Origin: Romanomermis culicivorax
Lineage: Eukaryota; Nematoda; Enoplea; Mermithida; Mermithidae
Assembly: GCA_963922205.1 (NCBI GenBank)
Contig: CAWUHX010000037.1
Coordinates: 1-64,000 of the forward strand
DNA length: 64,000 nt
Direction: 5' to 3'
The position numbers were made by a program, and so were the translations under genes. Position 1 is the first letter of the stretch. Each line of letters opens with the position of its first letter. The notes under the pieces are model-generated. The model did no database searches. It was not told where the DNA came from and was given only the letters and a program-made list of their open reading frames with translations. Below, piece after piece: positions 1 to 64,000 of this stretch.

Positions 1-629
1 GAAAAGAACGAAAATTAGCTTTTGTTGGAGAATGCTTATAACTTGTTTTTCTGCTGAAAAATACATGCAGTACAGTAGCTTTTCGCTGTGTTTTTCAGCT
101 CATTTTCGCATTATCAGTTCACTGACATCTAAAATGTTCCAAAAATTGAAAGTTTCCCAATTTCATTCGTGAATGAAAATGTATGTGAACATACATTGAA
201 AGAGAATATAATATCTATTATGATCTCCATGTTTGTTTCTGTTGTTGTTTCTATATCGGTAGAATTAATATTATCAATCACAGTTCTGCAATGTTTTTAA
301 AAATTGACATGAGGCGACGAAAGTTTTTCTTTCCACGAGTCACATGACTAGCATCAGCTTTTTCACTCTAATTATAGCGACTATGAATGTACGGGCCCCA
401 AACGCCGAAAAATTTTGAGACTTTTCCCTGTGAATTTTGATATTTTTGAGTCATCAAATTTTTCGTAACTTTGTCTACTTCCCCGACATTGTAATTCTCA
501 CAGTAGGCTAATTTGGGACAATCATCACTGTCCATCTATCTCAGGGTCATATATTTTGTGGTTTTTGTTTTCAGGAAAAAAACTGTTCCCGTGGGTTCGG
601 CTCTATGGCGGACACTGCAATAATTTCTA
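1..629. other. non-coding upstream spacer, no gene seen
   Basis: AT-rich sequence without a convincing open frame or splice-consistent exon. It probably holds the 5' untranslated region and promoter of the FTS-like gene that starts at 630. An in-frame TAA at 621-623 lies just before that start codon, so the coding exon does not extend upstream without splicing. Confidence 0.5.
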
Positions 630-2948
630 ATGACGAAGATTCAAAACGGCACGAATGACATTTTACAATCCGTCGCGCTTTATTACAATATTACAGCGGA
701 ATAGTAAGTTTCACATTGACACTGCGTATGAAAAAATTCACATTTTTTCGTTTTCATTCTTGTCAATAGACGGCTGAAAATCTACCATTTTCAAGGAATT
801 CGATCAGAACAGTAAAACTGGCATCAATTTTAAGCCAAAATTGAACAACAAGTTGCACATTTTTCATCCGTTAGAAGTTTGGCTATTGTCCAGCATTGTT
901 TTTTAGCAACGCCTTTATTCGCCTACAATTACCCGGCGTTTATTGCGTCCCGGGGCCGAAAATCCGTTCGGTAAGTTGTGCACGGAAGCTATAAATTTGA
1001 TTCGTTCAATTTTCTAACCTTTAAAGAGTGGTTCGGCGTCCTTTTCCTCAGGCAAGGTCCTTATCAAGGCGGTATATTCCGCTTTAAATTGATCATACCG
1101 TTCAATTTTCCGTCGAATATCGATTGCAAAATCTTTTTCGATTTGCCAATTTTTCATCCATTGATAAATCCTGGCGATAATTGTCTAGACGCGTCGTCCG
1201 CCTTCGAAAATTTAAGGTAAATATGTAAATCATGACCGTGAGTTATGACGCAACGGCTAACCGGAATCCATATTCACCGGCTAAAGTTCTAGAACTGAAA
1301 CCAATTGGAATTTCTGAAACCACAACGGTGTTAATCGGTTCTGGAACTGGAACTAAACAACTGAAAAGTTTACAACCGGAACTAGAAAGTACCCTAACGG
1401 TTTAAAATTCTGGAATTGGAACCGGATAACTTGACATTTTTAGAACCGCAACCGGTATTGACCGGTAAATTCTAGAACCAGAACCGAATAGCTGGAAATT
1501 TGTAAAACTGGGACCAATATCAAGTGGTTGAAGCTCTAGAACCAAAATCCAATAACTTTATTTCTAGAACTATTCAACGGGAACCAATGTTAACCGTTTT
1601 AAATTGATGAACTGAAACCAAATAATTTGGAATTTCTATAAATGAAACCGATAATATTCGGTTTAAATTTTCGAACCAGATTGACTAACTTGAAGTTTCT
1701 CAATGAATCGGTTAGAATTGCGGAATCGGTACCGAATGGAATGATTTGAGAAGATTCAGAAGCGGAACCGATATTCCCTATAAAAACGCCGTTCCAAACT
1801 GTACATAAACGTTTAGAAATAGACAAAAGTATAGATTTTCCAAAGTTTCACAAGATCAAAATTCAAAAAACCACTTCAATGAAAACTTAATCGTAGCTCG
1901 TTAGTTTAGTTTTTGAATGAAGTTCTCTTCTATCAGCGATTATGAGTTTTCATTTTAAACTTCGCCCTCAAGCTATGCATTTTCTTTACTCATGAAAAAA
2001 TTAAAGAATTCAGGATTTCAAAGCACCCTTGGAAGAGTCTATTTTTTCTAACTACGAACATCAAAAGCTTTTCCTTATAATTTTTTGATGAATTTCCGTA
2101 AATAATTACGTCACAGACAGTGAAGAAAAGTGTAGTGTTTTCACATCCACTTTTAAAGTATAGATTTCGAATAGTTTATGTTATACTGTTTGATTGATAC
2201 GATGATTATGTATTGAGTTATTTTTGTGTAAATTTGAAGTTATATGATTGTACATGAATATAGCTGTAGGGTTACTGATTTGTGGAACTGGCGTCGGTAT
2301 TACAAAAGTTCTAGAACCGAAATCGATATTCCAAAAATCTGGGACCTTTACCTTATTTTTTTCATGTCAAAAACTTTGAAGATTTCTCATGCTTTGGGTT
2401 AAAAGAAATTGTTTCTATTCACAGCCAAGACGAGAAAAAAGTTTATCAAGCGCTTATTTATATGCAAAAGATATTTTTTCAAGTCGAAATTGACCGATCA
2501 GTAAACGAAGACGCCGCGATTTTGTAAGAAAAGTCTAGTTCTAGTTTTCTCTTCCATTTTTTCTCGCTTTTTTCTTTTTCCCCCAGTTTTTCTTCCTTTT
2601 TGTCATAGTTTTTTGTTTTTGTTTCTACTCATAAGATTTAGATTTGAGAAAAATCCCGCCGATTACGCCGAAAAAGTTTTGGATTCAGTGAAATTGAGTC
2701 GCGAAGTTGTTTACGATCCGATCGAAACGAGTGATTTACACGCGATAAGGTTTTCGAAGCTAGATTTTTCCTTTTTTTTTTGTTTTTCAACTCAATATTT
2801 CAGATTTACGCCTTGGGATCAAAGCGTTCATAGTAGTATACGAGATAAGATACTGAAACGACAAGAATCGAACGATAAAACTCATACTGTAGCGCCTAAC
2901 GCTCAAACGTCCGGTTTGTCATTTATGAAACCGTGGCCCAAAAGTTAA
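630..2948 (+). CDS. FTS/AKTIP-like protein (inactive E2 ubiquitin-conjugating variant), six exons
   Basis: The family (FTS in FTS-Hook-FHIP complexes) links cargo to dynein; it has the E2 fold but lacks the catalytic Cys. Exons read 630-703, 907-970, 1029-1216, 2425-2523, 2636-2749 and 2804-2948. All junctions are GT-AG with matching phases, giving 684 nt (227 aa). Recognisable blocks in order are LPGVYCVPGPK (exon 2), WFGVLFLRQGPYQGGIF and IFHPLINP (exon 3), VYQALIYMQKIFF (exon 4), DSVKLSREVVYDP (exon 5), FTPWDQSVH and GLSFMKPWPK (exon 6). They match the order in AKTIP, including the C-terminal GLSWVKP-like end. No Cys stands at the E2 active-site position. The N-terminus is shorter than in vertebrates; ATG 630 was chosen because TAA 621 precedes it in frame. 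Intron 3 is 1.2 kb and repeat-filled; the others are 54-203 bp. Confidence 0.88.
1255..1830. repeat. degenerate tandem repeat of CTAGAACCGGAACC type in intron 3 of the FTS-like gene
   Basis: A unit of about 60-75 bp rich in 'ttctagaac', 'aaccgg' and 'gaaacc' recurs roughly eight times with heavy divergence. A stray unit sits at 2280-2345. No protein reading frame follows the repeat, so it is intronic filler. Confidence 0.6.
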
Positions 2949-5245
2949 CTGACATTCAAGTTTGTATAGTCGATCGATAACATATTTATACTGTACATTT
3001 GTACGATTTAGTAAATTACCGCTGTTTATATGATTTTTCGAAGTATTATTTCCGTGAAAATTTTTGTCTATCTGTACAGCATCGAAAATTATCTAAAAGT
3101 TCCGGTCTTAGTATATTAGTCAGAAGATTTTGATAAAATTCAAAGATTGTTTTCTACTAGCTCAACGAAAAGAAATCAAATTTTTGTAATTTACAGGTTC
3201 TAGAAAAATTGACTAAAAACGGACTGATGATAGTATAGTATCAAAATTTGTTACAGACGCACCACATGCTTTCTGCAGTTCCAAAAAATGGAAATTTGTT
3301 GAAAAATTCAAACTCAAAGGCTGTTCCAAATATGCATTTTTACAGTTTGCTTGCAGAATAACGGAATTCAACATGTGTTTTTTACCGTAGTTTTCTTGTA
3401 ACATTATTGTAAAAGTGGACTAGTTGAAAGCAAGACTTTCTGATTTCACATCTGACTGAAAACTTGGACATACTCAAACAAAGATTTCTCGTGTAGGATT
3501 TACCATGTACCAGTTTTTTATCGTTTTTTTCAGACGGTCATGGAGTACATTTACAAATTTCTTGTTGTATATGTGATATTTGGTGTCGTAAGAGAAACAT
3601 TCCGAGAAAAATACAGACTACACACATTCTAGAAAACCCGAAGTCACGTAAACAACTATCAAAATTTATCTCGCTTTTTAGTTTAGTCTGTTTTTCTTGA
3701 AGTGCTGCTAAATAAGAAAAGTAGAAAGCAAGTAGTATTTTAGATTTTCACGATATTCTGATAAAAAATATATCATATAGAACTAGAAATTTCTGGGGGC
3801 TCTTTTCAAAAATGGAGAGCATGTTTTTGGGATACTGTACTGCAGAAGCAAGACATAATCATGCCTGTTCAATGATCTATCACAGTTTGACACTTGCGAA
3901 TCAATGAATGCATGGTGCGCTTCCGAAGACCATCTTGCATTTTTTAAGTTCGCTGAATCTTAAATAAAGACAGTTCAGACATTCTTCATCATTTACATTA
4001 AAACTGGAATGAAGGCTTTGAACATTGAATAATCTCTCAAGGCTACTGTCTGACGCTGGCAGATCAAGAAATGCATGATGCTTCTAAGAATCTTATTCTG
4101 CACTGTTTCAATTCACTGAATTCTATATGAAAAATGTATAAACTCATAATATAGATAAAAAACGATGCCCGGAAATTGTATTAGAGGCAGGCTTAAACTC
4201 TGAAATCCACAAAATTCCTTTGAGAATGCTACTAATATACTATACATGCGACAGGCACTTTGTAGCCTCTTTGAAAACTTTTAAATTAGAGTATATTCGT
4301 GAAATTTTGCACTTCTGAACAGGATTTCCTTTACGGTGACGGTGAATCGGGCATCAATCCGTAAATCTTGTGGATATCAATTGTAAAATACATCTGAAAA
4401 TATTTTATCTCTTTGTTGACCTAATTATGTGATCTGTGGAAAGTCTACTTTACCCGAAGATCGACTGATCTGAAAGTTCTCGTCGAAAATGGAACGCATG
4501 TTTGAGGAAATTTTTCTGTAGGAGTACTAACAAAGATGAAATGATGCCTGTTCAACATCCTTAACAGTCACTGGAACATCTACATCCACAATGGAATGCA
4601 TGTTTTGGGAGGTTGCGTTGTAGAAACATAAATAATCACAGAATCATGCATTTTAAACAACGTCGTACTTGAAACTACAGATCAAAAAATGAATCTTCCA
4701 AAGCCTCATCTTACACTGTTTCAGTTCTTCAAATTCTAAATTAAGACAATTTTCATCACCCACATCAAAAAATTTCTGTATTGCTCGAAAATTATGCTAG
4801 AGCAACTTGAAATACTATGAAAGTCGCAAAATTTCGTAAAAATGCTACCAAAATGTAGTCGGTTTTTGAAAAGCCAATGCATAGAAATCATAAAAATAAA
4901 TTCGATACAGAGAAAATAGGAGCTTCTTACTGTAATGAATTGGTCTCGTTATTAGAAAATTTAGCGTTTTTGCCACAGTTTCTATTTGAAAATTTCGTCC
5001 AAACCGAACCTTAAAAAGTTTATTTCTGAATCAATCCTTATGGGGTTTGAAACACTGGTCTTGATCCCGTAATATGGATTCATTGGCTGGCTTTTTCATC
5101 AGAATCATTTGGATAATATTGACATACACAAAAAAACTTTTTATGATCTAGTCCGAATTCAAGAAAAACATCAATTCTTACAGTAAATCAATCTTGAAAT
5201 CGGTTAATTCACTTCAACAATCGAGAAATGAAGAAAAACGAATAG
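2949..5245. other. intergenic spacer, nothing recognised
   Basis: AT-rich, no splice-consistent coding segment on either strand. The longest open frames here are under 70 codons and resemble no family. Short diverged similarities inside (for example text around 3790-4140 and 4440-4780) hint at old duplicated repeat sequence. Confidence 0.45.
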
Positions 5246-7307
5246 AAATTGACGACGAAGAAAAAAGGACGAGAAGCAACTACAAGTTATACGTCGTTAA
5301 AAAATTTGAAAAATCGGGGTTGGGTTTTGTTGGAGAATTTTTTGGTTTCGAAAAAAGTTCGTTGCATTTTGGACAAAGTGAAAACGTACGATATGCCGGG
5401 CAAGTTCAAACCGAAAAATGGCAGTCCAGTGGCAAGCATTAGGTAAACAGCATGTTTTTTGATTGCTTACAAGATTTACTTCATTTTCTTTTTTTTTATT
5501 TTATATTGCCGTAGCTTTCCATTTTTCAGTGTTTTAATTTGAGTATTCTGTTTTTGCAGTTTTTTTCTAAACTTTTTGCTTTTTTATTTCTGTTCTCAAT
5601 TTTTATTCAACTTTCTGGATTGTGAATACTATAGAAGTATCACATTGAAAATGTTTAAATAATATGCAAATCTAGACTTTGATCCTTTGAGGAAAGTGGT
5701 AAAATTATAATTGGATTGTTTATATTCACCAACATTCAATGATGTTAGCCTGTGGAATATTCAATCCACAAAAATCTGCGATAAAATTGACGGAAAATTT
5801 CCAAAATCGACTTTTTCTCCCTCACAGATCAGATCAAATATATTGGTTTGACGAAAAAGTTGACGATCACTGTGTAAATATACGTTTGATCATCAAAACT
5901 GTCACTTTTATTGTGATGCGTTTGATAGACATTCCTTACAGATTGGCATGTAGATCAAAAATCAGTTTGGACTTTTGGCTCGCAGTCGTCTCCAGATTCT
6001 ATAGAAAAAAATCTTTTTTAGGCCAGGCTCACTTGTTACCCGGGCGACGGCGCCAGATACGTCAAACACGTAGATAACCCCAACCCTGAGGGGCGCGGGC
6101 GCTGAGTCACGGCCATCTATTATTTGAACCCTGAATGGAAACCCCGCTTAGTTGGGCGATTTGATTTTTTCTGACTCATGGAAAAGTTGGTGAGCTTTTT
6201 GTAGGACGGTGGTTCCTTGAGATTGTTTCCGTCGAACGCCCCTGCCGGAACGCATTTCGGTATAGAACCGTTCGCCGATAATTTAGTCATATTTTGGTCT
6301 GATTCGAGAAATCCTCACGAAATATTGCCTACATCCACTATATGAGGTACAAATGATTTTTGATACTACTCCTTGGGTTGACCCCATTTAATGACACTTT
6401 AATATCAATTTTTTATTATAGTGAATTACTGTAAAAAAGCTGCACGTGTGGTGTACTTGAAACTCGATGTATTTTTCCTGCAAGTTACACAAATGCATTT
6501 TTGGTCGCGAATTGTCACTTTTCGATTTGATTGAAAATCGTAGATTTTTAGTTAAATTTTCTAGCTCTGAAATCGTTATTCGCCATCATCATCTCTTTTG
6601 TTCCACGAATTAATATTTTCTGGTCTGTAATCGTCGGCTTTTTTGTTAAAGAATTTTAAATTCGAAAAACTCATTATATTTCGAAAACCAAAGATTTTGC
6701 GTCATAAGTCGATTTTCTTGGTCAAGAATAGTTAACTTTAAGGCGGATTTTCTTACGGAAACGTTCATTTTTGATGAAATCGTTTCTGGTAGGCTAAAAC
6801 TTATAAATTTGGATCAAAATCTTTCCTTTTTTTTCATCGAAAGCTGTCGATTTGAGATCAAAAATTATCCATTTTCTGTCAAGAATTGTTAATTTGCTTT
6901 TGTCTTCATCAGAATTTGTCAATTTGAAGTCGAAAAATGTAAATTTTTGTTTGAAAAATGTTAATTTTTGTTGCAGTGCCTAAAATTGAACATTTCTGGC
7001 TTTTCAACTTTTTCATCTTCGAAAGAAAGTTTCAATAGTGATGAAAAAGATTCATATAAGCTAAACATGACACAGTTCAGTGAGATTATATCAGCCGAAT
7101 TTTCTTTCTACCATTGAATTTGCTCAGCGACAGTTTACTGTAGTTGATTACTCTTTATTTACCATCGATACCGAACGCCTTGAAATTATATGGTGTATTT
7201 TTCTCCTAAGATACGCTATCGTCTTGTGGTATTTTGATGAAAATGAGAATTTAAGTCGTAATGACCCAATATCGCCAACTGCCGACAAGAAAGATGAATT
7301 GGAATAA
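5246..7307 (+). pseudogene. egl-9-like: EGL-9/PHD-like HIF prolyl 4-hydroxylase, disrupted (TGA at a conserved Cys, frame break)
   Basis: The family hydroxylates HIF-alpha prolines using Fe(II), 2-oxoglutarate and O2. Coding blocks are about 5246-5442 (GWVLLENFLVSKK, MPGKFK), 5828 to about 5960 (DQIYWFDEKVDDHCVNIRL), 6022-6150 (TCYPGDGARYVKHVDNPN, then VTAIYYLNPEW), 6205-6346 (GGSLRLFP, LVIFWSDSRNPHEI) and 7211-7307 (RYAIVLWYFD, stop TAA). The iron ligands HxD (KHVD) and NPH and the 2-oxoglutarate Arg (RYAI) are all present. Three lesions are visible. GGGCGC is duplicated at 6091-6102. TGA at 6103-6105 sits where homologues have the Cys of GRCVT. The 6205-6346 exon reads into TGA at 6343 and joins the last exon one phase off, as if 'at' were doubled near 6341. 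The stretch between about 5960 and 6022 is poorly conserved and its splice is unclear. The N-terminal MYND part was not found. It is either a decaying copy, an assembly-error gene, or possibly a TGA-recoding gene. Confidence 0.8.
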
Positions 7308-8115
7308 CAAGTTTGAATGTTGGATATTTTCCCAAGTGCAACTTTTGAAGTTTTGCAAGGCTATCGATTCTAAATGTTTGCTGTGTATGGATGTATTTTA
7401 AGATTTGTGAGTATAATTTTTGTTGGATGTCTCGCAGGAAATAAATGCAGGTATTTCATATTTTCGTCATTCTCGACAAACCATCCTTTTCATTTGTGAA
7501 GCTGACTAGAAATTTCCACAAAAAAAGCTGAAGTGCTCAGTAAAATTCGAAAACTTGTGCTCTCTGATTATCTATAAACGCTACCATTTCCACTTGAGCT
7601 CTAAAATTCTCAATGGCTGTGTGGAATTTCGTGCATGTGTCAAAATTTTATTTTAGGAGCTGCGAAATGAGGAGTCTTGTCTAACGCATTTTTGAACATT
7701 TTCGTTCATGTTGATGTGTCTGCTTAAGACAAAAGCGCACGTCACACCATTGCTTTCTATGGAATTTCTGTAATTGTATTTTTTACTTGTAGTGCAACAC
7801 TACAGTCTATTCATTTTCAACTGAGATTCGAAATGCAAAAAAATATGAAAAAAAGAGCCCAATAGGCAGGTTGTTTATTATTCGTACGAGCATATTTTTC
7901 CATCTGAGACTTGGTTAGAAAATGGAGTACAGATGTTAAAATCATGTTTTCGCCAATTTTCCTTACTCAACTTTTTTCATTAGATAACATCTGGTACAGT
8001 TATTATTTTCGAGCTTGTGTTCAAGTACAAAGTGTGCTAGCTAAACCTCCTTTTTTCAATTTTTTCCTTCAGTAAAACCTCCCTAAAGTAGCCAACATCT
8101 TATAAAATTTGTTCA
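7308..8115. other. intergenic spacer
   Basis: Downstream of the EGL-9-like gene; no coding segment, RNA gene or clear repeat was recognised. Confidence 0.4.
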
Positions 8116-9565
8116 CCCGTCGATTTTATTGTTACATTAAGTAGATTAGCAGCCAAGTCACATTAACTGAATTTGTGGCCAATCACATTGATGGGAAAAC
8201 CCATGCCATATCTATAGAAAAATACGGCCATGTCACTGTGAGTGAAATGCTGTGACCCACTGGGTGGCTCCATTTTGGGTATCTACTTCGGGAACCTAAC
8301 CCAGCTGGTACTGGCTATAAGAGGGCCTATAGAGTACCTCGGTGCCGTCCTTGGGTTCTGCTGTAGAGTAATGGACAACATGGCCAGGTCAAGGGTGGCA
8401 ATCCCTGGTCCGATTGAGTGACAATGAAGGACAAGGCCATTTGTGGAATGGCCTACTGTAGGGGACCTGATTGTAAACCTAAATCCCCTTTTTGGCCCTA
8501 ACCCAATGGGAACAAGGGCCTTTCTAACTGAGGGGATTCTCAAGGGAAAGCCGACTTAGGAAAGGGTACCCCAAAATACACCCTCAACAACAATAATCCC
8601 CTGAGAAGACTCACCTAGTCCTTTTCTCAACTACGATTTGGCACGGGGTGATGGGTTCAGGGGTTCACGGGTCCTGGACAATAGGAACAGAGGGGTGACA
8701 GTGATCTGGTTAGGTTCGGTGCTGGGTGTACTGTAAACAGGTCGGCGGGCAACGCAGGCGATCTACAAGTGGAGTGGTGGGAAGGTACTAGGCGAGAGGG
8801 GTGATGTATATACTCCTGTATAAAGTGCAGGTGGCGGATGCAGTGGACACATTGAACGTACACAAATTTATTTGTAACTGTAGGTGGGGAATGCAATACA
8901 ATGTAAAATCATAATATAAAAGTTGACGGATGCAAGATGCAGAGCTAAACGCAAAGTAAACATTGAAATCCCAAAAATGAGTACAAAACTAATGAAACAG
9001 GCCCTTTTAAAGGACCTCATGGACCTACAGTATGCCCTGGGTGGAGCTAACAACGCCCAAGCTAACTTCTGAAGTGGAAATGGCTGCAGAAGATGCCTAC
9101 AGTCACATAGACATTTTCCAGTTCGAATACGTTAAGCATTGGGGCCAGTTTCACTCTCCATGCTAAACATATGAAAGTCTTTTAGTGAGAATTTCCAAAC
9201 TAGTCGTTTTGCATTGCAAAACATCGCTAGTTTTTACTGATAAGAGGTGAACGTAATGCTCTAATTATGGCCATGAGCTCGTAGAGCTTATCTGGCCGAA
9301 ATTCTAAATAACGGGTTACATACTATAGTCTACATGGGGAATGGGAATAACAAAAACGAAACGGAAAACGAAACACAAAAATGAAACAGAAACGAAACAC
9401 AAAAATGCATACAAGAATGCATGTAAAACATAATGAACAAAATGAAAAATAAGAGTAAGTAACTGTTAACAAAAAGTGGCGAAAAACATAAAGTATCGGC
9501 ATGATGTGAATCACATGACGTTGGGCAAAATTGATCGGCACATGACATTATCAATATTTTTCGGC
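8116..9565 (-). repeat. LTR-like interspersed repeat, copy 1
   Basis: Read on the minus strand, this matches 61680-63120 over its whole length. Shared landmarks in order are TGTCAYGTGCCGA and a CAYGTGATTCACATCA box near the start, AGTAAAAACTAGCGA, GCATGGAGAGTGAAA, GAAAATGTCTATGTGA, GAAGTTAGCTTGGG, GCATACTGTAG and a TTTAAAAGGG TATA-like box. After these come AATAAA and a region with CCCACAGTAAGCCATTC-like and TGGCCATGT-like words. A TATA-like box followed by a polyadenylation signal fits an LTR plus leader. No long open frame is present. Confidence 0.65.
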
Positions 9566-9865
9566 CGTATTTTTGTCAATAATTATGAAAGTGTTTGTGA
9601 CCATGGCGTCTCACTTGACCGACCTTCTACGATTTCGTCCTTTATTCTCATTTATGTTATTCGCCTTTTTCTTGTATTTTCCATTCTCCCCTAGATGTTG
9701 GTTTGTAACAGCAGATTTTTTTGTATGCAAAACAATACTTTACTCGCAAGAAAAGTCTTTCATGATCATTGATGATGATTTTAATATTTATTGACGAATT
9801 ACTTGAAGGAATGATATCCATCGGAAATGTGACATCTTATCGGACGAGATGTAATAAGCAGTGAT

Positions 9866-9917
9866 TTATGATTAACTGGAATGCTGTCAAGTTATGATTA
9901 ACTGGAATGCTGTCAAG
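9866..9917. repeat. perfect 26-bp tandem duplication
   Basis: Positions 9866-9891 and 9892-9917 are identical (begin TTATGATTAACTGG, end CTGTCAAG). A small recent duplication close to the LTR element. Confidence 0.85.
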
Positions 9918-10095
9918 TCGCTGATTTAAAAGGATGCTACAAGCACCCTGCGTAGTCAAATCTCACAAAATCTATCAAACTCATTTGTCTAAAACAGAAA
10001 AATTCACGAAGCTCATTGTGTGAATAGCAGTCATTCTACTGTACTTGGAAATTTGTCATTTTTCTACCATACATAAAAATATTTATTTCATAAAG

Positions 10096-10998
10096 TGTAA
10101 CGACCAGATTTGTGTGAGGTACTTTACTTCTAACCAATTGGTCGATACGGCGGGGACAATAACGGGGCGGGGGCTCGGGCGAACGGTTACAATACAACAA
10201 CGGGTAATCGACGGTCGCTTGAACGTCGACAAATAAAAACGCGCTTCGATTTATAATACGAACGGGGGCCTCGGTTTAAGTTGCTTTCGAATAGTCGGCC
10301 GCTTGCAAATGTATAAAAAGGACGGGGTGAGCGCGGAAGTCAAAACGTAAAAACCACAAGAATAAGAAATGATCAAAATCACGCTTTGCTTCTTCTTTTA
10401 TACAGCGATTTTGGCCACTCCCTGGGCGTTGCGGGAGGTCGAGCTTCTGTCCATCTTCTTCCGCCAATCGTTGTTTCCTGCTACGCTTTTTATGCTTACT
10501 TGGTTACGCCTCTCTAACGCTTTTCTGGTACCGTATGCTTTCTGTGCTTCCCTTGCTTTCTACGGTGGGCTTGGCCACACCTTTGTGCTTCTGTGCATGC
10601 TTCCTGTATCGGTTTCTCTGTATACACATGTTTTGTGGGGCCGCCGCTACTGTTACACTTGAGACTACTGTACGGTGGGGCTTCTACGTATTTTACTGTG
10701 TGCAGGTGTTGTTTACGATTTTTATGGGGGATTACAGTAGCTGTGGAATGTGTAGTTTAGTGTAGGTTCTAGGGGAACAGCTGCCGTTTGTGCAAATTAA
10801 TTAGGGCATCTTAATTGGGCTACCGGGGTGTGAACGGATCAAAATAAAGTACTTCACGTAATTTTGTAGGAATGTTTGGGTGTGAATCCCAGACACCCTT
10901 GAGACGATAAAATGTGAAAATAAAAATAATATCTAATAAATGTCTATTACATACAGTATGCTACATATTTACAGTACTGCTTTAGCAGGTACGTTACA
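10096..10998 (-). repeat. 3' LTR of element 1
   Basis: 903 bp, TGTAACG...CGTTACA. Nearly identical to 18482-19377 except for a patch at about 10137-10205, where the two LTRs differ in sequence and length. Confidence 0.9.
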
Positions 10999-11011
10999 TT
11001 TCCCTCCTTCC
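10999..11011 (-). promoter_or_regulatory. polypurine tract of element 1
   Basis: On the minus strand GGAAGGAGGGAAA directly abuts the 3' LTR, where plus-strand DNA priming is expected. The same 13 bases abut the LTR of element 2 (37581-37593). Confidence 0.8.
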
Positions 11012-11029
11012 GGAGTTGAAAGTCCTCGT

Positions 11030-14000
11030 TCAAGGCTTTCGAGGTTGAGGAGGGGTGGGGGTAGATTTGATAGTTGCTTTCCGAGGGTAGAAAGGGGTTG
11101 TCTCGTTTACATGCACCATAAATGTAATATTCTTATGGGGGTGTTTAAGTGTAACGTTGGGGTACATGAAATTTGTAACTGTATAGGGTCCGTTTTGGCG
11201 AGGGAGGAATTTGGGAGTCAACCCTTGTTTACACGAATGATTTTTGTAGAGAATAAGATCACCTGCCTTGTAATGTATGTTCTGAGCATGCTTGTTATAC
11301 TGACGGGTATAGTGGTCCTGGGCTTTTTGTAAACTTTTCTGCACGGTTGAGAGTGCTTCTGTAAAATGTGATTTTACACGAAGGGCGTAATCGTCTAAAT
11401 CAACCATGTAGGACGTGGGGAAAAAATTTAAAGCTGCATCTGACGGCAGATTAGCTTGCCTAGCGTGGAGTAATTCAAATGGGGGATACGAAGTGCTATC
11501 ATTTTTATGAATGTTGATCGAAAAAACAGCATATGGGAGATAAGTATCCCAATCGGTGTGGTTTGAATTGATGTACATGCGGATACGGGTGGCTAAGGTT
11601 TGGTTGCAACGCTCAACTTCCCCATTGGCAATGGGATGATATGGGTTGGTATGAATTTTCTGAGTATTGCATAAACTGGTGATGCGTGAGAAGAGATCGG
11701 ATACGAAATCGGAGCCACGATCACAATGGATGATTTTTGGGGACCCATGACGGCAAACAATTTTGGTTACGAATAGCTTGGCAATAGTGGCTGCAGTGAT
11801 GTCAGGGGTCGGGAATGCCTCTACATACTTTGTGAAATAATCGATGAAAACGACAATGAATCGGTTGCCGTCTTCTGTGAGGGGTAACGGTCCCATGCAA
11901 TCAACACCGACTCTATCAAATGGGCCAGTCGGCTGAATTGGTACCAAATTTGCATGTACTTTGTGCCTAAGAGCTTTCTGTGTCTGGCATGGGTGACAAG
12001 TTTTGCAGTAACATTTGATATCACGGCTCATTTGGGGCCAAAAATATTTCTGTCTGAGCAAGTGTAAAGTTTTCTGGGCCGCAAAATGACCTGTGAACTT
12101 GCTGTCATGATGTGAGGCAATGAGGTGCTGGACCTGTGATTTGGGGATGTATAGTTTTGCCTGTTTGTCGACTATACGGAAGAGAATGTTTTGATGCACT
12201 GCGAATTTGATCAGAGTAAGGGGGTGTTTTTGGGCGATTTTTGCTAAAATACTTTTGACAGTTGGGTCAGTGCATTGGAGTTCGGCAAAATTTTTCTGTT
12301 GCTCTTCCTGTTCAGTTGCTTCAGCTTCCAAAACCGAATTGATAGTGGATATTTCGGGGCGGGTTTCTAATTGCTCAATATCAAAGGATGGCTTTGCTGT
12401 CTGTGAGGGGAATCGAGAAACTGCATCTGCGTTGCGGTTAGCAGTGCCTTTCTTGGGTCGAATGTCTAACTGGATACCAGAGAGGGCTAATCCCCAACAG
12501 GCAATGCGAGGGGACGGGTTTTCCTTTTGTAAGACTGCCTGAACTGCTGTGTGGTCAGTGTGTACAATAACATGTTGCTGGAAAAGATAGGGGCGGAAAT
12601 ACTTGACAAACTCAACTACTGCAAGGGTTTCCAACTCAGTTATCGGGTAGTTGCGTTCTGCGGGCTTCAATGTGCGGCTCCGAAAAGCAATGGGGCGATC
12701 CTGACCTTTACTATCTAGCTGACTGAGAATGGCGCCGATTCCGAGTTTTGAGGCGTCAGTTTGCAGAATAAACGGTTTTGTGAAATCGGGATGCTGCAGT
12801 ATTGGGGCATGGATGAGTAAGTCTTTGAGCTTAGTGAATGCGTTTTGCTGTTCGGGGCCCCAGGAAAATTCGGAATTCTTTTTGAGTAGTGATGTGAGTG
12901 GGCTAGATACTTGAGAGCAATTTGGGATGAATCTGCAATAATACGAGGGTAGGCCAAGGAATGACTTAACTTCTTTTGAGCTTTTGGGCGTGGGTATGTC
13001 ATAAATGGCCTGTACCTTATGGGGATCTGGTGAAATGCCTTGCTGAGAAATGACGTGGCCTAAGTATTGGACTCGGGGTTGGCAGAATTTGCATTTTTGT
13101 ATATTTAGCTTAATGCCTGCTTGTGAGAATCGGGCACGAATAGTGTCTAAACGTTCCAGCATTTGGGCATGGGAGTCTGCGAATACTAAAACATCGTCGA
13201 GATATACAAGGCATGTGTTCCATTGGAGACCCGAAAGAATAACATCCATCAATCTTTGGAATGTGGCTGGGGCATTGGTGAGTCCAAAGGGGAGGTAGTT
13301 GAATTGATACTGGCCGGCTGAGCAATTAAAGGCCGTTTTTTCTCTGTCTGCTTGTGCTATGGGAATGGAATAGTTTGCATTGGATTGGTCAAGGGACGTA
13401 AAATATTTCATTCCACGGAGGGTGTCTAGAACTTCGTCTATACGGGGCAAGGGGTAGGTATCTTTTTTGGTGACTTTGTTGAGGCCTCTAAAATCAATGC
13501 ATAAACGATGGCCTCCGTCTTTTTTGGGGACTAAAACTGTATTGGTACACCATGGAGAATTGCTTTGGCTTATGACACCTGCTGCTGCGAGTTGCTCAAC
13601 TTCTGCTTGTATGATTTGCTTTTCTTTTGGGGAAGTCCGATAAAGTTGTCTACGTACAGGTTGGGAGCCATTGGTGTCAATTGCATGTGAAACAAGGGTG
13701 GTTCTACCTACATCCATTTTGGATTTAGCATATAATGTAGGATACTTCGATAGGGCGCGTAGGAGTTGCATTTTCTCGGTTTCTGTGAGGTCACTGGAGG
13801 TTAAATTGACATTTTCTTTTAACCATGTGAATGTATCAAAACGGTTGGGCTGGTTTTGCGTGGAAGGGGTCTTGTTAGGGGAAGCATTTTGTTTTGGGAT
13901 GTAACATGAGACTGTACCAATGCATGTTCCAGGGTAAAGAATTTGTGCTGTTTCTTGTGTGTTCAGGACGGATATGCGTATGCGACTGTTTTGATTTTCC

Positions 14001-15520
14001 GAGATACAAGCCCCGAAATGGACTTTGGGATTCTGCTTGGGTTTCGGAGTGAATTCGAGCTGTTGAACTTGTAGGTACGATTTCGGCAAGGGGACAGTAA
14101 ATTCGGTTACTGTACGGGGTGGTAATTCTAATTTCTCGTCTAAATAAGTTCCACCACGAGTTGAAAGAGGGCTATATTCTAGGCCGTCACAGGGTAATAT
14201 GACATTGCCAAATTTGACCTGAGATTTTTGATTGTTGATAGTGTATTCCGAAAATCGACTGAGAAAGTTTTTGCCTAGAAGGATGTCTGCTGTGCAATCT
14301 TTTTGGACATGAACCATTATTGTTTCCTGGATTGTTTGGGCTGTCACTGTGACAAAAGTGGTCCCTACAAAGTGTATCGGAAGGTTATTTGCTGCTTTTG
14401 CTTGGACTAGCGGGGGTTTCATGTCTAACTGTAGGATTTGAGCGATTCGGGAATCAATGAGTGAGTAAACTGCACCAGTGTCTATCATGCCTTTTGTCAT
14501 TAATTTGCCCTTAAGTGTGATTGGAATATGAGGGGTATGTTTCTCAGGTAAATTTTGGGGTGGCTTATTTGATGCAGATTGGTGAAATTGATTAATGAGT
14601 TCGATTGCAGGAGTTCGGGGGGTATCAATATCGACAAGGACGTATTTCTGCTGTGTTTGTGCCCCAGGACGATTAGCTAATTCTAAAAGGGCATGGCGGA
14701 ATGATGGGGAAATGGTCTCATGTAAATGTCTGTTGTTTGATGGTATTTGGTATGCATGTTCAGTTGCAGCATGGTGCTTTGGAGAGGGGAAATATTTTCG
14801 GAGAACGAGAAAAGAATAAAAGACGCCTGCAATAACTACAGTAATAACGGCGAGATTTATAATGATTTGCAGGGGTCCTTTGAGTAAATTGTTTAATCCG
14901 TCCGTGAGACTTTGGGTGGTACCGGTAATTACATGTTCTATGCCTTGACCGGCACCAGAGAGGGTATTTCCGAGTGCTTGGCCAGTGCCTGAGATCATGT
15001 TGTAAACTGTATCCGAATTGAGAGACATTTGGGCGGTGTAATTGACGAGTTTTTTGACAACGTTTTCCAGTGTGTGAGTTTTGTAAATGTATTGTTTCAA
15101 AAAGAGTAAGTTGGTTGAAATAGTTGCAAGTTGATCATGAAAAATAGCGGGTGTATTAAAATGGAAAAGGGAGAAATTTTGGTTCCAGACGATTTCTAAC
15201 GGTAAATTTGTGACATGCGGGGATCCTGTTTCACTGACCCATGTATTATTCTGTTTGTAAAGGGCTACATGCACGTGATGGCAGTCAACGGTTTGTGAGA
15301 AAGGGGTCAAATCGTTGCCTCCTGGATTCGAAAACATGAGTTCGGTTCCTATGAGAATGGGTAAAAGTTTGTAGCATGTTTGGTTGATTTTGTGGTTGTA
15401 AAAGACTATGGATGCGTTTACCTGCTTGCAGGGCCAGACTGTGAGGGCTTCTCCTGTGAATTCTGCTATTATGTCGGTTCTCTGTAAAAATGCACGCGCT
15501 CCAAGGGTTGCATCAAGACG
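11030..15520 (-). CDS. pol: element 1 ORF3: envelope C-terminal part, membrane anchor, protease, RT, RNase H, integrase
   Basis: The frame is open from the codon after TAA 15523-15521; the first ATG is at 15337 (1435 aa from there). Counting from that ATG, residues 1-150 are Cys- and NxT-containing glycoprotein sequence with a Gly/Thr-rich stretch (110-150). Residues about 155-178 form a hydrophobic membrane segment followed by basic LRKYF. The aspartic protease has DTGA at 286-289. RT spans about 570-770 with YLDD at 712-715. RNase H is about 850-975 (TDAS at 860-863). Integrase has its HHCC region at about 1070-1117 and the DDE triad at about D1146, D1206 and E1242 (NGEVERCN). The terminal stop is at 11030. 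A membrane anchor directly upstream of the protease on one chain is unusual. An upstream stop makes full expression depend on readthrough, or this copy is damaged. Confidence 0.9.
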   Translation of the reverse strand, partial: RLDATLGARAFLQRTDIIAEFTGEALTVWPCKQVNASIVFYNHKINQTCYKLLPILIGTELMFSNPGGNDLTPFSQTVDCHHVHVALYKQNNTWVSETGSPHVTNLPLEIVWNQNFSLFHFNTPAIFHDQLATISTNLLFLKQYIYKTHTLENVVKKLVNYTAQMSLNSDTVYNMISGTGQALGNTLSGAGQGIEHVITGTTQSLTDGLNNLLKGPLQIIINLAVITVVIAGVFYSFLVLRKYFPSPKHHAATEHAYQIPSNNRHLHETISPSFRHALLELANRPGAQTQQKYVLVDIDTPRTPAIELINQFHQSASNKPPQNLPEKHTPHIPITLKGKLMTKGMIDTGAVYSLIDSRIAQILQLDMKPPLVQAKAANNLPIHFVGTTFVTVTAQTIQETIMVHVQKDCTADILLGKNFLSRFSEYTINNQKSQVKFGNVILPCDGLEYSPLSTRGGTYLDEKLELPPRTVTEFTVPLPKSYLQVQQLEFTPKPKQNPKVHFGACISENQNSRIRISVLNTQETAQILYPGTCIGTVSCYIPKQNASPNKTPSTQNQPNRFDTFTWLKENVNLTSSDLTETEKMQLLRALSKYPTLYAKSKMDVGRTTLVSHAIDTNGSQPVRRQLYRTSPKEKQIIQAEVEQLAAAGVISQSNSPWCTNTVLVPKKDGGHRLCIDFRGLNKVTKKDTYPLPRIDEVLDTLRGMKYFTSLDQSNANYSIPIAQADREKTAFNCSAGQYQFNYLPFGLTNAPATFQRLMDVILSGLQWNTCLVYLDDVLVFADSHAQMLERLDTIRARFSQAGIKLNIQKCKFCQPRVQYLGHVISQQGISPDPHKVQAIYDIPTPKSSKEVKSFLGLPSYYCRFIPNCSQVSSPLTSLLKKNSEFSWGPEQQNAFTKLKDLLIHAPILQHPDFTKPFILQTDASKLGIGAILSQLDSKGQDRPIAFRSRTLKPAERNYPITELETLAVVEFVKYFRPYLFQQHVIVHTDHTAVQAVLQKENPSPRIACWGLALSGIQLDIRPKKGTANRNADAVSRFPSQTAKPSFDIEQLETRPEISTINSVLEAEATEQEEQQKNFAELQCTDPTVKSILAKIAQKHPLTLIKFAVHQNILFRIVDKQAKLYIPKSQVQHLIASHHDSKFTGHFAAQKTLHLLRQKYFWPQMSRDIKCYCKTCHPCQTQKALRHKVHANLVPIQPTGPFDRVGVDCMGPLPLTEDGNRFIVVFIDYFTKYVEAFPTPDITAATIAKLFVTKIVCRHGSPKIIHCDRGSDFVSDLFSRITSLCNTQKIHTNPYHPIANGEVERCNQTLATRIRMYINSNHTDWDTYLPYAVFSINIHKNDSTSYPPFELLHARQANLPSDAALNFFPTSYMVDLDDYALRVKSHFTEALSTVQKSLQKAQDHYTRQYNKHAQNIHYKAGDLILYKNHSCKQGLTPKFLPRQNGPYTVTNFMYPNVTLKHPHKNITFMVHVNETTPFYPRKATIKSTPTPPQPRKP

Positions 15521-17590
15521 TTAGATTTGCCATACAAGATCAAGGTGACGCTGTGCCTGTCTGCATAATTCACTCCATACGTTTTTGAAATTTTGAATTT
15601 CGAATTCCTGTATTTTGTCTGCTAGATAGTTTAGTTTCGCATTAATGGGTTCAAAATCATCAAAATCGTATAGTATAGTATGAGTTTCGTTGGTTTTTGG
15701 GGTTAAAAATGCATTACGATGTGGGGTGCTTTTGTCTAATTGTACGATAATGCCTTGTTTGGTTAGAATGTTGTCTTGAATTTCTGGGCAATTAGGGTTC
15801 GAAAAAACTGTATTTTTAACCGAGAATGCACCTTGTAGCTCTTCTATTATCATGTGTGTTTGCGTGAGTTTGATGGGATGTGTATTTTTGTATTCGAAAG
15901 GGCATAAGTTTTCAAATGCTGTTTCATTCCAGATAATAGATCCGTCGGCTGTTACACAATGACCTGATGTCTGTTTGCATGACCCTAGGTCGCCTAATCT
16001 ACCTGTCATAAATTTTCCATTCCAAGATGCTATTTGTCCTATTTCTATGATGACGTTAGTGACTGAGGTACAATGGTCTGTACAACACCATGTGTATTCT
16101 ACGCTTAGGGAGTTATTTGTTGACCAAAATCCTGGTTGGGTTTCGTATAATTTTTGACAGTTGTGTTCTTTGTCTATAACGATTGCCTTACAAACATGTG
16201 GGGTTAGATTTTGCATTTCGGTTTGGTCGAAGACAATACCTTTTGAGCCAAAAAATCCTGTATTAGTACAAATTTTGCGTTTGCGAACACTGCATTTGTA
16301 TGCGTCTGTAATGTGGGGCTTAGTGGAGGGGATATAGATTTTTCCGAATGTCTGTACGGGTTTGTCTACTGTGGAAGGGGGCATGCATGATACAAGTTTT
16401 GGTATGCTGACTGAGTGACCGCTCAATGAAGTTCCACACATCTGAAATTGGGCACTACACGATGTGGGGATTATTATACAAAGAAAGATACAAAACATCG
16501 GCCAATAGAATGTTTTAGTGGAGGCGGCGGGGCACTGTATGTTTTCGTTGTGGCCGGTTTGGTGTTGTTCGGTTTTGGGTTGAGGGGGTGGCCGGTTTGC
16601 AATCTGAACATTCTGTAAAAGTTTGGAATTTGAGTTATGGGATGGGGTTTGGACTTGCTTACTTGCGGGGGTCGGTAGCAATGTTTGGCGGGGGCAGAAT
16701 TGGTAGGGTTCAGGGGTCAGGCTGTGTAAGAGGGACAATAAGTTGCGACCTGTTTTCGATGGGGTTTCGGGGGCGGTGGGTGGCGTAGTGTCTTGTTTTT
16801 GGGGGATCTTGTAGCCTACGGGGATGGTGGGCGGCGATTTTTTGATTTTTGCGGCTTCAGGCATGGGGGGTTGTGACATGGCGCACCAATCGGGTACGTC
16901 CAGATCAAGGACGTATTCGTCACTACGGCGGTGGGTGTTGGGCATGATAGTTCCTAAAGTAGTCTGAGGGCCGTTAGTTATGGCGGGTAATTTTGAGTAA
17001 AATGCAGGATCCTCAATGTCCATGAGGGGTTGGGGTTGCCTGTACTCAATGCAGTTTTGAATATTACGACTTTGCTGATTTGGACAATACCTGCTTGTAT
17101 GACCTCTCTGCTTGCATAGAAAACATTGAAAATTGGAGTAGGGTTTTGAAAGGCAGTTATCTGATCTATGTCCTGTTTGGGAGCAGTGGATGCATCGGCT
17201 TTTACAATCACGTATACTGTGATTACTACGGAAACAGATTTCACATGATTTTCGGGTAACTACTGATTTACAATTACGAGCTACGTGTCCAATTTGTCCA
17301 CACTGGAAGCATGTGGGTTGCCTAGGGGTGGTATTGTTCCTGTAAGCATTATTCCTACTGTAAGTGTTGTTACTGAAATTGTTGTAGCTACTTTGTTGTG
17401 GGGGTTGGGGTTTTTGTTTGATCTGCAATTGTAAATCTTTTACTTGTTGTTCTAACTGATGCAAAAGATCCTGTTGGTCTGTATTTTTGGTGAGGGAAAA
17501 GATGGGTTTGGGTTTTGGGGGTATAGAGGGAAGGGCGTTAGATTTTAACTCATTTCTAAGGATTTGCTGTTCATTGTAAGCTGCTTCATC
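15521..17590 (-). CDS. element 1 ORF2: four CCHC zinc knuckles fused to envelope-like glycoprotein (N-terminal part)
   Basis: This stretch is in the same frame as the preceding gag ORF and begins right after its TAA. Counted from the codon at 17464, residues 52-128 carry four CCHC-type knuckles (CFQCGQIGHVARNC, CEICFRSNHSIRDC, CIHCSQTGHRSDNC, CFLCKQRGHTSRYC), typical of nucleocapsid. A Pro-rich linker follows (about 140-315). A hydrophobic stretch at about 319-337 ending SCSA looks like an internal signal peptide. A Cys-rich ectodomain with several NxT/S sites continues to the TAA at 15523-15521 and resumes in the same frame beyond it. The order suggests an env-like surface protein; its fusion class cannot be assigned by eye. 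Alternatively this is a non-envelope secreted domain captured by the element. Confidence 0.8.
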   Translation of the reverse strand, partial: DEAAYNEQQILRNELKSNALPSIPPKPKPIFSLTKNTDQQDLLHQLEQQVKDLQLQIKQKPQPPQQSSYNNFSNNTYSRNNAYRNNTTPRQPTCFQCGQIGHVARNCKSVVTRKSCEICFRSNHSIRDCKSRCIHCSQTGHRSDNCLSKPYSNFQCFLCKQRGHTSRYCPNQQSRNIQNCIEYRQPQPLMDIEDPAFYSKLPAITNGPQTTLGTIMPNTHRRSDEYVLDLDVPDWCAMSQPPMPEAAKIKKSPPTIPVGYKIPQKQDTTPPTAPETPSKTGRNLLSLLHSLTPEPYQFCPRQTLLPTPASKQVQTPSHNSNSKLLQNVQIANRPPPQPKTEQHQTGHNENIQCPAASTKTFYWPMFCIFLCIIIPTSCSAQFQMCGTSLSGHSVSIPKLVSCMPPSTVDKPVQTFGKIYIPSTKPHITDAYKCSVRKRKICTNTGFFGSKGIVFDQTEMQNLTPHVCKAIVIDKEHNCQKLYETQPGFWSTNNSLSVEYTWCCTDHCTSVTNVIIEIGQIASWNGKFMTGRLGDLGSCKQTSGHCVTADGSIIWNETAFENLCPFEYKNTHPIKLTQTHMIIEELQGAFSVKNTVFSNPNCPEIQDNILTKQGIIVQLDKSTPHRNAFLTPKTNETHTILYDFDDFEPINAKLNYLADKIQEFEIQNFKNVWSELCRQAQRHLDLVWQI

Positions 17591-18628
17591 TTACATTTCT
17601 TTTAAAGTTGGGAACCGTCTATACTTAATTGCTTCCCTGATTTCGTTTTGCATGCCTTCTACAAAGAGGGTTTTTATGATCATTTCTCGTGCGTCTGTGT
17701 TAAAGTTAGGGTAGGCGAGGGTTGCGAGATGTTCTAGATCAAAAAAGAATTCTGTTACTGTTTCTGAACGCTTTTGTTTTCTTTTGCGTAAGAATTGTTG
17801 ATGTAGCTCATTATCTCTATTGTTTGGGAAAAATGCCTGTAATGCGACTTTATACTGCTCGTATGTGTGGGGAGGGTTTTCGGAATTTGCTAAACTTTTG
17901 AACTTTGCTAAGGCGGCTCCTCCTAAATGAATTTCTAAACATGCCAACTTTAACTGTACGTCTGTATCTTTCATGCCTTGGAGTGCCATGAATTGTTCTA
18001 ATCTTTTGTTCCATTCACCAAAATGTTGGGTCACGCCGCCCGTGAATACTGTAGGTTTCGCGTAGAAATTATTTGCCATGTTATTACGAATGTTTGCTGT
18101 TCTGAGATCGTCTATTAGGGTAGGGTTTACTGTATTCTGATTCAATTGTGTGCGTAGGGTACGAAAATGTTCTGAAAATAAATCGTTTATCTGCTCTCTA
18201 ACGATTTCTCCTAAATGATCTTGCATTTGGTGGGTCATTCTTGGTTTGCGTTGGGATTTCTGCTTAAATGCTTCAATTTTTGCTTCACGCTGTATTCGTT
18301 TAAATGTATCGCTTAATGTCTCGTTGGAGGGGATTTCCAGTTTGCTTTCTATGAATACTGTCTTTCTGTAGGAAATGATTACTACTGTATTATCTAATGC
18401 TTCTAAATGCCCGGATAAGAGTACACCTAATTGGGGGCAGGGAGTTCCACTGGTTAATGTAACGGTACGGTCACCAAAATATGTAACGACCAGATTTGTG
18501 TGAGGTACTTTACTTCTAACCAATCGGTCGATACCGCAGGGACAATGGGACGGGCGGTACAAATACGGGGCGATAATATACGAACGATCGACGGTCGCTT
18601 GAACGTCGACAATAAAAACGCGCTTCAA
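17591..18628 (-). CDS. gag: element 1 ORF1: Gag-like
   Basis: A Retrotrans_gag-type helical domain spans about residues 205-335 of this frame: WNKRLEQFM, LACLEIHLGGAALAKF, PPHTYEQYKVALQAFF and FFFDLEHLATLAYP are typical blocks. The open frame runs back through the primer-binding site into the 5' LTR with no ATG there. The first in-frame ATG is at 18238, which would give a 215-residue product. The ORF ends at TAA 17593-17591; the next codons continue in the same frame into the zinc knuckles. Either a non-AUG start is used upstream or translation starts at 18238. Confidence 0.8.
   Translation of the reverse strand: MKRVFIVDVQATVDRSYIIAPYLYRPSHCPCGIDRLVRSKVPHTNLVVTYFGDRTVTLTSGTPCPQLGVLLSGHLEALDNTVVIISYRKTVFIESKLEIPSNETLSDTFKRIQREAKIEAFKQKSQRKPRMTHQMQDHLGEIVREQINDLFSEHFRTLRTQLNQNTVNPTLIDDLRTANIRNNMANNFYAKPTVFTGGVTQHFGEWNKRLEQFMALQGMKDTDVQLKLACLEIHLGGAALAKFKSLANSENPPHTYEQYKVALQAFFPNNRDNELHQQFLRKRKQKRSETVTEFFFDLEHLATLAYPNFNTDAREMIIKTLFVEGMQNEIREAIKYRRFPTLKEM
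18459..18476 (-). promoter_or_regulatory. candidate primer-binding site of element 1
   Basis: Minus strand TGGTGACCGTACCGTTAC begins five bases inside the 5' LTR boundary and starts with TGG, as needed to pair with a tRNA 3'-CCA end. The tRNA species was not identified. Confidence 0.6.
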
Positions 18629-19377
18629 TTTATAATACGAACGGGGGCCTCGGTTTAAGTTGCTTTCGGATAGTCGGCCGCTTGCAAATGTATAAAAAGG
18701 ACGGGGTGAGCGCGGAAGTCAAAACGTAAAAACCACAAGAATAAGAAATGATCAAAATCACGCTTTGCTTCTTCTTTTATACAGCGATTTTGGCCACTCC
18801 CTGGGCGTTGCGGGAGGTCGAGCTTCTGTCCATCTTCTTCCGCCAATCGTTGTTTCCTGCTACGCTTTTTATGCTTACTTGGTTACGCCTCTCTAACGCT
18901 TTTCTGGTACCGTATGCTTTCTGTGCTTCCCTTGCTTTCTACGGTGGGCTTGGCCACACCTTTGTGCTTCTGTGCATGCTTCCTGTATCGGTTTCTCTGT
19001 ATACACATGTTTTGTGGGGCCGCCGCTACCGTTACACTTGAGACTACTGTACGGCGGGGCTTCTACGTATTTTACTGTGTGCAGGTGTTGTTTACGATTT
19101 TTACGGGGGATTACGGTAGCTGTGGAATGTGTAGTTTAGTGTAGGTTCTAGGGGAACAGCTGCCGTTTGTGCAAATTAATTGGGGCATCTTAATTGGGCT
19201 ACCGGGGTGTGAACGGATCAAAATAACGTACTTCACGTAATTTTGTAGGAATGTTTGGGTGTGAATCCCAGACACCCTTGAGATGATAAAATGTGAAAAT
19301 AAAAATAATATCTAATAAATGTCTATTACATACAGTATGCTACACATTTACAGTACTGCTTTAGCAGGTACGTTACA
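18482..19377 (-). repeat. 5' LTR of element 1
   Basis: 896 bp, TGTAACG...CGTTACA, matching 10096-10998. Sense (minus) TATTATAAAT lies near 18632-18644. The opposite strand has TATAAAAAG at 18691-18699, a 97-codon ORF from ATG 18748, and AATAAA signals near 19299-19320, so the LTR could be transcribed both ways. Confidence 0.85.
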
Positions 19378-20093
19378 TAATGGAGAAATTTTGGACTAAA
19401 TATTTACAAGAAGATTTTTTTTTTCTCTGTTGCAAAAACTATACCTGTCAAGCAATTAACGTTGCTCTAAAAAATGCTGCTCTTTGATTTGATCCCCTGA
19501 AGCCTAAGCCTGCGTTGAAGTAAACTGTATCAAAGAGTGCTTTCATATGTGTAATAGGGATTTAAGGAAAGTTCTCACGCTACCGTGGAAAATCGATTTA
19601 ATCAGTATAGTCGACTTCGTGGGACAGTCGACTTACTGGTAATTTATGTCTAAAAAATGATGCTTATATCATTAGTCGAGCTACTTGGACGGTCGAATTA
19701 CTAGGATGTATTCGTATATACTATGGGTTATTTATTTAAATTCAAGTTTTAAAAAAGTTTAATACATTCTCTGAACGTATTGTATACTAAACATTATGTT
19801 AAGTCGTTAATTTCAATGACACATCAGTAAATTTTTCTAATTTTTTGTTTAAGGATGTAACAGAGAATGTTGAATCAGCAGAACTCTTCTTATCTTTTGA
19901 CTTGTGGGACGAGAAAAACAAGCCGGCACATCTAAAAGCTTCATTTTTACCAAATCACTAAACTGGTATTTTGTTCAGCTAAAATATGATATTTCTAAAA
20001 CCAATATTCTTTCTATACTTATTTAATTCAATTTTGGTACATCAAACTTTTGGTTTTCTAAAATAAAATTCCGACTCATCAATTTATTTATAG
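19378..20093. other. spacer between element 1 and the Kunitz gene
   Basis: AT-rich. A segment at about 19854-19962 after a TTTAAG acceptor is open for about 36 codons on the plus strand but ends in TAA and does not splice in frame to 20094. It may be a degraded first exon; I do not count it as supported. Confidence 0.4.
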
Positions 20094-20917
20094 GCTTTTT
20101 GGCCAACTGATTTGGAAGTTGTGACGTTTGAAGACAAAAGTGAGTACTGTGCAATAAATTTTTCATGCTATGTTTTTTGCAATGATGCTATAATATCAGT
20201 TGTTAATTACACGAACATTTGCCAACAACCCCAATTTGTTGGTGAATGTCGCGCCCTGAAGCGACAATGGTATTTCAACAAAAATACTGGATTTTGCGAA
20301 CAATTCAATTTTGGAGGTTGTGATGCAAATGACAACAATTTTTTGCACTTGGAAGAATGCCAACGAGTGTGCGAAGACAATAAACGTGAGAAGTATGATG
20401 GTTTGCATACTCATATCTTAATCCTCGAATATATTAAATTTAGCATGCAACGAAAAGCCAGAAAAAGTTCCAGGTCATTACAAGAAGACCATGCGAGAAA
20501 ATAAAAGAGGTTGTCCAGTTTACAAGGTTACAACTGATACCAGTAAGCTAAAATCCGGATAGTTGATCTAATTTAGCATGTTAAATGTTTTAGAACGAAC
20601 GTTCATAGTGTATGAAGGTGTTACTATAACATTCAATTGTAATGTCACAACACGCGAAGAAAGATCTGTCCACGAAGTTCATCACGAAAGATGCGCCGAA
20701 TTATGCAAATACAAATTAAGGTAGAAAAATAATCAAATTGATGTCAATCAGTCATCCGCCGACTTTTCCATCTAGTTGCAACACTTTCGTTTGGTCCGTA
20801 AAATCTGGCCACCCTGTTTGCCGTTTGTTGAACGTGAAAAGTATTCAAGATTTGAGAAAAGATAGCGTTATTGCCCCAGAAGGCGTATGCGGAGTTTTCT
20901 TCGACAAAATAAAATGA
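20094..20917 (+). CDS. Kunitz (BPTI) domain protein with PAN-like C-terminal region, 5' end not found
   Basis: Five phase-consistent exons: 20094-20139, 20200-20385, 20444-20542, 20594-20720 and 20752-20917, giving 207 residues up to TGA. Exon 2 carries a full Kunitz domain with Cys spacing 8-15-7-12-3 (ICQQPQFVGECRAL, NKNTGFCEQFNFGGC, CQRVC). The residue after the second Cys is Arg, which in this family sets the P1 specificity to trypsin-like proteases. Exons 4-5 contain CAELCKYKL, then SSCNTFVWSVKSGHPVCRLL, a Cys pattern like PAN/apple modules. An NYT glycosylation site precedes the Kunitz domain. No signal peptide exon was found, so the start is missing. Segments at 21083-21154 and 21267-21376 look like related Cys-containing exons but do not join in phase. 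Confidence 0.75.
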
Positions 20918-22457
20918 AACAAAAATTTTTATCATGAATTGATTTCCAATTACTCAAAAAATATTATTTTCTGCGTGTTTAGAAAAGTTTACGGTATATT
21001 TTTGACAGTTTAGATAGTGAAATGCTTCTAACATTTCAAACAATGCATCATATTCGAAAAATGACAAATGGTAGCATAGCACCCCAGAAGGCATTTACAG
21101 CGTCTTTGGCCAAAAATGGAACAATGAATGCGTCCAATATTGCAATGTGATTTTCAGTGATTAAATGTTATGCTCTATGTATTTAAATAAGCATAAAATA
21201 TATTTTTGATAATTGTGATGATAAAATGCCTCTGAAAATATTGCGAGCAACACATCATTTGCTTCAGGGTAAATAACACATTTGTAATCGAATACATTAT
21301 TGTTGTTTCTGCACAATCTTACTGGGATTTTACTGAAAACTCTCCCACACTTTGTTGGACACGCTGTTATATCGTAAGTGATGCTTTCTCATGGATATAT
21401 TTTACCAAGTAATAACAATCACGTTTGAAAGATAATCTGGAATGTTTGAACAAAGCTGAACTTGGCTATATAATAGATTGCATGAACATTTCATAATGTT
21501 TACATGAGTAAAAATAATAACAACATGGATTGATCCATACATCCAAATTTTTCGCGATACCAGATGCATTGTTCGTAGTTACATTATGATGATGCTCATT
21601 TGCGATCAATTGGTCGTAGTTTGAATTGATCAAGTATAAAAACGACGAAGAATGAGGCCAACTGACGGATGGTTAGGTGATCAAGGCGTTCAAACCAAAA
21701 AATATGGACGATGCCTTGCATTTGAGGTCGATGTCAAAATATGTTGGTCGTGCTATTTTAGGCAGAAAGTGAGCAATCTTACTTTCTTTTGTGTTTTTCG
21801 TAATCGGCATTCAAGATTGGAATCAACGGAGTTTTAGAGTCGTATACAGTAGCTAGAATTTTTTGCAGTATCTCGAATTGTACGAAAATGTACAATACGC
21901 TAGAATTTTTAATTACTCGAGACAATGTCGAAAGAATACCGTAAAAAGTACTGATCGTTTACGAACCTTTGGAGAAAATTTTCCGCCTGATTAAGTGTTC
22001 CGTGTTACCTCCGTCCGAACGGCAGTCAAAAAATTCATCAAGACGAAAGCCAAAAAATCACGGTCTTTGGAAATTTGGAGCGAAATTCGAATAGTTGAAT
22101 TTTCGATCGTGGCGTCTGGGACTATGTAAAAAAATGTGAATAAATATGCAAAATGAAAAAGAAGATAAGTTGAACGCTTAAATAGTATCTATCATGCTGA
22201 CTATTTAGGTGCCGACTTCTCCTTAGTCAGTTCTATGTGGATTTTTACAACGTTGCATTCTAAACCAAATATACCCATATGTTTGCACATAGAACAGCTA
22301 ATGACACTGATGTCCGCATTGTTGCTGTAATAACCTGAAGTGGTTTAGCTCTCTCTCTCTGTATGTGTTTTAACACAATTTTCGAGTCGCCCACTGCTTC
22401 ATCTATTTTTACAAATATTTCAAAATTTGTATAACAAGGAGACTGAAAGAACTTATA
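20918..22457 (+). other. downstream spacer with two exon-like fragments
   Basis: Plus-strand segment 21083-21154 reads TPEGIYSVFGQKWNNECVQY and resembles the end of the Kunitz gene (APEGVCGVFF). Segment 21267-21376 reads ENSPTLCWTRCYI before a GTAAGT donor. They suggest a longer or duplicated Cys-rich gene, but phases do not connect. Nothing else was recognised. Confidence 0.35.
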
Positions 22458-23639
22458 GTGTTTGAAGAAAGGAAAATCTTAATTAATTGGGGTATCGATT
22501 CCATTACTAAAGTCCCATCTAAAGCCCATGCACTCGGAAAGGGCAAAGGCGTCAGATTGGCAGGAACTGCCTTCCAAACTTATCAATATTTGAGAGTGGA
22601 AGGGCGAAAAAAGGTAGGGAAAATTGTTTCCTTCAAGGTAGGAATGGTGTCTACTTTCTTCCGATTCGGATGCTCTGAAATGTGCATAAATCAACAAATA
22701 ATTATTTGAATCATTAAAGTGGAAAACCCAAAAACGTAGTACAATACGTCGACATTGTTTTTGCATCACAAAGAACTCAATTTTTTCGTTACTTTGACGG
22801 CTAATATTTGTGAATATGCTGGGGCGTAAAACACACAGAATTGTTTTTTTACGAATGGATTACTTCAATAACAATACGTGAATCATGAATGAATGAAGTA
22901 CTTGCCAATCCTAGTATCTTGGACAAATCGACCGAGAGTTACAATAATATCAAAACAACAGACCCCACGGATTTCACATATTTCTGGTGAGCAATTGAAT
23001 AACATATGACCAGTGATGAAAGTACAAACTAAATAGATAGCGCCTTTTGATTGGCTAGAACTTCATAGTTGATCAATGCTTGTGTGCAAATTCCACATGC
23101 AGAATGCATTCCAATTGTCAATCCACTTTTCGTATTTACTGTTAAATTCCTAGGCTCTAACCTTTGTGTGAGATTCTATATCGCAATTATTCTCGTAATA
23201 AACCATAACCCAAATCAATGAAGACTGATCCTTATCTAGGAATGCTTCTCTCTGTAAAAGTTTCTTATCAGGCTTGGCCTGCACTACTCATGAGGTTCTG
23301 TTAATTGGTTTTATGGAGGCATATTGTTTGCTAACTGAGGTTAGCTGAAGTTTCCTCGTGATTTTTAATGTGGTTCACCAGTAGAGGATAGCTGTGGTTA
23401 ACTTTTGATTTGGAATGGTCAACTTGAACTCGACTGGAATTTTCAGACAAGCTTAGGAATTTCTCGAACAACAAAAATAAATAAAAATACAAATGTGGTT
23501 GCTCCAAAATAGTATTTTGTTCCTCATAGGACAAACAGCGTAAAATATAATAAAATTTCAGCACTTTGGAACGGTTGCTCGTCCCCACATGGTCGTCCTA
23601 CATTTCACACGTCCACGACAGAAATTCAGATTCGAATTC

Positions 23640-24200
23640 AGTCATTTTCCGGTACTTCTACGTCTATGTTGAATGTTCTTGATTAACATGTTTATGGGAT
23701 GGGCTTTGAGTGATTGACATGTATTGTTTCGATCCCATTTCATATTAGTTTGTTCTCAATCGTGATAATTGGACTTGTGACGTTCACGATTTTGAATGGT
23801 CCTTCCAGAACTGACTGTTGTTTGTTTGATTCTTTCTTTGTTCACGATTTCTGATTCTTTTAGTTGCAGATTCCTTATTTTCTAATTTACGTTCTTCTGA
23901 CTGGGATCATTGGTTCCTTTGTGATTCCTTCTGTGATTCCTCGACTTTTGACTGAATGTGGTTCAAGGCCTGCATAAAATGATTCTTGACTTGCGTCTGG
24001 TGATGCTGAATGTCGATGTAATGTAGGTTTGGATTGAAGTTTAGTGTTGAATTAATAGATGATTTTGGATTCCTACGATACAGCAGTTCGAAGGGAGAAT
24101 ATCCCATGGTTGAATTGAGGTGAATATTTGTAGCAAAAATAGCGTTGATCCCAATATGAGACTGGTTTTCATTTATGCATATTTGTATCCTAGTGAATAA
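23640..24200 (-). pseudogene. decayed LTR-retroelement integrase C-terminal fragment (element 3)
   Basis: On the minus strand, a piece reading INAIFATNIHLNST, then MGYSPFELLYRRNP, then a Gln/His-rich helix, is the end of a Ty3/gypsy integrase core. Near 23780-23700 it is followed by GPFKIVNVTSPI and ETIHVNHSKPIP, the usual integrase C-terminal tail, with stops and shifts between. Upstream RT/RNase H sequence is absent, so only a fragment remains. Confidence 0.75.
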
Positions 24201-24579
24201 CGTTTAGTTTGTTCCTTTGACTACTTTGAGGCTCGTCAACCAAACAACTGGAATAGCTATGACATAGCTATTCACATACTTGCTGAGGTTCAAATCAGAA
24301 AAACGGTAAACTGAATTTTCGTTATGTATATCTTTCGATTGATTGTATATGTTCCAAAACAACATGCTCTCTGAGATTTCACCGTCGTTTTCATGGCGTA
24401 AATGATTTGAATTATCAGTTTTTGTACACATCGTGAAAATCGTGTTGTTTTTTAAAATAGTGAAATATGTTGACACAGATAAGGCAATACGAAAAATATG
24501 CTCGCATGTGATATTACTCAGCAAAAAAGAAATAATAAAGATGCACAGCATGCCTCTTTCTAAATTATTTGTTAGAAAA

Positions 24580-25473
24580 ATGGAGATAAAAGCGCCCGCT
24601 ATTGTTCTTTGCTTGTCTGCGTTGCAGTTTCTGTGTGACGGACAATCATGTACAACATTGACTACGACTAATTCTTTGCTGGGTAAGTTTTTGATATGAT
24701 TAGTCTTACAGCCTACAGCAGCTTGATTGGTCTCATGATTCTTGCCCGAGGTGATAGTTGGCATTGAAGATTGATGTTGCATGAGTATGTTTCAAACAGA
24801 GCTGTACACCAGTTAGAGTTTTACCGAGTCAATATTGTAAAAAATATCCATCTTCAACAGACCAATTCACTGAAATTCCTAAAACGGACAACATTCGCCG
24901 AGGAGAAGTGGTTTTTAATCGGGAGCGTGCTAAATTCAACGTTTCGAAAGATTATGGTTTTTTGGTCGACGAGCCCCAAAGTCGACTAAAACCTCTGATC
25001 GAGGGATGGATTTCCAAAGGTCTTTTGGGTGGATCAGACGCCCAAAGCGTCTGGCGTGCTTTCGACAGCATTATGGGCCGAAAAGCCAAAGGCAGTTTCT
25101 TCAGTGAAATGTCCAATCCCGGTTATGGAACATGGAATTCCTACCAATTCATCAGTGCTCGAACATCCAGTTATCGTCTTTCAGCTGCTTATACTTTTCT
25201 GATATTGAAACACAAAGGTGAAAGAACTTATACCATGAGCTGTAGAGGTTACCAGGGTGAAAACCTATTTCCTTCCAAACCACAAAAAAATGAATATGAA
25301 TCGACAAATCTAGGTTGACATCTATCCAAAAACGTGAGTTAAAAAAAGTATTTAACAAATTTAGTTTGATTGAAATTCCGAGTAGATTGACCTACTTTAC
25401 ATTTTCCTTGCTTTACTTTACAGAAAATATTGTCATCATTTTCCTGACCACTCACATCTGGACTTCTTTGTAG
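24580..25473 (+). CDS. putative secreted protein, family not recognised
   Basis: Exon 1 (24580-24682) encodes a signal-peptide-like start, MEIKAPAIVLCLSALQFLC. Exon 2 (24861-25217) joins in phase and encodes most of the product, including DYGFLVDEPQSRLKPLIEGW, GGSDAQSVWRAFDSIMGRK and PGYGTWNSYQFISARTSS. The phase-consistent exon 3 starts at 25424 and stops at TAG 25471-25473, giving 169 aa. A different frame of exon 3 stays open to TAA 25611 (HFPDHSHLDFFVDDRV) and looks more protein-like, so a one-base shift is possible. The strong donor at about 25332 (AAAACGTGAGT) is unexplained. I do not recognise the family. Confidence 0.5.
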
Positions 25474-25822
25474 ATGACCGGGTCAGTATCACCAGTCCGG
25501 AAAGCGAAGACTTGAGTAGCTTTGTTAACTACAAAAATCGCAAGAACTTCAACGAAATATTGTCTAGAGAACTTGCTCAATTCGCCGCCAAATATGATCG
25601 ATGCCGTTCTTAATCATGCGATTATTTTTGATTCGATCCAATGTCGAATCGGAGTAAATGATGTGGAATCAAAGAAGCTTGTAGTTGGAACACACATATA
25701 TAAGTTAATGTTTAAGTTTGATTAATTGTGATCAGATACGACTGTATCATACATTGTATGGCATCATATTTCAAAGAACTCTCTGGTTTGAAGTTCTAAA
25801 TAACCCTTAAGAGTCAAGATAG

Positions 25823-25925
25823 GTGGGCCCCGCCCGGCCTGAGAATTTTTTCAGACAGGCCGAAGCCGGCCCGAAACGAAATACGGGTTTTCGGGCTTAA
25901 ATTCAGGCCCTAGCAGTGGGCATAG
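25823..25925. repeat. GC-rich palindromic short repeat
   Basis: GGGCCCCGCCCGGCCTGAG and the later CAGGCCGAAGCCGGCCCG and TTCAGGCCC form imperfect hairpins in an otherwise AT-rich region. It is probably a remnant of a short interspersed element. Confidence 0.4.
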
Positions 25926-26139
25926 AAAGTACGCCCGCAAAGTTCCACATCGTTATGGGAAGTGCGCCTCGATCTTTAGCATGCGATTCCACATCACTGT
26001 AGAAAGTATGTTTCGACATTCAATGGGTAAAATTTCACATCCATGTAGAAAGTAGCGACAGTCGACCAAACTCTGCTCAGACGTTAAAAATTGGTGATTT
26101 GAACTTGTCTGGGGGCACAAAAATTTGGGAAGAAATTCC

Positions 26140-27080
26140 AAATTTTGTACGCAAGATCTTTGAGCTTTAACTCGTATTTTAATAATTTTAAAAATTCTCA
26201 AAAATTTTTTGTTCATAAAACAGCAGAACCGTGAAATCCTCGAGCCTTTTATACTCATTTTTTTAATTTTTACAAATTTTTAGCATGTAAAACCGTTAAA
26301 CTTTAGAGCCTTATACTCCGGAATCTTATGGTTTTGTAGGTTTACTCGTTTTTCAAAATTATTTTCATAAAAATTTTACGTAATATTTTGTACGAATTTG
26401 AAAATTTTTAGAAATTTTTTATGCATAATTCCATATAACCGTTAAATTCTCGAGCCTCTTATTCTCTGGAACCTGATGGTTTGATGGGTTTACCCGTTTT
26501 TTAAAAATGTTCTATAAACATTCTACAAATTTTTCTACAACTTTAAAAATTTTTCCAAAATTTCTGGGGCGTAAGACTCATCGTGCCCTAAAAGTTTGAG
26601 GAATGATGATGTAGCATGCAGGACAAACTGACCATCCAACTATTGGGGTGAATTTTTGAAAAAAAATTATTATAGATGTAGACTGTCAACAGCTGACTAC
26701 AGTATCAACTTTTTAAACATAAAACCTTGAACTTTTTACTGGTTCACCTTTAACAAAAATTTTTAGTAGACGCAAGACTTACCGTATGCTAAAAGTTTCG
26801 AAGAATGAACCTGCATGCAGGACGAACCGAACACTCGACAAACCGTAAAACTTATGGAATGAATTTTCGTAAAATATTATTGTAGACGCAACTATGAGGT
26901 CAACAGCCGACCCGTCAATCAAGACGCTAGACGACATCGTATTACCAGTCAGTTTGGTACTACAATTTTTTTAATTTTCAAAAATTATTGTACGATGTAT
27001 CCAACAGCTGACCTGTCAATTCAAATGTTGTACAGTATCATATCACAACATATAAAATTGTAGCGCGTATAACAACTTCC
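26140..27080. repeat. diverged tandem repeat field, left part
   Basis: Units of roughly 130-200 bp recur: 'taaaaccgttaaac...gagcctt', 'gtttactcgtttttcaaa', 'aaaatttt(t)ag' and 'ctgacc(c)gtcaatcaa'. The same words return at 30810-33380, so one old repeat field appears to be split by the foldback elements at 27.7-30.1 kb. Confidence 0.5.
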
Positions 27081-27714
27081 TAGGATAGAGAAACTCGCTG
27101 ACATATTTTTTGTACTTGTATACCTGCAGTTACAAAAAGCTATGAAGCGTCAAGCGTATTTTATCTTACCATGCGGAAACCTACTCAGAATAGGTTAGCA
27201 CTATTAAAAAGCTTTAAACTTATCTAACTTCTAGTACAAAAATTTTTTTAAAAATTTGTAATGTAAAACAACAATCATGTTCCGAATAAAAAATTAGCCA
27301 AGTGGTTCTAAAATTCTCTATCGTTTAAAACGACCTCCACCACCATTAAAAGGAGGTCTTCAAAAAAGGTCTCCTTGCATCTAGGGAGACCTTAGAGCCT
27401 TTGTTTTACAAATGTACAAGAATCGTCAAAACTGGTCATTAATGGTCGAAAATTGTCTCACGTGCATGTAAAAATGATGAGGAGTTTATAAACTATGAAA
27501 CATAGTTCATACGGCGCCATACACTAGTTGGCAGACCACTACATTTTGATGGCACAAAATTGACTAGAGTGACTAATACGCTATATGTTACATCATGACC
27601 AGCAAAAAAAGCTAACAAAAAGAATGTTGAGTAACCCGAAAAAGTCTAAAAAACGGAAAAGTCGGAAAAGTATGAAAAAGTATATTCCGCAGCTAAGTGC
27701 ATCAACACATTTTC

Positions 27715-28095
27715 CAACGGTCTACTCCCAAGTGAGCGATACCCAAGTGAGCGACTCCCAAGTGAGCAAATTTCCTAGTGAGCGAATTCTCAATTGAGCG
27801 ACTCCCATGTGAGCGATTCCCAATTGAGCGATTACCATATGAATGATTCCCAGTTGGGCGACTCCAAACCAGCGATCGCGATGTAATAGTACTTTCTTCA
27901 TATTTTCCTCCGGTCTATACCCAAGTGAGCGATTCCCAACTAGGCGATTCTCGATTAAGTGATTCCCAAGTGAGCGCTAGTGAGCGAATTCCCAATTGAG
28001 CGATTTCTTTGTGATCGATTCCCCATTGAGCGAATTCCAAAATGAGTGAATTCCAAAATGAGCGAATACCCTATTGGGCGATTCCAATTGGGTGA
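27715..28095. repeat. minisatellite, CCCAAGTGAGCGATT orientation
   Basis: More than 15 imperfect copies of CCCAAnTGAGCGA(A)TT in a row. The complementary orientation (GAATCGCTCAnTTGGG) is at 28966-29205 and 30030-30125. Confidence 0.85.
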
Positions 28096-30125
28096 TAAAG
28101 AATTAAATAACACTTTCTTCAGATTTTCCTTGTTTATATTTTTCTTTGTACCTATTTTTTCTTTCGTTTTGTGTGTTGCTTATGTTTACTCATATGTATG
28201 TTTTTGCATTTTTATCTTTTATCTCTGCTTTCTTTCATTTTCTTTTTTCTTGTCATTTACTTTTTTCTTTTTTGCTCATGAAACAATACATTACAAGTTG
28301 TCATTTTTAATAAGCATTGTCTTCCATATAATTCTTAAACAATTTGGCACACTCTATTTTCTATAAAGTTTTATTCTTTGTGATTCCTTCTTCATTCTTA
28401 CTTGCTTTTCATCTTTTTTTTGCTTCTACTTTTTCATCTTTCTCATTTTCTATTTTCCTGATTCTTTCTCTTTGCTTTTTTCACATTATTTTTTCTTCCT
28501 TCCTTGATGCTTTCTCTATCTTGCTTCTTCTTTCTTGTCATTTTTCTCATGTTTTTTTCTTTTCCTATTGCTTTTCCACCTATTTTCAGTTATTCTTAAT
28601 GTCTTCACTATTGTTGATGTGTAATTTCTGCTGATATTTTGTTTCTTCCAGCATTCTTTTGTTAATATTTCCATGATGACTTTCACACTTACAACGAGGA
28701 AAGACCCAAGCATGCCGAAATGTACAAAAATGATTCGAAATACTACGGATATTAAAAACGACAACTTGTAATGTACTGAATCATGAGCAAAAAAAGAAAA
28801 AAATAGATGACGAGGAGAAAGAAAATAAAAGGAAGTACAGACAAAAGATGAGAACGAAAAAAAGAAAACATTAACCATACACACAAAAAACGTATGAAAA
28901 AAATACATCCAAAGAAAAATATGAGGTCAAAAAGGAAAATGAAGAAAGTGCTATTAGGTTCTCGATCGCTCGTTTGGAATCGGCCAATTTGGAATTAGCT
29001 CATTTGGGAATTCACTGAATTGGGAATCCCTCACATGGGAATCGCTCGATTGAGAATCGCTCGATTGGGAATTCGCTCACTTGGGAATTCGCTCATTTGG
29101 GAATCGTTCACATGGGAATCGCTCAATGTCGAATTCGCCAACTTGGGAATCGCTCCCTTGGGAATTACTCACTTGAGAACCGCTCACTTGTGAATCGCTC
29201 ACATGAGGATACCCCTTTTTTCCTTTACCTTATAGTTTTATTTGTATGTATTTCTTTTTTCTTTCGTTTTTTGGGTGTATTTTTAATGTTTTCGTTTATG
29301 TAGGTTTTCACGTTTTCATCTTTTTTATCTGCTTTCTTTCATTTTCTTCCTTCTTGTCATCAATTTTTTTCTTTTTTTCCTCATACAATACACTACAAGT
29401 TGTCATTTTGAATAGCCGTAATCTTCTGTATAATTTTTGTACAGTTTGGCATGCTTGAGTCTTCCATCGTTGTAAGTGTGAAAATCTTCATAAAAAACGT
29501 AAACAAAAGAATGCTGGAAGAAACAAAAAATCAAGAGAAAGGAAACGTCAAAAAATGAAGACATTAAAAATATGTGAAAATAGGTGGAGAAGCATTATAA
29601 AAAGAAAGAAAACATGAAAACAGTGATAAGAAAGAAGAAGCAACATAGAGAAAGCAGCATGTGAAAAAAGGAGAAAAAAGAATCATGAAAAGTTAAAAGC
29701 AGAAAACTAAGATGAAAAGTAATGAAAAAAATATCCATAGGGATTAAATTATATAGGAAATAGAGGATGCGGAATATGTAAGAGTTATATGGGAAACAAT
29801 GCTTATTAAAAATGACAACTTGTAATTTGCTGTTTGTTTAATGTTTAATGAGCAGAATAGAAAAGTATATGCAAAGAAAAATGAAAACGAAAGAAAGCAG
29901 AGACGAAACTTGAAAAGGTAAAAACATACGTGAACGAAAATAATAAAAATACACGCAAAAAACGAAAGAAAAAAACATACACACAAAGAAAAATATAATG
30001 TAAAGGAGTAAAACATGAATAAAGTTTCATTACATTCTGGACCACTCGTTTGGAATTGCCCAATTGGGAATTCGCTCATTTGTGATTTCGCTCACTTGGG
30101 AATCGCTCACATGGGAATACCCCTT
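27715..30125. mobile_element. two mutually inverted foldback elements embedded in a GAATCGCTCA minisatellite
   Basis: Block A (about 260 bp, containing TTACAAGTTGTCATTTTTAA and a T-rich stretch) occurs four times: plus at 28096-28360, minus at 28700-28965, plus at 29206-29460 and minus at 29780-30020. Block B lies between each A pair, plus at 28370-28690 and minus at 29465-29760. The whole therefore reads A+ B+ A- / A+ B- A-: two foldback units, one inverted. Minisatellite of unit about 15-17 bp (CCCAAnTGAGCGATT) flanks and separates them (27715-28095, 28966-29205, 30030-30125) and changes orientation with the arms. Drosophila FB-type foldback elements also carry tandem repeats in their arms. 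No transposase ORF is visible. Confidence 0.75.
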
Positions 30126-33100
30126 TCCAACTAAACATGCGCATCTCCGAAATTTTGAGGAGGATATAGGGGTCAATGTCAGGACCCTGTTTTTGGCGTT
30201 TTTTTGAGACAACAAATTCAAAAAAGCTGGCCAAAAATTTTTTTGTCATAAAAAATTTTCCAGTTTCAAAACTGTTGGGATAGTTTGAACTCTCCATGTC
30301 TCCTTTCACATTTATGTGCTTCCAACTGCGTTGAAATGTTTTACTTAATTTCCAATTGCTCCCGTCCTGCTTTCAAAAAAGTCGTCCTGTTGCCGTGGTA
30401 GTGCGAGTAAAGTTGGGGGGAAGCGTGAATCGCACACCCTCAATATAAGCGCGGCTGAATCAGGAGCTTTCTTAATAGCATTTCTATATGCTTTACCCTG
30501 TTGTCCCATTTGCAGATCGGTGTGCCCAATGACCAAGGCCCAGTTGCACTAATGGGGTCTGAGCTCGAGCCCAAGACAATCTTGAACAAAAAAGTGACTT
30601 AGTTTGATCTCAAGTTTGGTATAATCTCAAGTCATCAGGATTATAATACGCTCAATGTCTAGATTATCCCCAGCTCAAGCCGTTGGGTTGCACTAAGATT
30701 TCCGCATAACTTTCTTATCTCTAAAGCAAATAAATATAAAAATGTCTGCAATTTCCAAACTCGAACTTAAACCTCGGTATTATAAGTTATTATAGTTAAT
30801 CCTGAAGTCTTTTTGTACTCTTGTTTTACAGGTTTACTAATTTTTCAAAAATTTTTATACAAAACCTTAAACTTTTTATATCTGAACCCCAACAGGACTT
30901 AAAATTTTATTTGTAAAATTGCACTTTTTTGACAATAGTTTATAGCGATCTCCTCACAGGAGAAGCTTGTTTACAAAAACTGTCCTTTTTCAATCGAGTG
31001 CGATAAGAGGGGCACGACCTCTTGGTGTGACTTTGTGTATTTACATATGTACGAGTTCCTTCCTGAAGGGTTGGAATTACTACAATATTTGATGTATGAA
31101 TTCTAAAAGATTATAGAATTTGAAAAATGGTTTTTGTAGACTTTAAATGAAAACTTATAAAGAATTTCCATCCAGTTCTACATTGTGGATAAGAAGCCCC
31201 TTATGCACATCTTTTCTACTTACGGAAAAGCTTTGAACCGCCGAACGTAACCCAATGGCCCGCTTTGATTGTGATGTACATTTTTCTGAAGCAAGAGCCT
31301 ATGTTCATAAGGACGGCGCACTGTCATTATCATGAATTCTGAATTCCAGTTACGATACTGCAATTTCGAATGTTTTACACTCTTGATGGTGAAGTTTGAT
31401 GAGACAATTAATAAACACATATAATGGAAAAAAGTTAAAAATAGCAAATATTTTTCTGGATTTATTTAGTTCCTTTTGTGATTAAATAAAGTCAAAATTT
31501 TGAATATCCTGCTTTGAATTATGTGAACTAGAGAAAATAAGTGCCCTTTGACATATTTCATGTAGTTTCCGGCACTAAAAATAATGTTGACGTCCGGTTT
31601 GTTTGGAAAGGTAACTTGGAGGCACAAGAAAGTCCCATAATTACGACTTTAATGATTTTTACTGAATGATTCACATTTGTAAAATTCTTTGGTGAGACCC
31701 TCCTCTCAACTTGGCCGGACCTAGTACCCAAATGCTGAGACCCCCAACTCAAAAAACAGGAAAAATAACATTTTTTATCTTTATGGGAAAGTTTTTGGAA
31801 TTTTTCGACCATTTTGGCATTCACCCAAAATTTTGTGAAAAATTTTGGCCATTTTTTGACGATTTTGGGAAATATTATTCTTTTTTACGAAAAAAATGAA
31901 AAATAGACTGTATTGAAAAATGATCAAAAATTTCAATTTTTGCAGTGCTTTGTGCCATAAATAAGTATTTTCATTGTTCTTGAGACAACAGTATTTTTCG
32001 ATTTGTTTCAATTTTTTCATGAACAAATTGAAAGTTTCACGATGATCAATTCTTTTCATCTGTCAGAAAGTTTCACAAAAATGAGCCTTTATTGAACTAC
32101 AGAACCTTTTTTCAATATCATTAACAGTTGGCTAAGTATGATCACGAATTTCTTAATCCAATGTTAGCTTAGAAAAATATGATGGAGCATATAGTTGCTT
32201 TGTAACAAATTTTACAAAATTTTCCATGTAGAGCAGCGAAACCCCAAAACTTCTGAAGCTTTTGTATCTAAAACCTGAGGCTATTATGGTTTTATAATCT
32301 TATTCATAAAAAGTCCCGTAAAACTGTACAACTCCAAGAATTTTTCTTAAAGTTTATAAAAATTTTACGAAGTTTTGCACGTAAAGGCGCAAAATCTTAA
32401 AAGTTTGGAAATTTTCATGCATAAAATTTTAGGATTCGACAGTTCACCAGTTTTACAACCACGTAAAATCGTAAAACTTTCATTATAATATATAAAAAAT
32501 TTTACAATGAGAATATTGCAAGCAAGTAAGGTTTGGTGATAGAGGAATGCCCTGTATTAGTAGAGCAAATTCAAGGCTGAAAAAGTAGTGCTTCTGGTTC
32601 ATATAAAGTTACAAGCAAGACATATGAACTGAGAACTTGAGATTATAAGATCATAGTGATCATTGCTCTATGAGGCTATGCTCAGAAATCTGATATAAGT
32701 CTACTATAAAGGATCAAAATGAAATTTTATAAAGAATGATTGTAAACTGGCTGCGCATGGTCAATAGATGACCAACCAATCAAAATACTAGATGATATCT
32801 TATTGCCAGACAGTATAGATTTTTTAAATTTGAAATCCTAAACCTTTTATGGTTTACTCATTTTTCAAATTTTTTACAAAAATTCTAAAAAATTTTGTAT
32901 GACTTTGAAATTTTTTTTAAAATTATAAAACGGCTCAATCCACCACCCAAAGAAGTTGCACCCTTCTGGCTGCAATATAGGACATGATGCTTGATTCAGA
33001 TGTAATTATAAAGTCAGAAGCTGACCCTTCAAGTAACTACAAGATGGCACCATATTACTAGACAATATCGATTTTTAAAAAATTTCAATTTCAAGGAGGT

Positions 33101-33441
33101 AAGACTTGCTGCAAGCTAAAAGTTTCAAAGAATGACACAGCACACATGAAAAGCTGCCAGTCCAACAAACTATGTAACTATCAAAATGAATTTTTATAAA
33201 AATTGTGGTAGAGTATAGCTATATGGTCAACAGCTAACCCAACTATCAAGATATTATATGATCATATTACCAGACAGTATTGTATTAAAATTTAAAACTT
33301 ATTTTAAAAATTATTGTAGGATGCATCTTACAGCTGACCTTTAAATCAAAATGCTGTCCAGTATCATTTACGACATATGAAGTTGTAGCACACATAGAAA
33401 CTTTTTCCACAGGAGGAGCAAGTCCTCCAAAGAATACACTT
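30126..33441. repeat. spacer with diverged tandem repeats, right part
   Basis: From about 30810 on, words such as 'aaaaccttaaac', 'gtttactcatttttcaaa', 'ccagacagtat' and 'agctgaccc' recur at about 200 bp steps (clearest at 32770, 33020, 33235, 33340). They match 26140-27080. No gene was recognised; open frames here are short and unlike any family. Confidence 0.45.
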
Positions 33442-34031
33442 TGTTGGGCACCCTGTTGCTGACAAAGTTGCAATCGGGAAGTCGACATGCAAATCAACAA
33501 AGTGGATGACCAGTGGCGCACATAATTTGCGTAGCAACAGAGTGCCACAGAAAGACGAAGAAATGATGATAAAATCATTCTCGTTTTTATATAATATTTT
33601 TCTTGGTTTATGCTGGCGTCCACAAATAAACCTTAGCCCAGCAATATTGTTTCAAATTTACATAAACTATTTTGTGGTTCGTCCGCATTCTTCAATATAT
33701 TTGTTTATTTATTCTAGTGTTTTATATCAGTGTCCATATATGGTAGTAGCAAAGGGCCATACCCTTAGGCGCCATTGCTGGCATACCTCAAGCAGAAGGA
33801 AGACCAGTTAAGGAATCCTTCAAGTAAGTTCCCTCCTGAGGATAAGTGTTTTCCTCTGGGAGTCTACATGGAGCCCTTGTAGGGCCTCTTTGAGAAGGTA
33901 AGTTATTATTGTTGTTGCCAGGTCTTTCCCCAAACTGTTTCACCATCTCTGAGGCTTAGCCAGGGAGTAGTTCTAACTAGTTCAGCCAAAGCAAATATAT
34001 CTTTCTTTAACCCTAACGAAGGACCTGCACA
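33442..34031 (+). repeat. solo-LTR-like repeat, copy 1
   Basis: Starts TGTTGGGCACCCTG and matches 46389-46911 along its length: GGGAAGTCGACATGCAAATC, CACAGAAAGAC, TTTTTCTTGGTTT, ATGCTGGCGTCCAC, AATAAA, GTAAGTT, and a final AGGACCTGCAC. About 590 bp. The end is imperfect and no clean target duplication is seen. Confidence 0.6.
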
Positions 34032-36683
34032 GCCCCCATATAGGAGGGATGAACGTCTGCAGACGCAAAAAAGCTAACATGATCAAAGGATTCTGAACGG
34101 TTACGCATAATTTGTCTTATCCTAGTAGAAAAGATGACATAAATGACAGTAAAAAAACTTTTTTCTTCAATTTTTAACGTGTAGCACTGAATTTTTTTCA
34201 CTATAGACAATTTCTATTTTTTTAAAACATTTTACAATATTGGCATTAACTTTAAAGCTAAACAATTAATTTTTTAATACATGTTTAAAACATAAAACTG
34301 TTAAGTTTTTGCCAAAACTTGATTCCCAGTGGATTTTGATTGACCCTCAGCAGATTCTTGCTGACCACCAGCAAAGATTGATAAGATTATGAAGGAAAGT
34401 GAGCAAGACAAAAGGGAAATTCGCCATAAAATCAAAATGATGCTGTAGTCCAACAATGCTTCCCAGCAAAACAAACTTGATTCCAAAGAGGTAAAATTAA
34501 AGCCTTATTCAGAGGTGAAACCACTTACTGTCGCCTACTTCAAGGTATGAATTGACAATCAGAATTGCTGACTGTCACTGATTCCTAGGATTTAATTAAT
34601 GACAGTTGGCGACAGTCAGTGACAGTTGGAAACAGTTGTTGATTTATAAAATTTCTTTAATCATTGGGTAATCTAGAATGATATTTTATCCAGTATTCAG
34701 GGAACATTCATTCATCTTTGAGGGAATTGGAACTTTGGGGAATAGGGGTTTTTGGGGAAATGGGACATTGGGGTGGGGGGTATGTTCCGGGAATAAGGAC
34801 ACAATCAAAAAAATGAAGCATTTTTGGGAAAATGATTAGAAACATTCCCCTCACAGAAAACATAAAAATAACCACCCACTGTTGACTCTTTTCATGTCTT
34901 TTTCAGAAGTTCTTTTTTTCCCTTTTATAATGCTGTTCCAGTTATAATATTATTTTTTTATCTTTATGCTGAATCTTTGCATGCGGCACCTCAACTGCCA
35001 GACTGAGCAGAGATTTTTCAAAATCATCACCCAGAAGTATACATAGGCCTTAATGTGCACTATGGCCATCTTATATTTTCAAAAGTATTATTATATCTTG
35101 GTGTTATTCGTCAATTGGCATCCAATACACTCTCAACATAGTAAGTTATAGTCTCTTGTGAGCATAGTGGAGAGAATTTTTAAGATAAGGAAATTTAGGA
35201 CTTGGGTAGGACTTGTGTTGCAGCTGTTATGGTGTTCTTCTCTCGAGGTTCAGGGAGCTTTCTGATTAGGTGTCTGAGAATTCAATTAGAGAATTGAGTT
35301 TCTATTGTTTCTTGTCAGATCTGGTAGAACAGTCGCAACTTCCTTTGCATTATCCCGAGGGTCAGTTTAACCCATACACCACTGCCTAACATGCTCAAGG
35401 ATACTTTATTCAAGTGATTTCTGAGCTTTTTCAACATTCAGATAGTTTTAGCACCATTAATTCATTAAAATCAAAAGAAATTGAATTCTTGGGCTTGAAG
35501 TTTGTTTTACAAAGCATAATAGTGGAACAAATTTACCAGCAATCTATCCAAGGATCATGCCCAGCATTAAGACCTTTATGAACAAAGTATTTAACACTTT
35601 TGAAAGGGTAATTAGGATCTCATCTTTTCTGCAGTTTTTTTGTTTGTCAACTTAATTATTGTTGAATGTTATCATCGATGAATATTAAGAGGCATTAAGT
35701 TTACTTCTAATTATAATGCCCACATACTGAGAACTAGTAATTTTGTGAAATTTATCGTTCTCAGCTAAAACATGATACTTTTATAAGAGACACATTGAAT
35801 AACATTTATTTTGATGTACATGATGAAATTATAAGAAATTTCTGAACCTTACAGTTTTCTTTGGGTTTAAGAATTTTCGACATGAATTACATTGGACTAC
35901 AATAATGTGCTTAAAAATAGGATTTGCTATGCTAATTAATTAGTTTCCTTTTCTTCTGCATTAATGTTTTGCATAACTGTGCCACTATAAAATGGTCTGT
36001 TTGCATGTTTTTGGGAGTTCGTTTTTGTTTTTATTGTTTCCATTATTGGGCTCATCAATAAAGTGTTTCTTTTGCTTGACCAGTGGTTCTACTGCCAAGT
36101 AGGTGATTTATCAGTGTTTGAGAATAGTGACTAGGTGGAAGTCTATTCTTGACATAGCACATTATCTTGTGCTCATGCTGCGTTAGCTGCGGATAACACA
36201 AGGTGATGTCTGTGCTGCTGTGTTTTTGAACTGGACTAATGCCTGCAAGCTGTGTGCACAGTAGAGTTTCTCGTGTGTTCAGCTCTTTCACTTTTTGGTG
36301 TTCTTCTTTCACTTGCTTTAAAAAAACGAGCTGCAGCTGGTATACTTCATTGATATTTGTTGAATCTGCAGCATTATTTTAGAATGCATAAAAAGGCATC
36401 TCCGGACAGTAAACCCTATAACCTAATCGAAATGGCAGTCAGGCTACAGGTTGCACTGTGCAGCTTGGCAGAAAATAATTGGTTGCACAGCCCGGAATTT
36501 GGTTGCTGTGCTAAAAAAACCCTGCTTGATACAATAATCACTTCAATTTTTAGATCTACAGCTAAAGCATACATGCCCTCCAGCTCAGCTGCCACATTCC
36601 ACAAAAGACCATAATTTTGATTCACAAGGGCATCATACCACTTTAATGTTTTGTTTTTCAATCTTTTTACTGTAGCATAAGTT
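34032..36683. other. spacer, no gene identified
   Basis: Contains short tandem variants of GACAGTTGGCGACAGTCAGTG around 34560-34640. Minus-strand open frames at 36055-36312 and 36416-36661 (the latter with KWYDALVNQNYGLLWNVA) could be remnants of a repeat-encoded protein, but I cannot assign them. Confidence 0.35.
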
Positions 36684-37580
36684 TGTAACGACCAGTTTGG
36701 AGAAGTACTTTACTTTATCCTAAAAACGGACGGTGGTGAAACAGCACGGGTTACGGGCGAGGACGATACAAAAATGATAATCGACGGGGGCTGGGTCGTC
36801 GACAATGAATAATGGGGGACAATGCGTGTTCCGCTTGCAAATAATAAAAACGGACTCGGTTTAACTGCTTTCGCATAAAAAAAAGACACGGCGCTTGCAA
36901 ATAGGACGAATTCAAAAACTAAATTCGATACGAACACAAACTAACTAAATCATGCTTTGTTTCTCTTTAAATACGGCGTTTTTGGCCACTCCCTGGGCGT
37001 CGCGGGAGGTCTTGCTTCTGTCCATCTTCTTCCCCCAATCGCCGCTTCCTGCTTCGTTATTCTCGCTAATTTGGTCAGGCCCTCTAATGCTTTCCTGGTA
37101 CTGTATGCTTTTTGTGTCTTCCCTATGCTTGATTCCTACGGCGGGCTTAGCCACACCTCTGTGCTTCTGTGCATGCTTTCTGTATCTATTTTTCTGTGTA
37201 CACATGTTTTGTGGGACCATTGCTACCATCCTAGTTGAGACTACTGTCTGGCGGGGCTTTTACTTTTTACTGTGTACAGGTGTTGTTTACAATTTTTATG
37301 AGGAATTACGGTAGCCGTGGAATGTGTATTTTAGTGTAGGTTCTAGGGGACCAGCTGCCGTTGTGCAAATTAATTGGGGCGTCTTAATTGGGTCAATAGG
37401 GGCTACCAGGGTGTGGAAGGATCAAAATAAAGTACTCCACATAATTTTACAGGAATGTTTGGGTGTGAATCCTAGGCACCCTTGAGACGATAAATTACGA
37501 AAATGAAATAATATTCAATAAATGACTATCACATACAGTATGCTATATATTTACAGTACTGCGTTAGCAGGTACGTTACA
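36684..37580 (-). repeat. 3' LTR of element 2
   Basis: 897 bp, TGTAACG...CGTTACA, complete. Similar in layout to the element 1 LTR but clearly diverged, mainly in the first 250 bp. Confidence 0.85.
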
Positions 37581-37593
37581 TTTCCCTCCTTCC
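37581..37593 (-). promoter_or_regulatory. polypurine tract of element 2
   Basis: Minus strand GGAAGGAGGGAAA next to the 3' LTR, identical to that of element 1. Confidence 0.75.
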
Positions 37594-37799
37594 GAAGTTG
37601 AACATCCTCGTTCAAGGGTTTCGAGGGTGAGAAGGGATGGGGGCGGTTTTGATAGTTGCTTGTCGAGGGTAGAAAGAGGTTGTCTCGTTTACATGTACCG
37701 TAAAAGTGATATTCTTATGGGGGTGTTTGAGTGTAACATTGGGGTACATGAAATTTGTAACTGTATAAGGTCCGTTTTGGCGAGGGAGGAATTTGGGAG

Positions 37800-40564
37800 T
37801 CAGCCATTGTTTGCACGAATGATTTTTGTAGAGAATGAGATCACCCGCCTTGTAATGGATGTTCTGAGCATGCTTGTTATACTGAAGGGTATAGTGATCT
37901 TGGGCTTTTGCAAATTTTTCTGCACTGTTGAGAGTGCTTCTGTAAAGTGAGATTTTACATGATGGACATAATCGTCCAGATCAATCATGTAGGACATGGG
38001 GAAAAAATTTAAAGCTGCGTCTGATGGGAGGTTAGCTTGCCGACCATGGAGTAATTCGAACGGGGGATATGAAGTGCTATCATTCTTATGAATATTAACC
38101 GAAAAAACAGCAAAGGGTAGATAAGTATCCCAATCAGTGTGATTTGAATTGATGTACATGCGGATACGGGTGGCTAGGGTCTGGTTACAACGCTCAACTT
38201 CTCCATTGGCAATGGGATGGTATGGGGTTGTGTGAATATTTTGAGTATTGCATAAACTAGTGATCCGTGAAAAAAGATCAGACATGAAATTGGAGCCACG
38301 ATCACAATCGATGATTTTGGGGTAGCCATGAAGGCAAACAATCTTGTTTACGAATAATTTGGCGATAGTGGCTGCAGTGATGTCAGGGGTCGGAAATGCC
38401 TCCACATACTTGGTGAAATAATCAATGAAGACAACAATGAATTGGTTGCCATCTTCAGTGAGGGGAAAGGGCCCCATGCAATCAACACCGACTCTGTCAA
38501 ATGGGGCTGTCGGCTGAATTGGGACCAGATTTCCATGTATTTTGTGCCGGAGGGCTTTTTGTGTCTGGCATGGATGGCAGATTTTGCAATAACGTTTGAT
38601 ATCACGGCTCACCTGGGGCCAAAAATATTTTTCCCGGAGCAAGTGTAGGGTTTTCCGGGAAGCAAAATGACTTGTGAACTTGCTGTCATGATGTGACGCG
38701 ATGAGATCCTGTATTTGTGATTTGGGTATGTATAGTTTTGCCTGCTTGTTAATTACGCAAAAGAGGATGTTGTGATACACCGCAAATTTGGCCATTGTAA
38801 GGGGGTGTTTTTTGGCGATTTTTGCCAAGATATTTTTGACAGTTGCATCAGTGCATTGGAGTTCAGCAAAATTTTTCTGTTGTTCTCCTTGTTCAGTTGC
38901 TTCAGCTTCCAGAACAGAATTAATGGCTGATATCTCAGGACGGGTTTCTAGTTGCTCAATTTCAAAGGATTGCTTGGCTGTTTCTGAGGGAAAATGAGAA
39001 ATGGCATCTGCCTTGCAGTTAGCAATGCCTTTCTTAGGTCGGACGTCTAGCTGAATACCAGAGAGGGCTAGTCCCCAACGGGCAATGCGAGGGGAAGGGT
39101 TTTCTTTCTGCAAGACTGCCTGAACTGCAGTATGGTCTATGTGGACAATAACATGCTGCTGGAAAAGATAGGGGTGGAAATACTTGATAAACTCAACTAG
39201 GGCAAGGGTTTCCAACTCAGTTATTGGGTAGTTGCGTTCTGGGGGTTTCAATGTGCGGCTCCCAAAGGCGATGGGGCGATCATGACCTTTACTGTCTATT
39301 TGGCTTAGAATGGCGCCAATTCCAAGTTTTGAGACGTCAGTTTGCAAAATGAATGGCTTTGTGAAATCGGGATGTTGCGGGATTGGGGCATGAATTAGAA
39401 GCTCTTTGAGTTTAGTGAATGCATTTTGTTGTTCAGGCCCCCAGGAAAATTCCGAGTTCTTTTTGAGTAAGGCTGTGAGGGGGCTAGAAATTTGGGAGCA
39501 ATTTGGGATGAATCTGCGATAATAAGAGGGTAGGCCAAGGAATGACTTAACTTCTTTGGAGCTTTTGGGTGTGGGTATGTCGTAAATTGACTGTACCTTA
39601 TTGAGGTCTGGTGAAATGCCTTGCTGAGAAATGACGTAGCCTAGGTATTGGACTTGGGGTTGGCAAAATTTGCTTTTTTGGATGTTGAGTTTGAGGCCTG
39701 CTTTAGAGAAACGAGTGAGAATATTGTCTAAACGTTCTAGCATTTGGGCATGGGATTCCGCAAAAACTAAAACATCATCAAGATAGGCAAGGCATGTGTT
39801 CCATTGCAATTCTGAAAGGATGACATCCATTAATCTTTGGAATGTGGCTGGGGCGTTGGTGAGACCAAAGGGGAGGTAGTTAAACTGATATTGCCCGGCT
39901 GAGCAATTAAAGGCAGTTTTTTCTCTGTCTGCTTCTGCAATTGGAATGGAATAGTAGGCATTTGATTGGTCAAGAGACGTAAAATATTTCATTCCATGCA
40001 GGGCGTCTAGAATTTCGTCTATGCAGGGCAAGGGATATGTATCTTTTTTTGTGACTTTATTGAGGCCCCTAAAGTCAATGCATAAACGATGGCCACCATC
40101 TTTTTTGGGGACTAAAACTGTGTTGGTGCACCATAGAGAATTGCTCTGGCTTCTGACACCTGCTGCTGCGAGTTGCTCAACTTCTGCTTGTATGATTTAC
40201 TTTTCCTTTGGGGAAGTCCCAAAAAGGTGTCTACGTACGGGTTGGGAGCCATTGGTGTCAATGGTATGTGAAACAAGGGTGGTTCTACCTACGTCCATTT
40301 TGGATTTAGCATATAACGTGGGATACTTTGATAGGGCGCATAGGAGTTGGGTTTTTTCTGCTTCTGTGAGGTCACTGGAGGTTAAGTTAATGTTTTCTTT
40401 TAACCAGGTGAATGTATCAAAACAGCTTGGCTGGTTTTGTGTCGAGGGGGTTAGTTTAGCGGGAGAGTATTGTTTTGGGATGTAACAGGAGACTGTACCG
40501 ATGCATGTTCCAGGGTAAAGAGTTTGGACCGTGTCTTGTGTGTTTAAAACTGAGATGCGTATGC
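37800..40564 (-). pseudogene. pol: element 2 pol remnant: RT, RNase H, integrase
   Basis: A 743-codon open stretch (40031-37800) matches element 1 pol closely: RT with YLDD, RNase H, and integrase with NGEVERCNQ. Upstream, the same frame continues to the LTR junction but is broken by TAA at 40199-40197, where element 1 has Gln. Near the 3' end the frame shifts: the last about 35 residues differ from element 1, and the original tail sequence continues in another frame down to about 37610. The copy is therefore not able to give a complete polyprotein. Confidence 0.85.
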
Positions 40565-41451
40565 GAAAAATGGACGGTGGTGAAACGGTCTAAAAATGGA
40601 CAGTGGTGAAAGGGCACAGGTTACGGGGCGAGGACGATACAAAAATGATAATCAATGGCGGCTGGGTCGTCGACAACGAATAATGGGGGACAACGCGTGT
40701 TTGGCTTGCAAATAATAAAAACGGACTCGGTTTAACTACTTTCGTATAAAAAAAAGACGCGGCGCTTGCAAATAGGACGGATTCTAAAACTAAATTCGAT
40801 ACGAACACGAACTAACTAAATCATGCTTTGTTTCTCTTTAAATACGGCGTTTTTGGCCACTCCCTGGGCGTCGCGGGAGGTCTTGCTTCTGTCCATCTTC
40901 TTCCGCCAATCGCCGCTTCCTGCTTTGTTATTCTCGCTAATTTGGTCACACCCTCCAATGCTTTCCTGGTACTGTATGCTTTTCGTGTCTTCCCTATGCT
41001 TGATTCCTACGGTGGGCTTAGCCGCACCTCTGTGCTTCTGTGCATGCTTTCTGTATCTATTTCTCTGTGTACACATGTTTTGTGGGACCATCGCTACCGT
41101 CCTACTTGAGACTACTGTCTGGCGGGGCTTTTACTTTTTACTGTGTGCAGGTGTTGTTTACGATTTTTATGAGGAATTACGGTAGCCATGGAATGTGTAT
41201 TTTAGTGTAGGTTCTAGGGGACCAGCTGCCATTGTGCAAATTAATTGGGGTGTCTCAATTGGGTCAATAGCGGCTACCGGGGTGTGGAAGGATCAAAATA
41301 AAGTACTTCACATAATTTTACAGGAATGTTTGGGTGTGAATCCCAGACACCCTTGAGAGGATAAATTACGAAAATGAAATAATATTTAATAAATGACTAT
41401 CACATACAGTATGCTATATATTTACAGTACTGTGTTAGCAGGTACGTTACA
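40565..41451 (-). repeat. 5' LTR of element 2 (truncated at its inner end)
   Basis: Matches 36684-37580 but lacks the terminal TGTAACGACCAGTTTGG part. The inner edge carries a doubled GGACGGTGGTGAAA-like segment. Confidence 0.8.
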
Positions 41452-41974
41452 AGTTGTGCAAAATCTTCGCGCGACTTTGTGGAAAAGTATACTTACTGCT
41501 GGGGCGATATACGTGCCAATTTAATCTCCCTGCAATCTTTATTACTGGAATGATCGATTGGGATGGAAATTGAAATTTATGTGGGTAATCTTGGTGATTT
41601 TTGAAGTATACATAGGCCTTTAGCCTAAACTTACCAGGAATGAATGAAAACACGGAAAACTTACCAACAGTGGCCACAAATTAGTGTTATTCAAATTTTG
41701 TTTTTTCCTCTTTGTTCTTAAGTCTACTCCATCCATGCTCATGCACCCATGCGAGAAATTATTCTTGATCATCCTTCAGTAACCCTAACAAGCATTTTTA
41801 AGTGACAGAAATTTGAAATTAAAAATTTGGCTTTTTATCAGATTACAGTAATAAGAATATAGCAAAGTGTATAGTTACAAAAAGCTGATTGGAGAAAATT
41901 CAATTGCATAGAAATTTGATTGTTGACATTTCTGTGTGCTTAGCCAAAATGAAGAATCATAGACTGCATCTCAA

Positions 41975-42175
41975 TCATCTGTCATATGCCCATATCCATG
42001 TGGAAGGTGTGTCAGAAGAATAATTCTCCATCAGGGGCTTGGACCCTCGACCTTCTGCATACAATTCAGAAGTGCTACCCATTGTGCTAACTAAGCCATG
42101 CGGATGGTTCAGAAGTTGTGGTTTAGTGTTGGTGTGATGAACAGTCATACACATTACTACAATACGCCTCCCTTT
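41975..42175 (-). repeat. tRNA-derived SINE-like element, copy 1
   Basis: On the minus strand the text has tRNA-like A box (GGCTTAGTTAGCACAATGGG) and B box (GGTCGAGGGTCC) separated as in a tRNA. It matches the next copy and, less well, a copy at 44225-44440. Confidence 0.55.
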
Positions 42176-42199
42176 GAGGAGGAAATGCCCTAGTCAGCA

Positions 42200-42400
42200 A
42201 TTTTGTATGCCCAAATCCACGTGACTGGTGCATCAGAAAAAGAACACTTAGGGAGAGGCTCAAACCCTCGACCTTGTGCATGCAAGGCAGATGTGCTACC
42301 CTCTGCACTAACCAAGACACGTGTATGGTTCGGAAATTGTGCTTATAGTAGTGGTGAATGTGGGACATGCTGCTTGATGAAAATGCACCAGTACAACACT
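42200..42400 (-). repeat. tRNA-derived SINE-like element, copy 2
   Basis: Minus strand TTGGTTAGTGCAGAGGGTAG (A box) and AAGGTCGAGGGTTTGAGCC (B box), with the same flanking text as copy 1 (CATGCCCAAATCCACGTG on plus). Arranged in tandem with copy 1 in the same orientation. Confidence 0.6.
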
Positions 42401-43198
42401 GGAAGTCATTTCAGTAACTATCCAGTGAATTGATCTCAGCCTCTAGGTCATCGAGGACAGTCACTCTGTCTGCAGCTGTTGCCATCTGGCTGGTCACTCA
42501 AGAAGGCTTTCATGCAGGCAGTACCAATATAGTGCCTTTCACAGTACCGATCCGCCACATAAACTAACCAACACAATGCTGCGATATCCTCTCAACATTG
42601 ATCCACATGTTTTATAACTTAGCATGAGAATATTGATTATTTTTTTCTGGTTTTCGTTATGTTTGAAATAAAGCTCTACTCAAATACAGTAAGTGCTTGG
42701 TCTGTAAATGGGAAAGAAATGCATAGGTCGACAGAGAAGAGATAGCCAGGAATGACCTTAATGTTTGGAGTTTCAATTGAGGTTAGCCTTAATTAGAATG
42801 TTGACCTCAGTGACTGAGGCCCAATGCTCAAGCACAAACGAAAGCATCAATAGCCATGGAAATCGACGAACCGTTGTTTTCTTGAAATGAGTTGATACCT
42901 AATTAAACTTTTTCGGACAACCCTCCAGCTTTCTAAAAAAGTCATCCAACATCAGAGCACTCTTGCTTACAAACCAATCAAAAATGAGTATGAAATTTGC
43001 GAGGTGCAGAGCACAACTTGTAAGTACGAGGTGACAATACAATAGCCTTCAAGAGTAAAAAAACATCACTAATTCAACGGTCGGATGCAGGCTATAGTAA
43101 CTATTCAAGATGGTACACGCAAATGCAGTTCAGTTTATTCTTCCTAATCTTTTCCAAGAGTGACATTGATACGAAAACGTAAAAAAATCAGCCGTTTT

Positions 43199-43382
43199 AA
43201 GGATCAGTTATACTTGCCTTTCTCGACGGAACGGAACAGGATTCCAACAGCTTGAAACTGCAATTTTCTAGAAAATAACCGACGATAATCTCCAACCGAA
43301 CCGAGCGGAACGAAAATTTGCCTTCCGTTTGGTTACGTTTCCTCGATTGCATTCGGTTCCGGAAAAGGCAAGTATAAAAGGT
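43199..43382. mobile_element. MITE, AAGGGTCATTTATACTTGCC family, copy 1
   Basis: 184 bp with imperfect inverted ends AAGGATCAGTTATACTTGCC and GGCAAGTATAAAAGG. The inner CGGAACGGAAC and GATTGCATTCGGTTCC words are shared with 55922-56166. Confidence 0.7.
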
Positions 43383-44224
43383 AATTAAAACATTTTTTTG
43401 CATTTCTTCTCTATATACTCGTATGATGCTATAATACAAACATGTATTGCGAAAAAGCACACAAGATAAAGTTTGAGCATATCAGGTGGTGAAATGAGGG
43501 AAGGATGTAGCTTATTTATCGAGTTTCTTGTTTAGCTTGGCTAATGCAAGCCAAGCGAAAATGTTCTACTCTTATTGATCGGCAAGCATTGCTTAAAAAA
43601 CATTATTGTTTGTGTGAATGATGGCTGGCATAGACGAGCAAAGCAAATAACAAGGAATATTCCGAGTGCATGTTACTGCGGATATTCTCTAGCCGCCCAA
43701 ACAGCTAGTATTTTTTAGCCATCGCTTACCCCAACATTTTCATTGCAGGAACGAGAACTACAACTTCCTATATTGTGTGATGCAAATTTTTTAATGATAG
43801 TTTTCCATTTTTCGAAATTTTGCCGGGTGTTCAAGGATGTTTATTTACCAAATACGTCACAAGGATAGGCGATAGGATTTTATTTTTGCGTTGCCTTGTT
43901 AGTCTTTTTAAAAGCTTCGTTCATACAATAACTTATTTTATTCACAATTAAGTATTGGGTAACTTATTCTCAACTTTGGCCCAGAATGCGGACCATCGAT
44001 ATATTGAGGATTTGTGAGTATCAAACTCTTCAAAAATCTGTGACCGAATTTCGCGTGGTAATTAAGTGAGAGTTTCGTAATGGTTTGTCTGTCTTTCAGA
44101 TATAGGTAGCTGTGAATCAAACCTTTTTGAATGATTTTAATTTGAAACAGCTGGAGACATGTCCTTGAAATTACAAGATCCTACTGTTTTAGATCTCTTA
44201 ATTTGAATTCTAATATAAGGGAAG

Positions 44225-44440
44225 AGGGTCTCATTGACACAAATCCACAGAGTTAATGCATCAGAAGAAATGTTGGGTGCGGGGCTCGAATCTATCATTT
44301 TCTGCAGACGGAGCATAAGTCGCAAGTCCCAATAGTTTGGAAATTGTGGTAGTGAAAGTCCCAATAATTTGGAAATTGTGGTGGTGATGTGCGCAAGGTA
44401 GGCTCCCTGATGAACAGCCAGACGCACCACTAGACAGTGG
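44225..44440 (-). repeat. tRNA-derived SINE-like element, copy 3
   Basis: Minus strand contains CTGCAGAAAATGATAGATTC and GATTCGAGCCCCGC (B-box-like). It shares the downstream 'gtggtgatgtg...gatgaacagcc' region with copies 1 and 2. The A-box side is rearranged by a short 'agtcccaataatttggaaattgtg' duplication. Confidence 0.45.
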
Positions 44441-44519
44441 TCCATGTTCGATTCGTTTCCTGAATATAATTATCAGACTACGGAATACAAGAAGGGCCAC
44501 TTGAAAAAAAAATCGTTAC

Positions 44520-45310
44520 CTTCGAGCATGATGCGCAATATTTTCTTCAAGATGCATCGCGAAAAAATAAAAAAAAAAATCAAAATGGGCGGCACATCAG
44601 AGGATGAAAATTTCTGAAACTAGCCAATCAAAGGCGTTGTTCCCCCTCCTAAGTTTATATATACAGAACCTTTCAAAGTGGATTTCTGGGGTCACGGCTT
44701 GCTGGCGGAGGGCGCCCTTGGTTTCCACGAGGTATGGCAGATGAAAAAGCTCAGGGAATCCGGTGCACCTATTGGTTTTTCATGAAATTTTTCTAGAAAA
44801 GCTTCAAAAATGCCAGTTTTTTACCCAAATTGTAAGAAATAATCAAAATTTTAGACTTTGTCGGCTGTTCTATGGCCATTACCTACATACTCAAAAGTCC
44901 GAACAAGAAAATTGTATCCCGCGTTCAAAATAGCCTCCCACTTTTCCATCGCCCGTAAAAATTAAGGGCGTCCTGCGCCAGCAAGTCGTGACCTCCGACG
45001 TTCACTTTGATGCGTTCCCGTAAACATAAAAGGCGGAGCAACAACACCTTTGTTCGGCAAGTTTCAGAAATTTTTATCCTTTGATGTGCCACACTTTTTG
45101 ATTTTTTTCAAGACAGGATCTTGCTTTTTTCAAGATGACAATTTGATTTTTTTCAGTGTGACATCTTGATTTCTTTCAAGATTATCTCGAAAATATTGCG
45201 ATGCGCTTGAAAAGAAAGTTGAACATGAAGAAGCCCTAACATCGACTCTTTGTGATGCATCTTGAAATTTTTGGGAAGCATCTTGAAATTTTTGTCATGC
45301 ATCTTGAAAA
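44520..45310. repeat. palindromic foldback-like repeat
   Basis: GGCACATCAGAGGATGAAAA (about 44590) is mirrored by ATTTTTATCCTTTGATGTGCC (about 45070). GGGGTCACGGCTTGCTGG (44689) is mirrored by CCAGCAAGTCGTGACCTCC (44978). The outer right arm holds repeats of GCATCTTGAAATTTTTG. No ORF. Confidence 0.6.
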
Positions 45311-45502
45311 AAATGTTGTGCTTCATGTCCGAAGTCAGCATATTTTTCAAGTGGTAACACATTTTCACAAATAGTAAGAAATTTTTTCGAGTGACTGTTA
45401 ATGACAGTCTTGAGCAAAGGTCATCTATACATAAACATATGGCGTGTATTATTTCAGTTACTGTAATTTTGCTGTTGCAAGTTCATAATCCATCGCTAAA
45501 TT

Positions 45503-45704
45503 ATGCAAACAGTGAGCTACACGCAAGTGGGCAGATCTGGTGGAGTAGATGAAGACGACCCGCGTTACAAATGTTGTTGCGGCATCGTCCACGTCCACAA
45601 AGGAGCCATGATAATTGCTATTGTGGAAGTCGTACTTTCAATTATAGTAGCTCTGGGTGGTGTATCGGGCGTCACTAGTGGAAGATTTAAATCCAGCAGC
45701 GATG
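45503..45704 (+). CDS. LAPTM-like / DUF7027-type membrane protein, first exon, cut by assembly gap
   Basis: From ATG 45503 the frame encodes DDPRYKCCCGIVHVHKGAMI followed by a hydrophobic segment (IAIVEVVLSIIVALGGVSGV). This CCxG-x-HVxxG motif before the first membrane helix is typical of nematode lysosomal-associated four-helix proteins. The frame runs into 100 N bases; the remaining exons are not visible beyond the gap. Confidence 0.65.
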
Positions 45705-45804
45705 NNNNNNNNNNNNNNNNNNNNNNNNNNNNNNNNNNNNNNNNNNNNNNNNNNNNNNNNNNNNNNNNNNNNNNNNNNNNNNNNNNNNNNNNNNNNNNNN
45801 NNNN
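45705..45804. other. assembly gap (N run)
   Basis: Exactly 100 N, most likely a placeholder of unknown true length. It adjoins a TTTAAATTAAA tandem repeat, the probable cause of the break. Confidence 0.99.
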
Positions 45805-46220
45805 TTAAATTTTAAATTAAATTTTAAATTAAATTTTAAATTATATTTTAAATTAAATTTTAAATTAAATTTTAAATTAAATTTTAAATTAAATTTTAAA
45901 TTAAATTTTAAATTAAATTTTAAATTAAATTTTAAATTAAATTTTGAATTAAATTTTGAATTAAATTTTAACTTAAATCAAATTTAATATTAAATTACAT
46001 TTTGAATCAAGTTTTATATGAAACTAAATTTTGAATCAAGTATTAAATTAAAATTTTAAAGTAAATTTTAAATCATATTTCAAATCAAATTTTGAATTAG
46101 ATTTGAAAAATCGAAAAATTACTAAATGATAATGAAAAAATTAAATTCAAAAAGTTAAAATAAGTTAAATTGAACTTTAAACTAAACTATAAAGTAAACT
46201 TTAAATATAAAAGTTAACTA
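45805..46220. repeat. TTTTAAATTAAA microsatellite grading into degenerate AT repeat
   Basis: Near-perfect 12-bp AT units to about 45970, then increasingly diverged copies. Confidence 0.9.
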
Positions 46221-46388
46221 AATGTTAAAAATAAGTCACTCAATTAATCTTAGGTATGAAGGCATATTTTCCAGCATACTGAATGATCCTACTCTGAGAG
46301 AGAGCTTCATTTTCAGCATTTGACCATAATCCAGTCAACAGAAAACCCAATAAATGATGACAAAATGAACGTTTTCTAGCTGCATATA

Positions 46389-46911
46389 TGTTGGGCACCC
46401 TGCTGCTGGCAAATTCGTGATTGGGAAGTCGACATGCAAATCGAAAAAGTGGAGGACCAGCAGGGCAGACATTTGCATAGCAACGGAGCCCCACAGAAAG
46501 ACAGAAGTGATGATGATTAGTCATTGTCAGTATTACTATATTTTTCTTGGTTTTATGCTGGCGTCCACCAATAAAACCTTTCACAAGCATCTACGCCTTA
46601 ATTTACATAAACTATTTAGTGGTGCATCCACATTCTTTTTAATATTTGTTGCTTGCTGACGTGAAGCGAAAGGAAGACCTTTAAAGGGATCCTACAAGTA
46701 AGTTATCTCCTGAGAAGTCTTTTCCTTCTGGGAGACTGCGAGGAGCCGTTGTGAGGCCCCTTATTAAAGGTAAGTTAATAATTGTTGTTGCATAGTCTGG
46801 GGGACCGAACTGTTGCGCCATATCCGAGGCTTGGCCAAGGAATATCTTTAACTAGTTCAGTCAGACCAAACCTATTCTTTCTTTAATCCCTAAGGAAAGA
46901 CCTGCACAACA
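46389..46911 (+). repeat. solo LTR, copy 2, with TATA target duplication
   Basis: 523 bp starting TGTTGGGC and ending GCACAACA, so the ends form TGTTG/CAACA. The 4 bp TATA flank both sides (46385-46388 and 46912-46915). It has AATAAA near 46573 and matches 33442-34031. No internal region is present, as expected after LTR-LTR recombination. Confidence 0.75.
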
Positions 46912-47054
46912 TATATAAAAAACCATTATTTTTGCACCAAAATTAAGTGAGGATTTAGGTATCACCATAATGACATTTTCTGTCTTTTTCTTGTTTTTTC
47001 TTTTTCTTATTGTTATTTAAGGAGCCATAAAAGCATACAAAATTATGAAAAATT

Positions 47055-47400
47055 ACTTATCCGCATATCCACTGAAATTCCGCCATTCAGACATTTAGAC
47101 ATCCGCCGTTTAGACATTAGACATGATGCGGATGGTGGATGCGGATCCATGCTGTTCTTCAAAATCCGCCTTTTAGACGTATATATTCGCCGAAAGTTTC
47201 CGACTCGAACAATCGACCAAAAAATTGGGGGAAAATGTCGCCATCCGCCAAGCATATCTGCTTTTTAGACTTAAAAAAGCCAGATTCGGCATCTGCTGAT
47301 TAGACCGAAATAGCCACAAAAAAGAGCAGATTCCACATCCGCCATCCGTATTTGTATCCACTGATTAGATCATATCTGCTATCCGCATCCACATTAGTAA
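47055..47400. repeat. degenerate tandem repeat of ATCCGC / TTTAGAC words
   Basis: 'catccgcc', 'tttagac' and 'gcggat' recur in both orientations about a dozen times. No coding content was seen. Confidence 0.6.
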
Positions 47401-47607
47401 TACCCGCAAATACTTGCTTGACGAGCATCCGAGCACAGCTCCGAGCAGAAGTATGAACGGGGCTTTACTCTCATGGTCAATTACGTTTGTCTTCATACTC
47501 TATTTCGCACAGTTTTTTCTGGCAATTTTACACTACGGACTTTTTAAATACAGTTATTTGTCCCAATATTACTCAGTTCTGCTGAAGAATGCCGTGAATC
47601 TGAAATT

Positions 47608-50600
47608 ATGTTAATACATTACTTATTACTAATTATCGTTTCTCAAATGCTAATTAATTTTGGTGATGCTAAAGACAGTGCCATATGTCGCTCTCGAACT
47701 TATACGTGTTTCGCTTGCATGGAAAAGCCCGGTGGAATGTCAATGACCGTGGCATCTAGGTAATTCTTTTAACTCATTTCAGCTCATCGGAGTCCTTATG
47801 AATAGAAGTTACGTTTTTCACCATTGAATACACTTCAGGTTAGTCAGAGAATTCTCTACGAGTCCCGGTTCATACTTCTGCTCGTTGATCACGTTCGAAG
47901 CTGTGCTCGGAGATTCTCGGCAAACACAGCTCCTAGCAAGCTGCTCGGCGAGCAAAACCCCGAGCACAAAAAATTTGCTTTATGGCCCACTTTATGGTCC
48001 ATCGAATTTTTTGTTTTCGTCTAAGGTCTATCTGAACAAACAATTTTTTTCCTCTCGGCGCTGTTCTATTTGCCGACCGAGAGCATCCTCTAAGAGCAGG
48101 CGTATACGCTTTGCTCTATTTGATTGCTCGAGCAGTTCTCGGAGCAGACCTCGAGTGAAGTATAAGTATGAACATAAACAGTATGATAAGTATAAACACA
48201 CCTTTACACCTTGAAAAACTAGCTAGCATACATTGCCTATACACGCTGGATATACCTTACACGTTAGAAAACTTGAAAAAAGTTTGATAGGCCATAAATT
48301 GCATAATTACTAATTTTAGTATCATCAAATTCAAGTATATTCAGTTAGTTTACACTGTCTAAGGAACAAAGGCTTGAAAAGTGAAAATCGAAATTCGGAT
48401 CTTGATCGACTCTGAAACTATTTTCAAGATTCATCATTGTGCGTCCAGTGTATCTGACGATGGGAATCACAAAATTTGCGGGCAAATCCTTGATATAAAA
48501 TACATTTTCATTTTACAGTGAAGTCTTTCTTGAAGGATATGGTTGAAAAACAGAGCGTTCAAGAAATAACCAACTATTGAACCTGTTACAGTGAACACTA
48601 GATATGCTAAGATTATATTCGATGCCAAAATTATTCAAGTTTTATGCGTAAAGGTGCAAACGGTGTCCGATTTACACTGATTTCAATGAAAGGAAAATTA
48701 TCATTCCAAATTACTATTATTTGTATCATTAAATAATGCGTAAACGTGAAGTCATAGCGCAAATCTGCACTGGTTGTAGTTTACTGTTGATGAGCTTCAA
48801 TCACAAATTACTTTTTCTAGTAATACTTTGTTTATTTGATCATCTTCTATTGTTTACTGTGAGATTTATTTCTCTCAATCTTTTACATGCAGACGCTGTT
48901 CAAATGAATTTAATAACAGTATGTTGGCGTTCGATGACGAAATTTTGGATTCAAAGGCCTTATACGGCGCCAGTGGTTTCGATGACGGGAATTCGAACGA
49001 ACCGAAATTTTGCCATTCGAAGGATCTTTTGTGGACTGGATTTTTGTATGTGAACAACACTTGGTGGTTTCGCGACCATTGGAACCAGCGAATGATCGAA
49101 TCTTTTTCATTTTACAACGCAAAGTACGCATTGCGGAAGTACCTCTGGAATTCTACGACTAATGAAAACGAATTCATTAAAATTGATAAAATGTCAGCCG
49201 AAATGTACGAAAAAGAATATGCCGAAGTGAGGACAGTTGGTGGTTTTTATTATTTATGCTTGTAACCGAAAGTGAGCAATCAGAAAAGTTTTGACTATGC
49301 GAGTTGACTATTCTGCCTAAAGTCAAATTTGAAGTGTATAATTTCTGTGCCAAATTTTGCAGTAAATGATTTCAACACGGAAAAAAATGTTGAGATCATT
49401 AATCCAAAATTTGACGCGCACTTTTCGCGAAGTGTAAATTTTTATTCTGCAGAAAAGATGTTAAATTTTTTCCTGACAACGGGGAGATTTGAAATTTTAG
49501 AAACAACATCATGCCTGTCCATTGATTTGGATCATATAACTTGATGATGTTTGACGATTTGACTAGTTTATTCAAAAAAGTTATTAACTTATTACGTTGG
49601 CGGTCGACGAAAAAATTTTTCTCATCCATTACAGTAATAGGTCCACCGTGTTGACTCGATTTCATCGGTTTGCTGTATTGTTGTTTCAAATTAAATAGGA
49701 AATAGTCCACAGTCATTCGTGACAGATTTCTCTCAAAAGTTTGTCACAAAAAACTTTGCAGACCAAGGAATTGTTTTGAATTCTGAATCAACACAGTTTA
49801 TAAATTACAAGCTTCGAGGAGAGGTGATTCCTTTTTTTCGAGACACACTGTATAACTTTCGTAGAATAACGTACATATTCCTTCTGAGCAGGAAATTTTA
49901 TGCGGCGCTATATCGTTGACCAAAAAACTGCTTTTACCCATGCGATGCGACGAAAGTACGAAAGTGACCGGCGCCATATGTTCGTCGGACATTTCACGTT
50001 GCGTGCGAGGTTATGGCGAAAATTACGGCCAGAATTGTACAGTACGTCAACGCGGTCGTAAATCTAAACCTTTGCGAGTTTACTGTAAAAGAAGAGCGGA
50101 CGTTGACGAAACTGGCGTTGCCACCGCCGGCGTTCATATTTCACATGATCGACCTTGCAATTATAGCAAAAATGCGTTACGGTTAAGGTAAGAATTACAG
50201 TAAAATAAATTTGTCATACAAATTATCGACAATGCATCGTCTGTGACGGACATTGAATGTTACATCTTACATTTATCTCCCTGACTACTATACTGCTGAC
50301 CTCAAAACTTGAAGAGTGAAAGAGAAAGCTTCTGTTTGACATTGTTCAGTACATCACAAACATTTATATTTTCTCAGTAAACAATAATTAGAATTAACCA
50401 CGATTTTCGATTCATGATAGCTACAGTGTGATCGGGTTTCATTTCGAAACAGTGTTAGAGTTACTCATCTCTCATGAGGGTAGTTTAAATTTGACTGTAA
50501 CTTTTTTCATGTTTTGAGCAACCCATGGTCTATTCTTTGCTAAATGAGCTTCGGCGCGCACAGAAAAATGTTCATGAATGAAAAATGTTATTTCTTTCCC

Positions 50601-53600
50601 AAATTGACTGTAACTGTTAGGTGAAAGAGAAAAACACACGGTGCATGGTTTGTTGTCTGCTCACACGGATTATTTTGCTTCTGAGGCTCATTTGAAAATG
50701 AATAGACTATAGCTTTGGGAACGTTTGAAAATTGCGGTTTGCTTGCATGCAGAAGCGGTTTGCATGCGTGCAGAAGCAGAAGTTGATATGTGGGTCATGA
50801 TCTCTTACAGATTATTTTAACCTCAGTAGATTTGACCTTACCCGAGATCGTATTTCGAAGCAAATTTGAAACTTTCCTATATTTTTTAGAAAATTGTATC
50901 CCTGGTCCCTAGCAAAGTCTCTATTTTGTGATTGCATGTCATACAAGGCGTAATGATTGAAATGAATCCTCGATGAATTTCGTCACTGTTTGCTAAAGTC
51001 AGACGAATTAGCCAGATTCAACGACAGTGTTTCCTAAATGCAACAATTATTGCGGTCTATCATTTTCTATTGAGTCTAGAAAAGTAAAATAATCCATAGA
51101 AATCGGTGAGCAGCTAGCTAGTTCTCTTGAAATGCTTGTACAAAGTCTGGTTCTCTTGAAATGTTTGTAAATAATACCAGTGGAAAGCAAGCTTTATTTT
51201 ATATTTTTCCAACTTTCTGCTGAACTACATGTCACACATGACTGAAAATTTCTGAGGTTACTCGACTAGCCTTCAATTCATCAATATCTTTTGAGAAAAA
51301 GTCACCGTAAAAATTTGGTGTGAATGATTTTGACGACAGTGCAAGTTTTTGCCCCGGTTTATAAGCATTTTATAAAAAACAGACTATAACTGTTACAGTC
51401 AACTCGAGAAAAAATGTGTCCATAGATCACGGCTGTTTATTATTTGCATGAACATTCTACCACACGTCCTGGCTCATTTGGAAAAAACAGACTACAGTAT
51501 TATATGTGAATTCAATTCATTTTCGCTTGGAGATAGCATAGGTTCTCTTGTACTGATATCATGATTTGGATGCTCAGAAACAGACTCTCCGTGATTTTAC
51601 ACAACATGTGAACATCACAGAAAATTTTTTGCAAGATGAATCAGAAAAAACACATCCACATATTTTGCTGAATGAATTTTGTTGTACATAGACTTTTGGT
51701 AAGTTTTTATGTTTAATTTGAACGAATCACAATCGAATGATAGAAATTTTTATACTAGAGAATTTGATGTGATTTCCGTAATGCTCATTTTTCGAACAGT
51801 ACGTTTATTCTTACCTTTCCGAAAAATATTTGCTTTGTAGATTTTTTGGCTTTTGTTCAGCATTGGACTTACTCAATTCATGATCACTTGGACTTTAAAA
51901 TAATCCTGATAATACAAAACGTTCTTGCCTATGGGATACAAGATACTGGATTGAAATAGTTAAGATGCGTCGGGAAGGAAAATATGATTCAGAAAACGCT
52001 CGACGCACTCAGTCTGCTCATTTCAAGGTGGGGGCTCTGCGTAAGATTTTTTCGAAATAGCAATGAATCTTAATTTTGATCATAATTGCTTTCAGAATTT
52101 TTGTGACTGCAGTAAAGTATCGATTTGTTGGAATCCTGCGCCTGCCACGCAGGACTCACTTCAAAAGAAACAGCTAATATAGAAATCTTCTCTTATCGGT
52201 AGGAAATCGCACACCGACCAAAATAATTTGCTCTGTTACCCGAAATTTCATACACGAAATGTGTGGCGATGCCTTTTTAGATTGTTCAGTGTGAAAAATA
52301 TTGACCGAAACTTTTGGACAGTTGATACATTCAGGCAGGATCTGAGAAATGCTAAGAAATAGAAAAACTGTGCGCGCCTCTTAAGGCCAGCGCATCAGAA
52401 ACAAAAAATGACTTTTCACTTTCAGAATCGTTCAGTCCTATGGTTGTGTACCACTAAAACGGTATAAAAATTTGTTTTTCCTGTAATAGTCGCGCGTCTC
52501 TGAAAACAAAAATCATACTGTAAATTTTTGAAAAGGTCGCGTCGGGGAAAACGGGAAGTCATACTGTAGGTTTTTGGTTTACGGCTTGGTCGCGCGCCTT
52601 GGAAAACGAAAGCTGCTGTAGATCCTTGGATTATGTTAATCTCCCAATATTATTTATGTATTCGGATTGTAGTTTAAAAAGTTGCATATTTAATTTTTGA
52701 GCATATCGTATATATTTTTTTGATTTGTTAAGAGACAATGTCTGAGAGAATTCAGCTTCTTATACAGAGAGTTGTGATAAGTAAAAAATTAAACCTACCT
52801 GGAAATTACATATTTGGTCTAACTTGATGCGCTAGAACCGAAAATGATATTAATTTCGTTTGAAAATCGAAACTCACATAGCTACTGTAAGACGAAAGTT
52901 GAAAATTTTCGATTTTTTCAATTTTTGACATACACTTCTTTTAACTTTTGCAAGTTTAGTTACGTCAGACATCGTATTCTAAAAATTTACCCAATGTTAT
53001 GCCAATGGATAGAGCACAATTCACTGTGGGATTCATTAGTGTAAAGTGCTTATTAGGAATACAGTGGTGCTTGAAACATCAAATTTTGACAGCAAAAATC
53101 GTCATTTTTTTCCAAAAATCACCATACATACTGCTAAAGCTCTGGAGGACCAAAACATTCTCTATACAATAGATAGCTTACAATGTCTTCTACCTGCTGA
53201 CAAAAAATTACGGAAATTCATGTACTGCTAGAGGGTCACACAACCTGAAGTTTGAACACTATCATATAATTGTATTTTCTGGAAGTTCCGACCTCCACTG
53301 TGGAACTACTGGAGCTTGATAAATTTTAAAAATGAGACAGTAATACAAGTTTCGTATGGTGAACATTAATATAATTCCTAATCTCATAAAAAATTAAATT
53401 TGCGGGGCTATAGTATCCCAAACTATGGAATTTTTACATTTTTTAGCATTTTTCTGTCTATTTAGTGACTTGAGATATATCGGCCTAGGCATTTAGCAAT
53501 TTCATATTGGTTGTGTAACTGATACAGAATACAATGCTCTATAATGTAGTATGAAAATGTTTTCCGAATTTCGCTATTTACACTTTTTAGGAAGTTTTAA

Positions 53601-56600
53601 AATGTCAAAAATCAGCCCATAAAAATGGTGAAAATTCAGGTTTCTCTCCACCAAAATGACTATTGTACTGCTGAAGCCAAAAGCACCTAAAATTTCCCTA
53701 TACAGTGGACATATTATGATTTCTGCTAGTTTCATACAAAAAAATTTCCACAGTTTGTGTACATTGAATCTGTAAAAATCTACTACGGTTGATAATTTTT
53801 AATTTTGAATTCTTACTCAATAAATATTTACTTTTCTCAAAATTTCATGTTCCAGTTAAGATGATAGGGAATTATTGAAACTTTGAACACAAATGGAAAA
53901 ACAAAGCGTCACAAACTTTCAAAGATATCAGTTTGGAGCAATTCACTTTCCATCTGCAAATTCGGGTCATATAGTGCTGGGTCGTTCATGGCTTCAGCTT
54001 CATCTTCTTCACACAAACTGTCTGCTTCAGCATGATCATAGTATGTTCTTTGGTCTTCACAACAGGGACTTGCTTCTTGTGACCAAGAGCTTGCAATTCA
54101 TCCTTGGAAAACTGTCCATTTTTGTGCATCAGCCTGGATATCATTTCAGCATCAAGTTTTTGTTTGAGACTGATTCCTTCATCAAATTTGCTCAGTAGAA
54201 ACTGCTTCAGCTTTCCTATGCCCATTTCACATTTTCTTTGACTTTTGAGTGCCGATCCTTTTTCTATAATATTTGTTCTATCTGCAGCGTAGAAAACTTG
54301 TAATGTTTGTTGAAGATCTGGAAGTAATCGCATCAAACGGGCTGCTTACAGTTTCGTACTATATGCATTTATAGCAGTGTCTCTAAAGCTGACTCTTTGT
54401 GGTATCAGTTGATGACTACAGATAAGTAGATACTGGAGTAAGTTACCATGTTTGAGGAAGACTCGACACATCATTCTTCTGGGCAATCAAAGCTACTGTT
54501 CTCACATTGTGGATTTTCATCCTCCATATAATCTTTGAAGTTGAAAGATGTCACTCTTTGATCAGTATCCTCTGCTGGCTGCAGTACTCCCCTTCCTTCC
54601 ATCATCCATTGACTGCCACATGCTTGAATCACCAGATGAGGCAAGTTTCCTATCTTTTTGGTGAACAACATGTATCACAGCAAATCCTGGAAACTGGACA
54701 TCTTTGGAACTAGTTTCTTCAAGGGAAAATAAGAGGCCAGAACCGATCTGGTGAGCACGCCATGCACAACGGTCGATGTCGAAATTGAAGTTGAAGTAGG
54801 AGCTTATTCTTGGCAGTAGTTGAATTTTCATTACCTTGAGAGGATAATTGAGTCAACTTTGGACAAAGGTTGCACCCATGACCCCATCAAAAGTTGTTGC
54901 ATATTGAACAAATTCTCTTGAGTTGGTGCAATTACTATTTTGATTTGTGAACAGCCGAACTTGCTGCCTCACCAGTGCTGCAATATGATCACAGAGTCCT
55001 TTGCTAAACTGAGGTTCAGAAAAATCCCATCATGTAACTGCCAAGCTCATTTTTTGAGATTACACGCATGGAGCCTAAGTGTTGGATCCATGATAGCAAC
55101 CAGCATTGTCTGAACAGATGCCCAATCAATGTTTGGAAGTTCTTGTTTGACTCGCAGTATTGTATCGCTGATGATTACAATGACTGCGTCACTATCTTGT
55201 GATAGTGGATCAAATACATGTATGTAAGTCCTCGAGTGGAGTTCTCCGCTGAAATTAGCTAGGATGTATGTAATATGCCAAGGTGTTCCTACAGCCACTG
55301 ATTGGTAGAAATTTCATAGCATAGTCTAGCTGCATGAATATTTCATCATCCTGTGAGCAAGTAATCAAATCACCCCGAGCCATATCTTGGTGCACTGCAT
55401 GGAGAAATTTTTTTTACACAACTAGCAGACATCGTAATATATCCACTGTATAGGGAAAATTTGGGTGCTTTTGGCCTCAGCAGTACATGTAGTCATTTTG
55501 ATGGAGAGAAACCTGCATTTTCACCATTTTTATGGTCTGATTTTTGACATTTTAAAACTTCCTAAAAAGTGTAAACAGCAAAATTCTGAAATATTTTCGT
55601 ACTACATTATAGAGCATTGTATTCTGTATCAGTTACACAGTCAATAATGAAATTGCTGACCTAAGTCAATATATCTCAAGTCACATAAATAGACAAAAAA
55701 ATGCTAAAAAATGTAAAAATTCCAAAGTTTAGGATACTGTAGCCCTGTTAATTTTATTTTTTATGAGTTTAGGAATTCTATTAATGTTCACCATACGAAA
55801 CTTGTATTACTGTCTTATTTTTAAAATTTATCAAGCCCCAGTAGTTCCACAGTGGACATCGGAACTCCCAGAAAATACAATTATAAGATAGTGTTCAAAC
55901 TTCGGGTTGTGCGACCCTCTAAAGGGTCATTTATACTTGCCTTTTTCAACGGAACGGAACGGAACCGATCGCCAACACCTCGAAACGTTCAGCCTGAAAA
56001 TCAACTTTCGATCACAAAGGATAACTGCAATTTTCTAGAAAATGACCGACGGTAACCTCCAACCGAACGGAACGGAACGAAAATTTCCCTTTCGTTCGGT
56101 AACTTTGTGTCGATTGCATTCCGTTCCGTTCCGATCCGCCGAAGAAGGCAAGTATAAATGACCCTTAACAGTACATGAATTTCCCTAATTTTTTGTCAGC
56201 AGTTAGAAGACGTCGTAATCTATCTGTTGTATAGGGAATTTCTTGGTCGTCCAGAGCTTTAGCAGTATGTTTGGTGATTTTTGGGAAAAAATGACAGTTT
56301 TTGCTGTCAAAATTTTATGCTTCAAGCACGACTGTATTCCAAATAAGCACTTTACAGTTTACACTAATGAATCCATTGGCATAAAAGGGCGTAAATTTTT
56401 AGAACACGATGTCTGAGGTACCTAAACTTGCAAAAGTTGAAAGAAGTGTATGTCAAATATCGAAAAAATCGAAAATTTTCAACTTTCGTCTTACTGTAGC
56501 TATGTTAGTTGTGATTTTCAGACGAAATGAATGTCATTTTCGTTCCCAGCGCATTAATTTACACCAAATATGTATTTTCAGGTAGAGTTAATTTTTTACT

Positions 56601-58875
56601 CATCACAATAAAGCTGAATCCTCTCAGAAATTGTGTCTTAAGGTTTAATCAAAAGGTGCACAAAAGTAAAATTTTACGGCGCTGTAAGGACGCAAGGACA
56701 TTAGGACGCAGGACAGTCAGAGGAAGGACAATAGGATGCCGATGGTAGAACGCACCTTAGGACGCAGGCATTATGGATATTAGGACACTGGACACTGGTA
56801 CGCAAGGACATTTGGACGCAGGACACTAGGACATAGGATAGTAAGACACAGGACAAGGACGCAGGAATCACTACTCAGACATTAGACAGCAGAGCTGACA
56901 CCAATGGCTTACGCTCAGACTCAGGCCACATGTTCTTGGGGTTTTCGTGACCGCAGACAGAGCCCTGGCTGTCCACCCCGGCGGAATGTTGACTGACCCC
57001 ACAGAATTCCCATCTTTTCGAAAATTTCTGAATTGAAAAAACTTCCCAAAAAAAACAAAATATCATAAAATTGCCCAAAATTATAGTTTCTGTGCATTGA
57101 AAGTCACAAAATTGCTCAAATCAATAAATTTTTGGAATTTGAATTCTTTTGGGGAAACTTTTTGTGAAAATCTTGGAATGTTTTGGGAGACTTTTTCAGC
57201 TGTAAATTAAAGAGCATGTTGGAAATCGTAGTTAAAAAGTATTGTGATTATTTTTGGCCGATCAAAAACTTCGAAATTGTGGCGGTGGTCCTTGAAATCT
57301 GAGGAAGGGAATAGTCGAACCTTAGATTGGGGTGCTTCACCAATCCTCTTCGTACATGTATGAAGCAGGGATTTTTTTCCGCACAGTGCGGATTTTTTTG
57401 GGGTCGCGCGGAAAATTTTTGGAGAGTTTTCCGCAATTTTTTAATGTTTTTATTGGTTTTTAATGGTAGTGCGGAAATTTTTCTGGCCGCTTTCCGCAAG
57501 ATGCGAAACGACCGGTGCGGAAAAAAACCCTGGTATGAAGGGTTTCTTCGTTCTAATTTCCTTGCATCCGAATGTCTTGCGTGTCCCCGCGTCTTAATGT
57601 GTGCACCCCGACAACTTTGAGTCCTAATGTACTGCGTGCTAATATCCTTGCGTCCTAACATCCTGCATCCTAATGTCTTTGAGTCCCAACGTCCTGCGAG
57701 CTAATATCCTTGCGTCATAATTTCTGCGTCTTAGTGTCTTGCCTCCTAATATTCTTACGTCCTAATGTCAATAACGTCCTATGTCCTCGCGTACTTCTTA
57801 CGTCCTAACAGCATAGCGCCGCAAAATTTTACTTTTGTGCACCTTTTGATTGAATCATCACAAATATAAAAACATAAGATATGAATGTCATTTAATTAGT
57901 CACAAATTAAATACACAAACTTTTTAAAGTACAGTCTGAAAACATAGGGCCAAACTTTCTAAAAATATAATGAGTGATCAACATAATCCGAGGACCTACA
58001 GTAGTTTTCGTTTCCCAAGACGCACGATCAAGCCGTAAACCAAAAATCTACAATGTGGCATTTCGTTTTCAGAGACGCGCAACCGTTTAAAAAATCGAAA
58101 ATTAACCGTACGATTTTCGTCTTCAAGGATGCGCGACCGCACCAGAAATAGAAAATCGGCGGTATTTTTGTTTTCAGGAACGCGCGACCATTACAAAAAC
58201 GGGAGGAAAACATTTTCTTGTCGTTTTATTTGTGAAACAACCATAGGGTTGCACGATTTCGAAAGCGAAAAGTCGTTTTTCGTTTCTGCTGCGCAGCTAA
58301 AAGTGGCGCACTAAGAGGCACGCACAAAAAAACATTAGTTTTCGCTAATCACTCACCCTTTTTAGACAGAGATGGTTTAACAGATCTTGACGACACTCAC
58401 CTATCTCATGGAAAGCTGACATTTGGAATACAAGTAGCATTGTCTCAGAAAAAATTTTTTTGCAAATGTTTTTGCAAGAAATGTAATTTAGGTTATATTC
58501 ACAGGTTTTCAGTTCAACAACAAATTAATCAGCATTTTATGAATCTGAATATGAATCAGCAACGGTCATTCTGTGAACTTTTCGGTTACAGTAATTTTTC
58601 TTCATCAAACAACTCTTCTCGTGACATCGGTATTTTCTAGATGTTCGGATGACGCAACAAAATGCCACCACAAAACCGACATGTCTTTACCGCGGATCAC
58701 GATTTTGTCTTTGTCGCTGATGGCCGTGGCAGTTTTGTGTGTTTCATTTTTGGCTGCCAATTTATTTTGGGGCAGTTTGAAAAATCTGTTGCTGATTTCC
58801 ACCGCACACCGGTTCATAGATCGTCGAGAGTATGGTAGAATGATCGACATGTCAACCGTGATACAAAATTCGTAA
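47608..58875 (+). CDS. type I membrane protein with Cys-rich ectodomain, family not recognised; 8.45 kb intron
   Basis: Exons 47608-47759, 48893-49226, 49892-50187 and 58641-58875 are GT-AG bounded and all phases agree, giving 1017 nt (338 aa). The start MLIHYLLLIIVSQMLINFG is a signal peptide; CRSRTYTCFACMEKPGG follows. Exon 2 has FCHSKDLLWTGFLYVNNTWW. Exon 3 is Cys-rich (GAICSSDISRCVRGYGENY, CKRRADVDETG). Exon 4 contains CSDDATKCHHKTD, a membrane helix (ITILSLSLMAVAVLCVSFLA) and a short tail ending MIDMSTVIQNS. The Cys pairs could suggest a Ly6-like or other small disulfide fold, but I cannot assign it. The last intron (50188-58640) contains the long-TIR transposon at 52369-58326. Exons between 50188 and 58640 could be missed. 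Confidence 0.65.
47868..48173. mobile_element. MITE with GTTCATACTT inverted ends
   Basis: 306 bp, starting GTTCATACTTCTGCTCG and ending CGAGTGAAGTATAAGTATGAAC, in the first intron of the membrane-protein gene. A solo end of the same family (CCGAGCAGAAGTATGAAC) is at about 47440-47458. Confidence 0.65.
50188..52368. other. intronic sequence, nothing recognised
   Basis: First 2.2 kb of the last intron of the membrane-protein gene. AT-rich with small local duplications ('ggttctcttgaaatg' at 51120-51160); no coding segment. Confidence 0.4.
52369..53756. repeat. left terminal inverted repeat
   Basis: 1388 bp. It lacks the MITE and the foldback insertion present in the right arm, so it serves as the empty-site reference. 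Confidence 0.85.
53890..55395 (-). pseudogene. decayed transposon-encoded protein with DNAGCYHGSNT motif
   Basis: Minus-strand blocks in order: FMQLDYAMKFLP (55345), GTPWHITYILANF and FDPLSQDSDAVIVIISD (55298-55100), then DNAGCYHGSNT in another frame (about 55105-55060). Further blocks are FNFDIDRCAWRAHQIGSG (54790), KIGKLKQF-like helices and KDELQALG (54240-54090), ending about 53990. At least three frame changes and several stops separate them. The pattern (FGKRGISWH-like, QDS, QDNAGCYH-like) belongs to a repeated protein found in many metazoan genomes. I know it from memory as an unnamed multi-copy protein and cannot assign a transposase class. Confidence 0.65.
55922..56166. mobile_element. 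MITE, AAGGGTCATTTATACTTGCC family, copy 2
   Basis: 245 bp with near-perfect inverted ends AAGGGTCATTTATACTTGCC and GGCAAGTATAAATGACCCTT. The left arm at about 53229-53245 shows the uninterrupted target (CTGCTAGAGGGTC on plus), which proves insertion into the right arm. The flanks fit a TA-type target. Confidence 0.85.
56647..57852. mobile_element. foldback element with GGACGCAAGGACATTA minisatellite arms
   Basis: The outer ends AATCAAAAGGTGCACAAAAG (56648) and CTTTTGTGCACCTTTTGATT (57832) are reverse complements. Next inside are arms of minisatellite GGACGCAGGACATTAGGACG (56690-56870) and its complement (57590-57790). The centre (56880-57560) has no clear gene. Inserted into the right TIR of the larger transposon. 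Confidence 0.75.
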
Positions 58876-61679
58876 ACATCTTTATTCAAATATGGTTACA
58901 ATTTTGGAGAATATGGATTAAAATTCTTCATATAATGTTTTTTTTTCATTTCAAAATGCCTGAGACATGGGCAACCTTTAGCACCTGGACATATGGATAT
59001 CCTGAATTGTATGTCAAGTCTAAACGTGCAAATTTTATTATACTCGTAGTCTGTTTTTCTCGAAATTATTCTAAATACTGAAAACGAAAAGCAAGTTCTA
59101 CTCCATGCTTTTACGATTTTCTGTTAAGCCATGTCAGGTAGGATTGGAAATTTATGAGCACAATTACATGAAACCTTTACAATTTTTGGAGTGAAAATTA
59201 TACAGTAAGAGCTTTGTGTAAATGATTTTGGTGAAAGCACGGTTGCTGCAACATCAAGAGGTCCAGTGGTTTAGGCGTTTTGCACATATATTTGTATACT
59301 ACATGCATCTTTGAAGTGATCGATGCAGCTAACGAGATCACAGCCAAACTTTTACTCAAAATTATGGAAGGCTCGTTGACTTTATCCAATAAATTTTTCC
59401 TTCATGATACAGACTCCTTCATAGCCGTTCTTTTCAATCATTTTGAGATTATCGAACTTCATTTCCTGATCTGAAGTAAGGCTGCGTTTGCCGAAATTCA
59501 GACCGCTGTATCAATCATTCCAAAATGAATGCAATGTAGTGGTCAAGCTTTTCCTCTGATATTCTGAACGAATTTAGGTCTAAACTTTGAAATGTCTCTT
59601 TGTTCCATTTCTCTATAAATTTGACACACAGTGATCTCGCTAATTTTCTATTCCAGTATTAAACTAATCTTCGGAACATAGGAGGGCATAATAAATCCTC
59701 ATATTTGCAATATGGGATAGTCTGGTATGTCGCATGGACATTGACCTTTTCTACACTTTACCAACCACATTTTATTAATTTTCCATCATAAACAGTGAGG
59801 AATTTCGATCCTGTACAACATACAGATTTCTACTGACAATTTTTTCATTTTCAAGGAAAATTTTCAAACTTTTCGTCAAAAAACTATATCGTTGCTAGCA
59901 CGTTAGTGCTAGACTACAATATGTTTCGTTTTGGGCACGCTGATTTTCACGTTTAAGGCAAGATTTCTAAAAAACTATAAGACATCCAAAGCTAAACTTT
60001 GGCAAAAATATAGAACTCGATGCGGGCTACAATATGGTATCACTTAGAATACTGTAAACATACTGTAGCTAAAGTTATGAGACAAACTAGAGTACTGTTT
60101 CGCCACCTTTTCATAACTAACGATTATTCTAACCGATTAGCTCGATTATGGTATTAATATCTTCAGTAGGGTCATATCTCGGGACCACCACGAAATTTTT
60201 TCGAAATATGCAAATGCGACCTTATTTCAGTGTAAAGAAAAATCTCAAAATTCCGACCGGTAATAACTTTACGAATATTTAGTCTTTCTAGACGATTCTT
60301 GTTCCGTTGGATGCAGCTCCTCGAGTTGTACAAGATACTGACTGGCGGTTTGAAAATTTGCAGTGTAAACTTAATTATCACAGAAAATATGCAAATTTGG
60401 CCGAGTTGGGGTAGATGACCGCACAAATATCTCGAGTTGTATAAGTCGTAGAAAGCTAATTCTTTTTTTATTCGATAGCTGAGTAAAATGCCCAGAGTAA
60501 ACCACCTTAACATCTAGTATGTGCACTGTAAAGAAAGTGTAAACAAAGCGAAAATGTCCATTAAAAAAATTTTTTTTTGCGATTTTCAGATCTTTTGTTG
60601 CACCATTGAAACGAGCTTCTTTTTCTACCTCCCCCCCAGTTTTGATATTTGTTTTTTGTAAAAATGTATAATACGTTAGAAATTTGCATAAATGTTGTTT
60701 ACAAAAAATTTTTTTTCGATTCATCGAATTTATGTAGCGCCGTTGCAAAGAGCGTATTTTGTTGTCCCTGATGCATATTTTGGTTTTTCGAAATATCTCA
60801 AGGTACGCTTAAAATTTGCATAAATGATATATGCCAAAAAATGTAAAATTCGCCACATTTTAGTGGCGTTCGTGCTATACTTCGAAAATACACTTTTTCA
60901 GTGAAGAATTTTTTACACCTTCCTTGCAGGAGCTTGAAAGTACGATATTTATCTGAAAATGCCAGAAAACGGCAAAAAGGAGAATATGTTTTTCCTTTTT
61001 GCTTGTTTCACTGGCTTAAAAGTTCGATATTAGGCGTCCCCATCATTTCATTTCAGCAAAATTCTAACTGAAAAAAACTTTCCATTTTCTGAGAAACATT
61101 ACGCGCCCAGTTAGAACACACGTGATGCCTCTAACTGCATGTATAAAATTCATTACAGGCTTGTACAAAAAAGTGCTATAATTGACAAAAACTATACAGA
61201 ACAATAACCATTCTCTAATACTAGGAAGTGGCAAAAGATGAATATGTTTCTCCTTGTCCCATATTTCGCTGAGCATAATACTATACTTCGTTTCCGAGAA
61301 CCTGGTTGTAAACTCACCGTATCCTTGATTCACACCTATTGTGTTTTCCGAATTTAAAACGCGGGAATTTAAATTTCTGATACGATTAATGCTAGTTCAA
61401 ACTTATTTGAAACTATGCTTTAGCTAATTTTACTCAAATAATGTTCGCCAGTCTCCCGAAAATCGCCGTCAACAAAAATTTTGCTGTTAACCAGCAATTA
61501 ATTTTTCGAATTTGTTTCAAGTTGTGTAAATTCGTTGTCTTGCGAATCAGGAATACTGTGGGTTTACCACCTGCCTTTTGGAAACAAGGTATAGGCCACT
61601 GCATTGTATACAGTAATGAAAAATTTTAACAAAGAATGGCACATAAGTAATTGCAAAGATTTCGGGTTTTTCATGAAAC
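58876..61679. other. intergenic spacer, nothing recognised
   Basis: AT-rich with no splice-consistent coding. Around 60180-60480 two related stretches ('ctcgagttgta...aagtcgtagaaagc' type) suggest an old duplication. Confidence 0.4.
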
Positions 61680-63120
61680 TGTCACGTGCCGACGGATTTC
61701 ATCGAACGTCACGTGATTCACATCACATTTTTCATTATATTTCTCGTTATGTTTTGTGTTACAGTAATTTACATCAATTTTGCGTTTCGTTTTTATACTT
61801 TTTACATGCAATTTATGTGTGTACTTTTTATGTTTATTTTTGTTGCTTTTGCGCACATTTATTTCCGTTTCGATTTATTATTTTCAATCGCACACATAGA
61901 CTACGGTATGTGCCCGCTAGTCAAGAATTTCCGTTAGAGATAAGCTCTCCGAGCTCATCGCTGTAATTAGAGCACAAGGTGCACTTCTTATCAGTAAAAA
62001 CTAGCGACGTTTCACAATGTGAAACGACTAGTTGAAATTCTCACTAGTGACGTTCCTATGTTAAGCATGGAGAGTGAAAACTCGTCCCAATGCTTAATGT
62101 TGTGAACTGGAAAATGTCTATGTGATCATAGGCATCTTCTGCAACGATTTCCGCTGCAGAAGTTAGCTTGGGGGAGTGTTAACTCCGCCCAAGGCATACT
62201 GTAGTTTATGGAGCCCTTTAAAAGGGAATGTTTTGTCTTTTTGTCACTCATTATTGAGCCTAACTGGTTTTTCGTCGTTTAGCTTCAAGTCGCGTCCGCC
62301 GTCGATATTTTTTATTATATTTTTATTGTTGTCAACTGCGTTGCCGTCACACGTCGAATAAATTACCATATTCGGACCCCGACCTACACACACATACACA
62401 CATCGTCTACAGTAACCCGACCGTAGTAACCCGTCCCCATCGCCGTTAGTTGTAGAGACCCGTCGCCCCTCGCCGAGGAAACGTTCGTTATCGCCGCCTG
62501 CCGTTTAGCAGTCGCCGAATCCCCACGCCGAATCGCTCGGAGTTCATTCCCACATCGCCGTCCGTAGGACCCCGCGTTTGACCCCGAACCCGTCGCCCAG
62601 CGCCGAGTAATTTGAGAAGAGGTGTCGTAAGTCTTCTCAGGGGTTATTGTTATTGAGGGTATATTTGCGGGAGTCTCCCCTAAGTTAGTTTTCCCTCGGA
62701 AGGACCCTCAGTTAAGAAAGCCCTCAGACCTTTAAGGTCAGGGCCAATAAAGGGGATTTAGGTTAACAATCGGGTCCCCCACAGTAAGCCATTCTTCGAA
62801 TGGCACCGTCCCCCATTCTGGTGAATGAGGACTAGGGATTGACACCCCCGACCCGGCCGCATTGTCCATTATTCTACAGCATTAACCCCAGGACAAGGCT
62901 GAGGTACACCATAGGTTTACCTGTGGTAGTACCAGCTGGGTTGGGTTCCCGAAACAGAGAACATTACTGGAGCCACCCCACGGGGTCACAGCATGTCACC
63001 TACCGTGTCATGGCCATGTTTCCTATGGGATATGGTACGGGTTTTGCCCGTCAATGTGACTGATCACCAATCTACTTAATGTGGCATTTCCCCACCTCTG
63101 TTTAATGTGACATGGCGAGG
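61680..63120 (+). repeat. LTR-like interspersed repeat, copy 2
   Basis: The same family as 8116-9565 but on the opposite strand. It begins TGTCACGTGCCGACGG, has a TTTAAAAGGGAATG box (62217), AATAAA (62358), and a GC-richer leader (62400-62640) with many CGCCG words. It ends in the region of AATCTACTTAATGTGG. Confidence 0.65.
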
Positions 63121-64000
63121 CTGGAAAATCGACCTTAAGTCTGACTCCACAGTCCTTGGGAATGAACCTTTTAACCTTTTGAGTGAGATACCTCTTTCAA
63201 TTAGGTAAATTTTCGATTTGAGTAGGGGAAACCTCCATCAGATCATGAGAATCGCCACTTGAGTGGGGAAACCTCTCTCAGGTCTGCTGATTCGCATTCA
63301 AAGTGGGATACTGACCCTTAGGATGAATTTTTGCCCTCATGTAAGTGGATACGCCCGTAAGAAGGTAGACTACCCCTTAGGTCGGAATAGGCCCTTATAT
63401 TCGAGTTTAGCACCAACTCAGATAGCACCGCATTTGAGTAAAACTTAATTACTGTAGGTTGGGATTTGCCCCATGTGTGATTAAATTAATGATTCTTGCG
63501 CGTAATTAACCCCTTATGAGTATAGTAACTCCCGTAAGCTTTGGTTAATCCTCTGGTATCGATTTTTTCCCCAGATTTAATCCCCAAGAGTCATAAAATT
63601 CCCAGAGTTGAGTAAATCGAGTATTCTGCTGTAAATCTCCTCTGAGCTTTCATTTTCCTTTCTTCTTTCTATTTTTCCCCTAATTTGGGCCTTTATTCAC
63701 TGCGTGTGATCAGATAGGTTACTGTAGCGCCGCAGGCCTTTTTGGTTACAGTACGACTGGGATTAGCACGTACTCTAACTACAGTATACCTGGGTATGGG
63801 TACTTGAGTATCACAACCCATGAGGTTTTCACAGCCCCTGAGGGTTTCGGGATCTCCGATCACGAGGTACAGTAACCCTTCCACCCTTGATTCTGGACGT
63901 CAAGTGTGGTCGTGAGTTGTTATCTGTGTCCGGTATGTGTGTCAACACACCTTTTCACAATTTTTCTTATCTTTACTGAGCATTAGCCAAGTTGCTCATT
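63121..64000. repeat. imperfect GTGGGGAAACCTC-type repeats and spacer
   Basis: Between 63180 and 63460 short units such as 'gagtggggaaacctctctcagg', 'gtaggggaaacctccatcag' and 'aagtgggatactgacccttag' recur every 40-50 bp. This may be the internal start of the element whose LTR-like part is at 61680. No gene was recognised to the end of the window. Confidence 0.45.

What the first reader, a model, noticed from the sequence alone, without database searches (positions are those of the whole stretch)
11030..18628. Envelope-like glycoprotein located between Gag zinc knuckles and protease in an LTR retroelement
Four CCHC knuckles are followed by a signal peptide, a Cys-rich ectodomain and a membrane anchor, and only then by protease, RT, RNase H and integrase. 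Known env-bearing Ty3/gypsy, BEL/Pao and retroviral genomes place env after pol. Here the integrase stop lies about 18 nt from the polypurine tract, so there is no room for env there. A protease tethered just after a membrane helix would change how the polyprotein is sorted and cut. The order is seen directly; novelty is inferred.
Basis: partly seen in the sequence, partly recalled or inferred. Interest (0 to 1): 0.88.

Follow-up and report, generated by a model that had tools for sequence, protein, structure and literature searches.

The report
Retroelement with envelope inside its polyprotein
A genome, probably of an animal, carries many copies of a virus-like jumping element whose cell-fusion (envelope) protein sits in the middle of its one long protein, between the shell and the enzymes, instead of after the enzymes as in described relatives, which suggests an unusual way of building particles on membranes.

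Summary
A Ty3/gypsy-type element (LTRs 19377-18482 and 10998-10096) reads capsid, four CCHC knuckles, signal-like segment, Cys-rich ectodomain, membrane anchor, protease, RT, RNase H, integrase, stop, 18 nt, polypurine tract, in one frame that two stops private to this copy interrupt. The glycoprotein is gB/Monjiviricetes-like, class III (PF24664, 45.8 bits, cut-off 27; the 50 PDB fold matches shown are all gB). The refutation test did not refute: of 68 such places scored in the same genome I fetched the 40 best; 34 show capsid, knuckles, envelope, protease and RT all in line, six lack one or more parts, none has RT upstream of the envelope; 9 are open from first knuckle into RT. Seven diverged polyproteins from public contigs carry the same block, five with the whole order in one frame. 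Envelope and RT trees agree; envelope dN/dS (0.14-0.17) equals that of capsid and RT. Best mechanism: a Gag-Env-Pol chain that crosses the membrane twice, leaving Gag and Pol in the cytosol. Architecture is shown; expression and topology are inferred. Class III envelopes in gypsy elements are known; I found no report of this order, but the key paper (Chary & Hayashi 2025) could not be read.

The parts
18482..19377 (-). 5' LTR, 896 nt, TGTAAC...GTTACA
   Evidence: ends; 96.0% identical to the 3' LTR
18459..18476 (-). putative primer binding site starting TGGTGACC, five bases after the LTR
   Evidence: read by eye; tRNA partner not tested
17594..18238 (-). Gag capsid region from the first ATG of the open frame (PF03732 in the open frame 17594-18628)
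17591..17593 (-). in-frame stop private to this copy
   Evidence: absent in 20 of 20 alignable copies
17084..17311 (-). four CCHC zinc knuckles (nucleocapsid)
16451..16522 (-). signal-peptide-like hydrophobic segment
   Evidence: hydropathy; such a segment in 37 of 40 loci
15524..16450 (-). N-terminal part of the envelope ectodomain
   Evidence: 30-40% identity over 314-378 aa to P0008, P0010, P0024, P0031, P0058, P0088 and over 166 aa to P0005
15521..15523 (-). in-frame stop private to this copy
   Evidence: absent in 23 of 23 alignable copies
14867..15520 (-). C-terminal part of envelope ectodomain; PF24664 Monjiviricetes_fusion E=2.9e-12
14810..14866 (-). membrane anchor
   Evidence: mean hydropathy 2.4
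14255..14521 (-). aspartic protease PF13975 (33.1 bits, cut-off 28.2), DTG at 14482
13049..13531 (-). reverse transcriptase PF00078
12479..12787 (-). RNase H PF17917
11633..12148 (-). integrase: H2C2 zinc binding PF17921 and core PF00665
10999..11011 (-). polypurine tract, 18 nt after the integrase stop (11030-11032)
   Evidence: read
10096..10998 (-). 3' LTR, 903 nt
36684..41451 (-). second element of the same family with gag, env and protease lost by internal deletion; RT-IN remains, so it neither supports nor opposes the order

Best explanation
This is a lineage of Ty3/gypsy (Metaviridae-like) retroelements in which a class III, gB/Monjiviricetes-type fusion glycoprotein became an in-frame internal domain of Gag-Pol, between nucleocapsid and protease. 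Most likely mechanism: the genomic RNA is translated as one Gag-Env-Pol chain. The signal sequence after the nucleocapsid starts translocation in the middle of the chain, the ectodomain goes into the ER lumen, and the anchor stops transfer, so Gag and protease-RT-integrase both end in the cytosol, tied to the same membrane. Particles then assemble on that membrane, and protease, activated by crowding there, cuts Gag and Pol loose from the envelope. Shown: order, single frame, homology, conservation, equal constraint. Inferred: translation as one chain, topology, assembly site, fusion activity.
Against: No RNA or protein data; splicing could make Env apart. The AF2 model is weak (mean pLDDT 65, pTM 0.38); TM-scores to gB are about 0.3; 39 of the 50 VIA rows have rmsd of 19 A or more, the other 11 have 7.4-11.7 A. 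The N-terminal window piece alone has no credible Pfam hit. The free quick RT tree put P0058/P0088 apart from the other env-bearers. Two relatives (P0002, P0038) lack the ectodomain, so it is not needed by every member. The 40 loci are the best-scoring of 68, and most are broken: 31 of 40 are not open from knuckles into RT. The window copy itself is broken. A 1:1:1 Gag:Env:Pol ratio would be unusual for Ortervirales (recalled) and needs an explanation.
Confidence: 0.62

Rival explanations
1. Same architecture, but Env(-Pol) is made from a spliced RNA as in gypsy errantiviruses, so Gag is mostly made without Env and the common frame is only a convenience.
For: A passage of PMC12992720 says where errantivirus env starts come from (an exon upstream of gag, or within gag), which I read as splicing; that spliced env RNAs are usual there is otherwise recalled. 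A spliced RNA would not need a start codon beside the signal, so one search does not exclude it.
Against: The frame is kept across knuckles, env and protease between groups whose envelopes share only 34-64% of residues; a spliced env would not need to stay in frame with gag. Env would still be fused to protease unless cut.
Confidence: 0.25
2. The envelope block is now mainly a membrane tether for Gag-Pol rather than a fusion protein; the ectodomain is dispensable, as in P0002 and P0038, which keep two hydrophobic segments but only a short loop.
For: P0002 and P0038 have two hydrophobic segments, start to start 61 and 44-55 residues apart, between knuckles and DTG, and no PF24664.
Against: Ectodomain dN/dS equals that of RT and CA; cysteines and the gB-like core are kept in other members. 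Only two such relatives, each from a single contig, which may be deletions; P0038 has a long branch and its place is unsure.
Confidence: 0.1
3. Secondary insertion, assembly chimera or chance open frame in this copy.
For: The window copy has two stops and the neighbouring element lacks the block.
Against: The block lies in the same place in the fetched loci on many contigs (34 of 40 with all parts in line, none contradicting), seven diverged proteins, congruent trees, purifying selection.
Confidence: 0.02

Closest known systems
Metaviridae with env: insect errantiviruses (gypsy, ZAM) and metazoan envelope-carrying gypsy elements (Chary & Hayashi 2025, seen only as cited in PMC13172572, PMC12992720 and PMC12859917)
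   Same: LTR element with gag, PR, RT, RH, IN; envelope of a viral fusion class; type III fusion glycoproteins are reported in gypsy elements (PMC13172572, passages)
   Different: ICTV profile: Env is encoded downstream of integrase (PMC7879559). Coordinates in a passage of PMC13172572 run GAG, POL, ENV for An. stephensi and T. carbonaria; the third listed, T. oceanicus, has its ENV fragment before GAG, but these are cluster insertions, not shown to be one element. Here Env lies between nucleocapsid and protease in one frame
Anakin, a Pao-family BEL/Pao element with chuvirus glycoprotein (PMC7642597, passages)
   Same: Chuvirus-type, gB-like glycoprotein captured by an LTR element
   Different: Pao, not Ty3/gypsy; the paper says that Roo, Tas and Cer7 have theirs downstream of the polyprotein; its place in Anakin is in a figure I could not see
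Cer1 of C. elegans (PMC10309623, PMC3315495, passages)
   Same: Ty3/gypsy with one long ORF
   Different: Its extra product CERV includes the C-terminal part of the polyprotein, is nuclear and serves RNA export; the word transmembrane does not occur in the text
Herpesvirus gB and Monjiviricetes (chuvirus, nyamivirus, bornavirus) glycoproteins
   Same: Class III family and fold by profile and model
   Different: Free glycoprotein genes (recalled), not a domain inside a replicase polyprotein
Foamy viruses (PMC7828637, passages)
   Same: Env with a type II leader whose cytosolic end meets Gag; Env-dependent budding, partly at internal membranes
   Different: Env is a separate gene after pol (recalled)

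Membership tests
Metaviridae (Ty3/gypsy) | LTRs, polypurine tract, PR-RT-RH-IN order in pol | tested here: met
   (PR over its cut-off; the pieces had cut the protease)
Metaviridae (Ty3/gypsy) | Capsid and CCHC nucleocapsid in gag | tested here: met
   PF03732 26.2 bits over the 24.1 cut-off; zf-CCHC 37.2 over 20.8
Metaviridae with Env (incl. genus Errantivirus) | Env encoded downstream of integrase (PMC7879559) | tested here: not met
   Env between knuckles and protease in the window; all parts in line in 34 of 40 fetched loci, none the other way; 18 nt from IN stop to polypurine tract
Errantivirus clade | RT inside the errantivirus clade | not tested
   no named errantivirus reference was in the tree
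Class III viral fusion proteins | Sequence family membership | tested here: met
   PF24664 45.8 bits over 27; 8 of 9 env rows at E up to 1
Class III viral fusion proteins | gB-like fold with long central helix | tested here: met
Class III viral fusion proteins | Fusion loops and membrane fusion activity | not testable with these tools
   no experiment
Retroviridae | gag-pro-pol-env order | tested here: not met

The most novel reading that the evidence does not exclude
A separate, long-lived branch of envelope-bearing Metaviridae that gave up the gag-pol-env plan for one double-spanning Gag-Env-Pol polyprotein, in which the membrane topology itself places capsid and replicase on one face of the membrane. 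Ectodomain-less derivatives that keep both hydrophobic segments (P0002, P0038) would then be natural deletion experiments showing that the two crossings, not the fusogen, are the indispensable part.
Probability: 0.45. Interest if true: 0.87.

Novelty: new variant of a known kind. Interest (0 to 1): 0.78.

Why it matters
The ICTV profile of Metaviridae places Env downstream of integrase (PMC7879559). A conserved lineage with the envelope inside the polyprotein breaks that rule, suggests that an Ortervirales element can live with a membrane-spanning Gag-Pol, and raises testable questions about protease activation, Gag:Env:Pol ratio and site of assembly. It also means that annotation which looks for env after integrase will miss such elements.

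Tried and rejected
Cer1-type explanation: Cer1's extra protein is C-terminal and nuclear, so rejected. Programmed read-through at the two stops: rejected, as no alignable window-like copy has them (0 of 20, 0 of 23). Protein searches with the knuckle-plus-N-terminal-envelope ORF and with residues 1-255 of the second ORF found nothing at E<=1e-3, although their relatives exist in that database (by the pol region); I think the length limits and the word screen explain it, but did not test that. Scans of viral contigs and genome contigs found no relative. Literature searches for the gene order (no paper; 54, 88: 25 and 4 papers held terms, 15 and 4 listed) and on neighbouring subjects showed no description of it in the titles, abstract starts and passages I saw; Chary & Hayashi 2025 is not held, so prior description is not excluded. 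Host not named: requests for COX1 did not complete. LTR dating was done only for the two elements of the window.

Full report
What is there. The element lies on the minus strand, 19377 down to 10096, with LTRs of 896 and 903 nt that begin TGTAAC and end GTTACA and differ at 36 of 896 aligned sites (K2P 0.042). Reading 5' to 3': capsid (PF03732), four CCHC knuckles, a Pro-rich linker, a signal-like segment at 16522-16451, a Cys-rich ectodomain, an anchor at 14866-14810, protease (PF13975, 33.1 bits, cut-off 28.2; DTG at 14482), RT, RNase H, integrase, a stop at 11032-11030, 18 nt, the polypurine tract, the 3' LTR. All parts share one frame, interrupted in this copy at 17593-17591 and 15523-15521. 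A second element at 36684-41451 has lost what lies between its 5' LTR and RT and cannot speak to the order.

Is the order real and conserved? The assembly (359 Mb, 595 contigs) gave 68 scored PF24664 places out of 2320 first-look candidates, all 68 over the cut-off, and none in 14 control genomes. In all 40 the N part precedes the C part; capsid lies upstream in 38, knuckles upstream in 38, protease downstream in 39 (with short hits in L014 and L044), RT downstream in 37; RT upstream of env was seen in none. The misses: L010 and L039 (no capsid hit), L027 and L039 (no knuckle), L014, L044 and L045 (no RT; L045 is a cut stretch that also lacks PR). So 34 of 40 show every part in line. A signal-like segment is found in 37 and an anchor in 34. 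Nine of 40 are open in one frame from the first knuckle into RT, and 15 of 40 from ectodomain to protease; the others are broken somewhere in between. By identity the 40 fall into five groups: 23 window-like, 10 like L017, 3 like L013, 3 like L016, and L009; this grouping is mine. Six L017-like copies (L017-L021, L026) are 99.2-99.7% identical over about 6 kb, so that group probably moved recently.

Beyond this genome. Of the 120 listed relatives of the pol region (5161 of 7973 scored candidates passed 1e-30), seven carry PF24664 in the same protein as RT. Five of them (P0010, P0024, P0031, P0058, P0088; 2293-2604 aa) run knuckle, hydrophobic segment, PF24664, anchor, DTG, RT in one frame; P0005 and P0008 start inside env. 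Their sources are public contigs without organism names. As a contrast, of 32 hits with knuckle, DTG and the RT motif in line under a strict pattern (which missed P0010), 26 have at most 150 residues between knuckle and DTG and no hydrophobic segment there.

History. In a 76-row RT tree the env-bearers cluster (4 changes against a shuffled mean of 16.2, 0 of 500 shuffles as low; near-copies help this). The free quick tree set P0058/P0088 apart, but holding the env-bearers together with P0002, P0038 and P0004 gave a higher likelihood (by 11.7) and was not rejected (AU p 0.772). Envelope-C and RT trees of the same 18 rows share the well-supported split of 12 against 6 rows, the pairs P0058/P0088, P0008/P0010 and L013/L025, and the group L009-L012-L017 beside the window-like copies; no well-supported fork of one contradicts the other. 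One old gain with vertical inheritance is the simplest reading. Within the 23 window-like loci dN/dS is 0.157 for CA, 0.172 and 0.139 for the two envelope parts and 0.159 for RT (162 to 249 non-independent pairs with over 150 codons and dS over 0.02; stops skipped), so the envelope is under about the same constraint as the enzymes.

Two odd relatives. P0002 (inside the well-supported 14-row clade) and P0038 (next to P0058/P0088 at 86% support, on a long branch) have no PF24664, yet keep two hydrophobic segments between knuckles and DTG, start to start 61 and 44-55 residues apart. If they are real elements and not deletions, ectodomain loss has kept an even number of crossings. This is two sequences from single contigs and only a lead.

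How it may work. No start codon is conserved next to the signal (12 sequences) and the frame is kept on both sides, so I favour one Gag-Env-Pol chain with an internal signal sequence and a stop-transfer anchor, which leaves Gag and Pol in the cytosol on the same membrane. The nearest known logic is the foamy-virus leader, whose cytosolic end meets Gag (PMC7828637, passages). A spliced env RNA remains possible (PMC12992720, passages).

What is known. The ICTV profile says Env is encoded downstream of integrase (PMC7879559, passages). Envelope-carrying gypsy elements with type III glycoproteins are reported (PMC13172572, passages); of three coordinate sets in the passage I saw, those for An. stephensi and T. 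carbonaria run GAG, POL, ENV, while the T. oceanicus ENV fragment lies before GAG (cluster insertions, not shown to be one element). A Pao element with a chuvirus glycoprotein is known (PMC7642597, passages). PMC10084718 (passages) reports no clear evidence of Jingchuvirales glycoprotein capture by Gypsy or Copia elements in its survey. Chary & Hayashi 2025 could not be read, so the gene order may already be described there; I put that at roughly one in four (a guess).

Noticed in passing
window 36684-41451: A second, internally deleted element of the same family with 4-bp flanking repeats AACT (read by eye); its LTRs differ by K2P 0.047 over 752 sites.
   Followed up: partly
G000:C180, places 404, 8769 and 17134 (L045-L047): Three copies at an exact 8365-bp spacing and 99.95-100% identical: a tandem array of the element or an assembly effect.
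   Followed up: partly
P0002 and P0038: Relatives with two hydrophobic segments but no envelope ectodomain between knuckles and protease.
   Followed up: partly
P0058 and P0088, envelope segments: Basic RNIR and RKIR motifs in the variable loop before the predicted central helix, where gB has its furin site (recalled); not obvious in the window copy.
   Followed up: no
window 20115-20504 (+): A Kunitz/BPTI domain in an open frame (PF00014, E=6.4e-17), which fits an animal host; host species not identified.
   Followed up: partly
window 42244-42319 (-): tRNA-Ala-like gene with a similar stretch about 200 bp further on (read by eye), possibly a tRNA-derived repeat.
   Followed up: no
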